Part shown: positions 1-64,000 of the stretch, piece by piece
Position numbering within the stretch: position 1 is the first letter of the stretch
How the letters are laid out: each line of letters opens with the position of its first letter
DNA from: an uncultured Trueperaceae bacterium
GTDB lineage: Bacteria; Deinococcota; Deinococci; Deinococcales; Trueperaceae
DNA length: 64,000 nucleotides
Reading direction: 5' to 3'
Assembly (NCBI GenBank): GCA_937873495.1
Contig: CALMXZ010000007.1
Coordinates: 174,501-238,500, forward strand
Made by a program: the position numbers and the translations under genes
Notes under the pieces: generated by a model
Told to the model about the DNA's origin: nothing
What the model saw: only the letters and a program-made list of their open reading frames with translations
The model's database searches: none

Positions 1-54
1 CCGGCGAGTCGATGCCGTGATCAGCCGACCGCCGCACGGGCAGGAAAGGACCTC

Positions 55-726
55 ATGCGCCTCCTTCTCACCTCCGGCGGGGTCAAGAACCGAAGCATCA
101 ACGACGCGCTCGTCGACCTGCTCGGCAAGCCGATCGCCGAGTCGAACGCCTTGTGCATACCCACGGCCTCGTACGGGCACCCGTGGGTCAAGCCGCAAGG
201 GACGTGGCGCTTCATCAGCGGCAACTCACCCGCGCCGATGTGCGACCTCGGCTGGAGCTCGGTGGGGATGCTGGAACTCACGGCGCTGCCCAGCATCGGA
301 GCGGAGCGCTGGCTCCCCTGGGTGAAGGAGACCGACGCGCTGCTTGTGGACGGCGGCGACGCGCTCTACCTCTGCCACTGGCTACGCGAGTCCGGCCTGG
401 CCGACCTCCTGACGTCGCTAGACAACCTCGTCTGGGTCGGCCTCTCGGCCGGGAGCATGGTGATGACGCCGCGTATCGGTGAGGAGTTCATAGCGATGAA
501 ACCGCCCCTCACCGGCGACGACCGGGCGCTCGGGCTCGTCGACTTCTCGATCTTCCCGCACCTCGAGCACCCGCTGCTGCCGTCCAACACCATGGCCGCC
601 GCCGAAGCATGGGCCGCCCGTCTTGGAGTGCCGGCTTACGCGATGGACGACGACACCGCCATCAAGGTCGTCGATGGCGGTGTCGAGATCGTGTCCGAGG
701 GGAAGTGGCGGTTCTTCGGGCGCTGA
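55..726 (+). CDS. Peptidase S51 (dipeptidase E-like)
   Basis: This 223-residue cytoplasmic protein looks like a dipeptidase E-type serine peptidase, a family that cleaves short peptides, classically Asp-X. The S51 nucleophile elbow GLSAGSM is at residues 129-135 (Ser131), preceded by the GGD motif near 100-102. A later PHLEH stretch near 168-172 supplies a candidate catalytic His. Length fits the family (about 220-240). The start is supported by an AAGGA element 4 nt upstream of the ATG. It is a lone plus-strand gene whose 3' end lies close to the convergent amn stop. Substrate preference cannot be read; cyanophycinase and related S51 members are alternatives. Confidence 0.85.
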   Translation: MRLLLTSGGVKNRSINDALVDLLGKPIAESNALCIPTASYGHPWVKPQGTWRFISGNSPAPMCDLGWSSVGMLELTALPSIGAERWLPWVKETDALLVDGGDALYLCHWLRESGLADLLTSLDNLVWVGLSAGSMVMTPRIGEEFIAMKPPLTGDDRALGLVDFSIFPHLEHPLLPSNTMAAAEAWAARLGVPAYAMDDDTAIKVVDGGVEIVSEGKWRFFGR

Positions 727-731
727 GCGAC

Positions 732-1619
732 CTACCACCGATAGTGCCGAATATGCTCCCCGCGCTCCGCGATCTCGCTCATCGACTGGATGCCGAGTTC
801 GATATGCCGATCGGTGAACTCGCGGAACACGGCCTTGGCTGAGTCCTTCGTCTTGATGCCGTCACGCCGCAGCGGGAGGTCGGACACCAGAAGCAGAGCC
901 CCGATCGGCACCTTGCTCGCGAAGCCGACCGAGAAGAGCGTGGCCGTCTCCATGTCGATACCAAGGGCGCGCTCCTCGTACAGCTGCTGCTTGAACCCCT
1001 CGTCGAACTCCCAGAAGCGGTAATCGGTGGAGTGGACAACGCCCGTGCGGTAGTCGAAGCCACGCTCGACGATGATCTGCGAGACGAACTTCTGCACCTT
1101 GAAGGTCGGCAGCGCAGGCACTTGCGGAGGCATGAAGTGCGTCGAGGCGCCCTCGTCGCGGATGGCGGCCGTAGGCAGCACGAAGTCGCCTAGCTGCAGC
1201 GAGCGGTGCAGGCCGCCGCACATGCCGAGGAAGAGGACCGCCTTCGGTTCGGCCGTGGCGAGCACCTCGATGATGAGCGCCGCCACGGGCGAGCCGACCG
1301 AGAAGTTGATGATCGACACGCCCAACGTCGCACTGTGACGCGCCATCATGGCCGAACCGCGGGTGGTGACCACGTCGTCGGCCATGCCCTCGAAACGATC
1401 GAGGTAGTACTGGAAGTTGGTGAGGAGGATCTGCTTCTGCAGCGCCTCGGGCGCGGCCCCCGTGTAGCGCTCGAGGATCTCGCGGCCTATGCGCCACTTC
1501 TCCGGGTTGTTGTAGATGAGGTTGCGGTTCAGCCGACGGTCGTCCTCGAGGGTGTCCGCTGGGCCGGCGGCGCCGGGCGCTTGGCCCGTGATAGGCGACT
1601 GCTCGCCATCGTTCGACAT
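732..1619 (-). CDS. amn: AMP nucleosidase
   Basis: The 295-residue product belongs to the purine nucleoside phosphorylase/nucleosidase fold and most resembles short AMP nucleosidases, which hydrolyse AMP to adenine and ribose-5-phosphate. The phosphate/ribose loop [18 protein letters not shown] and the base/ribose segment [14 protein letters not shown] are both present, as is a downstream [12 protein letters not shown] stretch typical of Amn. The long E. coli N-terminal domain is absent. The ATG has no Shine-Dalgarno but a TAAGAT box 5 nt upstream, so a leaderless transcript is likely. It is divergent from metH. A link to methionine or purine salvage is plausible but not shown. Confidence 0.85.
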
Positions 1620-1624
1620 GCGCC

Positions 1625-1630
1625 ATCTTA
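1625..1630 (-). promoter_or_regulatory. Candidate leaderless -10 box of amn
   Basis: Read on the minus strand this is TAAGAT, with 5 nt to the amn ATG and no purine-rich ribosome site between. No convincing -35 was found. The assignment rests on spacing and on recurrence of the same layout at other genes here. Confidence 0.4.
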
Positions 1631-1671
1631 TCGCTACGCCCGTGATAACCGGGCGCAGCGCCCGCCGGGGT

Positions 1672-1677
1672 TACTAT
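1672..1677 (+). promoter_or_regulatory. Candidate leaderless -10 box of metH
   Basis: TACTAT lies 8 nt before the metH ATG, with no Shine-Dalgarno. The 66-bp divergent amn/metH spacer is too short for a cobalamin or SAM riboswitch. It also contains a 7-bp palindrome (CGGGCGC, one base, GCGCCCG) at 1650-1664 that could be an operator. Confidence 0.4.
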
Positions 1678-1685
1678 TGCCGTTC

Positions 1686-5366
<3,681 letters not shown>

Positions 5367-5373
5367 CCGGGCC

Positions 5374-5391
5374 GGGGCCGCACGCGGCCTC
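5374..5391. terminator. Hairpin between convergent metH and MTHFR-like genes
   Basis: An 8-bp stem (one G-T pair) GGGGCCGC / GCGGCCTC with a 2-nt loop sits in the 23-bp convergent gap. It could end transcription from both sides, but there is no U-tract, so intrinsic termination is doubtful. Confidence 0.35.
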
Positions 5392-6133
5392 AGCCCAGCA
5401 GCTCGCCGAGCCACGCCCCGATGTCGACGTTGATGGGCATGAAGTAGAGGTTCGCGTCGTGACGTGAGGCGAAGTCGACGGCCTCGGCCGCGAAGCGCGT
5501 GTGCCAGGCCATGGTCGGCTCGAAGCCCGCCGGGAAGACGGCGCGGTTGCGCGTCAGCCAGTAGTTCATGGCGCGCTTGCTCGTCACGCTGGTCACGCCC
5601 CAGAACACGGGCACGCCCGGCAGCAGTTCGCGCCACACGCCCATGAGCCTCACGTCGAAGAACGGCTGGGTGAAGAAGCCGTCCGCGCCGGCCTCGAGCT
5701 TGCGCACGGCGTAGTCGAGCTCATGGCTGAAGCCGGACCGGTACGGGTCGAGCGCCGCGTACACGCGCCAGCCCGGGTGCGCGGCCTTGAAGGCGCGGAT
5801 GACGTCGGTCGAGTGCGCGCCGGTGATGGGCCTGGCCATGGAGGCCGGCGGGTCGCCGGTCACGACCAGGATCTCGTTCACGCCGGCGGCCTCGAGCTTC
5901 GTGCCCGGCGTCCAGGGCCTATGCAGCTCTACTTCCATGGCGCGCACGTGCGGCACGGCCGCGAGCCGGGGGTGGCTGGCGCGAAGCCTGAGGGCCGCCT
6001 GCCAACCCTTGAGCTCGAACTGGGTGAGATCGGGCACGTTCACGGCGTCCACGCGGCTCAGGCGCGCCACGTCGGCCAACTGCGCCGCCAGGCTCTCCTC
6101 GTTGCGCGGGACGACCTCGACTGCGATACGCAT
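5390..6133 (-). CDS. Methylenetetrahydrofolate reductase-like flavoprotein
   Basis: This 247-residue protein looks like a short, divergent member of the MTHFR (MetF) TIM-barrel family. The N-terminal AVEVVPRNEE corresponds to the usual EF-x-PP region, LVVTGDPP to the folate/flavin GDxP loop, and GADGFFTQPFFD to the conserved GAxFxxTQ motif. Bacterial MetF is usually about 290 residues, so it is roughly 40 shorter. Convergence with metH supports a role in supplying methyl-THF, but this is inferred. The start at 6133 is preferred over an ATG at 6148 because that ATG lies in a TATGCT box 6 nt before 6133. Another folate-binding role is possible. Confidence 0.7.
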   Translation of the reverse strand: MRIAVEVVPRNEESLAAQLADVARLSRVDAVNVPDLTQFELKGWQAALRLRASHPRLAAVPHVRAMEVELHRPWTPGTKLEAAGVNEILVVTGDPPASMARPITGAHSTDVIRAFKAAHPGWRVYAALDPYRSGFSHELDYAVRKLEAGADGFFTQPFFDVRLMGVWRELLPGVPVFWGVTSVTSKRAMNYWLTRNRAVFPAGFEPTMAWHTRFAAEAVDFASRHDANLYFMPINVDIGAWLGELLG

Positions 6134-6139
6134 CCGGGG

Positions 6140-6145
6140 AGCATA
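6140..6145 (-). promoter_or_regulatory. Candidate leaderless -10 box of the MTHFR-like gene
   Basis: Minus-strand TATGCT ends 6 nt before the ATG at 6133, with no Shine-Dalgarno. Its position decides the start codon, because the more upstream ATG overlaps the box. Confidence 0.4.
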
Positions 6146-6181
6146 CACGCTCGCCCGGGCAGGCAGCCGGCGGCGCGGCGC

Positions 6182-7591
6182 CTAGCCGATGAGGGAGCCG
6201 TCCACCGGCTCGAAGCGCGCACTGAAGTGCCTGAGCACGCGCGGCGCCTCCACGATGCGCACGCCGCGCACGCGGTCGCGCATGGCTCCGACGTGGAGCA
6301 GCACCTCGGCCAGGTAGTCGACATGGCTCTGCGTGTAGGTGCGGCGTGGGAACGCGAGCCTGACGAGCTCGAGGGGCGCCGGCTTCTCGCTGCCGTCCGG
6401 CTGCATGCCGAACATCACGGAGCCGATCTCCACCGAGCGCACGCCCCCTACCAGGTAGAGCACGCATGAGAGCGCCCAGGCCGGGTACCGCGAGGCAGGG
6501 AGGTGGCTCAGGAGCCTGCCGGCATCGATGTAGACAGCGTGGCCGCCGGTGGGCTGGATGATGGGGATGTCGGCCGCCAGCAGCCTCTCCCCCAGGTACT
6601 CGATAGAGCGCAGGCGGTAGCGGAGGTACGACTCCTCCAGCGCCTCGCCGAAGCCGACCGCGAGCGCGTCGAGGTCGTAACCGGCCAAGCCGCCGTAGGT
6701 GGGGAACCCCTCGCCGAGGATCAGGAGGTTGCGGGCCCGCGCGGCGAGCTCGTCGTCGTTGAGCGCGAGGAAGCCGCCGATGTTGGCCATGCCGTCCTTC
6801 TTGGCGCTCATGGTGGCGCCGTCGACGTAGCCGAACATCTCCTGCGCGATCTCGCGCGGCGTCTTGTCCTGGTAACCGTCCTCGCGTAGCTTGATGAAGT
6901 AGGCGTTCTCAGCGTAGCGGCACGCGTCGAGGATCAGCGGCACGCCGAAACGGCGGCACGTGGCGCTCACGGCGCGAACGTTCTCCATGGAGACGGGCTG
7001 GCCGCCGCCAGAGTTGTTCGTGACGGTGAGCATGACGAACGGCACGCGCTCGCGGTCCTCCTCGAGGAGCAGGCGGAGGGCGTCGACGTCCATGTTCCCC
7101 TTGAACGGGTGCAACGCGTCGGGGCGGCTCGCCTCGGGGAGCGGCAGGTCTACGGCCACCGCGCCGACCGCCTCGATGTTGGCGCGCGTCGTGTCGAAGT
7201 GGGTGTTGCTCGGCACGATGTCCTTGGGCTGGAGCGCGGCGCCGCACAGGATGCGCTCGGCCGCCCTGCCCTGGTGGGTCGGGAAGATGTGCTTGAGACC
7301 GGTGATGCCCTTGACGGCCGCCTCGAACCGGTCGAAGGAACGGCTGCCGGCGTAGCTCTCGTCGCCACGCATCATGGCGGCCCACTGCTCGCTCGACATG
7401 GCCCCGGTGCCCGAGTCGGTCAGCAGGTCTATGAGGACGTCGTCCGCGTGAAGGTTGAAGGGGTTGTAGCCTGCGACCGCCAGCGCCCGCTCCCGCTCGG
7501 CGGCGGTCGTGAAGCGGATCGGCTCGACCGACTTGATGCGGAACGGCTCGATGATGGTGTGGAACTGCGGGTCGACGGTGCTACGGGTCAT
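6182..7591 (-). CDS. tnaA: Tryptophanase
   Basis: The 469-residue PLP enzyme is a beta-eliminating lyase that would split tryptophan to indole, pyruvate and ammonia. The PLP lysine is K265 in SAKKD, and GFPTYGG, GGGQPVS and TGGHAVYIDAG are family blocks. Tryptophanase and tyrosine phenol-lyase differ at few sites: here D133 in HFDTTR, the RSVEIGS segment and H455 in VLRHFSA are of the tryptophanase type. The ATG follows GGAGGGGGAGG closely, a strong ribosome site. The 75-nt gap to the next upstream gene leaves no room for a TnaC-like attenuator. A promoter is not obvious. Confidence 0.9.
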   Translation of the reverse strand: MTRSTVDPQFHTIIEPFRIKSVEPIRFTTAAERERALAVAGYNPFNLHADDVLIDLLTDSGTGAMSSEQWAAMMRGDESYAGSRSFDRFEAAVKGITGLKHIFPTHQGRAAERILCGAALQPKDIVPSNTHFDTTRANIEAVGAVAVDLPLPEASRPDALHPFKGNMDVDALRLLLEEDRERVPFVMLTVTNNSGGGQPVSMENVRAVSATCRRFGVPLILDACRYAENAYFIKLREDGYQDKTPREIAQEMFGYVDGATMSAKKDGMANIGGFLALNDDELAARARNLLILGEGFPTYGGLAGYDLDALAVGFGEALEESYLRYRLRSIEYLGERLLAADIPIIQPTGGHAVYIDAGRLLSHLPASRYPAWALSCVLYLVGGVRSVEIGSVMFGMQPDGSEKPAPLELVRLAFPRRTYTQSHVDYLAEVLLHVGAMRDRVRGVRIVEAPRVLRHFSARFEPVDGSLIG

Positions 7592-7636
7592 GGTCCTCCC
7601 CCTCCAAGTGGCTCGGCCGAGCGGGGTAGGGGCCGA

Positions 7637-7652
7637 GCGCTACGTCTAGCGC
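7637..7652 (-). terminator. Small hairpin downstream of the aminotransferase gene
   Basis: A perfect 6-bp stem GCGCTA / TAGCGC with a 4-nt loop lies 15 nt past the aspC stop. No U-tract follows on the minus strand, so it is only a possible terminator or 3'-end structure. Confidence 0.3.
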
Positions 7653-7666
7653 CGCCGGGCCGAGCC

Positions 7667-8821
7667 TCAGCCCAGCAGCGCCTCGATACGTTGCAGCGCC
7701 TCACGCACCTGCTCGAGGCTCGTGGCGTAGCTCATGCGCACCTTGCCGGGCGCCAGGAAGTCCGTGCCAGGCACCACCGCCACCCGGGCCTCGTCGAGGA
7801 GCCTGATCGCGGCGCGCTCCTCGTCGGGGTCCAACGCAGTGGTGTCGGTCATGACGTAGAAGGCGCCGGCAGGCAGGGGCGTGCTCAAGCCGAGGCGGTT
7901 CAGGCCGCTCACCAGCACGTCGCGCCGTTCGCGGTACGCGGCGCGGGTCATGGCCTGGAACGCGGCAGTCTTCTCGACCTCGTTGAGGGCGGCCACGGTG
8001 GCGTGCTGGGCGAGGGAGTTCGCGCCCGACGTCGACTGCCCCTGCAAGCGGTTCATGGCGGCGATGAGCGGCTTCGGGCCCGCCCCGAAGCCGATGCGCC
8101 AGCCGGTGAGCGCGTAGCCCTTGCTGGCGCCGTGCACGACGAGCGTGCGGTGCGGCACGTACGTGGCGGCGGTGCTGAACTCGCCGTCGTAGACGAGGTG
8201 CTCGTACAGGTCGTCGGAGAAGAGCCACAGGTCGTGCTCCTCCGCGAGCTCCGCGTAGCCGCGCACCAGCTCGGGCGGGAACACGGCGCCCGTCGGGTTG
8301 GACGGGGAGTTGATGAGCAGGACCTTCGTGCGGGGCGTGATGGCGGCGCGCACCGCGTCCAGGTTGGGCACGAAGCCATCCTCGGCGCGCGCGGTGACGA
8401 CCACGGGCACGCCACCGGCGAGCTGGACCTGGGCCGGGTAGCTCACCCAGTACGGGGCCACCATGACGACCTCGTCGCCCGGCTCGATCACGGACATGAA
8501 CGCGTTGTAGAGCGTCTGCTTGCCGCCGTTGCTGACGAGGATCTGGTCGGCGGCGTAGGTGAGGCCGTTCTCGCGCTTGAACTTCGCGGCGACGGCCTCG
8601 CGCAGCTCGGCAGTGCCTTCGGTGGCCGTGTACTTGGTCAGGCCCAGCCTGAGGGCCTCGCGAGCCGCCTCGAGGACGTGCTCGGGCGGGAGGAAGTCGG
8701 GCTCCCCCGCGGTCATGGAGATGACGTCCACGCCCTGGCGCGCGAGTTCCTTGGCGCGGGCGGCGAACGCCACGGTGGACGACGCCTTCAGCGAGTTGAC
8801 GCGCGCGGCGAGCCCTGGCAC
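7667..8821 (-). CDS. aspC: Class I aspartate aminotransferase
   Basis: The 384-residue PLP aminotransferase is close in length and motif layout to Thermus-type (class I-gamma) aspartate aminotransferases, which interconvert aspartate/oxaloacetate and glutamate/2-oxoglutarate. The PLP lysine is K234 in GASKGYALTGWRIGF; NSPSNPTGA and YEHLVYDG are cofactor-binding blocks, and QSTSGANSLAQ is typical of the subgroup. The frame is open further upstream, but only over ndk. A GTG at 8821, 2 nt after the ndk stop, gives the family-sized product and suggests translational coupling with ndk. Aromatic or prephenate specificity cannot be excluded. Confidence 0.88.
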   Translation of the reverse strand: MPGLAARVNSLKASSTVAFAARAKELARQGVDVISMTAGEPDFLPPEHVLEAAREALRLGLTKYTATEGTAELREAVAAKFKRENGLTYAADQILVSNGGKQTLYNAFMSVIEPGDEVVMVAPYWVSYPAQVQLAGGVPVVVTARAEDGFVPNLDAVRAAITPRTKVLLINSPSNPTGAVFPPELVRGYAELAEEHDLWLFSDDLYEHLVYDGEFSTAATYVPHRTLVVHGASKGYALTGWRIGFGAGPKPLIAAMNRLQGQSTSGANSLAQHATVAALNEVEKTAAFQAMTRAAYRERRDVLVSGLNRLGLSTPLPAGAFYVMTDTTALDPDEERAAIRLLDEARVAVVPGTDFLAPGKVRMSYATSLEQVREALQRIEALLG

Positions 8822-8823
8822 GC

Positions 8824-9240
8824 TCAGCCCTGCAGTTCCGGGAAGAAGATGCCTATCTCGCGCTCGGCGGTGGCCGGCGCATCCGAGCCGTGCGCCACGT
8901 TCTCGTCGATGGTCGTGGCGAAGTCGCCACGCACGGTGCCGCACGGGGCGTCCTTGGGGTTGGTCGGGCCCATCATGCCGCGCCAGCCGGCGATGGCGTT
9001 CTCGCCCTCGAGCACCATGGCCACGACCGGGCCGGAGGTGATGAACGAGACGAGCCCGTCGAAGAACGGCTTGCCCTTGTGCTCGCCGTAGTGGCGCTCG
9101 GCCAGTTCGCGGCTGATGGTGAGCTGCTTGAGGCCGACGATGGCGTAGCCCTTGGCCTCGATGCGAGAGACGAGATTGCCGACGAGCCGACGGCGGACAC
9201 CGTCGGGTTTGACCATTGCGAAAGTGCGTTCGACTGCCAT
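8824..9240 (-). CDS. ndk: Nucleoside diphosphate kinase
   Basis: Ndk transfers the gamma phosphate of ATP to other (d)NDPs through a phosphohistidine. The 138-residue protein has the full family pattern: [14 protein letters not shown] at the N-terminus, [16 protein letters not shown] and the active-site NVAHGSDAP, whose His is the phospho-acceptor. The ATG at 9240 starts the conserved MAVERTF; the in-frame codon at 9258 adds six non-conserved residues. A TATCGT box 8 nt upstream and lack of a ribosome site suggest leaderless initiation. It is the first gene of an ndk-aspC pair. Confidence 0.96.
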
Positions 9241-9248
9241 AACAGCTG

Positions 9249-9254
9249 ACGATA
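9249..9254 (-). promoter_or_regulatory. Candidate leaderless -10 box of ndk
   Basis: Minus-strand TATCGT ends 8 nt before the ndk ATG, with no Shine-Dalgarno in between. Confidence 0.4.
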
Positions 9255-9282
9255 TCACGCCGGCCGCGGGCTCAAAGAGCCG

Positions 9283-9756
9283 CTAACGCCGCTCCAACTG
9301 CTCCAGGTGGTTGAGGTCGTGGGCGGCCAGGTAGCGCACCAGGTCGTCCACGCTCTGGGGCCCGCGCTGCGGATGGAAGCCCTCGGCGAGCCAATCCTGC
9401 AGGTCGAGGCTCGCCAGCCACGCGAGGTTGAGCGCCCGCACGGCTCGGAACGCCTCCAACGCGACCACGGCGTTCAGGCGACCGTAATGGCTCGCCCACA
9501 CGTCCTGGTCGAACGGGACGAAGCGCGAGCCGGGTTCGCCGACCGCCTGCCTGAGGCGGAACGAGAACGCCAGCTCGACGTCGGCCAGGTGCGCTATGAC
9601 CTCGCGCCTGCGCCACTTGCCCGGCCCGTACGGCTCCTCCAACCAGCTCGGCGAGCTGGTCTCTACCAACACGCCGAGCCGCACGGGGGTCGCTTGCAGG
9701 ACGTCGATCGGGTCGTTCTGGTCGTTCGCCGACGGCGCGGCGTCGTCTTCTGCCAT
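9283..9756 (-). CDS. DinB-fold protein
   Basis: This 157-residue protein fits the DinB/YfiT-like four-helix metal-binding superfamily. The expected histidines are visible: one in REVIAHLADVELA (around residue 56) and a pair in AAHDLNHLEQL at the C-terminus. Members include thiol-S-transferases and many uncharacterised stress proteins, so the reaction is unknown. The ATG is 8 nt past a TACCCT box (9765-9770) with no ribosome site, suggesting a leaderless transcript. It ends about 40 nt before ndk on the same strand; its transcript could read on into ndk. Confidence 0.75.
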   Translation of the reverse strand: MAEDDAAPSANDQNDPIDVLQATPVRLGVLVETSSPSWLEEPYGPGKWRRREVIAHLADVELAFSFRLRQAVGEPGSRFVPFDQDVWASHYGRLNAVVALEAFRAVRALNLAWLASLDLQDWLAEGFHPQRGPQSVDDLVRYLAAHDLNHLEQLERR

Positions 9757-9764
9757 AGGCCTAG

Positions 9765-9770
9765 AGGGTA
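9765..9770 (-). promoter_or_regulatory. Candidate leaderless -10 box of the DinB-fold gene
   Basis: Minus-strand TACCCT ends 8 nt before the ATG at 9756, and no ribosome-binding site is present. Confidence 0.35.
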
Positions 9771-9792
9771 CAGCGTCCGGGTGCCCGGACGC

Positions 9793-10836
9793 TCAACCGA
9801 AGCCCAGCTGCGGCATGAAGGTGCCCGCCGCGAAGGCGCGCTCGAACGCGGCCACCACGATGGGGTCGAACTGGGTGCCGGAGCCGGAACGGACCTCGGC
9901 CGCCGCCTCGGACGGGCTCTTCGCCTTGCGGTGGGCGTGGTCGTTGACGAGCGCATCGAAGGCGTCCGCCACGGCCAGCACGCGCGATTCGATGGGGATG
10001 GCCTCCCCCGCCAGGCCTTGTGGGTAGCCCCGCCCGTCCCACCATTCGTGGTGCGTCAGGGCGATCGTCTCCGCGAGCCGGATCATGGGCGAGCGGCTGC
10101 CGGAGAGGAGCTCGGCGCCGGCGCGCGCGTGGCCCTTCACGACGGAGAACTCCGCGTCGGTCAGGCGCCCGGCCTTGAGGAGGATGCCGTCCGGGATGGT
10201 GATCTTACCCACGTCGTGGAGCCTGGCCGCGCGCAGGAGGAGTTCGACCTCGGGCGTCGCCATCCCGAGCTCCCTGGCCAGGACGCCGCACATGTGCGCC
10301 ACGCGCCACGTGTGTTCGCCGGTGGAGTCGTCGCGGTACTCGGCGGCGCGCGCGAGCCGCACTAGCATCTCCAGCTGGGAGAGCTCGAGCTCCTGGGTCC
10401 GGCGCCTGACGGCGGCCTCGAGACGCTCGTTGTGCTTGACCAGCTCGCGCTGGTAGTGGCGCACCTCGAGGAGGTTGCGGATGCGCAGCCTGACCTCCGT
10501 TGGGTTGAACGGCTTGGTGAGGAAGTCCTTCACGCCGCTGGCGAGGGCCGCCTCGCGCAGCTCCGTGCGGGAATCGCCGGTGATCATCAACACCGGGAAC
10601 GCCTCCGGCAGCCTCGTTCCCAGCTCGGCCAGCACGGAGAGCCCGTCTTTGCCCGGCATGTGCTGGTCGATGACCAGCAGGTCCGGCTGCTCCTCGATGA
10701 AGCGCGTTGCCGCGTCCAACGGCGACTCGCACGTGCGTACGTCGCTGTAGCCCGCCCGCGTGAGCAGCCCGCGCACGAGTACCAGCGCGGACTCCTCGTC
10801 GTCGACGAGAAGGATACGCATGCCCGTCAGATCCAC
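9793..10836 (-). CDS. Response regulator with HD-GYP domain
   Basis: The protein joins an N-terminal receiver domain (RILLVDDEES; phospho-acceptor Asp in VIDQHMPG; Lys in FLTKPF) to a C-terminal HD-GYP phosphodiesterase (HD in ARLHDVGKI, further His in THHEWW, GYP in GRGYPQGL) through a helical, coiled-coil-prone linker. HD-GYP domains usually degrade cyclic di-GMP, so it probably couples a two-component signal to c-di-GMP levels. No sensor kinase is adjacent. Start choice is uncertain: the GTG at 10836 lies 9 nt after TATCAT; an ATG at 10821 begins right at the receiver domain. Confidence 0.88.
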   Translation of the reverse strand: MDLTGMRILLVDDEESALVLVRGLLTRAGYSDVRTCESPLDAATRFIEEQPDLLVIDQHMPGKDGLSVLAELGTRLPEAFPVLMITGDSRTELREAALASGVKDFLTKPFNPTEVRLRIRNLLEVRHYQRELVKHNERLEAAVRRRTQELELSQLEMLVRLARAAEYRDDSTGEHTWRVAHMCGVLARELGMATPEVELLLRAARLHDVGKITIPDGILLKAGRLTDAEFSVVKGHARAGAELLSGSRSPMIRLAETIALTHHEWWDGRGYPQGLAGEAIPIESRVLAVADAFDALVNDHAHRKAKSPSEAAAEVRSGSGTQFDPIVVAAFERAFAAGTFMPQLGFG

Positions 10837-11003
10837 TGCCCCCGCATGATATGGTGCCGCAGTAGCTAACACTGCTTAAAACTCCCCATCTCCCCCCGCA
10901 CGCGTGCCCCCTGGCAGCGTGGTCTCTCGGGAAGCAGGGTAGCAAAGGGGGGCTGACGGGGTTCTTACCCGTGCGGCCGCGGCGGAGAGACGGACCGGCC
11001 GAG

Positions 11004-11043
11004 GAGGGGCCACGCGCCTGGAACGGCGGGTGGGTGGCCCCTC
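11004..11043 (-). terminator. Inverted repeat past nuoN
   Basis: A perfect 10-bp inverted repeat GAGGGGCCAC / GTGGCCCCTC with a 20-nt loop lies within 80 nt downstream of the nuoN stop. It is the best candidate for the end of the nuo transcript, but no U-tract follows on the minus strand. The rest of the 10837-11080 gap shows nothing clear. Confidence 0.35.
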
Positions 11044-11080
11044 GCGTGCGAGCCGGCCACCCAACCCGAGGCGCGGGACG

Positions 11081-12538
11081 TCAGTAACCGGCCAGGAAGC
11101 GCGGACCGACGCTGAGGAGCGTGTGCCACCAGCCCGGCAGGATGCCGAGCAGCACCGTGCCGACCAGCGCGACGGCGATCGCGACGCGCGCAGGGGTCGA
11201 CCGGAAGGTGTGAGGCGCGTGCGAGCTCTCCCTGAAGTACATGTACGCGATCACGCGGAAGTAGTAGAAGAGGGCGACGACGCTCGTGGCGATGCCGAGC
11301 ACGGCGAGCCACACGTGGCCGGCGTCGATGGTGGCCTGGAAGACCAGGACCTTGCCGGTGAACCCGCCGAGGAGCGGGATGCCCCCGAGGCTGAGCATGA
11401 ACACGGCCATAGCCGCGGCGAGCCCCGGGCGCGTCCTGCCGAGGCCGGCGAAGCGCTCGAGGTCGTCACCGTGGTCGCTCGCGTCCGTCACGAGGGTGAG
11501 GACGGCGAACGCGCCCGCGTTCATGAGGGCGTACACGCTCAGGTAGAAGGCCGCCGCCGCCACGCCGCCGTGGTTGGCGGCCAGCAGGGCGAGGCCGAGG
11601 TAGCCGGCGTGCGCGACCGACGAGTAGGCGAGCATGCGCTTCAGGCCGCGTTGCATGAGGGCCGTGAAGTTGCCCACGACGAGCGTGAGGGCCACGATGA
11701 CGGCCAGGGCGGTGAGGAGCCAAGGCTGCAGCGCCGGGAACACGGTCGCGGCGATCCGCAGGAGGGCGGCGAAGGCGCCGACCTTGATGACCACGCTCAT
11801 GAACGTGACGACCACGGTCGGCGCGCCCGTGTACACGTCGGGCGCCCACTGGTGGAACGGCGCGAGGGCGGCCTTGAACCCCAGGCCGGCCAGGACGAGC
11901 GCGCCGCCTGCGGTCGCCAGGAGCGTCAGGTTGCCGCCCTGCAGAGCGGCCGCGACGGCGCCGTACACGAAGGAGCCGCTCGCGCCGTACAGGAGGGCCG
12001 TGCCGTAGATGAGCATGGCAGAGCCGAAGGCGCCGAGGAGGAAGTACTTCATCCCGGCCTCCTCCGACTGCCTGTCGCGCGTCCGCCACGCGGACAGGGC
12101 GTAGGCGGGCAAGGACATGATCTCGAGGCCGAGGATCAGCGTGATGAGGTCGCCCGCCGACGCCATCACCACGGCGCCGAGCGCGGAGAGGAGCATGAGC
12201 GGGTAGTACTCGGGTTGGCCCATGCCGCCCCGCTCGAGCTGGTCCCAGCTCACCAGGATCGCCATGGCCGTGCCGAGCAGGATGACGAGCGTGAGGGCCG
12301 TCGCGGGCACGTCGCCCAGGTAGCGCAGACCGAAGCTGGCCGCGCTCTCGTTGCCGGAGAACAGATGCGCGACGGCGAAGATCCCGGCGGTGAGGACGCC
12401 GATGAGCGCCACGGCAGCCGGGCCGCGCGAGTCGCGCGCCGACAGGCCGAAGACGAGCGCCACGATGGCCGTGATCAGGAGCGAGACGGCGGGCGCCATG
12501 ACGTTCCAGTCGATGTCGAGAACGCCTGGGAAGCTCAT
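11081..12538 (-). CDS. nuoN: NADH-quinone oxidoreductase subunit N
   Basis: NuoN is one of three antiporter-like membrane subunits that form proton channels in complex I. The 485-residue product is strongly hydrophobic, with about 14 likely membrane segments. A typical antiporter-type lysine region is seen at LKRMLAYSSVAHAGYLGL, and FHQWAPDVYTGAPT is a family signature. The ATG at 12538 overlaps the nuoM stop by 4 nt (ATGA), matching the operon pattern; the open frame upstream lies in nuoM. It is the last gene of the nuo operon. Confidence 0.95.
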   Translation of the reverse strand: MSFPGVLDIDWNVMAPAVSLLITAIVALVFGLSARDSRGPAAVALIGVLTAGIFAVAHLFSGNESAASFGLRYLGDVPATALTLVILLGTAMAILVSWDQLERGGMGQPEYYPLMLLSALGAVVMASAGDLITLILGLEIMSLPAYALSAWRTRDRQSEEAGMKYFLLGAFGSAMLIYGTALLYGASGSFVYGAVAAALQGGNLTLLATAGGALVLAGLGFKAALAPFHQWAPDVYTGAPTVVVTFMSVVIKVGAFAALLRIAATVFPALQPWLLTALAVIVALTLVVGNFTALMQRGLKRMLAYSSVAHAGYLGLALLAANHGGVAAAAFYLSVYALMNAGAFAVLTLVTDASDHGDDLERFAGLGRTRPGLAAAMAVFMLSLGGIPLLGGFTGKVLVFQATIDAGHVWLAVLGIATSVVALFYYFRVIAYMYFRESSHAPHTFRSTPARVAIAVALVGTVLLGILPGWWHTLLSVGPRFLAGY

Positions 12539-14010
12539 TCGGCACCTCCGAGGGTCAGCGTCTCGCCCGGCATGGGCGGCGCGGCCACCCGCTCGAGCTG
12601 CAGGGCCGTGAGCTGCGACTGCGCCTCGATGCGGCGCAGCTGCGGGGCCGCCATCACCCCGAACCACAGCACGCCGACGACGACGGGGAGCAGCACGTAC
12701 ATCTCCAGCCCGTCGAGGTCTTTGACCGGCACGTCGCTAGGCCCCTGGAAGACCCGTTGGTAGAGGTTCACACCGTACACGCCCGCCGCGATGACGGCGA
12801 GGGTGGCGACGGCGGCCGGCCACGGCGCGTTCTTGAAGGCGCCCAAGAGCGACATGAACTCACCGGGGAAGTTGGAGAGGCCGGGCACCCCGATGAACGC
12901 GAAGATGGTCAGCAGCCCGAGGGCGGCGAGCGCGGGCGCGGACCTGGCGACGCCGCCGTACTCGCGCAGGTCGAACGTGCGCCTGCGGTGGTAGAGCATG
13001 CCGCCGACCAGGAACAGCCCGCCGGTCGAGACCATCTGGGCGGCCAGGAAGTACATGGCGCCGTTGAGGCCGGCCAAGTGCATGCCGAAGATGCCGACGC
13101 CGATGATGCCCATGTGGGAGAGCGACCCGTAGGCGAGGAAGCGCTTCAAGTGCGTCGAGCCGATGGCGCCGAACGCGCCGTAGAGCGCCGTGACGGCGGC
13201 CAGGGCGAGGAGGACGGGCCCGACGCGCGAGGCGCCGGCCGGCAGGAGCGGTATGCCCCAGGCGAAGAAGCCGAACGCCCCGACCTTGTAGAGCGAGCCG
13301 AGCACGTCGGCGGCGCCGGACGGGTGGTTCTGCTCGTTGAGGTCGATCAGCCAGGAGTGCAGGGGCCAGATCGGCAGCTTCACGGCCATGCCGAGCGCCA
13401 GGCCGATGAAGAGCCACGTCTGCGTGACGACCGGCAGGTCGGGGGTGACGAGCATGAGGTCGATGACGTCGAACGACGCCGCCCCGGAGAGCGTCTTCAG
13501 GGCCAGGATGCTGACGAGCATGAAGAAGGAACCGGTGACGGCGTACACGAGGTACTTGGTCGTCGCCTCCCGGCGCTTCTCACCCCCGTACAGCCCGAGG
13601 AGGAGGAGCCCGGGGACGAGCGTCGCCTCCCAGAAGACGTAGAAGACGATGAGGTCGCGCGCCATGAAGATCCCCGCCAGGCCGGCCTCGGCGGCCAGGA
13701 GGAGCGCGGCGAACCCGGCGGCGCCCTTCTCGACGCGCGTGAGGGCGACCAGGAGGGCCGGGATCATCATCAGCGTGACGGCGAACACGAGCACGGAGGC
13801 CGCGCCGTTGCCGTCGACGCTGAAGCTCACGCCGAGGCCGGGAAGCCACTCGGCGGAGAACGGCCGCGAGCCGGGCAGGAGGACGGCCAGCACGAGCGTG
13901 GCTACCGCCCCGGCCATGGCGGCGAGGCGCGCGAGGAGCACGGAGTTCCTCAGCAGCAGCACGAGCGCGGCCGTGACCAGCGGGACGAGGATGGTGAGGA
14001 CGGCGGTCAC
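12535..14010 (-). CDS. nuoM: NADH-quinone oxidoreductase subunit M
   Basis: The 491-residue polytopic membrane protein is the NuoM antiporter-like proton channel of complex I. Conserved blocks include the Glu-bearing FYVFWEATLVPGLLLLG, LPIWPLHSWLIDLNEQNHPSGA and LKRFLAYGSLSHMGIIGVG, the last two around the channel lysine/histidine. The GTG start overlaps the nuoL stop by 4 nt (GTGA), and the nuoM stop overlaps the nuoN start the same way. Length is normal for the family. It acts in the cytoplasmic membrane between NuoL and NuoN. Confidence 0.95.
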   Translation of the reverse strand: MTAVLTILVPLVTAALVLLLRNSVLLARLAAMAGAVATLVLAVLLPGSRPFSAEWLPGLGVSFSVDGNGAASVLVFAVTLMMIPALLVALTRVEKGAAGFAALLLAAEAGLAGIFMARDLIVFYVFWEATLVPGLLLLGLYGGEKRREATTKYLVYAVTGSFFMLVSILALKTLSGAASFDVIDLMLVTPDLPVVTQTWLFIGLALGMAVKLPIWPLHSWLIDLNEQNHPSGAADVLGSLYKVGAFGFFAWGIPLLPAGASRVGPVLLALAAVTALYGAFGAIGSTHLKRFLAYGSLSHMGIIGVGIFGMHLAGLNGAMYFLAAQMVSTGGLFLVGGMLYHRRRTFDLREYGGVARSAPALAALGLLTIFAFIGVPGLSNFPGEFMSLLGAFKNAPWPAAVATLAVIAAGVYGVNLYQRVFQGPSDVPVKDLDGLEMYVLLPVVVGVLWFGVMAAPQLRRIEAQSQLTALQLERVAAPPMPGETLTLGGAE

Positions 14011-15929
14011 TTGAGCACCCCCACGAGGGCTACGGCCGCCAGGAGGCCCGCCGCTCCGAGCAGCATCGCGAAGGCGTACGCCCGGACCTGGCCGGACTGC
14101 CAGCGCCGCAGCAGGCCGCCGATGAGCGGCACGACGCCGCTCAAGCCGACGAGGCCGCGGTCGACGACCTCGCGGTCGAGGAGCGTAACGGCCTCGGCCG
14201 TGCCGCTACCGGTGTCGACGAACAGGGCCTTGTAGAGGGCGTCGACGCCGAAGGCTCCGCGCGAGGCGCCTGCCAGCGGCGTGTTGCCGAGGCGCCTGGC
14301 CATGGCGCCCTTGCCGACGACGTAGACCCAGTACCCCAGCGCGAGGCCGATGAAGGCCACCAACACCGAGGCGAGGAGGAGCAGCCACTCCGTCGCCACG
14401 CTCGGGTGGGAGAACTCGCCGGCCGCCGTGGCGTGGCCGAGCCAAGCCGCGATGCGGTTGTCGGCCAGGAAGGCCGGCAGGCCGAGGTAGCCGACGAGGA
14501 CGCTGCCGACGGCGAGGATCACGAGCGGCACTGTCATGACGCTCGGCGACTCGTGCACCTTGTCGCTCACGGCGCGTTCCAGCCGCTCCTCGCCCGCGAA
14601 GACGAGGTAGTACCAGCGGAACATGTAGAACGCCGTGATGCCGGCCGTGATCATCAGGAGCGCGTAGAGCACCTCGCCGCCCACCCCGCCGAGCACGCCG
14701 CTCGTGAAGGTCGCGACCACGATGGCGTCCTTGCTGAAGAAGCCCGACAGGAACGGCACGCCGGCGATGGCGAGAGTGGCGATGAGCGCCGTGGTGCCAG
14801 TGACCTTCATCCGCCTGCCGAGGCCGCCCATCTTGCGCACGTCCTGCTCGCCGCCGAGCGCGTGGATGACCGAGCCGGCGCCGAGGAAGAGGAGCGCCTT
14901 GAAGAAGGCGTGCGTGAGGACGTGGAAGATGCCGGCCCAGTAGGCGCCCGCCCCGACGGCCGCGATCATGAAGCCGACCTGCGAGATGGTGGAGTAGGCG
15001 AGGATGCGCTTGATGTCCGTCTGCCCCACGGCCGCGATGGCCGCCACGAGCGCCGTCAGGACGCCGACCCAGGCGACGGTGGCAAGCGCGCCCGGCGCCA
15101 CCGCGTACACGGCGCTGGTGCGGGCGATGAGGTAGACGCCGGCCGTGACCATGGTGGCCGCGTGGATGAGCGCCGAGACGGGCGTCGGGCCCGCCATGGC
15201 GTCCGGCAGCCATACGTGGAGCGGGAGCTGCGCCGACTTCCCGGCCGCGGCCAGCAGGTACAGGAGCCCGATGCCGGTGAGGACGGCGGAGCCGTACAGC
15301 ATGGTGGGCGCCATGGCGCTGACCGTCTGGATGTCGAGGCTGCCGAACACCTTGAAGGTCAGGAACATGGCGAGCAGGAAGCCGACGTCGCCGACGCGGT
15401 TGACGATGAACGCCTTGCGGCCGGCGCTCGCGTTGGCGAGGTCCCGGTACCAGAAGCCGATGAGGAGGAAGGAGCAGACCCCGACGCCCTCCCAGCCGAC
15501 GAACATGAGCACGAACGAGTCGGCCATGACGAGGACGAGCATGGAGGCAACGAACAGGTTGAGCTGCGCGAAGTAGCGCGAGTAGCCCGGATCGCCGTGC
15601 ATATAGCCGATGGAGTAGACGTGGATGAGGAACCCGACGCCCGTGATGATCAACATCATCAGGACGCTGAGCTGGTCGAGGTGGAAGCCGAGGGCGAGGG
15701 TGAAGCTGCCGGCGGTGAGGAAGTCGCCGAAGCCGACGCGCACGGCCTCGCCCGTGCCGGCGACGCCGAAGAAGGCGATGAGCGACAGGACGAAGCCCGC
15801 CCCCACCGCGACGCTGCCGACGATGCCGGGCGCCGGTTCCTTGAGGCTGCGGCCGAACAGGCCGTTCACAAAGGCGCCGGCGAGGGCGAGCAGCGGCGCG
15901 AGGGCGGCCCACTGGACGAGGTCGGTCAT
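14007..15929 (-). CDS. nuoL: NADH-quinone oxidoreductase subunit L
   Basis: At 640 residues this is the distal antiporter-like subunit of complex I, with a C-terminal part expected to hold the long lateral helix. Family blocks are [18 protein letters not shown] (Glu of the first half-channel), [27 protein letters not shown] (split over residues near 230-255) and [17 protein letters not shown]. The ATG overlaps the nuoK stop by 4 nt. It pumps protons in the cytoplasmic membrane. Confidence 0.96.
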
Positions 15930-16246
15930 GCGCGTACCTCCGATAGCTCGTCCACGTCGGTGCTCACGCGGTTACGGAAGATGGCGACGAGGATGCCGAG
16001 GCCGACGGACACCTCGGCGGCCGCCACGGCCAGCACGATGAACACGGCCGTCTGACCGTTGAGGGCGGTCAGGGTGCCGCTCGCGCTCCAACTGCGGGCG
16101 AAGGCGACCATGGCGAGGTTGGCGGCATTGAGCATCAGCTCGACGGACAGGAACAGCATGATGGCACTCCGCCGCGTCAGGACCCCGACGCCGCCGACGG
16201 CGAAGAGGATGGCGCTAAGGGCGACGTAGTACTCGGTGCCGACCAT
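15926..16246 (-). CDS. nuoK: NADH-quinone oxidoreductase subunit K
   Basis: NuoK is a three-helix membrane subunit of complex I. The 106-residue protein has the signature glutamate in [15 protein letters not shown] and a second in [13 protein letters not shown], both part of the central proton pathway. It is slightly longer than the common 95-102 residues owing to its tail. The ATG shares one base with the nuoJ stop (TGATG). Confidence 0.95.
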
Positions 16247-16854
16247 CAGTGGCCTCCGTGCACGAGCTCGTCGTCGCGCATGACGCCCGCACCGGACGCG
16301 GCGCCCGGCTCGTGCGGCGCGGAGCGCGCGGCCCCGCCACGCTGCGGGCGCGTCTCCGGCGCGGCGCGCTGGACGAGGCTGACGGCCGCGATCACGCCGG
16401 TGAGCAGCAGCACGCCGACGAGCTGGAAGGCGAGCAGGTAATCCGTGAAGAGGACCTCGCCGATGCGCTCAGCTCCGCCGCCGCCGAGGGCGCCATCGAC
16501 GACCGCGGCTCCCGGGAGCGGCTGCCGCTGCAGGAAGTAGACGACCGCGAGGCCCGCGACCGTGACGCCGGCGGCGGCCCAGGCGGCGGGCTTGAGCCAC
16601 TTGAGCCTGTCGCCCGTCCGCTCGCCGCTCACGTTGAGGAGCATGATCACGAAGAGGAAGAGCACCATGATGGCGCCCGCGTAGACGATCACCTGGATCG
16701 CGGCGAGGAAGTGAGCTTGCAGCGTGACGTAAGTGACGGCGAGAGCCAGGAGCGTGCCGACGAGCGCGAGCGCGGCGTGGACCGGCTGCCGCAGCGTGAC
16801 GACCCCGACGCCGCCGGCCACCATGAGCGCGGCTAGGATTACGAAGGCGACCAT
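16246..16854 (-). CDS. nuoJ: NADH-quinone oxidoreductase subunit J
   Basis: The 202-residue NuoJ is a five-helix membrane subunit that gates the proton path near the quinone site. The third helix carries the typical [20 protein letters not shown] pattern with its pi-bulge region. The C-terminal 40 residues are hydrophilic, rich in Arg, Ala and Pro, and poorly conserved. The ATG is one base past the nuoI stop, and the 3' end overlaps nuoK by one base. Confidence 0.94.
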
Positions 16855-16855
16855 G

Positions 16856-17383
16856 TCAGTAGTCGACGCCTTCCAGTTCGGGGCGGGGTCCGGCCTCGAA
16901 CCCGAGCTTGACGTCCTTGCCCTTGGCCTCCGCCTCCCGGCGCTGCCACTTGCTGCCCTTGGTGCCTACGAGCATGTCCTCCTTGCGGTAGACGAAGTCC
17001 TGGTAGCGGAAGTCCGCTATCTCGAACTCGTGGCCGAGCACGACGGCCCCGGTCGGGCACGCCTCCTCGCAGAAGCCGCAGAAGATGCACCGCAGCATGT
17101 TGATCTCGTAGATCTTCGCGTAGCGCTCGCCCGGCGAGACGGGGTTGGCGGGGTCGTTCTCCGCCGCCTCGACGTAGATGGCGTACGCGGGGCACGCGGC
17201 GGCGCAGAGGCTGCAGCCGATGCACTTCTCCAGGCCCGTGTCCGGGTGCCTGAGGAGGTGGTGGCGGCCACGGAAGCGCGGCTGGATCTGGACCTTGTCG
17301 CGCGGGTACTGGACCGTCACAGGGCGCTTGAACATGTACCCAAGGGTCAGCCCCATGCCCTTGGCGATGTCGATGACGCTCAT
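16856..17383 (-). CDS. nuoI: NADH-quinone oxidoreductase subunit I
   Basis: NuoI carries the two tetranuclear clusters N6a and N6b that pass electrons toward NuoB. Both ferredoxin motifs are intact: [12 protein letters not shown] near residue 54 and [12 protein letters not shown] near 98. The N-terminal [17 protein letters not shown] is a membrane-docking amphipathic segment as in other NuoI. At 175 residues the length is normal. The 42-nt spacer to nuoH is the widest in the operon and could hold an internal ribosome or processing site, though none is obvious. Confidence 0.96.
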
Positions 17384-17425
17384 GCTGGAGTACCTCCGTG
17401 ACCGGCGAGCGAATGGACGGCGCGA

Positions 17426-18445
17426 TCAGATGACAAAAGCCACCACCGCCCCAGTGACGAGCGCCGCCGCCAACGCGAACTCGAAGACGTAGATCCAGCC
17501 GAAGCGCATCAACTGGTCGTAGCGCAGGCGCGGCAGCGTCGCCTTGAGCCAGATGAACATGAACATGAAGATGGCCATCTTCACGAACAGCCAGATGAAC
17601 GGCCACTCCGAGACGCCGGGGATGAGCGCGTCGAGGAAGCGCGGCCCGCGGTAGCCGCCGAGGAACAGCGTGGAGATGAACGCGGAGGCAGTGAGCATGT
17701 TCACGTACTCGGCCATCTGGTAGAGCGCCCACTTGATCGAGGAGTACTCCGTCAGGTAGCCGGCCACGAGCTCCTGCTCGGCCTCCGGGAGGTCGAACGG
17801 CGTGCGGTTCACCTCGGCGGTGCCGGAGATGACGAACGTGGCGAAGGCGAGGAGCAACCCGGGCCAGAGCCAGGGGCTGACCGACCAGATGTTGAGCTCC
17901 ACGATCTCCCGCAGGTTGAGGGTGCCGGCCACGATGATGACCGCGAGCACGCTCAAGCCGAGGCCGAGCTCGTACGAGATGATCTGGGCGCTGGAGCGCA
18001 GGCTGCCGAGCAGCGCGTACTTGCTGTTGGCCGCCCACCCGCCGAGGAAGATGCCGTACACGCCGAGCGACGTGGCCGCGAGGATGTAGAGGAGCCCGAT
18101 GTCGAGGTCCATCACCCAGGGGTTGAAGCCGAACAGGCTGCCGGCCGGCCCGGCGGGGATGGCGCCGAAGGCCGAGAGGGCGAAGACGATGCTGATGGCC
18201 GGCGCGAGGACGAGCACGAACTTGTCGGCGGCCGTGACGTTGAGGTCTTCCTTGAAGATCGTCTTGATGGCGTCGGCGATCGGCTGCAACCAGCCGCCCG
18301 GGCCGACCATGTTCGGGCCTGGGCGGTGTTGGAAGCGCCCGAGGAGCTTGCGCTCGATGAGCGTCATGTAGGCGAACGCCCCGAGGAGCAGGACGCAGAC
18401 GGCGAGCGCCTTGATGAACGTGATCCACAGGGGGTCGTGGGTCAC
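17426..18445 (-). CDS. nuoH: NADH-quinone oxidoreductase subunit H
   Basis: NuoH is the membrane subunit that forms the quinone chamber roof and links the arms of complex I. The 339-residue product has about eight membrane helices and the signature blocks [19 protein letters not shown], the acidic [20 protein letters not shown] loop and [10 protein letters not shown]. The GTG at 18445 overlaps the nuoG stop (GTGA); the upstream open frame is only a shadow over nuoG. Confidence 0.95.
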
Positions 18446-20889
18446 GACGCCACCTCCAGACGCACCTGCTCGACGACGATGCCCGCCAGGTCGGCCTGCG
18501 CCAGACCGACGGGCTGCTCGGGGAGGCTCGGGATGGTCATCAGCCCACGCGGCACGCCGTCCGTGACGTGGACGACCGCCTGGCGCCACGTGCCACCGAC
18601 CTTCAGCCGCACCTCGGCCCCGCCGGTGAGGTTGTGCTTCACGGCGTCCTCCGGGTTGACGCGCAACCGGTTGCCGCCGACGGCGGCGGCGAGGTGCCGG
18701 TTGCGGCTCAGGTACTCGGCCCTTGCCATGCTCGGCACGACGAGGACGTTGCCGGTGCCGGCCGCCACCTCGCCGGCGAGGGCCTTGACCGGGCCCCTGC
18801 TCTTGGCGCGCGGTAGCAGACCGTGGTCGGGCAGCTCGGCGAAGTCGATGTCGAAGCGCTTCTTGAGGACGCGGCGGGCGGAGCGCACGCTGCGCCCTTC
18901 GAGCCGCTTGCCCATGGCCTCGCCCAGCGCGCGTGCGACGCCCGTCAGGTCGGTGCTGCTGCCCGCGTCGACCGGAGCGGCCCTCACGGGGAGGAAACGC
19001 CCCTCGAGGTTCACGACGGTGCCGTCGCGCTCGTAGACGCTCGCGGCAGGCAGGACGACGTCGGCCAGGTGGGCCGTCTCGGTCATGAAGATGTCGTGGA
19101 CCACCAAGAGGTCCTTGCCGCGCAGCCGTTCGGCGACCTCGCCGTCTTGCGCCGGGTCGAGGTGCGACAGGACGAGCGCCTTGGCGCCGTCGAGCATGCC
19201 GGCGTAGCCGTAGCGTTCGTGGCTGGGGAGCACGCCGAGGAGTTCAAGGCCGTAACTGTTGGCCATCGGGCCGACGGCCAGCTCCTTCGCTCCGACGGCC
19301 TTGACGAGCGCGCGCGCCGCCTCCGCCGACTCGCGGCGGTTGAGGGCGAGCCCGCCGAGCACGATCACGCCGCGCTTGGCGGCCGCCAGGCGGGCGACCA
19401 AGGCGCGGGCCTGGCCGGTGCTCATCCCGGCGGCGGCCTCGTCGGCCTCGCCGAGCAGGGCGTTCGCGTCCGCCGCGAGCTTGCCGAGTGCGCGGAAGAA
19501 CGCCGCCTCTCCCCCGGCCGGGTAGCGCACGGTCGCGCCGGCGTGGCGCATCAGGTCGACGCGGTAGGGCGCGGCCACCGTGAGGATCTCGCGCTGGCGC
19601 GGCATGTGTTCCTTGAGGCGCAGGTCGGCGATGGGCACGCCGTGCGGCATGAGTGTCGGCGGAGTGACGCCCTTGAGCGCGTCCTTGACGCGCAGGTCGA
19701 GGACGCCGGCCTCCTCCGTGAGGTCGCCGACGACGAGGATGGCGTCCGCCGTCGCGAGGTCGGTGATGGTGGCCACCTGGTTGCCGATCAGGGTCGCGGC
19801 GGGGCGCGGGGCGTGGTCGAGCTGACCCGTGCCGAGCTCCTCGGCGAGGGCCATGGCGGCCACGCCCTCCTCGAGGGTCGAGTCGGAGCGGATGGCGATG
19901 CCGACGTCCTTGCCGGAGAGCCCCTTCAGGCGCTCGGCGATGAAGGCCGTCGCCTCGTCCCAGGTCGCCGGCTCGAGCTTGCCCTGGCGCCTGATCAGCG
20001 GGGTGGTGAGGCGGTCGGGCGAGTCGGCGTACTCGTGGCCGAAGCGCGTGCCGTCGTCGATCCAGGTCTTGTTGACGTCCGGGTTGAGCGCGGCCTTGAT
20101 GCGTTCGATGCGACCGGTGCGCGCGTCAACGATGATGGCCGCGCCCGTGGCGTCGTCCATGCTCGTCGTGCGCGTGTGGTCGTACTCCCAGTTACGGCCG
20201 CGGAAGCGGCTGGAGGCATCGAGGAGCGCACCGACCGGGCAGATGTCGGCGATGTTGCCCGTGAAGTTGCTCGGCAGGCCCGGGTCGGCAGTGCCGATGT
20301 AGGTGTGCGCGGTCCGCTCGATGAAGTCGAGGACCTCGTCGCCGGGGACCTCCTCGAAGTAGCGCACGCAGCGCTTGCACTGGATGCAGCGCTCGCGGTC
20401 GAGCGTGATGAGGTCGGAGAGCGGGTGGTGCTTCTCGTTGTGGCGCTTGTCGAACTGGAAGCGCGAGAGGCCGTCGCCGAACTCGTAGGAGCGGTCTTGC
20501 AGCTCGCAGGCCCCGCCCTTGTCGCAGACGGGGCAGTCGAGCGGGTGGTTGATGAGGGTGAACTCGACCATGCCGTTCTGAGCGGTCTTCACGCGCTCCG
20601 ACAGGGTGTCGATGACCATGCCCTCCATCACCTGCGTCGTGCACGTCGCCATGAGGTTCGGGAACCAGAAGATCTTCGGCTGGCCCGTCGCCTCGTCCAT
20701 CACCCAGGAGCCGTCGCGCTCCTTGCGCGGCGCGCCGACCTGCGCGAGGCACATGCGGCAGGCGCCGATGGGCGACATGTACTCCTGGCTGCAGAAGTAC
20801 GGCACATCGCCCCCGGCGGCGAACACAGCATCGATGGCGCTGGTGCCGGGCGCGAGATCCAGTTCGACGTCGTTGACACGTACCTTCAT
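18442..20889 (-). CDS. nuoG: NADH-quinone oxidoreductase subunit G
   Basis: The 815-residue NuoG is the large iron-sulfur subunit of the peripheral arm. An N-terminal 2Fe-2S domain (CSQEY...CRMC...C), the [14 protein letters not shown] cluster motif, and the 4Fe-4S motif [16 protein letters not shown] are followed by a molybdopterin-oxidoreductase-like domain with no sign of cofactor function, as is normal. The C-terminus looks like the molydopterin dinucleotide-binding barrel. The ATG at 20889 overlaps the nuoF stop by 4 nt; a GTG 9 nt upstream (20898) is possible but less consistent with the operon pattern. Confidence 0.95.
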
Positions 20890-22235
20890 GCTTGCCACCA
20901 GTCGTTCTTGGCGTACTTCGACTTGCCGTTAGCCGCCAGGTACTCGTACTCGTCCCTGAACCACTTGAGGCTTGCCTGCACGGGGCCGATGCACGCGTCG
21001 GCCAGCGGGCAGAACGCGTTGCCCTTGATGTTGCTCGCGACGCTCTCGAGCAGGGCGACGTCCTCGGGCCTGCCGAGGCCGGACACGAGCTTCTGGTACA
21101 TGCGCGGTAGCCAGTGGCCGACACCCTCGCGGCACGGGGTGCACTTGCCGCACGACTCGTGGGCGTAGAAGCGCACGAGGTTGTAAAGGGCGTCGACGAT
21201 GCACTTGTCGCGCGGGATGACGATCACGCCGCCCGTGCCGAGCATCGAGCCGTTCTTGGCCAGCGTGCCGTAGTCCATGGGCATGTCGAGGAAGCGGTCC
21301 TCCCACGGGAACATCGGGGTGGAGGAGCCGCCAGGGATGAACGCCTTCGGCTCCATGGTCGGGCCGCCCGCGAAGTCGTAGATCAGCTCGCGGAACGTGG
21401 CGCCCATCGGCATCTCATAGACGCCGGTGCGCGCGACGGGGCCGGAGATCTGGTAGAGCTTCGTACCCTTGCTGTCGTCCGTGCCCATCGAGGCGAACCA
21501 GGCGGCACCCCGGTTGATGATGTGGACGGAACTCGTGAGGCTCGTGACGTTGTTGATGGTCGTCGGCCTACCGTACATGCCGGCGGCGGCCGGGAACGGC
21601 GGCTTGAGGCGCGGGTTGGCGCGCAGGCCCTCGAGGGAGTTCATGAGGGCGGTCTCCTCGCCGCAGATGTAGGCGCCGGCGCCGCGGTGAACCGTGATGT
21701 CGAAGGAGAAGTCGGAGCCGAGGATGTTCTTGCCGAGCAGGCCGGCGGCCCGCGCCTCGGCGATCGCGGCCTCCATGCGCGTGGTGCCGAGGTAGTACTC
21801 GCCGCGCACGTACAGGAAGCCGAAGGTCATCTGCATGGCGTACGCGCCGATGATCATGCCCTCGACGAGCTGGTGCGGGTCGTCCTCCATGATGTAGCGG
21901 TCCTTGAAGGAGCCGGGCTCCGACTCGTCGGCGTTGCACACGAGGTAGCGCGGCTTGCCGTCGGGAGGGGCCATGAACGACCACTTGACGCCCGTCGGGA
22001 AGCCGGCGCCGCCGCGGCCGCGCAGCCCGGAGGCCTTGACCTCGTCGATGACCTGGGCGGGCGTCATGCTCGTCAGGGCCTTCCTGGCCGCCTCGTAACC
22101 GCCGTGCGAGCGGTAGAAATCGAGCGTGTGCGCCCCTTCGACGCCGACGTAGCGGTACATCGTGACCTCGTAGCGCGGGTCGTGCCTGCTCAGGATCGGA
22201 GCGGGCTTCGCCGCGGTGGCAACCTGGTCGCTCAC
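20886..22235 (-). CDS. nuoF: NADH-quinone oxidoreductase subunit F
   Basis: NuoF binds NADH and FMN and carries cluster N3, starting electron transfer in complex I. The 449-residue protein shows the nucleotide/FMN loops [16 protein letters not shown] and [19 protein letters not shown], then the cluster ligands [12 protein letters not shown] and a later Cys in [10 protein letters not shown]. The GTG start is one base past the nuoE stop, so the two NADH-module genes are coupled. Confidence 0.96.
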
Positions 22236-22236
22236 C

Positions 22237-22836
22237 TCACCCCTCCCCTCGGTCGGTCGGCTGCTTGACCGGTTCGGCCTTGGCGGCGCCGACCGTGTCG
22301 CCGCCGCGCTCGCGCCACACCGGCGGCAGTTCGCCCTGCCGCAGCGCGTCGACGAGGTGTCGGCAGCGCCCTCGGCCGACGCGCTCGTAGTACGTGTCGT
22401 TCACCTGCACGACGGGCGCGGTGCCGCAGGAGCCGACACACTCGACCTTCTGGAGGCTGAACCTGCCGTCGGCGGTGGTCTCGCCGTTCACGATGCCAAG
22501 CTCGTTGGAGAGGAAGTCGAACAGCTCGTCCGAGCCGGCCAGGGCGCACGACAGCGTCGAGCAGACCTGGATGTGGAACGTGCCGACCGGCTGGTCGTGG
22601 TAGGTGGAGTAGAACGACATGACGCCCTTGACTTCCGTGGCCGTCGTGCCGACGATCTCGGCGAGCTCGCGCATGCGCTCCTCGCTCACGTAGCGCTCCT
22701 CGCGCTGGACCTCCCAGAGGAGGGGCATGAGGGCGCTGCGGCGCCCGTCGGCCGGGTAGCGCGAGAGGATCTCGGCGAGCTTCTCCTGCTTGTCGGCGAA
22801 GAATGGCGTCTGGGTGTGCGTATGGGTCTCGTTCAT
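22237..22836 (-). CDS. nuoE: NADH-quinone oxidoreductase subunit E
   Basis: NuoE is the 2Fe-2S (N1a) thioredoxin-fold subunit of the NADH module. In the 199-residue product the four cysteine ligands appear as CSTLSC (C-x4-C) and CVGSC (C-x3-C) followed by [10 protein letters not shown]. Length is near the Thermus Nqo2 size (about 180) with a hydrophilic C-terminal tail. The ATG at 22836, 8 nt after the nuoD stop, is chosen; the same frame stays open far upstream only as a shadow over nuoD. Confidence 0.94.
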
Positions 22837-22844
22837 CGGCTCAC

Positions 22845-24068
22845 TTACTTGTCCACGTCGCCGAGCACGGGGTCGAAGCTGGCGATGTTGATGACCATGT
22901 CGGCGAAGAGCCCGCCGATGCTGGAGGGTTCGAGCGACTGGAGGTTGGCCAGGCTGGGCGCCTTGACCTTGACCCGGTAAGGCATCGAGCCGCCGTCGCT
23001 GATCACGTAGTAGCCGAGCTCGCCGCGGGCGCTCTCCGTCGGCACGTACACCTCGCCCTTGGGCGGGTGGAAGCCTTCCGTGACGAGCTTGAAGTGGAAG
23101 ATGACCGCCTCCATCGAGTTCTCGAGCTCGCGCCTCGGGGGGAGGCTGATGCGCCTGTCGGGGTCCTTGACGGGCCCGGGTTCGAGCATGTCGAGGGCCT
23201 GGCGCACGATCTTGCAGCTCTCGAGCATCTCCTCGAAGCGCACGGCCATGCGCGCGTAGATGTCGCCCTCCTCGCGCGTCGGCACGTCGAACACGTACTC
23301 GTCGTAGGTCGAGTACGGCGCCGCCTTGCGGTAGTCGAGAGGCACGCCGCTCGCGCGCGCGCTCGGCCCGGTGAGGGCGTAGTCGATGGCCATGTCGCGC
23401 GTGACGACTGCCACCCCCTGCGTACGCGCCTTGAGGATGCTGTTCGCCATGAACAGGTTGTAGTACTCGTCGGCGTGCTTGGGGAACGCGTCGATCCACG
23501 TCCTGACCATCTGCTCGAACGTGTCGGGGACGTCCTGGTAGAGGCCACCGACTCGGAAGTAGCCGTAGTTCATGCGCACGCCCGAGACGGCCTCGAAGAT
23601 GTCCATGAGGCCCTCGCGCTCGCGCATGCAGTAGAAGTACGGGGTGAGGGCGCCCATGTCGAGCATGCCCGTCCCGAAGAAGACGAGGTGGCTCGCGATG
23701 CGGTTGAGCTCCGTGAGGATGACCCTGATGCGCTGCGCCCGCACGGGGACGCGCGCGTCCATGAGCTTCTCGACGGCCAGCACGTACGCCAGGTCGTGGG
23801 CGAACGCGTGGAGGTAGTCCATGCGGTTGGAGTACGTCACGCACTGCTGGTACGTGCGGTTCTCCATCGTCTTCTCGAAGCCCGTGTGGAGGTAGCCGAC
23901 CTGCGGCTTGACCGACACGATCTGCTCGCCGTCCAGGTCGACGACGAGGCGGAGCACGCCGTGGGTGCTCGGGTGCTGCGGACCGACGTTGATGCGCATG
24001 TAGCGCGTCGAGAACGAGCCCGGCAGCTCGGACTCATCGCGCGGGGGGTTGACCGGCTTGACGCTCAC
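22845..24068 (-). CDS. nuoD: NADH-quinone oxidoreductase subunit D
   Basis: The 407-residue NuoD is the 49-kDa quinone-site subunit, descended from the large NiFe-hydrogenase subunit. [12 protein letters not shown] near the N-terminus holds the quinone-binding His, and [17 protein letters not shown] and the C-terminal DPVLGDVD are family signatures. Nickel-binding cysteines are absent, as in all NuoD. The GTG start overlaps the nuoC stop (GTGA). Confidence 0.97.
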
Positions 24069-24702
24069 GCCTTGCCCCTCCCCTCGTCAGGCAAGGTGCC
24101 TTCCGTGCTGGTCACGCCGCGCCGCGCGCCGCCCGACCAGCCGGTGAGACCGGGGTTCCTGCCCGTCAGGCCGGCGCGGAAGGCGGCCGGGTCGAGGAAA
24201 CGCCCGTCGTTGAAGAGGGTCGGGGTCTCGCCGAGGGGGAAGTCCTTGCGGTGCGGGTGGCCGTCGAGGTCCTCGGGGGTGAGCAGCTTGCGTAGGTTCG
24301 GGTGACCTTCGAACTCGATGCCGAGCATGTCGAAGGTCTCGCGCTCGAGGAAGTCGGCGCCCCGCCAGACCTCGGTGGCGGTGGGGACACTCTCGCCGTC
24401 GTCGACCTCCACGCGCACGAAGAGCCGGTCGGTGCCGCGCACGTCGTGCACGTTGTAGACGACCGCGAAGCGCTTGCCGCGGTGCCCGGGGTAGGTCAGG
24501 TAGTCGATGCCGAAGATGTCGGTCAGCATCTCGAGTCCGGCCGCCCGGCAGGCGCGCAGCGCCTCGACGACCTTGGCCTTCGGGACGGTGACGTTGAGCA
24601 TCTCCTTGCCCTCGCCGGCGACGCCGCCGAGCTCGACGAGCGCCGCGAGCGCCGCGGCGCGGTTCGCTCCTAGCGGGACGAGGTCCTCGAGCAGCGCGTC
24701 GC

Positions 24703-24706
<4 letters not shown>
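24065..24706 (-). CDS. nuoC: NADH-quinone oxidoreductase subunit C
   Basis: NuoC (30-kDa subunit) scaffolds the quinone-reducing module with NuoD. The 213-residue product has the family signature [21 protein letters not shown] followed by DFPLG. Its last 25 residues are Gly/Arg-rich and unconserved. The start at 24706 makes a 4-nt ATGA overlap with the nuoB stop; the frame extends upstream only as a shadow over nuoB. nuoC and nuoD are separate genes here, unlike the fused nuoCD of enterobacteria. Confidence 0.94.
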
Positions 24707-25241
<535 letters not shown>

Positions 25242-25245
<4 letters not shown>

Positions 25246-25571
25246 TTCCAGTTCAGGACGCCCTTGCGCAGCAGGTACACGTACCCGACGGCAAGGATCG
25301 CCACGAAGATGACGGCGTTGGCGAACAGGAACTGCGGCGCGGCCTGGAACTTCACCGCGAGCGGGTAGAAGAAGGCCGTCTCGAGGTCGAAGATGATGAA
25401 CACCATCGCTACCAGGTAGAAGTGCACCGGGAAGCGCTCCCTGGCGCTGCCGACCGCCGGTACGCCGGACTCGTAGGCCGACAGCTTCACCTCACCCGGC
25501 TTCTTAGGACCGAGGAGCCCACCTACGACGAGGGCGGCGGCCGCGATCAGGCCGGCCGCCAAGAACATCAT
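25242..25571 (-). CDS. nuoA: NADH-quinone oxidoreductase subunit A
   Basis: NuoA is a three-helix membrane subunit of complex I. The 109-residue product carries the conserved [16 protein letters not shown] loop and [18 protein letters not shown], whose acidic residues lie near the quinone tunnel. The ATG at 25571 has AGAGG 5 nt upstream; a TTG at 25589 with GGAG 8 nt upstream would add six residues and is a real alternative. It is the first gene of the nuo operon. Confidence 0.93.
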
Positions 25572-25708
25572 GAGGACCTCTAGATACAAGGAGGCTGCTC
25601 CTTCCGCGAGCGCCCGGCTTGGTTGGTGGGCGCCTCTTACAACCGCTCCTGACGTGGTCGTGACCACACGCTGCCGCTCGTGCGCGTTTTCACAACCTAC
25701 CTTCGGAC

Positions 25709-25737
25709 AGTCTAGCAGGGGTACATTGGCGCAACAA
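25709..25737 (-). promoter_or_regulatory. Candidate nuo operon promoter
   Basis: On the minus strand TTGTTG (plus 25732-25737) and TAGACT (plus 25709-25714) are separated by exactly 17 bp. Transcription would start near 25702, giving a 5' leader of about 130 nt that contains the palindrome at 25654-25667. Confidence 0.4.
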
Positions 25738-25872
25738 GATGAGAGGTCCGAGAATGCCCGACCAGCAAAGCATAGTTGCGCACTATGCATTGGCTTCCGC
25801 GCCACCCGGACCGCTCGCGAGCGGGCGCGGCCGCGCCTCCGTGCGACCGGTCTTCGGCGCGTAGGACGGCGC

Positions 25873-25901
25873 TTGACACTGCAGCGGTCTGCCTCTATAT
25901 A
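25873..25901 (+). promoter_or_regulatory. Promoter of the tRNA-Lys/tRNA-Glu unit
   Basis: A consensus -35 TTGACA (25873-25878) is followed after 17 bp by TATATA (25896-25901); an overlapping TATACT at 25898 would have a 19-bp spacer. The tRNA begins 14 nt later, as expected for a stable-RNA promoter. Confidence 0.7.
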
Positions 25902-25915
25902 CTGCTTTGGCTGTT

Positions 25916-25991
25916 GGGTCGTTAGCTCAGCCGGTAGAGCAACTGACTTTTAATCAGTGGGTCGCAGGTTCGAGCCCTGCACGACCCACCA
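25916..25991 (+). tRNA. tRNA-Lys (UUU)
   Basis: The sequence folds as a complete cloverleaf. The acceptor GGGTCGT pairs with ACGACCC, the anticodon stem CTGAC/ GTCAG-type arm frames loop CTTTTAA with anticodon TTT, and the T arm contains GGTTCGAGCC. Discriminator A and an encoded CCA end it at 25991. Confidence 0.96.
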
Positions 25992-26020
25992 ACAGAACAA
26001 ACCGGACAGGTCGGTCATGC

Positions 26021-26095
26021 GGCCCCTTCGACTAGCGGTTAGGTCACAACCCTTTCAAGGTTGCGGCACGGGTTCGAATCCCGTAGGGGTCACCA
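26021..26095 (+). tRNA. tRNA-Glu (UUC)
   Basis: Acceptor GGCCCCT pairs with AGGGGTC (one G-U), the anticodon stem CAACC frames loop CTTTCAA with anticodon TTC, and GGGTTCGAATCCC forms the T arm. CCA is encoded at 26093-26095. It lies 29 nt after tRNA-Lys and is probably on the same transcript. Confidence 0.96.
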
Positions 26096-26100
26096 GCAAG

Positions 26101-26131
26101 AGGCGCTCTGCGAAGGGCGCCTTTCGCTTTT
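26101..26131 (+). terminator. Rho-independent terminator after tRNA-Glu
   Basis: AGGCGCTC pairs with GGGCGCCT (one U-G) around a TGCGAA loop and is followed by TTTCGCTTTT. It starts 5 nt after the CCA end and closes the tRNA-Lys/tRNA-Glu unit. Confidence 0.85.
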
Positions 26132-26178
26132 CCCGCACGAGTCTCCTCACCCGCTCGAAGCCCCGCCCGACCCGGCTT

Positions 26179-26206
26179 CTGACGCACACCGCGGCTATGC
26201 CATAAT
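26179..26206 (+). promoter_or_regulatory. Promoter of tRNA-Val
   Basis: CTGACG (26179-26184) and CATAAT (26201-26206) are 16 bp apart. A small CCGGC-AAA-GCCGG hairpin lies between this promoter and the tRNA. Confidence 0.5.
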
Positions 26207-26251
26207 GCCGAGGCCGGCAAAGCCGGTTACCGCGGGTCCATCATCAGGCCA

Positions 26252-26326
26252 GGGCGATTAGCTCAGCGGTAGAGCGTCCGCTTTACACGCGGAGGGTCGG
26301 GGGTTCGAATCCCTCATCGCCCACCA
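26252..26326 (+). tRNA. tRNA-Val (UAC)
   Basis: Acceptor GGGCGAT pairs with ATCGCCC, the anticodon stem TCCGC/GCGGA frames loop TTTACAC with anticodon TAC, and the T arm contains GGGTTCGAATCCC. Discriminator A and CCA are encoded. Confidence 0.96.
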
Positions 26327-26331
26327 CACTC

Positions 26332-26370
26332 GACGGCGCGAGGCACCCATGTGAGGTGCCTCGCGCCGTC
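26332..26370 (+). terminator. Strong hairpin after tRNA-Val
   Basis: A perfect 16-bp stem (left arm 26332-26347, right arm 26355-26370) with a 7-nt CATGTGA loop begins 6 nt past the tRNA CCA. The following TCCGCTGCTCTCC is only modestly U-rich. It probably ends the tRNA-Val transcript and insulates the leader/MFS unit. Confidence 0.7.
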
Positions 26371-26412
26371 TCCGCTGCTCTCCGGGCCAGAGACCCCAAG
26401 GAGGCGATCAAC

Positions 26413-26463
26413 GTGTCCATCAGACCGGCGACCGACACCCGACGCAGCTGCGACCCGCTATGA
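26413..26463 (+). CDS. 16-codon leader ORF coupled to the MFS gene
   Basis: A GTG at 26413 is preceded at 8-nt spacing by a near-perfect ribosome site AAGGAGG (26398-26404). It opens a frame encoding MSIRPATDTRRSCDPL, and its TGA overlaps the ATG of the MFS gene by 4 nt (ATGA). The MFS gene itself has no ribosome site, so it would depend on ribosomes ending this ORF. It is too short for a domain call. A leader peptide or plain translational coupler is inferred; an alternative is an annotation accident from a decayed upstream gene. Confidence 0.5.
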   Translation: MSIRPATDTRRSCDPL

Positions 26464-27689
26464 GCCGCGCTTCCGCGCTGCTCGACGTGAGGCCGCTCCG
26501 CGAGAGCCCAGCGTTCCTCCGGCTGTGGGTCGGCACCACCCTTTCGGTCTTCGGCTCGCAGCTCGCTTCGTTCGCCGTGCTCTTCCTCGTCTGGGAGCGC
26601 ACGGGGAGCGCGGCGCTCGTCGGGGCGATCGGCGGGGCGCAGGCCGTGCCGATGCTGGTATTCGCGTTGCTGGGTGGGCGTATCGCGGACTCGGTCGACC
26701 GCCGGAGGCTGGTGATCGTGATCCGCGTCGGGCAGCTGCTCGCCTCTACGATACTCGCGGCCGTCGTCATCTCCGGAACCGCCTCCGTAGTACCGGTCTT
26801 CGTGGTGATCGCCATCCAGTCGGGACTGAACGCCGTCGGAGCCCCGGCCTCCAAGACCTTCGTGCCGCGGCTCCTGAGCGGTGAACGCCTCAGCGCCGGT
26901 CTGGCGCTGACGAACCTCTCCTTCCAGATCAGCATGCTGGTCGGGCCGCTGATCGGCGGGTTGGTGATCGCGTGGGCGGGGGTCGGGCCGTGCCTGGTCG
27001 CCAACCCCATCGCGTTCGTATTCGCTCTCTACGGCGTCGCGCGCCTGCCCAGCATGCGGCCGGAGGGTTCGGGCGCCGACACACCCGGAAGCGGGTTCTT
27101 CGCGGCGGCCCGGCTGGTCGCACGCACGCCCGTGCTCATCGGCGCTTTCGCCACGGATCTCTGCGTCACCCTGCTCTCCATGCCGATCGCGCTGTTCCCC
27201 GTGATCAACGCCGAGCGCTACGGCGGGTCGAGCGTCACTCTCGGTCTCTTTCAGCCGGCGCTGGCGATCGGTGGCGTTCTGGTCGGCACGTTCTCTGGTC
27301 GGATCACCCGCAGCCGGAGACAAGGTCTAGTGATGCTGGTCTCGGGTGGCATCTGGGGCGTGGCGCTCATCGCCTTCGGCGCTGCCGACCGGTTATGGCT
27401 GGCACTGCCGGCCCTGGCGTTAGCCGGTGCAGCGGATGTCACGAGCGTCGTCTCGCGCGCCACGCTCGTGCAGGAGGCGACCCCCGATGCGTACCGCGGT
27501 CGCGTCAACGCGATCGACTACCTGGTCGGAGTCGGTGGCCCCCAGCTAGGCAACCTGCGGGCTGGTCTCGTGGCCTCCGCTACCGGCGGTGCGGCGAGCG
27601 CCATGTTGGGCGGGCTGGCGGCCGCGCTAGGTGTCGCCTCCATCGCCCTGGGCATCCCGGCCGTACGGCGGTACCGCAGGTCGGAGTAG
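26460..27689 (+). CDS. MFS exporter
   Basis: The 409-residue protein has about 12 predicted membrane helices and the major-facilitator motif A as GGRIADSVDRRRLV after helix 2, with an N-terminal ESPAFLRLWVGTTLSVFGSQ typical of EntS/MFS_3-type exporters. Such proteins export siderophores, macrolides or other hydrophobic compounds; the substrate here is unknown. The ATG sits in an ATGA overlap with a 16-codon leader ORF that carries the only ribosome site. It is isolated from other transport genes and converges on an unrelated minus-strand operon. Confidence 0.85.
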   Translation: MSRASALLDVRPLRESPAFLRLWVGTTLSVFGSQLASFAVLFLVWERTGSAALVGAIGGAQAVPMLVFALLGGRIADSVDRRRLVIVIRVGQLLASTILAAVVISGTASVVPVFVVIAIQSGLNAVGAPASKTFVPRLLSGERLSAGLALTNLSFQISMLVGPLIGGLVIAWAGVGPCLVANPIAFVFALYGVARLPSMRPEGSGADTPGSGFFAAARLVARTPVLIGAFATDLCVTLLSMPIALFPVINAERYGGSSVTLGLFQPALAIGGVLVGTFSGRITRSRRQGLVMLVSGGIWGVALIAFGAADRLWLALPALALAGAADVTSVVSRATLVQEATPDAYRGRVNAIDYLVGVGGPQLGNLRAGLVASATGGAASAMLGGLAAALGVASIALGIPAVRRYRRSE

Positions 27690-27764
27690 GGCGAGAGCCG
27701 GTGTAGTAGTCGACCTGCCGGCGGGGGCCCCACGACTAGTGGGTACACGTCCAGTTCATCCCTC

Positions 27765-27803
27765 CGCTGCCGTGCGTCGCACCGCCTCACCGCTACGGCA
27801 GCG
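27765..27803. repeat. 9-bp inverted repeat in convergent spacer
   Basis: CGCTGCCGT and ACGGCAGCG flank a 21-nt loop between the convergent MFS and DUF3052-like genes. It may act in 3'-end formation, though no U-tract is present. Confidence 0.3.
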
Positions 27804-27898
27804 ACCTTAGATACGGTTCGAGCCGGTGCTCGCCGATCGGTGTTCCTAAGGCGTCGACGGCGAGGGATTCCAGGAAGAAGCGGGCGAGGAAGCCGTCT

Positions 27899-27921
27899 GA
27901 TCACGAACTTGCATCGTGATC
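27899..27921. terminator. 7-bp hairpin before the DUF3052-like stop
   Basis: GATCACG and CGTGATC with a 9-nt loop lie 54 nt from the minus-strand gene's stop. It is a possible terminator for that gene. The rest of 27690-27974 shows only a short coding-like fragment on the minus strand at 27793-27900. Confidence 0.3.
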
Positions 27922-27974
27922 CCTTGATTAGGCGCTCATACTCCTCGCACCCATGCTTCCGGTAAGGCGGCGCG

Positions 27975-28574
27975 TCAGGGATTCTTGCGCAGAACGTACC
28001 GTGTCGCGGTGAGCCGGTCGGAGACCGCGCTGGTCTTGGAGTCGATGTAGCCGCGCTCACGCAAGTAGTTCCGTACCTGGGAGTCGCCTACCGAGCCGCC
28101 CCTGCCCTTCGGGTAGACGCACCATATGGCGAGGTGCGACGCGGACTCCGCGACCGCGAAGGCCGCGTCGAGGTCGGCCGTCCGTTCCAGCACGGCCACG
28201 ATGAGCGTGGCGTCGCTCAGCACCTCGGTGGTAGCACCTGCCAGCGCGGTGCGCAAAGTTCCGTCAGCCAGCGACCCCGTCACGAAGGCCCGCTTCGAAG
28301 TGGAGACGCCTAACTTGTCGGCGAGGCTGGGCGGGGGCCTGAGCAAGGCGGCAGCCCATTTGCCAGCCTCGGGTTCGCCCAGCGTCAGGACGAGCGGCTC
28401 GCCGGCAGCTAGCAAGTCGAGACGGCCTCCCATCGTGGCCACGGTGGTGACGTCGGAGCGGGGGATACGCGCTCGGATAGCGCCGCGCAGGACGATCTCG
28501 TGGGACTCTAGCAGCGCCTTCACTTGCGCCGTCTGGCCCCGCCAGTCCGCGATCGCGCGAGCCTCACGTCCCAT
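27975..28574 (-). CDS. Uncharacterised two-domain protein, C-terminus DUF3052-like
   Basis: I do not recognise a function for this 199-residue soluble protein. The N-terminal ~85 residues (WRGQTAQVKALLESHEIVLRG onward) look like a small beta-rich domain. The C-terminal half resembles DUF3052-type proteins: a Rossmann-like stretch, LAIWCVYPKGRGGSVGDSQVR, then a KTSAVSDRLTATRYV ending. It is downstream of and overlaps a MerR regulator gene by 11 nt, so the two are surely co-translated, which suggests a role in whatever that regulator senses. Confidence 0.6.
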   Translation of the reverse strand: MGREARAIADWRGQTAQVKALLESHEIVLRGAIRARIPRSDVTTVATMGGRLDLLAAGEPLVLTLGEPEAGKWAAALLRPPPSLADKLGVSTSKRAFVTGSLADGTLRTALAGATTEVLSDATLIVAVLERTADLDAAFAVAESASHLAIWCVYPKGRGGSVGDSQVRNYLRERGYIDSKTSAVSDRLTATRYVLRKNP

Positions 28575-29247
28575 GAGCAGACCCCGAAAGCGCGCTCAGT
28601 GCGAACCGCTCCGCGCTCGCGTGCTCGAGAGCCATCCGGCGGAGCGCGGCGAGGGCCACCTCGTAGGCGATAGTCCCGATCACCGTGACCTCCATCTGCA
28701 CCGCGCGGTCATCGTCGGGCACTCCCTCCAACTCTTGTCCCGCCTCGGCGAGGATCCTCGGCATGCTTGCGTCGAAGGTGCGCAGGTCGAGGTCCCAGCC
28801 CCCCGACCACATGGCGACGAGCGCGTCGGCTAGCATCCCTCGGACCTGAGCGTCTTGGCGCACCCGCATGCCGTGCCGCCGCACGAACTCCTCCACCGCC
28901 ACGAAGGCTCGCCGGTACTCGGGGGAGTCCCGATCCCGAGCCGGGACCATGGCGTCCTGAGCCACCCCGAAGGCGTCGTGGATCGCGACGCCTTCGTCAT
29001 CGACGGCGGCGAGCACGCGCCGGATCTCGGCCAACTGCAGCTTGCCGAGTTCCAGCAGCGCCCGGATCAGCCGCACACGCCGAACATGGCCCTCGCCGTA
29101 CTCCGCCTGGTTCACCGCGCGCGCATCGCCCGGGTGGAGCAGCCCCTCACGTAGGTAGTACTTGAGAGTCGAGATGCTGACCCCACTCGCCTCGCTGAGC
29201 CCGGCTATCCGCATTCGCACACGCAGTCGATGCTTGACATCTCGCAT
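28564..29247 (-). CDS. MerR-family transcriptional regulator
   Basis: The 227-residue protein starts with a MerR winged helix: IAGLSEASGVSISTLKYYLREGLLHPG, then YGEGHVRRVRLIRALLELGKLQLAEIRRVL. The longer C-terminal region is helical and lacks the Cys cluster of metal sensors, so an organic effector or protein contact is more likely. The ATG at 29247 is 8 nt after TAGTGT and has no ribosome site; ATG 29214 is an alternative. It is divergent from a DUF4188 gene across a spacer with inverted repeats, so it probably controls that gene and itself. Confidence 0.8.
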   Translation of the reverse strand: MRDVKHRLRVRMRIAGLSEASGVSISTLKYYLREGLLHPGDARAVNQAEYGEGHVRRVRLIRALLELGKLQLAEIRRVLAAVDDEGVAIHDAFGVAQDAMVPARDRDSPEYRRAFVAVEEFVRRHGMRVRQDAQVRGMLADALVAMWSGGWDLDLRTFDASMPRILAEAGQELEGVPDDDRAVQMEVTVIGTIAYEVALAALRRMALEHASAERFALSALSGSAHGT

Positions 29248-29257
29248 AGATACTGAC

Positions 29258-29286
29258 ACTATCTATTATGGATAGTCAACCTATCC
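29258..29286. promoter_or_regulatory. Candidate MerR operator
   Basis: Two interlocking inverted repeats share a half-site. ACTATC (29258-29263) pairs with GATAGT (29271-29276), and GGATAG (29270-29275) pairs with CTATCC (29281-29286). They lie between the divergent MerR and DUF4188 starts, just before the DUF4188 ribosome site. Confidence 0.45.
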
Positions 29287-29301
29287 ATTCAGGAGGCCAG
29301 C

Positions 29302-29835
29302 ATGAGAGCCATCCCGGGCCGATACACAGCGAGCATAGAAGGCGACTTCGTCGTCTTCGTGATAGGCATGCGCATCAACAAGCTCTGGAAGCCGCACAAG
29401 TGGGTGCCGGTCATGAGCGCGATGGGACCCATGTTGAGGGAGCTGTTCACCCACCCCGAGAAAGGGTTGTTGAGCGCCCAGTTCGGTTGGTCGGGGCGCA
29501 CGATCACGCTCATCCAGTACTGGCGGAGCTTCGAGCAGCTGGAACGGTTCGCGCGCGACCGCAACGACCCCCACCTACCGGCATGGCGGCGCTTCAACCG
29601 AAGGGTCGGTACGGGCGGCGACGTGGGCATCTTCCACGAGACCTTCAAGGTCGCCGCAGGCGCCTATGAGACCGTGTACAACAACATGCCCGTGATCGGG
29701 CTGGCCGCGGCAGGTGAGCATTTGCCCGTCGCACGGCGCGGCGAGACGGCGCGCCAGCGGATCCACGCGGACGATCCCGCTAACCACCCGACTCCTGTAC
29801 GCTCGATGTCCCGAGCCGGAAGCGCGAGACAATAG
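29302..29835 (+). CDS. DUF4188 family protein
   Basis: The 177-residue product matches the DUF4188 pattern, a dimeric alpha-beta barrel relative of small monooxygenases. GDFVVFVIGMRINKLWKPHKW, ITLIQYWRSFEQLERFARD, HLPAWRRFNRR, GIFHETF and YETVYNNMP are visible. Catalytic function is not established for the family. The ATG has a perfect AGGAGG 5 nt upstream, unusual here where many genes are leaderless, fitting a regulated gene. The last 30 residues are Arg-rich and unconserved. It is followed closely by a Rossmann epimerase-like gene. Confidence 0.75.
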   Translation: MRAIPGRYTASIEGDFVVFVIGMRINKLWKPHKWVPVMSAMGPMLRELFTHPEKGLLSAQFGWSGRTITLIQYWRSFEQLERFARDRNDPHLPAWRRFNRRVGTGGDVGIFHETFKVAAGAYETVYNNMPVIGLAAAGEHLPVARRGETARQRIHADDPANHPTPVRSMSRAGSARQ

Positions 29836-29839
29836 CCAT

Positions 29840-30796
29840 ATGAACTCAAGTCACTCTCTTCACGTGATCGTCGGCGCCGGGCCGGTCGGAACCTCGCTGG
29901 CGCGACGACTCGCGCACGAGGGCGAGCGCGTGCGGGTGCTGACCCGCTCGGGCCGCGACTTCGGCATGCCAGGGGTCGAGTCGCTCGCAGTGGACGCAAC
30001 CGACGTAGGCAAGCTCACGGCCGCTGCGCGCGGCGCACAGGTGCTCTACAACTGCGCTAACCCGGGAACGTACTCGACCTGGGAGAAGGAGTGGCCGCCG
30101 CTGGCAAACGCGATCCTGGCAGCGGCGGAAAGCACCGGCGCGGTGCTGGTGACGGCGAGCAACCTCTACGGCTACGGTCCTGTCGACGGACCCATGACGC
30201 GCGCGACGCCGTTGCGCCCCAGCGACCACAAGGGCGCGCTGCGAGCGCGACTGTGGCGGGAGGCGCTGGCCGCCCACGAGGCCGGGCGGGTGCGCGTCGC
30301 CGAGGCCAGGGCGTCCGACTACATCGGCCCGGCGTTGTCGATCGGCAACGGCGTGCTGGCGAGGTACGCCCACGCGACGCTAGGGGGCAAGCCGGCGATG
30401 GTGTTCGCCGATCCAGACCAGCCCCACACCTGGACGGCCATCGAAGACGTCGCCGCCACCCTTGCGATGCTCGGTCGGGAAGAGCGCGCGTGGGGCTCGG
30501 CGTGGATCGTGCCGTCCAACCCGGCGCTGAGCGTTCGCCGGACCTTGCTCGACCTGCACGGCGAATGCGGGCTCCCCGAACCCCGGCTACGGCAGGTGCC
30601 CCGGTGGACGATGCGTGCCGGGGGTGCGTTCGTCCCGCTGCTCCGGGAGGTCACGGGCGTCCTGTACCAGTTCGACGCGCCGTTCGTCGCCGATGGATCG
30701 GAGACGACCGAGCAGCTCGGGATCGCCCCGACGCCGTGGGAGCGGGTCGTTCGCGACACCGCAGCCGCGTGGCTGGCCAGGGCGCGAGCACGTTAG
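29840..30796 (+). CDS. NAD-dependent epimerase/NmrA-like Rossmann protein
   Basis: The 318-residue protein opens with a dinucleotide-binding GAGPVGTSLARRL loop near residue 12 and looks like an NAD(P)-dependent epimerase/dehydratase relative. NLYGYGP contains the region where an SDR catalytic Tyr would be expected, but a clean YxxxK is not evident (the Tyr is followed by GYGP), so catalysis is uncertain. The ATG at 29840 is 4 nt past the DUF4188 stop, suggesting co-transcription. Upstream in-frame codons overlap DUF4188. The pair may belong to one MerR-controlled response. Confidence 0.75.
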   Translation: MNSSHSLHVIVGAGPVGTSLARRLAHEGERVRVLTRSGRDFGMPGVESLAVDATDVGKLTAAARGAQVLYNCANPGTYSTWEKEWPPLANAILAAAESTGAVLVTASNLYGYGPVDGPMTRATPLRPSDHKGALRARLWREALAAHEAGRVRVAEARASDYIGPALSIGNGVLARYAHATLGGKPAMVFADPDQPHTWTAIEDVAATLAMLGREERAWGSAWIVPSNPALSVRRTLLDLHGECGLPEPRLRQVPRWTMRAGGAFVPLLREVTGVLYQFDAPFVADGSETTEQLGIAPTPWERVVRDTAAAWLARARAR

Positions 30797-30814
30797 GTCA
30801 GATCGCACCGCGAC

Positions 30815-31549
30815 TCACGGCGTGCGCCTACGCAGTGTCAACGAGGCCAACGCGAGGCACACCACTCCGAACGCCCCGACCACGAGCAGCGGCCGCCAGA
30901 GTTCCCAGCCGCCCTCCCCCGCCCTCACGGCCGTGACCGCGTCGATGGCGTAGCTGAGCGGTAGCCAGTCGCTGACGACGCGCAGGGCGTCCGGCATCAG
31001 GTCGCGCGGCATGAACAGGCCGCCGAGGAGCACTTGCGGGAAGACGAGGACGGGCATGAACTGGACAGCCTGGAACTCGGTGCGGGCGAAGGCGCTGGCC
31101 AGCAGCCCGAGCGCCGTCCCGAGGACCGCCGCCGCCACGGCGACGAGCATCATCTGCCACAGCGAGCCCGCGACGTCGAGGCCGCACACCACCACCGCGA
31201 ACGTCACGGTGATGACCGCCTCCACCACGGCCATGAGCCCGAACGCGAGCGCGTAGCCGAGGATGAAGTCGGCCTTGCCGAGCGGCGTGGTCATGAGCCG
31301 CTCGAGGGTGCCGGACCGGCGCTCGCGCAGCGTCGCGATCGACGTGACGAGGAACATCACGATGAACGGGAACAGGACCAGGATCGCGCCGCCCAACAGG
31401 TCGAACACGCCGGGCTGGCCGCTGTACAACCACGCGAACAGTCCCATGAGCAGGCTCGGCGCGACCAGCATGAGCGCGACGGAGCGGTGGTCGTGGCTCA
31501 ACTGCCGCAGCACGCGCCCGGCGGTCGCGAGGGTGCGGGGGCCGGTCAC
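30815..31549 (-). CDS. ABC-2 type transporter permease
   Basis: The 244-residue membrane protein has about six helices in the ABC-2 exporter arrangement, with the family stretch RERRSGTLERLMTTPLGKADFILGY after helix 2 and GGLFMPRDLMPDALRVVSDWLPLSYAIDA before the last helices. The GTG start overlaps the ATPase stop by 4 nt, so the two subunits are translationally coupled. It likely exports a drug or lipid-like compound as a homodimer with two ATPase subunits. Confidence 0.88.
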   Translation of the reverse strand: MTGPRTLATAGRVLRQLSHDHRSVALMLVAPSLLMGLFAWLYSGQPGVFDLLGGAILVLFPFIVMFLVTSIATLRERRSGTLERLMTTPLGKADFILGYALAFGLMAVVEAVITVTFAVVVCGLDVAGSLWQMMLVAVAAAVLGTALGLLASAFARTEFQAVQFMPVLVFPQVLLGGLFMPRDLMPDALRVVSDWLPLSYAIDAVTAVRAGEGGWELWRPLLVVGAFGVVCLALASLTLRRRTP

Positions 31550-32319
31550 CGCGCGGCTCCATGCTCGAATGCCCGGTGAGGGGCTGGAGGCCGGTGCGCC
31601 TCGTCGCGTTCGATGAGCGCCAGGAACGCCGCCTCCGGGTCGCTAGTGCCCGTCCAGGCGAGCAGCTCGGCGGGCGTGAGGTCGGCGACGATCCGACCGG
31701 CCCGCAGCAGGAGGAGGCGGTCGCAGCGTAGCGCCTCGTCCATGACGTGGCTCGACACGAGCAGGGTGGCGCCCGCGTCGGCGATGGCCCTGAAGACGTC
31801 CCACAGCTCGGCGCGCAGCACCGGGTCTAGTCCGACGGTCGGCTCGTCCAACACGATCAGCTCCGGCTTCCCGAGCATCGCCGTCGCGAGGGAGACACGG
31901 TTCTCTTGGCCGCCGCTCAACGAGCCGACCGTCTGATCGCGCTGCGCCGCGAGCCCGACCTGCTGGATGACGCGGTCGACGTCCGCCTGCCGCGCCCCTA
32001 TGAGCCGCGCGAAGTACAGGAGGTTCTGCCGCACGGTGAGGTCGGCGTAGACGGACGCGGCCTGCGTGTCGTACGCGACGCGGCGCCGCAACGCCGGCGA
32101 GCCGGCGGACTCCCCCAACACGGTCACGGTGCCGCCCTGGACCTTCTGCACCCCTACAACCGCGCGCATCAGCGTCGTCTTGCCGCACCCGGACGGGCCG
32201 AGAAGGCCCGTGATCTGACCCCTGGGAACGGCGACGCTCAGACCGTCGAACACGACCGTCTCTCCGCGCTTCACATGTAGGTCGCGGACCGTCAGGGCTG
32301 GCGCAGAGTCGTTATTCAT
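31546..32319 (-). CDS. ABC transporter ATP-binding protein (exporter type)
   Basis: This 257-residue ATPase has Walker A GPSGCGKTT, signature LSGGQ, Walker B LIVLDEP and the switch His in LLVSSHVMDEA. It would power the adjacent ABC-2 permease. The ATG at 32319 sits inside a 20-bp palindrome that overlaps the predicted -10, so transcripts would start almost at the ATG; an in-frame codon at 32358 lies in the -35 and is rejected. The upstream TetR gene on the same strand is the probable repressor. Confidence 0.92.
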   Translation of the reverse strand: MNNDSAPALTVRDLHVKRGETVVFDGLSVAVPRGQITGLLGPSGCGKTTLMRAVVGVQKVQGGTVTVLGESAGSPALRRRVAYDTQAASVYADLTVRQNLLYFARLIGARQADVDRVIQQVGLAAQRDQTVGSLSGGQENRVSLATAMLGKPELIVLDEPTVGLDPVLRAELWDVFRAIADAGATLLVSSHVMDEALRCDRLLLLRAGRIVADLTPAELLAWTGTSDPEAAFLALIERDEAHRPPAPHRAFEHGAAR

Positions 32320-32358
32320 CACACGATGAATATTGGGGCATGGGCTCGCGGCTGTCAA
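32313..32358 (-). promoter_or_regulatory. Promoter of the ABC exporter with embedded palindromic operator
   Basis: Minus-strand -35 TTGACA (plus 32353-32358) and AATATT (plus 32329-32334) are 18 bp apart. A palindrome TATTCATC-4 nt-GATGAATA (32313-32332) covers the -10, the expected start site and the ATG at 32319. This is a classical repressor layout, best assigned to the neighbouring TetR protein. Confidence 0.6.
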
Positions 32359-32437
32359 GCCTAGTCCGGGCCGCCTTTATCCGAGGTGGTCCTGCGGGAT
32401 GTCGACGGGGGCAAGCGGAGCGTCCATAGCGGAGCCC

Positions 32438-33046
32438 CTACTCCAGTAGGTACCGCTGCACGGCAGGGCCGACCCTGGCGACGAGCTCGTCAACCGACGC
32501 CTCGGCGAGCGCCGGCAGCTGCACTACGTAGCGCGCGATCAGCAGCCCTGCGATCTGGCTCGCGGCGAGCGAGGCGCGCAGCTCGGCGTCAGGCACATCG
32601 AGCCCGACCGCGATCCGTTCGATGAGTTCGCGTTGCAGGAAGCCGGCGACGAGCGGGGTGGCGAGCCGGTTGCCAAGACTCGACCTCAGCAGCGCGACCG
32701 CGCGCTTACGCGCGTCGCCGTCCTCGAGCCGACCGAGCACGAAGCGCACGATGCTCTCGCCGATCGCCTCACGCGGGCCGGCCAGGATGCCCGGGATGGC
32801 GAGGTCGGGGCGCAACGGGAACTCGATCGTCTCGGCGAATAAGTCTGCCTTGGTACCGAAGTAGTGGTGCACGAGCGCCGAGTCGACGCCGGCACGCGCA
32901 GCGATGCCGCGAATCGTGGCCGTGTCGTACCCGAACTCGCCGAACTCCTCGGCCGCGGCGGCGAGGATGCGGCCGCGCGCGTCGGTCGCCCCGCCCTTCG
33001 GGCGACCTCGGCGCCGCTGCGCCTTCGGCACGAAGTACTCGGGCAT
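32438..33046 (-). CDS. TetR-family regulator
   Basis: The 202-residue protein has an N-terminal TetR helix-turn-helix domain (RILAAAAEEFGEFGYDTATIRGIAARAGVDSALVHHYFGTKADLF, residues about 25-70) after a basic QRRRGRPKGG arm, and a ligand-binding C-terminal half. The ATG at 33046 has GGGGAGGAG 4 nt upstream; in-frame codons further upstream are not conserved. Gene order and the palindrome over the ABC promoter suggest it represses the exporter. Confidence 0.88.
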   Translation of the reverse strand: MPEYFVPKAQRRRGRPKGGATDARGRILAAAAEEFGEFGYDTATIRGIAARAGVDSALVHHYFGTKADLFAETIEFPLRPDLAIPGILAGPREAIGESIVRFVLGRLEDGDARKRAVALLRSSLGNRLATPLVAGFLQRELIERIAVGLDVPDAELRASLAASQIAGLLIARYVVQLPALAEASVDELVARVGPAVQRYLLE

Positions 33047-33115
33047 GGTGCTCCTCCCCTTACCAGCGTCAGAGTACATGCGCGGAGGTCCGACACCGCG
33101 CCACGCTAGTCTGAA

Positions 33116-33145
33116 GCCCATGCCCTACGCGAGCCCATGCCCTAC
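33116..33145 (+). repeat. Tandem duplication of the arginase-like start region
   Basis: The 13-nt sequence GCCCATGCCCTAC occurs at 33116-33128 and again at 33133-33145, separated by 4 nt. Each copy contains an ATG, and the two ATGs are in different frames. Confidence 0.85.
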
Positions 33146-33152
33146 TCGGTGA
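33120..33152 (+). CDS. Possible 10-codon upstream ORF
   Basis: The first ATG of the duplicated start region lies 7 nt after a TAGTCT box, the spacing of leaderless genes here. It encodes only MPYASPCPTR before a TGA and overlaps the arginase-like start out of frame. It could be a decoy or regulatory uORF; equally it may not be translated. Confidence 0.25.
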   Translation: MPYASPCPTR

Positions 33153-34051
33153 TCGTGTCGCAAGGCCGCGTGGCCGACAGGACCCCGGGGGCTATCCCGG
33201 GTGCCGCCCTCCTTGGCCTAGCGTTGGCCGAGAGGCTGGGCCTGCGTGTCATGGTCTGCGGCGCGCCGTCCCCAGCCGCTACCGACGCCTGGCCCGAGGC
33301 GCTAGCGCAGGCCGAGCCAACGCTGCTCGGGTTGGCCGACGCGGTGAAGTCGGCTCTCGACGAGAGCTCCACGCCCCTGCTCGCCCTCAACAAGTGTCCG
33401 GCCAGCCTCGCCACCCTGCCGGTGGCGGCGGCGCGGTGGCCGGGTCCGAACCGGCCTGGCGATCATGAACTCGGTTTCCCAGCATGGGACCTGAGCCGGC
33501 CTGGCCTCAAGGTCCTGTGGATCGACGCTCACGGCGACTTCAACACGCCGGCCACTACGGCCACCGGCTACCTCGGCGGCATGGTGCTGGCGGCCGCTTG
33601 CGGCTTGTGGGACAGCGGGCACGGCGCCGGCGTCGCGGGAGAGAACGTGGTGGTCCTCGGCGGACACGACCTGGACGAGGCGGAGGCCGCGCTGCTCGCG
33701 GCGGCGGGAGCGACCGTTGTGCCCCCCACAGTCGGCTCCGCTGAGGCCATCGCCGAGGCGGTCAACACGGCGCTGGGCGACGACGGCCCGATCTGGGTCC
33801 ACCTGGACTGCGACGCGCTCGAGCCGGGTCATGTGCCCGCGGACTACGTGGTGCCGGGCGGCTTCTCGCCGGCCACACTCAAGGCGGTGCTGGCCGCGCT
33901 GCCCGTGGAGCGCGTCGTGGGCATCGAGATCGCGGAGTTCGAGGCCTCGCCCGATGCCTCGGAGAGCGCCGCCGAGCCCGACTCAGTAACGCGGCGGGGG
34001 CTCGAGATCCTGCTGGATGTCGTGGCTCCCCTGTTGGCGAAGCCGCGCTGA
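33137..34051 (+). CDS. Arginase/agmatinase family protein, Cys variant
   Basis: The 304-residue protein has the ureohydrolase fold, whose members hydrolyse arginine, agmatine or formiminoglutamate using two manganese ions. The metal motifs DAHGD (D130, H132, D134) and HLDCDALEP are intact. The normal first ligand region GGDHS is replaced by LNKCPASLAT, with C87 near the missing His, so metal site A is altered. Substrate is therefore uncertain. The ATG at 33137 lacks a ribosome site and lies in a duplicated sequence. A MocR-type regulator follows 9 nt downstream. Confidence 0.75.
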   Translation: MPYSVIVSQGRVADRTPGAIPGAALLGLALAERLGLRVMVCGAPSPAATDAWPEALAQAEPTLLGLADAVKSALDESSTPLLALNKCPASLATLPVAAARWPGPNRPGDHELGFPAWDLSRPGLKVLWIDAHGDFNTPATTATGYLGGMVLAAACGLWDSGHGAGVAGENVVVLGGHDLDEAEAALLAAAGATVVPPTVGSAEAIAEAVNTALGDDGPIWVHLDCDALEPGHVPADYVVPGGFSPATLKAVLAALPVERVVGIEIAEFEASPDASESAAEPDSVTRRGLEILLDVVAPLLAKPR

Positions 34052-34060
34052 TTGCACTAG

Positions 34061-35452
34061 ATGACCGGCTCTGACTTCCTCGGACTCGACCCGACCGCAG
34101 CTCCTCCGCGCAGCCGGACGGCCTGGCTCGCCCAGCAGCTGCGGTCGGCGATCGCCGACGGTACCCTGCCGCCAGGCACGCGGCTGCCCGCGAGTCGCGC
34201 CATGGCTAACGACCTGGCCTTCGCGCGAGGCACCGTGGTCGAAGCGTACCGGAGGCTCGCGGAGGAGGGGCTGGTGGTTACGAACCACGGGGGCGGCACG
34301 GAGGTGGCTGAGCTAGCCTCGGCGTCCGGGCGGAGGCCAACTCCAGGGCCCAACCGGGTAGCCCCGCGACCGACCTTGGACATCTCGGAGGGCGCACCGG
34401 ACCTGAAGGCCTTCCCGCGCGCCGCATGGCTGAGGACCGAACGCAACGTACTCGCCAGAGTCGCCAGCCGGCAACTCGGTTACGGAGACCCGCAAGGTGC
34501 ACCTGAGCTGCGCTCGGCGCTGGCCGGCTGGCTGACGCGGAGCCGCGGCGTCGTAGCCGAGCCGGAGCAGATCATCGTCACCGCCGGGGTGACGGGCGCG
34601 CTCAGCCTGCTCGCACAAGTGTTGCGTGAGCAGGGCATCACCGAATGCGCCGTCGAGGACCCCGGTGCGGAAGGCAACCGCCGCATACTCGATTTCTGGC
34701 TCGACAAGCTCCATCCCGTACCCGTGGACGACCAAGGGTTGGACGCCACGGCACTCGCAAGGACGAAGACGCGCGCCGTCCTGGTCACCCCCGCACACCA
34801 GTTCCCCACGGGCGTCGTGCTCTCGCCGGCGCGCCGCAGGGCGTTGGTCGCCTGGGCGGACGGCTTGGACGCGTTCGTGATCGAAGACGACTACGACGCG
34901 GAGTACCGGTACGACCGCGTCTCGGTACGCGCGCTGCAGGCAGCGGCGCCCGAGCGGGTAGTCCATGTCTCCAGCCTTTCGAAGGTCCTGGCTCCGGGTC
35001 TACGCATCGGCTGGATGATCGCGCCCGCCGTGCTGCACCACGAACTCATCCGCAGACGCTGGGCGACGGACCTCGGCTCGCCCGTGGTCCCGCAACTCGT
35101 GCTGGCGGAGCTGATCCAGACTGGCGCGTTGGAACGGCAGCTGCGCAGCCTTCGCCTCAAGCACCGCCAGCGCCGCGATGCTGCGGTCGCCGCTATCGAA
35201 CGCTACCTGCCCGGTTGCCGCATGACCGGCATCGCGGCCGGTCTCCATCTTCTGGTTCAACTACCCGACGGCGTTGACGACGCGACGCTTGCCGCGCGGG
35301 CCAAAGCGGCCGGCATCGCCGTACAGCCTCTGTCCGCCCTGCGCCACAGGCCGGGAGCGCCTGGGTTGGTGGTCGGGTACGGCCCGCACCCCTCGCCGCG
35401 GCTCGAACAGGCTCTGAGAACCATCGGCGCTCTCGCCGGCTTCATACCCTAG
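34061..35452 (+). CDS. MocR/PdxR-type regulator (GntR-aminotransferase fusion)
   Basis: The 463-residue protein fuses an N-terminal GntR winged helix (LAQQLRSAIADGTLPPGTRLPASRAMANDLAFARGTVVEAYRRL, residues about 22-67) to a PLP-binding class I aminotransferase-like domain with EDDYDAEYRY and the cofactor Lys in VSSLSKVLAPGLR. Members sense PLP or amino-compound aldimines and control vitamin B6, GABA or amine catabolism. It follows the arginase-like gene by 9 nt and converges on a LysE-type exporter. Targets are unknown. Confidence 0.9.
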   Translation: MTGSDFLGLDPTAAPPRSRTAWLAQQLRSAIADGTLPPGTRLPASRAMANDLAFARGTVVEAYRRLAEEGLVVTNHGGGTEVAELASASGRRPTPGPNRVAPRPTLDISEGAPDLKAFPRAAWLRTERNVLARVASRQLGYGDPQGAPELRSALAGWLTRSRGVVAEPEQIIVTAGVTGALSLLAQVLREQGITECAVEDPGAEGNRRILDFWLDKLHPVPVDDQGLDATALARTKTRAVLVTPAHQFPTGVVLSPARRRALVAWADGLDAFVIEDDYDAEYRYDRVSVRALQAAAPERVVHVSSLSKVLAPGLRIGWMIAPAVLHHELIRRRWATDLGSPVVPQLVLAELIQTGALERQLRSLRLKHRQRRDAAVAAIERYLPGCRMTGIAAGLHLLVQLPDGVDDATLAARAKAAGIAVQPLSALRHRPGAPGLVVGYGPHPSPRLEQALRTIGALAGFIP

Positions 35453-35467
35453 TAGGCCAGCGTCCGA

Positions 35468-36091
35468 TCACCGATTGGTGAAGGCGAGCGTCACCGCCAG
35501 CACGGCGAAAGACAACGCGAACGCGCGTCCGAGCCACGTCATCACCACGGGACGTCCGATGACATGCCGCCGCAACCAGGCGGCACAGACCCCGTAGGCG
35601 GCGAACACGACCAATGTGATCGCCATGAACACGATCCCAAGTGAGGTCATCCTTAGCATGGCGCCTGCTGAGGCGGTGTCGGCGAACATGGGCAGGAAGA
35701 CGAAGAAGAACAGCGTCAGCTTTGGGTTCAGCAGGTTGACCAGTACGGCACTGCCGATGACTCTCCCAGCTGAGCGTCCTGCTTCGAGCCCACCGGGGTC
35801 GTCCGCAGGCACGAGAACGCCGCTCTGCCGCCACATCCCCCAGGCCATATGAATGAGGTAGGCGACCCCTAACCACTTGAGCGCCTCGAACGCCACGGGA
35901 CTCGCGGCCAGAACCGCCGCGGCGCCGGTGAGCGCCAACGCCATGTGGGGAACGATTCCCAGGGTGCATCCGAGTGCGGCGACGAGGCCTGCCCTAGCGC
36001 CGCGCGCCAACGCGGCTGCGATCGTGAACAGCGCTCCAGTGCCAGGGGTCGCGGTCACCACGATCGACGTCAACCAGAACTCGCTGCTCAT
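35468..36091 (-). CDS. LysE/RhtB-family amino acid exporter
   Basis: The 207-residue membrane protein shows the LysE pattern of about six helices with TATPGTGALFTIAAALARGARAGLVAALGCTLG at the N-terminal end and LVNLLNPKLTLFFFVFLP in the middle; NPK is a family signature. Members export lysine, homoserine, threonine or related compounds. A TAGTTT box 5 nt upstream and a GAGG near the ATG give two readings of the start signal. It is the convergent neighbour of the MocR gene. Confidence 0.88.
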   Translation of the reverse strand: MSSEFWLTSIVVTATPGTGALFTIAAALARGARAGLVAALGCTLGIVPHMALALTGAAAVLAASPVAFEALKWLGVAYLIHMAWGMWRQSGVLVPADDPGGLEAGRSAGRVIGSAVLVNLLNPKLTLFFFVFLPMFADTASAGAMLRMTSLGIVFMAITLVVFAAYGVCAAWLRRHVIGRPVVMTWLGRAFALSFAVLAVTLAFTNR

Positions 36092-36338
36092 ACCTCAAAC
36101 TACCGGCGCTATGGTCTCATTCAAAGAGCCAACGTTGATGCGCCTTGATAGACCAAACCTAATCGTCCACCAGGGCACCGTTCAAGAAGCGCCGAAGCTC
36201 GGCTTCGTCATGCATGGGAACCGGCCGACACTCGCATACCAGAGTTCATGCAGCACCGTACTGAGCTCGAGCCCGCCGACAGCCCGTCGAGGTCTCTGCC
36301 AGGCGGGGTCGGGGCAAGCTCCCGGTAGAGTGACGACG
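36092..36338. other. Divergent intergenic region lysE/methyltransferase
   Basis: This 247-nt region is clearly lower in GC than its surroundings. I see a small GAAGC-TCG-GCTTC hairpin near 36196 and -10-like boxes next to each gene, but no gene, tRNA or strong repeat. Confidence 0.4.
36326..36331 (+). promoter_or_regulatory. Candidate leaderless -10 box of the methyltransferase gene
   Basis: TAGAGT ends 7 nt before the ATG at 36339 with no Shine-Dalgarno, matching the local leaderless pattern. Confidence 0.4.
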
Positions 36339-37097
36339 ATGCGTCCCTTCGCCGACCTGGTAGCCGAGGCCGAGGCGGCCGAGGTGACCGGTTGGGGTTT
36401 CGGTTTCCTGGACGGGCGCGCCACCGAGGAACGTCCGCCGTGGGGTTACGCCAAGCTCCTCGCCGAGCGCCTCGCCACCGTCCCGTCAGCGCTCGACCTG
36501 GATACCGGCGGCGGGGAAGTCCTCGCTGAGGCCCCGACGTTCCCGCCCCGCATGGCCGCGACGGAGGCCTGGCTTCCGAACGTCGAGCGCGCCCGCCGGT
36601 TGCTCGGGCCGCGGGGCGTCGCGGTCGTGATGACCGAACCGGGCGCACCCCTTCCTTTCCCCGACGGCTCCTTCTCGCTCGTCACGTCCCGGCATCCGGT
36701 GAAGCCGGACTGGCCGGAGATCCGCCGCGTGCTGGAGCCGGGCGGGCACTACTTCGCGCAACACGTGGGGCCTGCCTCCGCGTTCGAGCTGATCGAACGG
36801 TTCCTTGGGCCACTGCCTAGGGAACGCCTGCTGCGCGACCCTCAGGCCGAGGCGGACTCCGCCAGGCAGGCAGGCCTAACGGTCACCGACCTGCGCACGG
36901 CGCGCTGCCGCATGGAACTTCACGACGTCGGCGCCGTCGTGTGGCTGCTGCGCAAGTGCGTCTGGTGGGTCCCGGACTTCTCCGTCAGGAAGTACCGGAG
37001 CGTGCTCCAGGCGCTCGACGCCCAGATGCGGGGCGGCGAGCCGGTCGTGGCCCACTCCACCAGGCACCTCATCGAGGCGCTCCGCACCGCGTCATGA
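36339..37097 (+). CDS. Class I SAM-dependent methyltransferase
   Basis: The 252-residue protein has the Rossmann methyltransferase order: ALDLDTGGGEVL (motif I), a region ending PNVERARRLLGPRGV (post-I acidic loop less clear), PLPFPDGSFSLVTSRHPV (motif IV) and RRVLEPGGHYFAQHVG (post-motif). It resembles UbiE/RlmA-like small-molecule or RNA methyltransferases; the target cannot be read. The 36339 ATG is chosen because the frame further upstream overlaps lysE and is not conserved. Confidence 0.82.
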   Translation: MRPFADLVAEAEAAEVTGWGFGFLDGRATEERPPWGYAKLLAERLATVPSALDLDTGGGEVLAEAPTFPPRMAATEAWLPNVERARRLLGPRGVAVVMTEPGAPLPFPDGSFSLVTSRHPVKPDWPEIRRVLEPGGHYFAQHVGPASAFELIERFLGPLPRERLLRDPQAEADSARQAGLTVTDLRTARCRMELHDVGAVVWLLRKCVWWVPDFSVRKYRSVLQALDAQMRGGEPVVAHSTRHLIEALRTAS

Positions 37098-37232
37098 CGA
37101 AGCGACCCGCCTAGACTGGCGGCGCACCACGATGCCCCGGCCGGCCGCCGCTGCGCGCCTCCGTGCCCTCCTCCCCGGTTATCCTCTACCCAACCGATAC
37201 CGTGGCCTTCCCCGAGGCCCTTTGGAGTTGGC

Positions 37233-38630
37233 ATGCCGCTGGAGTTAGCCAAGCCCTCCCCGCTGTGGTGGGAGGACGTTCCCATAGGACCTGCACGTCC
37301 GCCGCTCACCGAAGACGCGAGGGCCGACGTCGCGATCGTCGGCGCGGGCTTCACGGGCCTGTGGACCGCCTACTACCTCAAGCGCCTCGAGCCCGACCTC
37401 GACGTGGTCGTGCTGGAGCGCGAACATGTCGGCTTCGGCGCCTCCGGCAGGAACGGCGGCTGGTGCCACCCCGAGTACCCGCTCGGTCTGGCCACCCTCG
37501 CCTTCCGCCACGGCCGAGAGGCGGCGCTGCGCTTCCAGCTCGCGGCGTTGGACGCCGTGAGCGAGGTCGGCCGCGTGTGCGAGGCGGAGGGCGTCGATTG
37601 CCGCTACGAACTCGGCGGCAGGTTCATCGCGGCGCGCAGCCCTTTGCAGGCCGAGCGCGCCCGCGCCGACGTGGAGGAGCAGCACGCCTTGGGCCTGGGC
37701 GAGGAAGACGTGCGCTACCTGGACGCGGCCGAGGCGGGTGGCCTCTCCGGCATGTCGAACGTCCTCGGCGGCAGCTTCATGCCGCAGGCGGCGGCCCTGC
37801 AGCCGGCACTGCTCGTACACGGCCTCGCACGGGCGTGCGAGCGCCTGGGGGTGCGGCTGTTCGAGGCCACCGAGGCGACCGCCGTCGAAGCAGGCGCCGT
37901 GCGCTTCAGGAGCCGGGGCGCCACAGGCGCCGTGAGGGCGCGGACCGTCCTGCGCGCCACGGAAGGCTATACGCGCGACCTACCGGGCGAACGCCGGACG
38001 CTCATCCCCCTGTACTCGCTGATGGTCGCCACGGAGCCGCTCCCGGACGACGTGGCGCGCTCGGTCGGCTTCGAGAAACGCCAGGTGTTCGCCGACTACG
38101 GTCACATGGTCATCTACGGCCAACGCACGGCGGACGGGCGCGTGACGCTCGGCGGGCGCGGCGCGCCTTACCACTACGGCTCCGCCATCCGCCCCGACTT
38201 CGACCAGGACGACGTGGTGCATGGCCACCTCGCCAGGCTCCTGGTCGAGCTCTTCCCGCAGTTGACGGGCGTCCGCATCACCCACAAGTGGGGCGGTCCG
38301 CTCGGGGTGCCGCGCGACTGGCGGCCGAGCGTCACGTACGAACGGGCCACGGGCCTCGGCCATGCCGGCGGTTACGTCGGCGACGGCGTGGCTCTCTCGA
38401 ACCTGGCCGGGCGCACGCTCGCGGAACTCGTGCTCGAACGCGCGAGCGAGCGGACCGACCTCCCGTGGGTCCACCACCGCTGGCCCGCCTGGGAGCCGGA
38501 GCCGCTGCGCTACGTCGGCGTCAACGCCGGGCTATGGCTCACGCGCTCGGCGGACCGCCAGGAGGCGCGCACGGGGCGGCCGAGCGCCCGCGCGAAGATC
38601 GGGAACCGGCTCAGGGGCAAGGTCGCCTGA
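37233..38630 (+). CDS. FAD-dependent amino acid/amine oxidoreductase (DAO family)
   Basis: The 465-residue flavoenzyme starts its FAD domain with IVGAGFTGLWTAYYL near residue 34, followed by VVLEREHVGFGASGRNGGWCHPEY, the form typical of gamma-glutamylputrescine oxidase-like (PuuB) and related DadA-type enzymes. A C-terminal YVGDGVALSNLAGR closes the flavin site. It would oxidise a secondary amine or amino acid, possibly a polyamine derivative. A GGAG 5 nt upstream fixes the start. The next gene, an amidohydrolase, is convergent. Confidence 0.85.
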   Translation: MPLELAKPSPLWWEDVPIGPARPPLTEDARADVAIVGAGFTGLWTAYYLKRLEPDLDVVVLEREHVGFGASGRNGGWCHPEYPLGLATLAFRHGREAALRFQLAALDAVSEVGRVCEAEGVDCRYELGGRFIAARSPLQAERARADVEEQHALGLGEEDVRYLDAAEAGGLSGMSNVLGGSFMPQAAALQPALLVHGLARACERLGVRLFEATEATAVEAGAVRFRSRGATGAVRARTVLRATEGYTRDLPGERRTLIPLYSLMVATEPLPDDVARSVGFEKRQVFADYGHMVIYGQRTADGRVTLGGRGAPYHYGSAIRPDFDQDDVVHGHLARLLVELFPQLTGVRITHKWGGPLGVPRDWRPSVTYERATGLGHAGGYVGDGVALSNLAGRTLAELVLERASERTDLPWVHHRWPAWEPEPLRYVGVNAGLWLTRSADRQEARTGRPSARAKIGNRLRGKVA

Positions 38631-38680
38631 GGCGCCTACCGGGGTCGAGCAACGGCGAGGCGGCGGCGCCAACGTCCAGC

Positions 38681-39919
38681 TCACCGCCGCAACCAAGCGA
38701 TCGTCTTGCTGGCGAGCTTGTCGAGCGCGACCACCGACTGCTCGATATGCTCCTCCTTCGTGTCCTCGATCTTGTTGTGCGAGATGCCGTGCAGGCTCTG
38801 CACGAACAGCATGATCGTCGGGATGCCGGCGCGCGCCACCTCCGCCGCGTCGTGCAGCGGGCCGCTCGGCAGCCGCTGCGTCGTGCCGCTCGCCTCGCGC
38901 ACGGCCTCCTCCGCCAGCTCGATAAGCTCGGGGTGGAACGGCATGGGGTCGATACCCCAGATCCTGCTCCACGCCACCTCGACGCCGCCCTCGGCCGCGA
39001 AACGCTCGGAGGCCCCGACGGCGCGCTCGTACATCTTCGTCAGCGCCACGCGGTCGAGGTGCCGCTGGTCGAGGGTGATGTCGCACTCGGCCACCACCGA
39101 CGTGACGATGCCGGGGCGCGTGACGCACGAGCCGATGGTGCACACGCCACCCAGGTCGTCCGTGATGTCGTAGATCTCCTGGCTCATCTTGCCGGCGGCC
39201 AGGAAGGCGTCGCGGCGGCGGTTCATGGGGGTCGAACCGGAGTGGGCAGCCTGGCCGCGGAAGTGGATGCCGTGGCGCTCCACCCCGAACGTGCCCAGCA
39301 CCACGCCGAGCGGCAGGTCGAGGTCGAGGAGCACCGGCCCCTGCTCGATGTGGAGCTCGAGGTAGGCGCCGGCGTTCCTCAGCTCGGCGTGCGCGTCGTT
39401 CATCGTGTCGAGGTCCACACCACAGCGCCGCAGCGCGTCTACGAGCAGCACGCCGTCGGCGTCCTTGCGATGGCGCTCCTCGTCGGGCACGAGCGTGCCG
39501 CCCGCGGCGCTGGAGCCGAGGAGGCTGCGGCCGAAGCGGGCACCCTCCTCGTCGGCCCAGTCGACAAGCCTGACGGTAACGGGCGGCCTACCGCCGTACT
39601 CCTCCTTGATGCGGCGCACAACCTCGAGGCCCGCGATGACGTTGAGGCAGCCGTCGAGCCACCCACCGCCCGGCACGGAGTCGATGTGGCCGCCTATCAG
39701 CAGCTCGACGGGCGATTCGCCCGGCAGGGTCGACCAGACGTTGCCGGCGGCGTCCATGTGCGTCTCGAGGCCGAGGGCGTCCGTCTTCTCGCGCATGAAC
39801 GCCCTGGCCTTCAGCCACGTGTCCGTCCAGGCGACGCGCCAGGCGCCGTTCTCATCGCCCGTCAGGGCGCGCAAGTCCTTGAGTTCCTGCACGGTGCGCT
39901 TCGGGTTGAGCGGGCTCAT
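38681..39919 (-). CDS. M20 Zn-dependent amidohydrolase (carbamoyl-amino-acid hydrolase type)
   Basis: The 412-residue protein belongs to the M20 hydantoinase/carbamoylase group, which includes N-carbamoyl-L-amino acid hydrolase, allantoate amidohydrolase and beta-ureidopropionase. Metal motifs are GGHIDSVPGGGWLDG, DEEGARFG and LELHIEQGPVL; the C-terminal SGPLHDAAEVA and SHNKIE segments complete the site. Which carbamoyl substrate is used cannot be told. AGGAGG 4 nt upstream supports the start. It is divergent from a peptide ABC operon. Confidence 0.88.
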   Translation of the reverse strand: MSPLNPKRTVQELKDLRALTGDENGAWRVAWTDTWLKARAFMREKTDALGLETHMDAAGNVWSTLPGESPVELLIGGHIDSVPGGGWLDGCLNVIAGLEVVRRIKEEYGGRPPVTVRLVDWADEEGARFGRSLLGSSAAGGTLVPDEERHRKDADGVLLVDALRRCGVDLDTMNDAHAELRNAGAYLELHIEQGPVLLDLDLPLGVVLGTFGVERHGIHFRGQAAHSGSTPMNRRRDAFLAAGKMSQEIYDITDDLGGVCTIGSCVTRPGIVTSVVAECDITLDQRHLDRVALTKMYERAVGASERFAAEGGVEVAWSRIWGIDPMPFHPELIELAEEAVREASGTTQRLPSGPLHDAAEVARAGIPTIMLFVQSLHGISHNKIEDTKEEHIEQSVVALDKLASKTIAWLRR

Positions 39920-40030
39920 ACGACCTCCTACGAGAGACTGCCGGTACGGGCGCGCGGCGCCGGCCGGAGGGCCGCCGCAGCGCCAGGACGCACATGTCGT
40001 GAGAGCCAGTCTACAACCGACCCGCTAGGT

Positions 40031-40064
40031 CGACCGGCGCCGCCGCGAAGGGCGCCGCCGGTCG
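40031..40064. repeat. Strong hairpin in a divergent promoter region
   Basis: CGACCGGCG-C-CGCC pairs with GGCG-C-CGCCGGTCG (13 pairs, one internal mismatch) around a 6-nt loop. It lies between divergent genes (39920-40200), where neither neighbour would need a terminator. The rest of the region holds the amidohydrolase leader and the GGGAGGG ribosome site of the peptide-binding gene. Confidence 0.5.
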
Positions 40065-40200
40065 CTTCCAGTCTTTACCAAGGCTTCATGCTATCCAGGA
40101 AGCTGTCCCGGGGGCGGGTTATCCCTTAGCATCGACTACGCGCGGTCGAGGTCCGGGGCAGGCGGCCCCGCCCGGCTTCAGCGCATACCTGGGAGGGTGC

Positions 40201-41685
40201 ATGAGAAGAATCGTCTTGCTGGCCTTAGTCCTACTCCTACCCGCGGTCGCCGCGGCCCAAGGGCGCCTCACTACCGCCATCGGCTCCAACCCGCCGACAC
40301 TGGACCCGCAGAAGACGTTCAACGGCTTCTCATTCGCCATCACCAACCAGGTCTACGAGACGCTCTTCCGGGTCACCCCGCAAGGCGAGATCGAGGGGCT
40401 CCTCGCCGCCGGCTGGGAGTACCTCGACCCGAGCACCCTACGCGTCACCCTCCGCGACGGTGTGAGCTTCTCCGACGGCACCCCGCTCGACGCCGCGGCC
40501 GTCAAGGCCTCGCTCGAGCGCCTGCTCGACCCGGCCACCGCCGCGCCCGGCCGCTTCGTCGTGAGCGCCATCAGCGAGGTGACCGCCGTAGACGCGACCA
40601 CCGTCGAGATCAAGACGGCCGAACCGTTCGCGCCCCTCCTCGCCCACCTGGCTCACCCCGTCACCGCCGTCGTGCCCGTGGCGCACGGCGACGACCTCGC
40701 CCGCAACCCCGTCGGCTCCGGCCCGTACACGCTTCAGTCGTGGGAACAGAGCAACCAGGTGCTCTTGCACGCCAAAGCCGACTACTGGGGCGGCGCGCCG
40801 GCCATCGAAGAGGTCCTGTACCGCATCATCCCGGAAGTGAGCACGCAGCTCATCGAGCTCCGGTCGGGCGGCATCGACATCCTCTTCAACATCCCGCCGG
40901 ACGCTTACGAGGCGCTCGCCACCGAGCCGCAGCTCGAGACGCGCGCGTACCTCGGCTGGGGCAGCATGATGCTCGGCCTGAACACGGCCAACGCCAAACT
41001 GCACGACCTGCGCGTGCGCCAGGCCATCGCCTACGCCATCGACAAGGGCCTCATCATCGACGAGTTCCTCCGCGGCCTCGCCGAGCCGGGCGTCGTGCCC
41101 ATCCCGCCGACCGTCCGCTTCGCCGCCTCCGACCTCGCCGAGCCGTACCCGTACGACCCCGAGGCGGCGCGCGCGCTCCTCGCCGAGGCCGGCGCCGAAG
41201 GCCTGAAGCTGACCCTCGACATCTACCAGAACCCCGACCTCGAGGCCGTGGCGCAAGTCCTCCAGTTCATGCTCTCCGAGGTCGGCATCGACCTGACGAT
41301 CCGCGTGCAGGACTACGCCGCGTACGTCGAGCAGACGGCCAAGGACGACCTCGAGCTCTACGCCTCCAGCTGGGGCACCGTGACGCTCGACGCCGACTAC
41401 ACCCTCTACGCCTTCTTCCACTCCAGCGAGATCCCGACCAACAACATCGCGCGCTACCAGGTCGCCTCCGTCGACGCCCTCCTGGACGAGGCGCGCTCCA
41501 CGCCCGACGACGCCGTGCGCGCCGCCGACTACCGCGAGGTGCAGGAAGCCGTGCTCGGCGACGTGCCCATGGTGACTCTCTACTACCCGCTCTCCACGGT
41601 CGCCAAGTGGTCCGTGCTGCAGGGCGAGGTCGTGCGCTTCTCCTGGATCAACCTCGACCTGCGCAACGCCACCCTGGCGCGCTGA
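40201..41685 (+). CDS. Oligopeptide ABC transporter substrate-binding protein
   Basis: The 494-residue secreted protein is a family 5 (DppA/OppA-type) solute receptor. A signal peptide MRRIVLLALVLLLPAVAAAQ is expected to be cut after AAA; there is no lipobox Cys. Family blocks are PPTLDPQKT, NPVGSGPYTLQSW and VRQAIAYAIDKGLI. A GGGAGGG precedes the ATG. It is the first gene of a unit with two permeases and an M19 dipeptidase, so it probably binds dipeptides or short peptides. A strong hairpin follows the stop codon. Confidence 0.92.
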   Translation: MRRIVLLALVLLLPAVAAAQGRLTTAIGSNPPTLDPQKTFNGFSFAITNQVYETLFRVTPQGEIEGLLAAGWEYLDPSTLRVTLRDGVSFSDGTPLDAAAVKASLERLLDPATAAPGRFVVSAISEVTAVDATTVEIKTAEPFAPLLAHLAHPVTAVVPVAHGDDLARNPVGSGPYTLQSWEQSNQVLLHAKADYWGGAPAIEEVLYRIIPEVSTQLIELRSGGIDILFNIPPDAYEALATEPQLETRAYLGWGSMMLGLNTANAKLHDLRVRQAIAYAIDKGLIIDEFLRGLAEPGVVPIPPTVRFAASDLAEPYPYDPEAARALLAEAGAEGLKLTLDIYQNPDLEAVAQVLQFMLSEVGIDLTIRVQDYAAYVEQTAKDDLELYASSWGTVTLDADYTLYAFFHSSEIPTNNIARYQVASVDALLDEARSTPDDAVRAADYREVQEAVLGDVPMVTLYYPLSTVAKWSVLQGEVVRFSWINLDLRNATLAR

Positions 41686-41729
41686 GCGCTTAGCGCCCGG
41701 ACCGGACCCCGGGCAGGTCCCGAGTTCCC

Positions 41730-41768
41730 CTTGTTGCGGCCGCCGACCTTAGCGGCGGCCGCAACGAG
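41730..41768 (+). terminator. Hairpin between binding-protein and permease genes
   Basis: A 15-bp stem (left arm 41730-41744, right arm 41754-41768, one U-G pair) closes on a 9-nt loop, about 45 nt after the binding-protein stop and 48 nt before the permease start. No U-tract follows, so partial termination or 3'-end protection is likelier than full termination. Confidence 0.5.
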
Positions 41769-41816
41769 CCACCGGGCGCGCCAAGCGGACCCACGATCGG
41801 GGATACTCGCTAACCG

Positions 41817-42746
41817 ATGACGCTCTACGTCCTGCGCCGCCTGGCCGCCGTCGCGCCCGTGCTGCTCGGCGTGACCCTCGTGGTCTTCGCCATGCTGTGG
41901 CTCGCGCCAGGCGACCCCGTCCTCGCCCTCGTGGGCGAGTCGGCGCAGGGCATGAGCCGGGAGGCCCTCGACGCGCTGCGCAAGGCGCACGGCCTCGACC
42001 GCGGCCCCATCGTCCAGTACCTCGACTACCTGTTCGGCCTGGTCAGGGGCGACCTCGGCACGTCGGTTCGGAGCTCCCAGCCCGTGGCCGGCGAGGTCCT
42101 GAGCCGCTTCCCCGCCACGCTCCTCCTCGCGGGCAGCGCGATGGCCGTCGCCATCCTGCTCGGCATGACGCTCGGGGTGCTTGCCGCCGTCTACCGCCGC
42201 ACGTGGGTCGACCACCTGGCGGTGCTCGTGGCGCTCCTCGGCGTCTCCGTGCCCGTCTTCTGGTCGGGGCTCCTGCTCATGCTCCTCTTCGCCCTCGACC
42301 TCGGATGGCTGCCGGCCTCCGGCTACGGCACGTGGCGGCACCTCGTCCTCCCCGCCGCCGCCGTCGGCTTCTCGTCCGCCGCCTTCATCGCGCGCATCAC
42401 GCGCGCCAGCATGATCGAGACCCTAAGACAGGACTACGTGCGCACGGCCACGGCCAAGGGCCTCGGCGCGTCCGCCGTGCGCCTGCGGCACGCCCTACGC
42501 AACGCGCTCCTGCCGGTGGTGACGGTCGTCGGCCTCCAGTTCGGCGGGCTGCTCGGTGGCGCCGTCCTGACGGAGACGGTGTTCGCATGGCCTGGCATCG
42601 GGCGCATGCTCGTCGACGCCATCACGTCCCGCGACCTGCCGCTCGTGCAGGGGAGCGTCCTGTTCATCGCCGTCATCTTCATCGTCATGAACCTGCTCGT
42701 CGACGTGTCCTACGCGCTCCTTAACCCCAAGGTGCGCTATGACTAG
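41817..42746 (+). CDS. ABC transporter permease (DppB type)
   Basis: The 309-residue protein has six membrane helices and the N-terminal MTLYVLRRLAAVAPVLLGVT typical of DppB/OppB permeases. The ATPase-coupling EAA loop is seen at RQDYVRTATAKGLGASAVRLRHALRNALLPVVT (key EAA-like TATAKG-G). It forms the inner-membrane channel with the following permease. No ribosome site is evident. The stop overlaps the next start by 8 nt. Confidence 0.92.
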   Translation: MTLYVLRRLAAVAPVLLGVTLVVFAMLWLAPGDPVLALVGESAQGMSREALDALRKAHGLDRGPIVQYLDYLFGLVRGDLGTSVRSSQPVAGEVLSRFPATLLLAGSAMAVAILLGMTLGVLAAVYRRTWVDHLAVLVALLGVSVPVFWSGLLLMLLFALDLGWLPASGYGTWRHLVLPAAAVGFSSAAFIARITRASMIETLRQDYVRTATAKGLGASAVRLRHALRNALLPVVTVVGLQFGGLLGGAVLTETVFAWPGIGRMLVDAITSRDLPLVQGSVLFIAVIFIVMNLLVDVSYALLNPKVRYD

Positions 42747-43599
42747 CGCCACCCGCCCGCTGAGGGCCTGGCTCCGGTCGCCGGCCGTCAGGCGCTTCAC
42801 CCGCAACCGCGCCGCCATCGTCGGGCTGGTGCTCGTGATCGTCCTCGCGGCCGTCGCGCTCCTCGCCCCCGTGCTCGCGCCGTACGCGCCGGACGCCCAG
42901 AACCTGCGGGCTCGCTTGCGCCCACCGTCACAAGCGCACTGGTTCGGCACGGACGAGTTCGGCCGCGACATCCTGAGCCGCGTGCTCTTCGGCGCGCGCG
43001 TCTCGCTCCTCACGGGCCTAGTGCCCGTGCTGGTGGCGGCCGCGATCGGCAGCGCGCTCGGGCTCGTCGCCGGCTTCTACCGTGGCCGCCTCGACGCCGT
43101 GCTCATGCGCGTCATGGACGTGCTCCTCGCGTTCCCGTCGCTGCTCCTCGCCCTCGCGGTCGTAGGTGCGCTCGGCCCCGGGCTCGAGAACGCCGTCATC
43201 GCCGTCGCCATCGTTGGCATACCGTCCTATGCGCGCATCGTGCGCAGCGTCGTCATCGCCGCGCGCGAGGAGGACTTCGTCACCGCGGCGAAGGCGCTCG
43301 GCGCCCGCGACCCGCGCCTCCTGCTCAACCACGTGCTGCCGAGCGCGCTCGGCGCCTTGAGCGTGCAGGCGACGCTCGGGATCGGCTTCGCCATCCTCTC
43401 GATGGCCGGGCTGTCGTTCCTCGGCCTCGGGGTGCAGCCGCCCACCGCCGACTGGGGCGAGATGCTCGCCCGCGGCCGCCGCTACCTCCCCGGCTCGCCG
43501 TGGCTGCTCCTCTACCCCGGCGCCGCCATCTCGCTGACGGTGCTCGCCTTCAACCTCCTGGGCGACGGGCTGCGCGACGCACTGGATCCGCGCGACTGA
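42739..43599 (+). CDS. ABC transporter permease (DppC type)
   Basis: The 286-residue partner permease has the DppC layout: a cytoplasmic N-terminal tail, a first helix, the conserved HWFGTDEFGRDILSRVLFGARVSL periplasmic stretch and five more helices. The EAA loop is REEDFVTAAKALGARDPRLL. It overlaps the upstream permease by 8 nt, so the two are co-translated. No ATP-binding subunit follows; one must be encoded elsewhere. Confidence 0.93.
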   Translation: MTSATRPLRAWLRSPAVRRFTRNRAAIVGLVLVIVLAAVALLAPVLAPYAPDAQNLRARLRPPSQAHWFGTDEFGRDILSRVLFGARVSLLTGLVPVLVAAAIGSALGLVAGFYRGRLDAVLMRVMDVLLAFPSLLLALAVVGALGPGLENAVIAVAIVGIPSYARIVRSVVIAAREEDFVTAAKALGARDPRLLLNHVLPSALGALSVQATLGIGFAILSMAGLSFLGLGVQPPTADWGEMLARGRRYLPGSPWLLLYPGAAISLTVLAFNLLGDGLRDALDPRD

Positions 43600-43614
43600 G
43601 GCGTACGGAAGCGG

Positions 43615-43620
43615 TAGCCT
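43615..43620 (+). promoter_or_regulatory. Candidate leaderless -10 box of the M19 dipeptidase gene
   Basis: TAGCCT ends 7 nt before the ATG at 43628. No Shine-Dalgarno is present, so the dipeptidase may have its own transcript although it follows the permeases closely. Confidence 0.35.
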
Positions 43621-43627
43621 TGCGGCC

Positions 43628-44665
43628 ATGATCCCAGTGTTCGATGGCCACAACGACACCCTGCTCAACCACGTCGACGACCCGAAGCGCGACTTCTTCG
43701 CGCGGCAAACCGACGGTCATATCGACTACGTCCGCGCGCGCGAAGGCGGGTTGGTCGGCGGCTTCTTCGCGATCTGGGCGCACTCGGCCCCCGTGCCGGA
43801 CGTGGACGAGGAGTCCCTGACGGGCGCGCCGCCGAAGTCCGCCCCGGCGGGCGCCATCAACCCGGCCGGCGCCAGGGCGCACGCCGACCGCTGCGTCGCG
43901 CAGCTCCTCGCCTGGGACCGCGACCCGCGCTTCCGCCTCGTCAAGACGGCCGCGGAACTGGAGCGGGCCATCGACGACGGCGTGATGGCCGGCATCATGC
44001 ACTTCGAGGGGGCCGAGCCCATCGGGCCCGACCTCTGCGCGCTCGACACGTACCATGCCGCCGGCCTGCGCTCGCTCGGGCCCGTGTGGAGCCGGCCGAA
44101 CCTCTTCGGCTTCGGCGTGCCCTTCGAGTTTCCGCATAGCCCCGACATGGGCCCCGGCCTCACACCGCACGGCCTCGCGCTCGTGAAGCGCTGCAACGCA
44201 CTCAAGATCATGCTCGACCTCTCGCACATCACGGAGAAGGGCTTCTGGGACGTGGCGCGCACGAGCGACGCCCCGCTCGTCGCCACGCACTCCAACGCCT
44301 ACGCCATCTGCCCGTCACCGCGCAACCTGACGGACGAGCAGTTGGCGGCCGTGCGCGCCTCGCACGGCCTGGTGGGGCTCAACTACAACACGGGCTTCCT
44401 GAGTCCGGACGGCAGCTACGCCACGACCATGCCACTCGACGTGATGGTCAGGCACGTCGACCACCTCGTCGACAAGCTCGGCATCGACGGCGTGGCGCTC
44501 GGCTCGGACTTCGACGGCGCGACCATGCCGGACGGCGTCAAGGACGCCGCACACCTGCCCAACCTGATCGACGCGTTGGCGGAGGCCGGCTACGACGACG
44601 AGGCGCTGCGCAAGATCGGTTACCGCAACTGGCTACGGGTCCTGAAGCTGACCTGGGGAGAGTGA
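43628..44665 (+). CDS. Membrane dipeptidase family (M19) zinc dipeptidase
   Basis: The 345-residue protein matches the renal dipeptidase family, which hydrolyses dipeptides including those with a D-residue at the C-terminal position. Zinc-site blocks are VFDGHNDTL (H8, D10), the bridging Glu in IMHFEGAE, His in DLSHITEKG and VATHSNAY, and Asp in GSDFDG. No signal peptide is seen, so it acts on imported peptides in the cytoplasm, in line with the upstream peptide transporter genes. Its last 33 nt overlap the end of the convergent MFS gene. Confidence 0.92.
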   Translation: MIPVFDGHNDTLLNHVDDPKRDFFARQTDGHIDYVRAREGGLVGGFFAIWAHSAPVPDVDEESLTGAPPKSAPAGAINPAGARAHADRCVAQLLAWDRDPRFRLVKTAAELERAIDDGVMAGIMHFEGAEPIGPDLCALDTYHAAGLRSLGPVWSRPNLFGFGVPFEFPHSPDMGPGLTPHGLALVKRCNALKIMLDLSHITEKGFWDVARTSDAPLVATHSNAYAICPSPRNLTDEQLAAVRASHGLVGLNYNTGFLSPDGSYATTMPLDVMVRHVDHLVDKLGIDGVALGSDFDGATMPDGVKDAAHLPNLIDALAEAGYDDEALRKIGYRNWLRVLKLTWGE

Positions 44666-45853
44666 CGCCGGTTCGGCCTGCGACCGCCTGAGCGTCTCCG
44701 GCACCCCGAACGCGAACCAGACGGCCGCGCCCGCCCCGAGCGCCCCGATGACGAGCGAGGACGACCCGAGGCCGAGGCCACTCGCCACGGCGCCCGTGAT
44801 CAGCGGCCCTGCCACGAAGCCGGCGTCGCCGATGAGGCGCCACCAGCCGAGGAACGTCGCGACGGCGTTCTTTGGCGCGAGGTCGGCGCCCAGCGTCAGC
44901 ATGGTGCCGGCGCTGATGCCGTTGCCGAAGCCCATGAGCAGCGCGGCGAGCGTGAGGCCCGTCGCGTCCGTCGTGAGGGGCACCAGCGCCATCCCGACCG
45001 CCTGGAGGGCGAACGAGGGGACGATGGCGAACTTGCGGCCCAGGCGGTCCATGATGAGGCCCGCCGGGTAGAAGAGCGACATGTCGGCGAGATAGGACGC
45101 GCTCACGATGAGGCCGACCACCCCGACGTCCAGGCCGAGGACCTGCGCGGCGTACAGCGGCACGAGCACGCGCCGCCCCGTGCGCACCGCCTGACCGAGG
45201 AGCTGCGCCCCGCCGGCGTTGATGAGCGTCGCGCGCATCCCGGCCATGGCGGTGCGGCGCGCCGCGCGCTCCTCGCTGCGAGCGAGCGGCTCGCGCGCGT
45301 GCGACGGTCCCCGCTGGCCCCCGCCGGGCAGGGCGAGCATCAGCAGCACGACCGTCGCCAGAGCGACGACGGCGTAGAGCACGAACGGCGCCCGCAGCCC
45401 CAGCGAGGCCGCCAGGAGCCCGCCCGCCGCCGGCCCCGCGAAGCCGCCGAGGCGGGTGAGGCCGCCCAACGTGCTCATGGTGCGCCCGCGGTTGGTGCCG
45501 CGCGTCGCTTCGACCATGAACGAGTGGCGCGAGACGTTCCAGATGGCAAGCCCGGCGCCGGACACGAGTCGCGAGACGAGCAGCCAGCCGAGGTTGGGAG
45601 CGAGCCCGGCTCCAAGCACCGCCACCGCCAGGACCGTGGTGCCGAGGACCATCGCGTCGCGGACGCGCATGCCGCTCACGATCCGGCCGGCAGGCAGGTC
45701 GGCGATCAGCGTGCCGATCCCCTCGGCCGCGAGCACCAGGCCGATCACCGCCACCGACGCCCCGAAGGAGTCAGCGTAGATAGGCAGCGTCGGGATCAGC
45801 AACCCGTCGCAGATGGCTATGAGGATCGCTGGCAAGTAGATGGCTAGGAGCAT
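44633..45853 (-). CDS. MFS transporter
   Basis: The 406-residue protein has 12 predicted helices. Motif A appears as ADLPAGRIVSGMRVRD after helix 2 and again as AGLIMDRLGRKFAIV in the second half. It resembles multidrug-type facilitators; the substrate is unknown. No ribosome site is visible before the ATG. Its 3' end overlaps the M19 gene antisense by 33 nt. Confidence 0.87.
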   Translation of the reverse strand: MLLAIYLPAILIAICDGLLIPTLPIYADSFGASVAVIGLVLAAEGIGTLIADLPAGRIVSGMRVRDAMVLGTTVLAVAVLGAGLAPNLGWLLVSRLVSGAGLAIWNVSRHSFMVEATRGTNRGRTMSTLGGLTRLGGFAGPAAGGLLAASLGLRAPFVLYAVVALATVVLLMLALPGGGQRGPSHAREPLARSEERAARRTAMAGMRATLINAGGAQLLGQAVRTGRRVLVPLYAAQVLGLDVGVVGLIVSASYLADMSLFYPAGLIMDRLGRKFAIVPSFALQAVGMALVPLTTDATGLTLAALLMGFGNGISAGTMLTLGADLAPKNAVATFLGWWRLIGDAGFVAGPLITGAVASGLGLGSSSLVIGALGAGAAVWFAFGVPETLRRSQAEPASLSPGQLQDP

Positions 45854-45916
45854 GTGGGTAACGGGGATGCTAACACCGGCGGCAGCGGCGCTACGCGCCC
45901 TGCCGGCTCGCGGACC

Positions 45917-47128
45917 CTAGCCCGAGGCGGCTACGCCGGCCCGGGCCGCGGGCACGCCGCCGCGCGCCGAACGCGCCCTGGCCACCCCCGCCACCCGCAC
46001 CGCCTCCCTGTACCGCCCGACGAGGTCCTCGGTGGCCGCACCCCACGACCAGCGCTCGGCCTCCGCCCGGCCGGCCAGGGCCAACCGCTCGCGTTCGCGC
46101 GGGTCGCCGAGCAGCCGCGCGATCGCGTCGGCCAGGGCAGCCGCATCGCCGGGCTTCACGAGCACGCCGTTCTCGCCGTCGTGCACGACGTGGGGCAGGC
46201 CCCCGGCGTCGGCGGCCACGACCGGCACGCCGGAGGCCATCGCCTCCAACGCCGCGAAGCCGAGCGTCTCCGACGTCGACGGGAAGGCGAACACGTCGCC
46301 GCTGGCGTAGGCGGCGGCCAGCTCCTCGCCCGCCAGGAAGCCCGTGAACACCGTCCTGGTGCCGGCCAGGCGGTCGCGCAACCAGGCCAGGGCCGGGCCT
46401 TCGCCGACGACGGCCAGCCGGACTCCGTCGGCGGCGAGGCGGTCCGCCGCGTCTGCGAGCACGTCGACGCGCTTCTCGAACGACACCCGGCCGGCGTACA
46501 CGACCAACGGGGCGTCCGGCTCGCCCCCGCTCAGGCGCGCGCGCATCTCGGCCGACCGGTAGCGGGCGTCGAACCGCTCGGTATCGACGGCCTTGTGCCA
46601 CAGGCGCACGCGCCGGATGCCGAGGCCGCGCGCCAGCTCGACCATCTGAGGGCTCGTGCAGAGGTTCACGTGCGCCAGGTTGTGGACTTCGCGGTCGATG
46701 ATCTCGAGGGGCCTGCGCACGGCGCCGAGGCCGAGGTCGTTCACGACCTTCGGGTCGGTGTGGAAGCTCGCGACGAGCGGCAGGCGCGCGCGGCGCGCGA
46801 GCACGGCGCCCCACGAACCGAAGAAGATCGGGTTGACGACGTGCACGAGGTCGGGCGCGAAGTCCCGCAGCGCAGCGCCAAGCCACGTGGCCGGCAACGC
46901 GACCTTGTGCTCCGGGTACCAGGGGAACCGCACCCCGGGCGCCGCCACGACGCGGTGGCCGGCGTACTCGGCGGGCGCGCCGGGTGGGGCGAGCACGAGC
47001 ACCTCGTGGCCCTGCTCGGCCAGCGCGCTCAGCGTGGCCGTGAGGCGCGTGACGACACCGTCGACCTTGGGGAGGAACGTCTCGCTCACCCAGGCGACGC
47101 GCAGGGGACGGTGGCAGCTAACGCTCAG
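45917..47128 (-). CDS. GT4-family glycosyltransferase
   Basis: The ~400-residue protein is a GT-B glycosyltransferase similar to GDP-mannose-dependent alpha-mannosyltransferases. RVAWVSETFLPKVDGVVTRL opens the acceptor domain, YAGRVSFEKRVDVL starts the donor domain, and SETLGFAALEAMASG is the GT4 E-x7-E site. It probably works on glycolipids or cell-envelope glycans at the membrane. The start is unclear: the conserved N-terminus needs a CTG at 47128, which overlaps the korB stop as CTGA, or a CTG at 47104; no ATG/GTG/TTG fits. Confidence 0.85.
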   Translation of the reverse strand: MSVSCHRPLRVAWVSETFLPKVDGVVTRLTATLSALAEQGHEVLVLAPPGAPAEYAGHRVVAAPGVRFPWYPEHKVALPATWLGAALRDFAPDLVHVVNPIFFGSWGAVLARRARLPLVASFHTDPKVVNDLGLGAVRRPLEIIDREVHNLAHVNLCTSPQMVELARGLGIRRVRLWHKAVDTERFDARYRSAEMRARLSGGEPDAPLVVYAGRVSFEKRVDVLADAADRLAADGVRLAVVGEGPALAWLRDRLAGTRTVFTGFLAGEELAAAYASGDVFAFPSTSETLGFAALEAMASGVPVVAADAGGLPHVVHDGENGVLVKPGDAAALADAIARLLGDPRERERLALAGRAEAERWSWGAATEDLVGRYREAVRVAGVARARSARGGVPAARAGVAASG

Positions 47129-48165
47129 GCGTAACCGGCCAGGAACGCCTTGAGCTGCTCGGCCGACGGGCGCAGCCGCGTGTCCGGCAGCATGCTGAGC
47201 GGGGTCTCGCCCAGCTCGCTGAGCTCGGCGAAGTTGGGGCGGCGGTCGTCGTAGTAGACGATGCCGGTGAGGAGCTCGCCCGCCGCGTTGGCGCGCTCGA
47301 GGCGGGCCATGCCGGCCAGGCGATCGGACTGGTCGAAGTCGGCCTCGATCTTGCGCAGCGTCATGCGCGAGCCGTCGTGCAGCTCCACGAGCTGCGTCGT
47401 GCCCGGGTCGTAGTCTTCGATGTAGATCTCGTCCTGCGCGGGGATGAACCCGACCTCCTGCAAAGACTGCTCGTGTTCGCGCCCGTAGGCGTAGCTGTGG
47501 TGCGAGTCCGGTTCGTCGTTGAACGCGACACAGGGGCTGATGATGTCGATGACCGCGGTGCCGCGGTAGGAGAGCCCCGCCTTGATGACCTCGCGGACCT
47601 GCTTGGCGTCGCCCGCGAACGTGCGCGCCACGAAGCCGGCGCCGGAGACGATGGCCTCCATGCAGATGTCGATGCCGGGGAACGGGTTGGTGCCCGCGTA
47701 CTTGAGCTTGGCGCCTTCGTCGGAGGTGGCGGAGAACTGCCCCTTCGTGAGGCCGTACACGCCGTTGTTCTCGACGATGTAGACCATGCGCACGTTGCGC
47801 CTGAGCATGTGCTTGAACTGGCCGAGGCCGATGGAGCCCGTGTCGCCGTCGCCGCTGATGCCGATGGCGCGCACGGTGTGGTTGGCCACGAGGGCGCCCG
47901 TGCCGAGCGACGGCATGCGGCCGTGCAGCGAGTTGAAACCGTGCGACTGGCCCAGGAAGTACGCGGGCGACTTGCTCGAGCAGCCGATGCCGGAGAGCTT
48001 GATGATCTCGTGCGGGCGCAGGTCGAGCTCGTAGGCGATCTGGATGAGCTGGCTGGCCACGGAGTTGTGCCCGCAACCCTTGCACAGCGTGGAGGGGCTG
48101 CCGACGTAGTCGTTCTTGCTGAACCCAGCGCGGTTGAGCTTGACTGCCGGTGTTGGCCGTTCCAT
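47125..48165 (-). CDS. korB: 2-oxoacid:ferredoxin oxidoreductase beta subunit
   Basis: KorB binds thiamine diphosphate and decarboxylates a 2-oxoacid, probably 2-oxoglutarate, passing electrons to ferredoxin. The 346-residue protein shows a CKGCGHN cluster-like motif, the TPP-binding ISGDGDTGSIGLGQ with VENNGVYGLTKGQ, and a longer C-terminal half. The ATG at 48165 has GGAG 7 nt upstream; a GTG at 48171 overlapping the korA stop is less likely because the ribosome site would be too close. It pairs with korA. Pyruvate specificity cannot be ruled out. Confidence 0.9.
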   Translation of the reverse strand: MERPTPAVKLNRAGFSKNDYVGSPSTLCKGCGHNSVASQLIQIAYELDLRPHEIIKLSGIGCSSKSPAYFLGQSHGFNSLHGRMPSLGTGALVANHTVRAIGISGDGDTGSIGLGQFKHMLRRNVRMVYIVENNGVYGLTKGQFSATSDEGAKLKYAGTNPFPGIDICMEAIVSGAGFVARTFAGDAKQVREVIKAGLSYRGTAVIDIISPCVAFNDEPDSHHSYAYGREHEQSLQEVGFIPAQDEIYIEDYDPGTTQLVELHDGSRMTLRKIEADFDQSDRLAGMARLERANAAGELLTGIVYYDDRRPNFAELSELGETPLSMLPDTRLRPSAEQLKAFLAGYA

Positions 48166-48167
48166 GG

Positions 48168-49994
48168 TCACTCTCCGAGGTGCGCCGCGAGGCGCTCCGC
48201 CACCCAAGCGGCGGTGAGAGGCATGCCGTCGAGGTACGCGATCGGCTTGAGCTTGGCGGCGTGTTCAGGCAGCTCGTCACGCAAGATGGCGGTCAGCTGC
48301 CCGTCGCGGTTCATCTCTATGACCACGAGGCGCTCGTGCCTGGCGACGAAGTCGCGCACCTCGGAGCCGATCGGGAGGGCCCTGATCCGCATGAAGTCGG
48401 TGACGACCCCGTTCGCCGCGAGCAGGTCCCGCGCCTCCTCGATGGCGTAGCGCGTCGTGCCGTAAGCGACGATGCCGAGCTTGGCCCCGGGCCGCTCGTC
48501 GATGACGGCAGCCGGGACCATGGTGCGGGCCGTGCCGAACTTGCGCATCAGCCGGTCCATGTTCTGCACCCAGTGGTCGGCCCGCTCGGAGTACTTCGCG
48601 TTCTCGTCGTGGCCGGTGCCGCGGCCGAACCAGGCGGCGCGCGGGTTCTCGTTGCCTGGCAGGGTGCGGTACGGGACGCCGTCGCCGTCGACGTCCTTGT
48701 AGCGACCGAAGTCCGGCAGCGCCGCCACCTCCTCGGCCGAGAGGACCTTGCCGCGGTTCAGGGGCGCGTCGGGGTAGCTGAACGGTTCGCCCATCCAGTT
48801 GTTCATGCCGAGGTCGAGGTCGGAGAGCACGAGGACGGGCGTCTGGAGTGCGTCCGCCAGGTCGTGAGCGCGGTAGCCGAACTCGAAGCACTCCTCGATG
48901 GACGATGGAAAGAGCACGACCTGCTTCGTGTCGCCGTGGCCGAGGTAGTAGGCGAAGGCGACGTCGCCCTGGCTCGTGCGCGTCGGCAAACCCGTGCTAG
49001 GGCCAACGCGCTGGATGTCCCACACGACGGCCGGCACCTCGGCGTAGTAGGCGAGCCCGAGGAACTCGGCCATCAGGGAGAGTCCGGGGCCGCTCGTGGC
49101 CGTCACGGCGCGCGCGCCGGCCCAGCCGGCGCCGACCACCATGCCGATGGCCGCCAGCTCGTCCTCGGCCTGGATCACCGTGTACGTCGGGCGGCCGTCA
49201 ACGTCGTGGCGCAGCTTGCCGAGGTAATCGCGCAGCGCGTCGACGAAGCTCGTCGAGGGGGTGATCGGGTACCAGCCGGACACGCTGGCGCCGCCGAAGA
49301 CGGCACCGAGCGCGCCGGCCTCGTTGCCCGTCATCATGATGAGTCCCTCGGTGGCGTTCATCGGCTCGACCTTGAACTGGTCGGTCTTGACGAGGTTGTC
49401 GACCGCCCACGCGTGGGCGAGGCGCACGACCTCGAGGTTGCTGTCGACCAGCTTCCTGCGGTTGCCGAAGTGGTGCTCGAGCGCCTCCTCGATGACGTCG
49501 AGCGGCACGCCGAGGAGGTGGGCGACCACCCCGACGTACGTCATGTTGGCGATGTACTCCTTGATCTTGCCCTTGACCTCCACGCCGGCGAGGAGTTCCT
49601 TGACCGGCACGGGGTAGTAGGTGAGGTCGGCCCGCTCCGGCTTGAGGCGCAGGTCGAGGTTGTGGACCACGACGCCGCCGCTCGGCAACGTGGCGACGTC
49701 CTCGTGCAGGGTGGCTGGGTTGAACGCCACGAGGAACTCGGAGGGCTTGCGGGCGATGTAGCCGTCCTTGTTGACGCGGATGTGGTACCAGGTCGGCAGG
49801 CCCTGGATGTTCGACGGGAAGATGTTCTTCCCGTGGACCGGGATGCCCATCTTGAAGAAGGACCGCAGTAGCGTGAGGTTGGCAGTCTGGCTGCCCGTCC
49901 CGTTGGCGGTTGCGACGACGATCGAGAAGTCGTTGACTCTCAGCCCCGCGCCGCGCTCGGAATGCGGGCGGTCGACAGGAACGGTTACACCCAT
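48168..49994 (-). CDS. korA: 2-oxoacid:ferredoxin oxidoreductase, fused gamma-alpha subunit
   Basis: The 608-residue protein fuses the gamma domain (residues about 15-190, starting NDFSIVVATANGTGSQTANLT) to the alpha domain (WYPITPSTSFVDAL, TATSGPGLSLMAEFLGLA, then DVAFAYYLGHGD). This arrangement is common in aerobic and thermophilic KorA. It would supply low-potential electrons from 2-oxoglutarate oxidation. ATG 49994 is preferred as GGAGGTG lies 9 nt upstream; GTG 50006 is too close to it. A perfect 9-bp hairpin sits immediately upstream of the ribosome site. Confidence 0.9.
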   Translation of the reverse strand: MGVTVPVDRPHSERGAGLRVNDFSIVVATANGTGSQTANLTLLRSFFKMGIPVHGKNIFPSNIQGLPTWYHIRVNKDGYIARKPSEFLVAFNPATLHEDVATLPSGGVVVHNLDLRLKPERADLTYYPVPVKELLAGVEVKGKIKEYIANMTYVGVVAHLLGVPLDVIEEALEHHFGNRRKLVDSNLEVVRLAHAWAVDNLVKTDQFKVEPMNATEGLIMMTGNEAGALGAVFGGASVSGWYPITPSTSFVDALRDYLGKLRHDVDGRPTYTVIQAEDELAAIGMVVGAGWAGARAVTATSGPGLSLMAEFLGLAYYAEVPAVVWDIQRVGPSTGLPTRTSQGDVAFAYYLGHGDTKQVVLFPSSIEECFEFGYRAHDLADALQTPVLVLSDLDLGMNNWMGEPFSYPDAPLNRGKVLSAEEVAALPDFGRYKDVDGDGVPYRTLPGNENPRAAWFGRGTGHDENAKYSERADHWVQNMDRLMRKFGTARTMVPAAVIDERPGAKLGIVAYGTTRYAIEEARDLLAANGVVTDFMRIRALPIGSEVRDFVARHERLVVIEMNRDGQLTAILRDELPEHAAKLKPIAYLDGMPLTAAWVAERLAAHLGE

Positions 49995-50011
49995 GCGCTC
50001 ACGCACCTCCA

Positions 50012-50031
50012 GGACGGGCCCAGGCCCGTCC
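50012..50031 (-). promoter_or_regulatory. Hairpin abutting the korA ribosome site
   Basis: GGACGGGCC and GGCCCGTCC, separated by 2 nt, form a perfect 9-bp palindrome one base upstream of the GGAGG. It could control korA translation or bind a dimeric regulator. Confidence 0.4.
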
Positions 50032-50058
50032 GCCTTAGCTCGGGTGCTTGAGGGCGAC

Positions 50059-50092
50059 CCGGTATTACCGGCAATAGTACCGCTACTGCCGG
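50059..50092. repeat. Two overlapping inverted repeats between prpB and korA
   Basis: CCGGTA-T-TACCGG (50059-50071) shares its right arm with a second repeat, CCGGCA/TGCCGG (50068-50092), which has a further TAG/CTA pairing inside. The two structures are mutually exclusive. They lie downstream of prpB and upstream of korA on the same strand, so either a terminator or a korA operator is possible. Confidence 0.4.
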
Positions 50093-50138
50093 GGCGCCAT
50101 GACAGGGCTGTCGAGGCCTGATAGCCAACGATTCAGGG

Positions 50139-51041
50139 CTAGGTGGGCAGCACCGTCCTCACGATGGCCGCGTCGAGGGCCTCGTACGCTTCCAGATCGA
50201 TCGTGGCGTACAGCTCGGCGCGCGTCTGCATGCGCGGCAGGAGCGCCTGCGCGCTGCCCTCCAGCTTCAGCGCGGCGTACAGCTCGGCCTGCGCCTTGTT
50301 GGCCATGCGCAAGGACGTCACCGGCCAGATGACGATCTTGTAGCCCAGCTCCTCGAACTCCGCCGCACTCAGCATGGGGGTGCGACCGAACTCCGTCATG
50401 TTGGCGAGGAGCGGCACACCGGGCAGCGCGGCGGCGAACTCCCTGAACATGGACGGCGTGGTCAGGGCCTCCGGGAAGATGACATCTGCACCCGCGGCGA
50501 CGTAGCGCTCCGCGCGCGCGATGGCCGCGCTCAGCCCCTCGCTCGCGACCGCGTCGGTACGGGCCACGATCACGAGGTCGGTGGCGGCCTTGCGCGCGGC
50601 GGCGACCTTCAGGACCATGTCGTCCGGGCTCACGAGGCGCTTGTCGTTGAGGTGCCCGCACTTCTTGGGGAGCTGCTGGTCCTCGATGTGCACGGCCGCG
50701 GCGCCCGCCGCCTCGAAGGCGCGGACCATCTGCATGACGTTGAGCGCCTCGCCGTAGCCCGTGTCGCCGTCGACGAGGACGGGCAGGCCGGCGCGCGCCA
50801 CCTGCCTGACGAAGAAGCAGACGTCATCGACGGTCATGATGCCGAGGTCGGGCAGGCCCATGGAGGCGCTCATGGCCGCGCCGGAGAGGTAGAGCGCCTC
50901 GAAGCCGGCGTCGCGCGCCTGCAAGGCCGCCATGCCGTTGTGCGTGCCCGGCATGGGGAGGATGCCGGGTCTGGCCAAGAGCGTCCTAAAGCGGGCGCCT
51001 GGGCGCCCATCGGGCAGGTCCGCGGCTACCAGGTACGGCAC
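50139..51041 (-). CDS. prpB: Methylisocitrate lyase family protein
   Basis: The 300-residue protein belongs to the isocitrate lyase/PEP mutase family and would cleave 2-methylisocitrate to pyruvate and succinate. DGDTGYG binds the metal, and the active-site Cys lies in QLPKKCGHLNDK, the lyase (not mutase) form. The GTG at 51041 is 5 nt after the prpC stop; the open frame upstream is a shadow over prpC. Operon position after prpC and prpD supports the assignment. Confidence 0.88.
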   Translation of the reverse strand: MPYLVAADLPDGRPGARFRTLLARPGILPMPGTHNGMAALQARDAGFEALYLSGAAMSASMGLPDLGIMTVDDVCFFVRQVARAGLPVLVDGDTGYGEALNVMQMVRAFEAAGAAAVHIEDQQLPKKCGHLNDKRLVSPDDMVLKVAAARKAATDLVIVARTDAVASEGLSAAIARAERYVAAGADVIFPEALTTPSMFREFAAALPGVPLLANMTEFGRTPMLSAAEFEELGYKIVIWPVTSLRMANKAQAELYAALKLEGSAQALLPRMQTRAELYATIDLEAYEALDAAIVRTVLPT

Positions 51042-51045
51042 GCGC

Positions 51046-52206
51046 CTACCGCTCGCCGACCGGCACGAAGCCGCGGTCTTCCGGGCCGACGTAGTTCGCC
51101 GACGGCCTGATGATTGTGCCACCCTCGCGCTGCTCGATGACGTGGGCCACCCAGCCGGCCGTGCGGGCGATGACGAAGAGCGGCGTGAACATGGCCGTCG
51201 GCACGTTCATGACCGAGTACGCGACGGCCGAGTACCAGTCGAGGTTCGGGAACATGCGTTTGGACTCGTGCATGACCGTCTCGATGCGCTCCGCTACCCG
51301 GTAGGTGCGCTCGTCGCCCGCCTCTTTGGCCAGCTCGAGCGCCACCGCCTTGATGATGTCGGAGCGGGGGTCGCTGACGCGGTAGACGGGGTGCCCGAAG
51401 CCGATCACGACCTCGCGCTTCTCCAGGCGCGCCTGTATGTCCGCCTGGGCCTCGTCCGGGGTCGCGTAGCGCCGCTGGATCTCGAACGCGACCTCGTTCG
51501 CCCCGCCGTGCTTCGGCCCGCGCAGGGCGCCGATGCCGCCGCACACGGCCGAGTAGACGTCGGAGCCGGTGCCGGCGATCATCCGGCACGTGAAGGTTGA
51601 GGCGTTGAACTCGTGCTCGGCGTAGAGGATGAGCGAGCGGTGCATGGCGCGCACCCAGCTGGCCTTCGGCTCCTTGCCGTGCAGGAGCCTGAGGAAGTGG
51701 CCGCCGACGCTGTCGTCGTCCGTCTCGACGTCGATCAGTTCGCCCTTGTGCGCCCAGTGGTACCAGTACATGAGCATGGAGCCGAGCGAGGCGACGAGGC
51801 GATCCGCGATGTCGCGCGCGCCCGCTTCCGGGTGCGCCTCGTTCTCAGGGAGGACCGCGCCGAGGGCCGAGACGCCGCTGCGCATGACGTCCATCGGGTG
51901 GGCCGCGGCGGGGATGGCCTCCAGCACCGTCTTGACGGCGGCGGGCAGGGCGCGCAGGGCGCGCAGTTTCTCCTTGTAGGCCCGCAGTTGGGCGGCGTCG
52001 GGCAGCGTGCCGTGGATGAGCAGGTGCGCCACCTCCTCGTACTCGCACGCGCCCGCCAGCTCCTTGACGTCGTAGCCGCGGTAGCGCAGCTCGTCGCCGC
52101 TGGCGCCGACGGTGGACAGGGCCGTGTTGCCCGCCACCACGCCCGATAGGGCCACGGACTTCTTGGCGCGCGGCTGCTGCGCCGCGCTCTCCGGTTCTGG
52201 TCGCAC
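51046..52206 (-). CDS. prpC: 2-methylcitrate synthase (citrate synthase family)
   Basis: The 386-residue protein has the citrate synthase catalytic set: the first His near [19 protein letters not shown] with the second, and [14 protein letters not shown] further on. Its place between prpD and prpB favours 2-methylcitrate synthase, condensing propionyl-CoA with oxaloacetate, though such enzymes often use acetyl-CoA too. A GTG at 52206 is chosen because GGAGG lies 8 nt upstream; the GTG at 52215 directly abuts it. Confidence 0.88.
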
Positions 52207-52294
52207 TTCACTCACCTCCGCTCGGACGGGCGGCCGTCCAGGCCCCGCGTCCGAAGAGCACTACCACGGACCCTGCCGCGGTGGCGCGGTCCGT

Positions 52295-53797
52295 TCAGAA
52301 GATCCCCGCCGGCGCCTCGCCGCCGAGCTTCTCCGGCTCGACGACCACGTTGAGTTGCCTGACCTCGGCCGGCGTCAGCTCGGCGAGGCGCGCCGTCAGC
52401 TCGAGGAACCTGGCCTGCTCGGCCTCGGCCACGACGCCCTCCGCGAGCGTCCTGAACTTCTCGACGTACTGCGGGCGCTCGAACGGCCTGGCGCCGAGCG
52501 GGTGGGCGTCGGCGACGGCGATCTCGTCCTCGATGACCGTGCCGTCGGTCAGGGTGATGACGACGCGGCCGCCGAACGCCTTCTCGTTCGGGTCGGTGGA
52601 GTGGTAGCGCCTGGTCCACTCCTGGTCCTCGACCGTGCTTACCTTGCGCCACAGCCGCACCGTGTCGGGCCGCTGCGCGCGTTCGGGCGCGTAGCTGCGC
52701 TCGTGGTGCCAGGCGCGGTCCTGCAGGGCGACGGCGAAGATGTACATGATCGAGTGGTCGAGCGTCTCGCGGCTCGCTTCGGGGTCGAACTTCTGGGGGT
52801 CGTTCGAGCCCGTGCCGATCACGTAGTGGGTGTGGTGGCTCGTGTGGATGACGATCGACTCGACGGCGTCCGTGTCGGCGGTCCTGGCGCCCATGCGCCG
52901 CGCCAGGTCGATGAGCGCCTGGCTCTGGTACTCGGCGGAGTGCTCCTTCGTGTAGGAGTCGAGGATGGCGCGCTTCGCCTCGCCCGGCTCCGGCAACGGC
53001 ACGGTGTAGCGCGCCTGCGGCCCGGAGAGCAGCCACGCGATGAAGCCGTCCTCGCCCTCGTACGCGGGCGACGGCGCGCCCTCGCCGCGCATGGTGCGGT
53101 CGACGGCCTCGATGGCCATCTTGCCGGCGAAGGCGGGGGCGTAGGCCTTCCAGGACGAGATCTCGCCCTTGCGCGACTGGCGCGTGGTCGTGGTGACGTG
53201 CAGCGCCTGCTGGATGGCCTGGTAGGCGGTCTCGGTGCTCAGGCCGAGGAGGGCGGCGATGCCGCCGGCGGCCGACGGGCCGAGGTGGGCGATGTGGTCG
53301 ATCTTGTGCTCGTGCAGGCAGATGCCCTTGACGAGGTCGATCTGCAGCTCGTAACCGGCCGCTATCCCGCGCGCCAGGGCGGCCCCGCCGAGGCCCTTCG
53401 TCTGGGCGACGGCCAGGATGGGCGGGATGTTGTCGCCGGGGTGCGAGTAGTCGGCGGCGAGGAACGTGTCGTGGTAGTCGAGCTCGCGCACGGCGACACC
53501 GTTGGCCCAGGCGGCCCACTCCGGCGAGAACGTGCGCGCGTTGCCCACGCCGAAGACGGTGGCGCCCGGCGCGCGCGGGTGGGCAAGCGCCTGCGTGCGC
53601 GCCGTGATCACCGGGCGCCTGGCAAGGGAGGCGACGGCCACGGAGGCGTTGTCGATGATCCGGTTGCCGATCATCTCCAGGACGGCCGGCTCCAGGGGGA
53701 CGGGGTCGGTGGCCACCGCCGCGAGCTTCCCGGCGAGCTGCTCCTCGCGGGGCAGGTGCTCGGCGGACTTGTAAGTGCGAACCTGATGGGACTTCAT
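52295..53797 (-). CDS. prpD: 2-methylcitrate dehydratase
   Basis: This 500-residue MmgE/PrpD-family enzyme would dehydrate 2-methylcitrate to methylaconitate. Recognisable blocks are [26 protein letters not shown] near residue 115 and [20 protein letters not shown] near 165, followed by [19 protein letters not shown]. coli PrpD is 483 residues. It is the first prp gene; a separate aconitase must complete the cycle. A TATCGT box lies 10 nt and a GAG 4 nt before the ATG. No PrpR-type activator gene is nearby. Confidence 0.9.
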
Positions 53798-53940
53798 CGT
53801 CTCACGGACGATAGCATCCGCCCGGACGGGCATACTGCCCCGCGCACGGCGGCGCGGAAGACCGGGTGACCGGGCCCCACCCCGCGTACACGTGGAACTC
53901 CTCGCACCGCCTCATGAACGCATCCGGGAGAATGGCTGCC

Positions 53941-54429
53941 ATGAACCTCACCTCCTACCGTCGGGCGTTCGCCCCCCTGGCGCTCCTCGTCATCCTCGCC
54001 CTCTTCGGCAACGCCAACGCCCAGAACTGGTTCGGCGTCAGGAGCGGCTACCCGCTCGGCGTCACGCTCCACTACGGCATCGCCAACGCCCTCTCGAACG
54101 GCTTCGACCTGCGCGTCAGCGGCCGCGTGACGGCCAGCGGCGGCAGCGCCCACTTCGGCATCGGCGTCGACGCGATGACGACCGTGGCGGCCGAGGGCCC
54201 CTTCACCGTCTACCTCGGGGCCGGCCCGGCCATAGAGTTCGGCAACGGCGGCGCCTGGCTCGACATCCATGCGTTGGCCGGCGGCGAGTTCCGCTTCGTC
54301 GACTTCGGCCTCGCGCCGCTCGGGCTCTTCCTCGAGGCCACGCTGGGCGGCTCCTTCGGCCTCGGCAACGGCTCGCCGGCGCGCATCCCGACGTTCGGCG
54401 CCGCCCTGGGCGTCAACTACCACTTCTGA
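53941..54429 (+). CDS. Secreted beta-barrel-like outer-envelope protein
   Basis: I cannot assign a function. The 162-residue protein has a clear signal peptide ending LALFGNANA-QN, and the mature part alternates hydrophobic residues in short Gly-rich strands (VTLHYGIANALSNGFDLRVSG, FTVYLGAGPAIEFGNGG, LGLFLEATLGGSFGLG), ending NYHF. A C-terminal Phe and this strand pattern suggest a small 8-stranded outer-membrane barrel. A GGGAG lies 10 nt before the ATG. Its stop shares a base with the next start. Confidence 0.75.
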   Translation: MNLTSYRRAFAPLALLVILALFGNANAQNWFGVRSGYPLGVTLHYGIANALSNGFDLRVSGRVTASGGSAHFGIGVDAMTTVAAEGPFTVYLGAGPAIEFGNGGAWLDIHALAGGEFRFVDFGLAPLGLFLEATLGGSFGLGNGSPARIPTFGAALGVNYHF

Positions 54430-55481
54430 TGGCCGAGCACCGCTTCGGCGTTGCCGTCATAGGTGCCGGCAACATCGCGGCGGCGCACATCGCCGCCGTG
54501 ACCGGCCTGCCGCAGGGGCGGCTCGTCGGCGTGGCGGGCCGCACGCCGGAGAAGCCCCGCGCGCTGGCCGAGAAGCACGGCGTGAGGGCGTACGCCTCGG
54601 TGGCTGAGGCCGTAGCCGACCCAGAGGTAGAGGTCGTGGCGGTCTGCACGCCGTCCGGCGCCCACCTGGAGCCGGCCATGGCCGCGGTGGCGGCCGGCAA
54701 GCACGTCATCGTCGAGAAGCCGCTCGAGATCACGACCGAGCGCGCCCGGCGGCTCATCCGGGCCGCCGAGGACGCCGGCGTTGCGCTCGCCACCGTGTTC
54801 ATGAGCCGCTTCGCCGACGCGAACGCGTACGTCAAGCAGGCGATCGACGCCGGTCGGCTCGGCACGCTGCTGCAGGGCAACGCGTACGTGCCGTGGTACC
54901 GCACGCAGGCGTACTACGACAGCGGCGCTTGGCGCGGCACCAAGGCACTCGACGGCGGCGGCGCGCTGATGAACCAGGCCATCCACCAGGTCGACCTCCT
55001 CCTCTGGCTGATGGGCCCGGTGAGCGAGGTCTCCGCCTACGCCGCCACGCTGGCGCACGAGCGCATCGAGGTCGAGGACACGCTCGTGGCGAGCCTGCGC
55101 TTCGAGAACGGCGCCCTCGGGCAGATCAGCGCGGCCACGTCGCTGTGGCCGGGCCGGCCGAAGGCGCTGGAGGTGTACGGCTCCGAAGGCCTGGCCGTGG
55201 TGCACGACGATGTGCTCGTCGACTGGCGCACGCGCGCGGGCGGCGACGCGGAGCGCGAGCGCGTCCTGGCGGCGCACGGCGGGCAGGCGACGGGCGGCTC
55301 CAGCGACCCCATGGCCATCTCGTTCGAGAACCACCGCCGCCAGTACGCCGACCTCTTCGCCGCGTTGGCCGCGGGCCGCAGGCCCGCCATCGATGGGCAT
55401 GAGGGCTTCAGGTCCGTCGAGTTGATCGAGGCCGTGTACCGCTCCGCCGCCGGCGGCCGGCCCGTGGCGGTGGGCGGCTAG
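54429..55481 (+). CDS. Gfo/Idh/MocA-family oxidoreductase
   Basis: The 350-residue NAD(P)-dependent oxidoreductase starts its Rossmann domain with VAVIGAGNIAAAHIAAV and carries the family EKP motif in GKHVIVEKPLEIT (around residue 100) and the catalytic-region MNQAIHQVDLLLWLMG. These enzymes oxidise or reduce sugars, inositol or related hydroxyl compounds. The ATG overlaps the stop of the barrel-like gene (TGATG), an odd pairing of a secreted protein with a cytoplasmic dehydrogenase. Substrate is unknown. Confidence 0.88.
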   Translation: MAEHRFGVAVIGAGNIAAAHIAAVTGLPQGRLVGVAGRTPEKPRALAEKHGVRAYASVAEAVADPEVEVVAVCTPSGAHLEPAMAAVAAGKHVIVEKPLEITTERARRLIRAAEDAGVALATVFMSRFADANAYVKQAIDAGRLGTLLQGNAYVPWYRTQAYYDSGAWRGTKALDGGGALMNQAIHQVDLLLWLMGPVSEVSAYAATLAHERIEVEDTLVASLRFENGALGQISAATSLWPGRPKALEVYGSEGLAVVHDDVLVDWRTRAGGDAERERVLAAHGGQATGGSSDPMAISFENHRRQYADLFAALAAGRRPAIDGHEGFRSVELIEAVYRSAAGGRPVAVGG

Positions 55482-55512
55482 CGCCCCGGACCCGCTCGGG
55501 CGCCCGGGGCGC
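55481..55512. terminator. GC-rich hairpin between convergent genes
   Basis: GCGCCCCGG and CCGGGGCGC, a perfect 9-bp inverted repeat with a 14-nt loop, begin at the last base of the oxidoreductase stop. The remaining spacer contains a 12-nt direct repeat CCGACACCGCCG at 55539 and 55560. No U-tract is present. Confidence 0.4.
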
Positions 55513-55574
55513 GCCCTCCTGGGGGCGCACCCTCCCGGCCGACACCGCCGCGCGCCCAACCGACACCGCCGTGC

Positions 55575-57020
55575 TCAGCCCGGGTCGGTGCGGATCCCGA
55601 CGGAGACGTACTTGATCTCCAGATACTCCTCGATGCCCCACGGGCCGCCCTCCCGGCCGATGCCGGACTGTTTCACGCCGCCGAAGGGTGCCTGGGGGGT
55701 GGAGGGCACGCCGTCGTTGATCCCGACGATCCCGTAGTCGAGCGCCTCGGCCATGCGGTGGGCGCGCGACAGGTCGTTGGTGAAGACGTACGCGGCCAGG
55801 CCGTAAGGGGTGTCGTTCGCCAAGCGCACGATCTCGGCCTCGTCGTCGAACACGCTCACGGGCGCGACCGGACCGAACGTCTCCTCGTTCATCAGGAGCA
55901 TGGCGGACGTGACCCCCGTGACGACGGTCGGCCGGAAGTACAGTCCCCCGAGCGCGGCGCCGCCGGTCACCACCAATGCGCCCTTCGCGACGGCGTCCTG
56001 CATGTGCTCCTGCACCTTGGCCAGGCCCTGGCCGTCGACGAGGGGCCCTATGTCGGTGGCGTCCAGGCCGGGGTCGCCGACGACGAGCTTGTCGCTCGCG
56101 GCGGCGAAAGCCGTGACGAACGCGTCGTGGACGCCGCGCTGCACGTAGATGCGGTTCGTGCAGACGCACGTCTGCCCGGAGTTGCGGTACTTGCAGGCGA
56201 TCGCTTCCCTGACGGCCACGTCGAGATCGGCGTCGTCGAAGACGATCAGGGGCGCGTGCCCGCCGAGCTCGAGGGAGATGCGCTTCACGGTATCGGCCGA
56301 CTTGCGGTAGAGGATCTTGCCGACGGCGGTCGAACCCGTGAACGTCACCTTCCTGATCCGCGGGTCGGCGATCAGGACGTCGGCCAGTGGCACGGGGTCG
56401 CTCGCAGGCAGCACTTGCAGCGTGCCGGCCGGGCCGCCGGCGTCGAGCCACAGCTTGGCCGTGGCCAGCGCCGAGAGGGGGCTCTGCTCCGCCGGCTTGA
56501 GGATGAAGGTGCAGCCCGCCGCGAGGGCGGGGGCCGCCTTGCGGGTCACCATCGCCACCGGGAAGTTCCACGGGGTGACGCCGAACACGGGTCCGACCGG
56601 CTGCCGCAAGGCGTAGAGGCGCTTGCTGCCGACGTGGCTGGGGAACGCCTCGCCGTGAACGCGCTTGGCCTCCTCCGCGTACCACTTCACGAACCCGGCG
56701 GCGTAGCTGACCTCGCCGCGCGACTCCCGGATCGGCTTGCCCATCTCCGCGCTCATCAGTTCCGCGAGGGCGGCCTGATGCTCGAGGATGAGGTCGGCCC
56801 AGCGCTCCAACAGCGCCGAGCGCGCGAACGCGGTGGTGGCGCGCCAGTCGGCGAACGCCCGCTCGGAGACGACCACCGCCTCTGCCGCCTCGGCGGCGCC
56901 GCAGTCCGCCGCCCTGGCGATCACCGCTCCGCCGGCCGGGCTCCTGACGTCGAACGTCCGGTCGGTAGCGACCCACTCATGGCCGAGGTAACGCCCCTCG
57001 ACTTCGAAGACTTGCTTCAC
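55575..57020 (-). CDS. Succinate-semialdehyde dehydrogenase-like aldehyde dehydrogenase
   Basis: The 481-residue NAD(P)-dependent aldehyde dehydrogenase has the general-base Glu251 in LELGGHAP and nucleophile Cys285 in NSGQTCVCTNR, the latter in the GabD form with two flanking cysteines. Length equals E. coli GabD. VTPWNFP and FTGST are cofactor blocks. The start at GTG 57020 is chosen because AGGAGG lies 8 nt upstream; ATGs at 57026 and 57038 are too close to or ahead of it. It is the last gene of the 2-oxoacid dehydrogenase operon. Confidence 0.88.
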   Translation of the reverse strand: MKQVFEVEGRYLGHEWVATDRTFDVRSPAGGAVIARAADCGAAEAAEAVVVSERAFADWRATTAFARSALLERWADLILEHQAALAELMSAEMGKPIRESRGEVSYAAGFVKWYAEEAKRVHGEAFPSHVGSKRLYALRQPVGPVFGVTPWNFPVAMVTRKAAPALAAGCTFILKPAEQSPLSALATAKLWLDAGGPAGTLQVLPASDPVPLADVLIADPRIRKVTFTGSTAVGKILYRKSADTVKRISLELGGHAPLIVFDDADLDVAVREAIACKYRNSGQTCVCTNRIYVQRGVHDAFVTAFAAASDKLVVGDPGLDATDIGPLVDGQGLAKVQEHMQDAVAKGALVVTGGAALGGLYFRPTVVTGVTSAMLLMNEETFGPVAPVSVFDDEAEIVRLANDTPYGLAAYVFTNDLSRAHRMAEALDYGIVGINDGVPSTPQAPFGGVKQSGIGREGGPWGIEEYLEIKYVSVGIRTDPG

Positions 57021-57043
57021 CTGCATAACCTCCTGCATAAGAC

Positions 57044-58339
57044 TCAACCGTAGAGGGCCAAGGAGAACGGGTCCTCCAGGACCCACCCGAGCTGGGAGAA
57101 GACGGCGGCTGCCTCGGGGTCGGCTACCGCCCTCGAGTCGTAGTCGAGGCGCAGGCTAGCTTCGCGCCCGGCGCCGGTAGCGGCCGGACCGGAGCCGTTG
57201 ACGGGTCCGAGCGTGAGCCTTAGCAGCGCACCGGCGGGCAGCAGCGCCCCGGACTGCTCGAACGCCTGCGCGCTCCGGTCGTCGACGGCGATGGTCGGTC
57301 CGGCGGCGTCCGGCCGCTCCCCGCCGCCGGCGCTCGCCGGTTCGGCGCGCTCGCGCGCCAGGGAGACGTCGAGGACCGAGCGCGCCTGCGCGGCGCCGAT
57401 GACCACGCTGCGCCCTGCCCCGGCGGCGGAGTAGACCGTGACGGTCACGCCGGCGGCCGGCGGCCCCGCGACGCGGTTCCAGACGCCGACGAGCGCCCTG
57501 GTCAGCAGGTCGGCGGGCACGATCTTCTCCGGCCACGGGGTCCCGAGCTTGGCATGCGCCGCGGACGCGTTGGCTTTCTCGAGGAACCGCAGGAGCGGCG
57601 CGGCGTCGAACCGCGTGTGGCACCACGCGGCGCCGCTCACCAGGGCAGCGGCCTCTGGCGCAGGACGGACCGGGGCGGCGGCGTCACCGACCATCACCGC
57701 GGCACTGGGGGCGTTACCGCCGGCCGCGGCCGGCGGCGCCGGGAACGCGGCGGGGGCCACCGGCACCGGGAGCGCTGCCACGGCCGGCGCGCGCAGGTCG
57801 AGGTCGACCGCCCTTATGGCGCCCCCCGGCCCGGTGCCGACGACCTCCGCCAGCGCGATCCCGTACTGGCGCGCCAGCCGCTTGGCCTTCGGCGAAGCGG
57901 CCGAACGTCCGTCGCCGGGCCGGGGTCCGGCGATCTCCCACGTCGTCTCCCACGTGCTCTCCCTCGTGCTCTCCCTCGGCGCGCTCAGGCGCGGCGGCGG
58001 TGCCGCCACGGCCGGAGGAGCGGCGAAGGTGGGCGCCGCCGCCGGTTCGGTACTAGTCGGCGGCGCGCTCCGCGCGTGCGCCGTGCCGCCCGCCGCCTCC
58101 CCCGGGGCGAGCAGCACGGCCAGAACCGTGCCGACCTTCACCTCGGCCCCCTCGCGGTAAGCGACGGCGCTGAGGGTGCCGGAGGCGGTCGCCGGCACCT
58201 CGACGACGGCCTTGTCCGTCTCGACCTCCATGAGCGGCTCGCCCTCACGGACGCTCGCGCCTTCGGCCACGAGCCACTTGACGAGCACGCCGCTCTCTTG
58301 CGCCATACCGAGGGCAGGCATGATGACGTCCTTAGCCAC
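57044..58339 (-). CDS. Lipoyl-bearing E2-like protein with eroded acyltransferase domain
   Basis: The 431-residue protein has an intact N-terminal lipoyl domain (lipoyl Lys in EVETDKAVVEVP, about residue 43), a Pro/Ala-rich linker with an EST/ETT repeat, a peripheral-subunit-binding domain (ASPKAKRLARQYGIALAEVVGTGPGG) and a C-terminal E2-like domain. The normal catalytic DHRVxDG is replaced by DSRAVADP, and the TISNLG block by TIAVDD, so acyl transfer by the usual His/Asp is unlikely. GTG start with GGAG 6 nt upstream. It lies in an operon with E1alpha/E1beta, so it may still carry lipoyl groups for another E2. Confidence 0.85.
   Translation of the reverse strand: MAKDVIMPALGMAQESGVLVKWLVAEGASVREGEPLMEVETDKAVVEVPATASGTLSAVAYREGAEVKVGTVLAVLLAPGEAAGGTAHARSAPPTSTEPAAAPTFAAPPAVAAPPPRLSAPRESTRESTWETTWEIAGPRPGDGRSAASPKAKRLARQYGIALAEVVGTGPGGAIRAVDLDLRAPAVAALPVPVAPAAFPAPPAAAGGNAPSAAVMVGDAAAPVRPAPEAAALVSGAAWCHTRFDAAPLLRFLEKANASAAHAKLGTPWPEKIVPADLLTRALVGVWNRVAGPPAAGVTVTVYSAAGAGRSVVIGAAQARSVLDVSLARERAEPASAGGGERPDAAGPTIAVDDRSAQAFEQSGALLPAGALLRLTLGPVNGSGPAATGAGREASLRLDYDSRAVADPEAAAVFSQLGWVLEDPFSLALYG
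57930..57977. repeat. Four 12-nt tandem repeats in the E2 linker
   Basis: Four consecutive 12-nt units of the type GTGCTCTCCCTC (two copies identical, at 57954 and 57966; the others differ at a few bases) encode a four-residue repeat ESTR-ESTW-ETTW-EIAG in the interdomain linker. Confidence 0.85.
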
Positions 58340-58366
58340 GCTCCGCTCCCGCCTCGCTCGATCGGG

Positions 58367-59722
58367 TCATTCCTCGGCGCCGCCCGTCGCACCGGCGTCG
58401 GCGGCGGGCAGGCGCGGGGCCACCCTCGGGTTGTTGAGCGCCGACTGGGTGTCCCTGACCGTGGAGAGCGGCCCGGCGGTGCTGTAGTACCTGGGGCCCG
58501 TCACCATCAGCTGTTCGGCCGGGAAGCGCGAGATGATCTCGCAGCCGTCGCTCGTCACGACGACCTCCTCCTCGATCCGCGCCGCCGACCAGCCGTCGCT
58601 GGCGGGCCAGAACGTCTCGAGCGCGAAGACCATCCCCTCTTCGATGACTTCCGGGTGATCGAACGACACGAGGCGGCTGAAGATGGGCTTCTCCCAGATG
58701 TTCAGGCCGATGCCGTGACCGTACTGGAGGGCGAACGCCAGCTCCTCGTCGGGGAACCCGAACTCCTTGGCGCGCGGCCATACCTCCACGACCTCGGCCG
58801 TGGTCACGCCCGGCCTGATGAGGCTGATGGCGTGGTCGAGGAGGTCGCGGCACTTGTCGTAGGCGCTCACCTGCGCGCGGGACGCGCTTCCGACCACGAA
58901 GGTGCGGTAGTAGCACGTGCGGTAGCCCATGTAGCTCTGGAGGATGTCGAAGTAGGCCGGGTCGCCGGGCCTCAACATGCGGTCGGAGGCGACGTGCGGG
59001 TGCGGGTTGCAGCGCTCGCCGCTGATGGCGTTCACGCCCTCGACCATCTCCGAGCCGTGCTCGTACAGGAACTTGGTGACCAGCCCGACGATGTCGTTCT
59101 CCCGGACCCCGGGGCGCAGGTTCTCGTAGACGAGCTGGTACGCCCCGTCGACCATCCCGGCCGCGTGCGTGAGGAGCGAGATCTCGTCGACCGTCTTGAT
59201 CTTGCGCGCCTCGAGCATGAGTTGCTGACCGTCGACGATCTCGAGGCCGAGCTTCTGCAGCGCGAAGAGGATGGGGAGCTCCACCAGGTCGATGGCGACC
59301 GGCTCGCGCTCGAGGCCGCGCGCGGCCAGTTCCCGGTAGATGTCTGACGCGACCTTCTCGGCCCTGCCCATCTGCGGCGAGATGGTCCCGCGCAGCATGG
59401 ACACGCCGGGCCTGGAGCGCTCGGCGCCGTCCAACCACGGCGCGTAGAGCTGGTGGTGCTTGGCGGCGGAACCGAAGTCCCAGAGGATCGGAGCGCCGCC
59501 GCGCGCCAGCAAGGTGAAGCGCGCGACCTTGTCTTGCGCCCACGTGCCGATGTGCGTGGAGGTCACGTAGCGCACATTGTTCATGTCGAAGAGCAGCAGG
59601 GCGCCCGCCTCCGAGCGCTCCAGCACCCCCTGGATGCGCTCCAGGCGCTGGGTGCGGAGCCTCTCGAAGTCGATCCTCTGCTCCCAGTCGACCCCCATCG
59701 TGCCGTAGGTGTGGATAGCCAT
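58367..59722 (-). CDS. M24 creatinase/Xaa-Pro-peptidase fold protein
   Basis: The 451-residue protein has the two-domain pita-bread architecture. The C-terminal domain keeps HPHVASD, the first metal Asp in GDPAYFDI, His in YGHGIGLNIWEKP, Glu in ALETFWP and Glu in ARIEEEVVVT, but the second metal Asp is replaced by Cys in GYRTCYYRTF. Altered metal sites occur in creatinase-like members that hydrolyse C-N bonds without metal. It sits between E1beta and E2 genes, so it may release the substrate whose carbon skeleton the dehydrogenase handles. ATG 59722 has GGAG 10 nt upstream. Confidence 0.8.
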   Translation of the reverse strand: MAIHTYGTMGVDWEQRIDFERLRTQRLERIQGVLERSEAGALLLFDMNNVRYVTSTHIGTWAQDKVARFTLLARGGAPILWDFGSAAKHHQLYAPWLDGAERSRPGVSMLRGTISPQMGRAEKVASDIYRELAARGLEREPVAIDLVELPILFALQKLGLEIVDGQQLMLEARKIKTVDEISLLTHAAGMVDGAYQLVYENLRPGVRENDIVGLVTKFLYEHGSEMVEGVNAISGERCNPHPHVASDRMLRPGDPAYFDILQSYMGYRTCYYRTFVVGSASRAQVSAYDKCRDLLDHAISLIRPGVTTAEVVEVWPRAKEFGFPDEELAFALQYGHGIGLNIWEKPIFSRLVSFDHPEVIEEGMVFALETFWPASDGWSAARIEEEVVVTSDGCEIISRFPAEQLMVTGPRYYSTAGPLSTVRDTQSALNNPRVAPRLPAADAGATGGAEE

Positions 59723-59749
59723 GGCTGACAAGCTCCTTCTGGCGCGCGT

Positions 59750-60778
59750 TCAGGCCTCTCCGGCCAACAACCGCTTGGTGAGTGCGACGACCACTTCGGG
59801 CGTGGGGACGGTGACGTCTTCCAGCGTCGGGGCGAAGGGCACGGGCACGTCCATGGCGCCCAAGCGCTTCACCGGGGCGTCGAGGTGATAGAAGGCGCCG
59901 TCCGCGATAACGGCGGCGAGCTCCGCCGTCACCCCGTAGCGCTCGTAACCCTCGTCGATGACGATCACATGGCCCGTCTTCTTCGCCGACGCGACCAGGG
60001 TCTCCTTGTCGAGCGGGAAGAGCGTGCGCGGATCGACGACCTCGGCGCTGACGCCCTGCCGGGCCAGTTCATCGGCCGCCTTGAGCGCCACTTGCACCAT
60101 GCTGCTCGTGGCGACGAGCGTGACGTGCTCGCCGGGGCGTTTCACGTCGGCGACGCCGAAGGGGATCGCGTAGTCGCCTTCCGGCACCTCGCCCTTGTCC
60201 GTGTAGCCCATCTTGTCCTCGAAGAAGACCACCGGGTTGTCGTTCCTGATGGCCGTCTTGAGAAGCCCCTTCGCGTCGTACGGCGTCGAGGGGGTGACGA
60301 CGATGAGGCCCGGCACATGGCTGACCCAGGCCTGCAGGCTCTGGCTATGCTGCGCGGCCGAGCGCCGCGTCGCGCCGAGGGTGGTGCGCAGCACGAGCGG
60401 TACGCGGAGCTTCCCGCCCGACATGTAGTGGGTCTTGGCCGCCTGGTTGACCAGCTGGTCCATCACCAGCGTGAGGAAGTCGCCGAACATCAGGTCGACG
60501 ACGGGCCTCATCCCGGTCATGGCGGCTCCGACGGCGAGGCCGGTGAAGCCCGCCTCCGAGATGGGGGTGTCGATGACACGGCCAGGCCCGAACTCCTCGA
60601 CCAGCCCCGAGAGGACCTTGAAGGGCGTGCCCGCCTCCGCGACGTCCTCGCCGATGACGAAGACCCGCTCGTCGCGGCGCATCTCCTCCGCGAGCGCCTC
60701 GCGCACGGCCTGCGAGAACGTGATGACGCGCGCGGCCTCGGGGCGGGCGGCGGCCACGAGGGCTTCAAGCGTAGACAT
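59750..60778 (-). CDS. 2-oxoacid dehydrogenase E1 beta subunit
   Basis: The 342-residue protein is the beta half of a heterotetrameric pyruvate, branched-chain or acetoin dehydrogenase E1. FVIGEDVAEAGTPFKVLSGL, DTPISEAGFTGLAVGAAMTG and QHSQSLQAWVSHVPGL are family blocks, and VDPRTLFPLD is in the C-terminal transketolase fold. Acetoin-type and pyruvate-type are not separable by eye. The start overlaps the E1alpha stop by 14 nt. Confidence 0.92.
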   Translation of the reverse strand: MSTLEALVAAARPEAARVITFSQAVREALAEEMRRDERVFVIGEDVAEAGTPFKVLSGLVEEFGPGRVIDTPISEAGFTGLAVGAAMTGMRPVVDLMFGDFLTLVMDQLVNQAAKTHYMSGGKLRVPLVLRTTLGATRRSAAQHSQSLQAWVSHVPGLIVVTPSTPYDAKGLLKTAIRNDNPVVFFEDKMGYTDKGEVPEGDYAIPFGVADVKRPGEHVTLVATSSMVQVALKAADELARQGVSAEVVDPRTLFPLDKETLVASAKKTGHVIVIDEGYERYGVTAELAAVIADGAFYHLDAPVKRLGAMDVPVPFAPTLEDVTVPTPEVVVALTKRLLAGEA

Positions 60779-61742
60779 GCAGCGTCACCTCGCTCGGATC
60801 GGGGAACGGCGCGGCGAGGGCGAAGGCAAGGGCGGCGGCCGCTTCCTCACGCACGGCGGCCTGCAGCGCGGCCAGCTCCTCGGCGCTCGCGAGGCCGGCC
60901 GCCACGAGCCGCTCACCGAAGAGCTTGATGGGATCGCGCTTCTCGCGCCACTCCAGCTCCTCGGCCTTGGGCCGGTAGTACTCACGGTTGATGTCGCCCA
61001 CGTGATGGCCGTGGTAGCGGTACGTGTGGCACTCGACGAGGGCCGGGCCGCCACCGTCCCTGGCGGCTGCCACGAGCTGCGTCAGGACCTCGTTGACGGC
61101 GAGGACGTCCTGACCGTCGACCTCGAACGCCTTCATGCCGAGCGCCTGCGCTCGGCCGAGGACCGTGCCTGCGGTGGTCTCGCTGAAGTGCGTGTACTCG
61201 CCGTAGCGGTTGTTCTCGCACACGTAGATGACGGGCAGGTCCCACAGCTGGGCCATGTTCATGACCTCGTGGAGCAGGCCCTGCCCGAGCGCGCCCTCCC
61301 CGAAGAAGCAGACGGCCACCTGACCGCTGCCGCGCATCTTCGCCGAGAGCGCCGCGCCCGTCGCGATGCCGGCGCTGCCACCGACGATGGCGTTCGCGCC
61401 GAGGTTGCCGTTCTCCTGGTCGGCGATGTGCATCGAGCCGCCCTTGCCGCGGTTGTAGCCCGGGCTGCGGCCGAGCAGCTCGGCGAACATCAGGTCGAGC
61501 CTGGCGCCCTTCGCCACGCAGTGGCCGTGACCACGGTGCGTGCTCGTGATGTAGTCCTCACGCTGGAGCGCCTCGCAGACGCCAACGGCGACCGCCTCCT
61601 GGCCGGTGTAGAGGTGGGTCAGCCCCGGCATCTTGCCCGCCAGGTAGAGCTCGTTCGCATGCTCCTCGAACACGCGGATCCTCCACATCTGCTGGTAGAT
61701 GCGGCTGCCTACCTCGGCGCTGATCCGCAGCGCACCGCTCAT
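60765..61742 (-). CDS. 2-oxoacid dehydrogenase E1 alpha subunit
   Basis: The 325-residue protein binds thiamine diphosphate: GEGALGQGLLHEVMNMA and CENNRYGEYTHF give the GDG-type motif, and THLYTGQEAVAVG, STHRGHGHCVAKG and GKGGSMHI are typical of AcoA/PdhA. With E1beta it decarboxylates a 2-oxoacid or acetoin and acylates a lipoyl group. ATG 61742 has AAGGA 7 nt upstream and is preferred over the GTG at 61778. It is the first structural gene after the FadR-type regulator. Confidence 0.92.
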   Translation of the reverse strand: MSGALRISAEVGSRIYQQMWRIRVFEEHANELYLAGKMPGLTHLYTGQEAVAVGVCEALQREDYITSTHRGHGHCVAKGARLDLMFAELLGRSPGYNRGKGGSMHIADQENGNLGANAIVGGSAGIATGAALSAKMRGSGQVAVCFFGEGALGQGLLHEVMNMAQLWDLPVIYVCENNRYGEYTHFSETTAGTVLGRAQALGMKAFEVDGQDVLAVNEVLTQLVAAARDGGGPALVECHTYRYHGHHVGDINREYYRPKAEELEWREKRDPIKLFGERLVAAGLASAEELAALQAAVREEAAAALAFALAAPFPDPSEVTLHVYA

Positions 61743-61823
61743 GGACGGTTCCTTCGTCTCGATCACTTCACTCCTCACGCTTTCCGATCCCGTGGCGTTC
61801 TTCGCCGAGCGCCGGACGGGTCC

Positions 61824-62537
61824 TTACCGGGTATCCAACGGTCTTGGGTGCTGCGTGCTGTCTCGCCTGACCTGCGCCAGGTGGCTCCTCATCGCCTCGC
61901 GCGCCGCCTCGGGGGCGCCCTCCTCGACGGCCCGCAGGATGCGTTTGTGATGGTCCTGCCCCCGCGCCGGGCCGCCCTCCGTGTGGAAGATGCGGCCCCG
62001 GTGCTCCTGCAGGACATCGACGACCGACGCCATGAGGCGAGGCACGAACACGTTCTGCGTGGCCACGGCCAGCGCCAAGTGGAAGGCGTTGTCGGCCTGG
62101 ATGTAACGGGGCATGTCGTGCATCCACTTGTCCATGGCCGCGACGGCCTGCTGCAACGCGCGGACGTCCTCCGGCCGCGCGCGAAGGGCGGCGCGGTAAG
62201 CGATCTCTGGTTCGAGGATCTCCCGCACTTCCACGAGGTTCTCTTGGGAGCCGACCCCGGAGTCGAGGCCGAGCATGGTCTGGAACGACTGCGAGAGGGT
62301 GTCGCCGGTGGCGTTCACGACGAAGGTGCCTTGGCCCGGCTTCACCTCGATGAGGCCCTTCACCGCGAGCGCCTTGCTCGCCTCGCGGATGACCGTGCGG
62401 CTGACGCCGAACTGCTCCGCGAGTGCGCGCTCGTTCGGCAAGCGGTCTCCGGCGGACAGCTCGCCGGCGCTGATGAGGTCCTGCAACTTGTCCGCCACCT
62501 TCTCGTAAAGCCGCTGTTGCTTGAGTGGTTCGATCAT
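61824..62537 (-). CDS. FadR-subfamily GntR regulator
   Basis: The 237-residue protein joins an N-terminal GntR winged helix (YEKVADKLQDLISAGELSAGDRLPNERALAEQFGVSRTVIREA, residues about 11-55) to an all-helical FCD domain with the metal-site His residues in AFHLALA and DHHKRIL. FCD regulators usually sense carboxylates such as lactate, pyruvate or gluconate. It begins the operon of E1alpha through aldehyde dehydrogenase. ATG 62537 has AAGGG 6 nt upstream; an ATG at 62543 directly follows it. A TGGT-3-ACCA operator lies 84 nt upstream. Confidence 0.9.
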   Translation of the reverse strand: MIEPLKQQRLYEKVADKLQDLISAGELSAGDRLPNERALAEQFGVSRTVIREASKALAVKGLIEVKPGQGTFVVNATGDTLSQSFQTMLGLDSGVGSQENLVEVREILEPEIAYRAALRARPEDVRALQQAVAAMDKWMHDMPRYIQADNAFHLALAVATQNVFVPRLMASVVDVLQEHRGRIFHTEGGPARGQDHHKRILRAVEEGAPEAAREAMRSHLAQVRRDSTQHPRPLDTR

Positions 62538-62620
62538 GGTCATCCCTTCCCCCGAGCCACAGGCACGCGCTAGCTGAGCGGCAGCGTTCCCGGCGCTGCC
62601 GGCGGCGGTGCCCAGTCGTC

Positions 62621-62636
62621 TGGTGTGACCATCATA
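62621..62636 (-). promoter_or_regulatory. FadR-type operator and -10 box of the E1/E2 operon
   Basis: The palindrome TGGTGTGACCA (62621-62631) has the TGGT-N3-ACCA form of FadR/PdhR-type regulators. On the minus strand TATGAT (plus 62631-62636) abuts it, so the operator would cover the transcription start. Only a weak -35 (TTCCGA at 17 bp) is seen, inside the neighbouring gene. Confidence 0.55.
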
Positions 62637-62639
62637 CCT

Positions 62640-64000
62640 TTAGACGGCCTTCCTCGGAAAAGCATCCGCCGCGGTGACCGACAGCCGGTCGCGGCCCAAC
62701 CGGACGTTCACGGGGCCGTCGACGGTCATCCGAACGTCGGGCAGCACGCCGGGCATGCAGAGGTAGGCCAGACCCGTGAAGAGCCCGTCGAAGCTGCCAC
62801 CGAGCTCCTCCCGTACGGCCCGCTTGACGGCGCGGAACGCCGCGACGACCTCCTCGGCCGGCTCCGAGCTCAGGAAGCCAAGAATGGGTAGCGCGGCCTC
62901 CGCCACCACCCGGCCACCGACGGCGGCCACGAACCCCCCGCCCAGCTCGGCGATCCGCGCGGCCACCACCGCCATGTCGTGATCGTCGACACCGACGACG
63001 GCCAGGTGCAGCGGCCCGGGGTGGTAGGAGGAGCCGAAGGCGCCGCGCTCGATCCCGAAGCCGCTCACGAACCCCCTGCCGACCTTCCCGCTGGCGAAGT
63101 GGCGCTCGGCGATGGCGATCTTCGCCACGTCCCGTTCCGGGTCTGCCGGCACGGCGCCCGCGACGACGGGCAAGGCGACCGTGCGGGCCTCGGTGCGCAC
63201 GTCGTACGGCCTGATGTCGATGACGAGCGTCTCGACGCTGCCGTCCTGGTCGGGCCGCGGCGCCTCCACGACGAAGTCGGCCGCGCTCAGGGGCGCCCTC
63301 AGCCTGATCGTGTCGCTGAAGTCGTCCGGGTACTCGGGGGCGGTCAGCTCGCCGACGTACCGCCCGGCCCGCGCCACCACCTCGCTGCCGACGACGACCT
63401 CGGTGACCGTGAAGCTGCGCAGGTCGTCGACGAGGTTGACGAAGGCGCGTCTGCCCGGCGCTATGCCGCCCAGGTCGGCGCCGATCCCGAGGTAGTTGGC
63501 CGCGTTGATGGTCGCCATCTGAACGGCGGCGATCGGCGGGATGCCCATCCCGATGGCGGCCCTGATCCGATGATCGAGGTGCCCGAGGTTGGCGAGGTCG
63601 TCTATGTCCTCCTCGTCCGTGGCGAACATGACGTTGCGGGTGTCCACCCGGTGCCTGGCGAGCGCCGCGAGCACGCCGAGGTTATCGGCACCGGAGCTGA
63701 ACCGCACCTGCACGGCGAGCCCGAGCCGGAGCCGTTCCAGGAGCTCGGCCTCGGTGGCGACCTCGTGATCCGAGAGGCTGCCGGCCGCCACGCTCGCCTG
63801 GAGGGTCGGTCCGGCTTGCCCGTCCATGTGCCCGCACAGCCGTTTGCCGTGGCTACGCGCGAGGCGTCCGAGCGACGCGAGCGTGCGGTTCTCGTTGCGC
63901 TGCGCGAACACGTTCCACTCCCGCAGCTCCACGCACTCGGGCCAGTCGAGCATCTCGACGAGGTCGTCCATACTGACGCCCGGCCGCCCCTCGATGCCCA
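62640..64000 (-). CDS. Adenine deaminase-like amidohydrolase (5' end outside window)
   Basis: The visible 450 residues match the C-terminal three-quarters of adenine deaminase (Ade) proteins; the frame runs open through the window's right edge, so the N-terminal HxH metal motif is not seen and the ATG at 63971 is internal. GHMDGQ, GSLSDHE and MFATDEED supply amidohydrolase His and Asp residues, and TINAANYLGIGADLGGIAPGR and GFVSGFGIERGAFGSS are Ade blocks. The usual AHDSHN motif in the C-terminal domain is replaced by YHPGPLH, so it may not act on adenine. It ends 9 nt from the FadR-type operator. Confidence 0.8.
   Translation of the reverse strand, partial: GIEGRPGVSMDDLVEMLDWPECVELREWNVFAQRNENRTLASLGRLARSHGKRLCGHMDGQAGPTLQASVAAGSLSDHEVATEAELLERLRLGLAVQVRFSSGADNLGVLAALARHRVDTRNVMFATDEEDIDDLANLGHLDHRIRAAIGMGIPPIAAVQMATINAANYLGIGADLGGIAPGRRAFVNLVDDLRSFTVTEVVVGSEVVARAGRYVGELTAPEYPDDFSDTIRLRAPLSAADFVVEAPRPDQDGSVETLVIDIRPYDVRTEARTVALPVVAGAVPADPERDVAKIAIAERHFASGKVGRGFVSGFGIERGAFGSSYHPGPLHLAVVGVDDHDMAVVAARIAELGGGFVAAVGGRVVAEAALPILGFLSSEPAEEVVAAFRAVKRAVREELGGSFDGLFTGLAYLCMPGVLPDVRMTVDGPVNVRLGRDRLSVTAADAFPRKAV

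Follow-up and report, generated by a model that had tools for sequence, protein, structure and literature searches.

A Deinococci 2-oxoacid dehydrogenase operon encodes an E2-like protein that keeps its lipoyl arm and lacks the acyltransferase residues

The operon and its E2-like gene

We analysed a window of 64,000 nucleotides from an uncultured Trueperaceae bacterium (genome G000). A run of genes on its minus strand encodes a GntR/FCD regulator, the alpha and beta subunits of E1, an M24-family protein, an E2-like protein and an aldehyde dehydrogenase (Table 1). The E2-like reading frame starts with a GTG at 58339 and stops at 57044-57046, and its product consists of a lipoyl domain, a peripheral-subunit-binding domain (PSBD) and a C-terminal domain of about 200 residues, with linkers rich in Ala and Pro. 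The preliminary description had taken the first two domains to be intact, and the Pfam search agreed with it for both, the PSBD being present as in active E2s. The ETDKA motif of the lipoyl domain was found as described; Lys43 within it (codon 58211-58213) is predicted to be the lipoylatable Lys of the DK motif of active E2s, and its equivalent was present in all 61 full-length operon E2s aligned from outside Deinococci.

Table 1. Location of the operon genes, and of the domains and motifs of the E2-like protein, in the window
Feature	Position	Strand	Basis
GntR/FCD-family regulator	61824..62543	-	Pfam PF00392, PF07729
E1 alpha subunit	60765..61778	-	Pfam PF00676, 2.9e-77
E1 beta subunit	59750..60778	-	Pfam PF02779/PF02780
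M24-family protein of the operon	58367..59731	-	Pfam PF00557
E2-like protein, 431 aa (lipoyl, PSBD and degenerate acyltransferase domains)	57044..58339	-	ORF and translation, Pfam
Lipoyl domain, aa 4-76	58112..58330	-	Pfam PF00364 (Biotin_lipoyl), 8.6e-19
PSBD, aa 148-180	57800..57898	-	Pfam PF02817 (E3_binding), 2.6e-10
Degenerate acyltransferase (CAT-like) domain, aa 230-431	57047..57652	-	no PF00198 match, hhalign, AlphaFold2/Foldseek
TIAVDD where active E2s have TFTISN, aa 349-354	57278..57295	-	translation, alignment
DSRAVAD where active E2s have DHRxxDG, aa 401-407	57119..57139	-	translation, alignment
Aldehyde dehydrogenase, directly downstream	55575..57086	-	Pfam PF00171, 1.3e-162

The regulator holds the same position in most related operons. 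In the M24-family protein, the second metal Asp is replaced by Cys (C273) and the second His by Trp (W346), as in 83 of 83 sequences across phyla; judged by these residues, it probably does not act as an ordinary metallopeptidase. The aldehyde dehydrogenase, whose nearest NCBIfam family is succinate-semialdehyde dehydrogenase (below the cut-off), is 92% identical to the copy of the congener G004, and it lies directly downstream in the window, in G004 and in G028, a genome of another genus. We also weighed the M24-family protein and the aldehyde dehydrogenase as substitutes for the acyltransferase; since both are found just as well in operons whose E2 is intact, neither was retained as a candidate. 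Upstream of the operon we also observed amidohydrolases that are adenine-deaminase-like (62640-63971 in the window; L026:3601-9053 in G004, apparently three in tandem).

Loss of active-site residues in a C-terminal domain with E2-like features

Both substitutions reported in the preliminary description, DSRAVADP for the conserved DHRVxDG and TIAVDD for the TISNLG block, were present as written. Alignment with the 61 full-length operon E2s identified H402S, D406A, G407D, S353D, N354D and H237A in the E2-like protein, while D401 (the equivalent of Asp374 in E. coli E2o) and R403 are retained. Thus, it lacks both the HxxxDG motif, which was found in 61 of 61 operon E2s elsewhere, and the Ser/Thr-Asn of TISN that together mark an active E2. 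In line with this, PF00198 gave no match to the window protein at E<=0.1 or to the E2-like proteins of G004 and G028 at E<=1, whereas operon E2s of other phyla scored about 1e-77 in the same Pfam test.

The missing His had been described as the residue that deprotonates CoA in every active E2, which is too strong a statement. Site-saturation of His375 in E. coli E2o left 0.5-59% of the activity (59% with Trp, 13% with Gly), Asp379Ala left 9.5%, and the authors doubted an acid-base role of this His (PMC5986005). The missing His alone is therefore not proof of inactivity. What argues for a catalytically inactive domain is that the His, the Asp and Gly of the DG pair, the Ser-Asn of TISN and most of the conserved columns are jointly gone, and that the genera share no common replacement motif; from this pattern, we infer that the domain is probably inactive.

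We further studied whether the C-terminal fold is still E2-like, as had been proposed. A profile of the three degenerate domains was aligned by hhalign with the canonical operon E2s over 185 columns (E 3.1e-6, probability 88), and shuffled and reversed controls gave probabilities below 1; with a single degenerate sequence, the match was weak. AlphaFold2 with the operon homologues modelled blocks of the C-terminal domain at pLDDT 57-92, a result that leans on the canonical homologues, and Foldseek returned E2 cores and E3BP for this model. With the three degenerate sequences only, the model was unusable (pLDDT 36), its order of strands and helices being similar. A direct sequence match to the PDB was not obtained for this domain. 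Altogether, the trio profile and the model built with canonical homologues are consistent with an E2-like fold, but the single sequence and the trio-only model did not bear it out.

Relatives, origin and constraint of the degenerate domain

As the preliminary description had anticipated, the variant is conserved in relatives with the same operon, namely in G004 and G028. The E2-like protein of G004 is 70% identical to that of the window and reads DYDSLALGDP, while that of G028 is shorter (371 aa) and reads NPAEVDH, with Asn aligned to the Asp374 equivalent and Pro to the His, so that the active-site losses differ between G000/G004 and G028. In G019, contig C92 ends after the lipoyl domain and the catalytic motif is unreadable. 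Joining this truncated gene to the E2 found at the beginning of contig C96 was rejected: the two do not overlap in sequence, and two further E1 genes are located close to contig ends. The E2 on C96 (L140:2-1060), truncated at the contig start, carries two tandem PSBDs and the motif DHRASDG; an acyl-carrier-protein-like ORF comes after it. A frameshift or assembly error near the motif, which had been named as a possible source of the variant, was ruled out since the congener shares the substitutions, the third genome has different ones, and HxxxDG is absent from both alternative frames across the motif. Nothing was found in favour of a sequencing or assembly error, which is a vanishingly improbable explanation.

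A search with the C-terminal domain alone recovered only the congener among the genomes of the class, so the M24 gene, which is 77-98% identical among the four Deinococci genomes, was used as the operon marker. We identified 80 M24 loci in Acidobacteriota, Chloroflexota, Actinomycetota, Pseudomonadota (Roseobacteraceae), Rokubacteria and one Deinococci. The order FCD-E1a-E1b-M24-E2 is common to most of them; the operon GntR/FCD-E1a-E1b-M24-E2 is also found in Acidobacteriota, Chloroflexota and Actinomycetota, while the Roseobacteraceae form is rearranged and has a single long E1. At three loci (L093, L099 and L107), an M24 gene was present and no E2 gene was found beside it, L093 reading E1a-E1b-M24-aldehyde dehydrogenase. 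Within the class, the operon occurs in 4 of 111 genomes. DHRxxDG is present in 61 of 61 full-length operon E2s outside Deinococci versus none of the three readable ones within it, and the M24 tree places the four Deinococci in one clade (100/100), next to an Anaerolineaceae locus with a canonical E2 (92/73). Together with the synteny, these results indicate that the C-terminal domain is a pseudo-acyltransferase that descends from the E2 of its own operon and is specific to this lineage. Loss of the active site from an ordinary operon E2 within the Deinococci lineage is the most economical reading.

To describe how the loss is distributed, we counted in the window proteins the columns conserved in at least 95% (E1a, E1b and M24) or at least 90% (E2) of the other operons. 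E1a kept 141 of 148, E1b 177 of 184 and M24 190 of 196, and M24 is equally conserved where the operon E2 is intact. Within the E2-like protein, 26 of 28 columns were kept in the lipoyl domain and 10 of 13 in the PSBD, but 17 of 56 in the catalytic domain. Between G000 and G004, dN/dS (Nei-Gojobori) was 0.20 for the lipoyl domain, 0.29 for the PSBD, 0.59-0.72 for the linkers and 0.40 for the catalytic remnant (bootstrap 0.26-0.62), with the reservation that dS may be misestimated in a GC-rich genome. By these ratios, the remnant is still under constraint, less so than the lipoyl arm. It also diverges fast (72% identity where M24 has 98%), which fits relaxed selection too.

A putative lipoyl carrier and its comparison with known systems

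If the domain is inactive, another E2 might take over the acyl group. There is no second E2 beside the operon's E1 at the locus. Elsewhere in the genome of the window, where the preliminary description had advised a search for a catalytic E2 and an E3, both were found: three complete PF00198 E2s, each beside its own E1, and two E3s passing the cut-off. The E2s adjoin a branched-chain-type E1 pair (L027), an AceE-type pyruvate E1 (L028) and a 2-oxoglutarate E1 with an E3 (L029). The genome further encodes three PF00676 E1s, the window's included, and one lipoate/octanoate transferase. G004 has three E2s; G028 has one active-type E2, of the pyruvate dehydrogenase (PDH) type, plus the degenerate one. 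Thus, of the active E2s only the PDH E2 is shared by all three genomes that carry the degenerate protein, a count to be read with genomes that are 95-97% complete, in which an E2 may have been missed.

Another protein of the window genome, L142:9156-10904 (G000:C3:145158-146900; 582 aa), carries an N-terminal PSBD and a long acidic linker, lacks a lipoyl domain and HxxxDG, and adjoins a putative PASTA-like protein. Its C-terminal part aligned weakly with E2 catalytic domains (166 columns, hhalign E 0.002, probability 14). Matches to it occur in 57 of 111 genomes of the class, the long ones mainly in the family of the window.

We propose, with as much doubt as confidence, that the protein is the former E2 of the operon's own E1 and that, after the loss of its acyltransferase, it acts as a lipoyl carrier and scaffold discharged by another E2. 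E1 (alpha/beta) would decarboxylate a 2-oxoacid and reductively acylate the lipoyl group predicted on Lys43, and the PSBD would hold E1 and/or a genome-wide E3. The acylated arm would then be discharged in trans by the catalytic domain of a different E2, with which the protein may share a mixed complex, and the remnant C-terminal domain may be kept for folding or assembly. The acceptor would most likely be the PDH E2, because no other active E2 is shared by all three genomes. Such transfer in trans is possible on two precedents. For E. coli E2o, the overall reaction was reconstituted in vitro from a lipoyl-PSBD didomain and a separate catalytic domain, with kcat/Km of 0.192 x 10^6 versus 1.07 x 10^6 M-1 s-1 for intact E2o, about 18% (PMC5986005), and in C. 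glutamicum the lipoyl arm works with a catalytic domain that belongs to a different chain (PMC7568260). Against the carrier and scaffold model, other E2s may not accept the acyl group of the operon's E1, the retained D401 and R403 might allow some residual activity, and the fast divergence of the domain could also reflect relaxed selection.

Other explanations have to be weighed against it. In one, the E2 gene would be decaying: the degenerate domain would have no role, and the complex could be dispensed with or would have been replaced already. The low conservation of the domain, the patchy operon and the different losses in G000/G004 and G028 fit this account, but the frames are open in two genera, E1 and M24 are almost unchanged, and dN/dS is 0.40 in the domain (upper limit 0.62) and 0.20 in the lipoyl domain, so that we consider decay unlikely. 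The acyl group might instead pass to a non-CoA acceptor, or the thioester be hydrolysed, for example by another operon protein, with no acyl-CoA made. Without the catalytic motif and the TISNLG strand, the CoA/oxyanion site would be gone, and the aldehyde dehydrogenase directly downstream in all three genomes would be at hand. However, aldehyde dehydrogenase genes also adjoin operons with intact E2s, where M24 is equally conserved; neither is tied to the loss, and no acceptor protein is linked specifically to the degenerate form, which makes this route quite unlikely.

Slow acyl transfer by an active site that has been remodelled could be imagined from the activity left in the E. coli E2o variants at His375 and Asp379 (PMC5986005) and from the Asp401 and Arg403 retained in the window protein. 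Yet those variants are single, whereas here several active-site positions are lost together and 39 of 56 conserved columns are gone, and G028 has neither the Asp374 equivalent nor the His, nor a replacement motif shared with the other genus; we therefore hold continued catalysis to be decidedly unlikely. A broader proposal takes in both the carrier and scaffold model and the non-CoA route, namely a natural bacterial 2-oxoacid dehydrogenase without its own acyltransferase, whose pseudo-E2 plugs into the core of another complex or feeds a non-CoA acceptor. We offer it tentatively, with slightly more doubt than confidence.

No description of the operon, or of a natural bacterial non-catalytic E2, was found in the open-access literature. 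The evident ancestor type of the E2-like protein is the M24-linked operon E2 of Acidobacteriota and Chloroflexota, which has the same operon position and the same lipoyl-PSBD-C-terminal order, but carries the PF00198 signature and DHRxxDG that are both gone here. The E. coli E2o didomain likewise combines an arm and a docking domain without catalysis and is complemented in trans, as proposed for the E2-like protein; however, it is a laboratory truncation, whereas the E2-like protein is the product of a natural gene that retains a pseudo-domain. The PDH-ODH hybrid complex of C. glutamicum shares with the proposed system an arm on one chain and an acyltransferase on another, but there E1o carries the second catalytic domain as a fusion, and the E2 is active in its own right.

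An analogue in logic is the eukaryotic E3BP (protein X), a paralogue of E2 that lacks catalytic activity and can be told by the absence of the His; it is described as a eukaryotic gene, and the reason for its loss of catalysis is an open question in the literature (PMC10156792). Both have an E2-like domain order and a C-terminal domain without the His, inactive in E3BP and, judging from sequence, probably so in the E2-like protein. However, the complex of E3BP also includes an active E2, and E3BP recruits E3, whereas the window operon has no active E2, and synteny indicates a separate origin of the E2-like protein from a bacterial operon E2. Given that the ancestral operon is intact in sister phyla, the system offers a before/after test of a complex whose E2 loses catalysis, and the bacterial case also makes it possible to ask whether, in cells, lipoyl arms work with a catalytic core that is not their own. 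If the proposal is true, a pseudo-E2 plugged into the core of another complex would be an independently evolved bacterial counterpart of E3BP.
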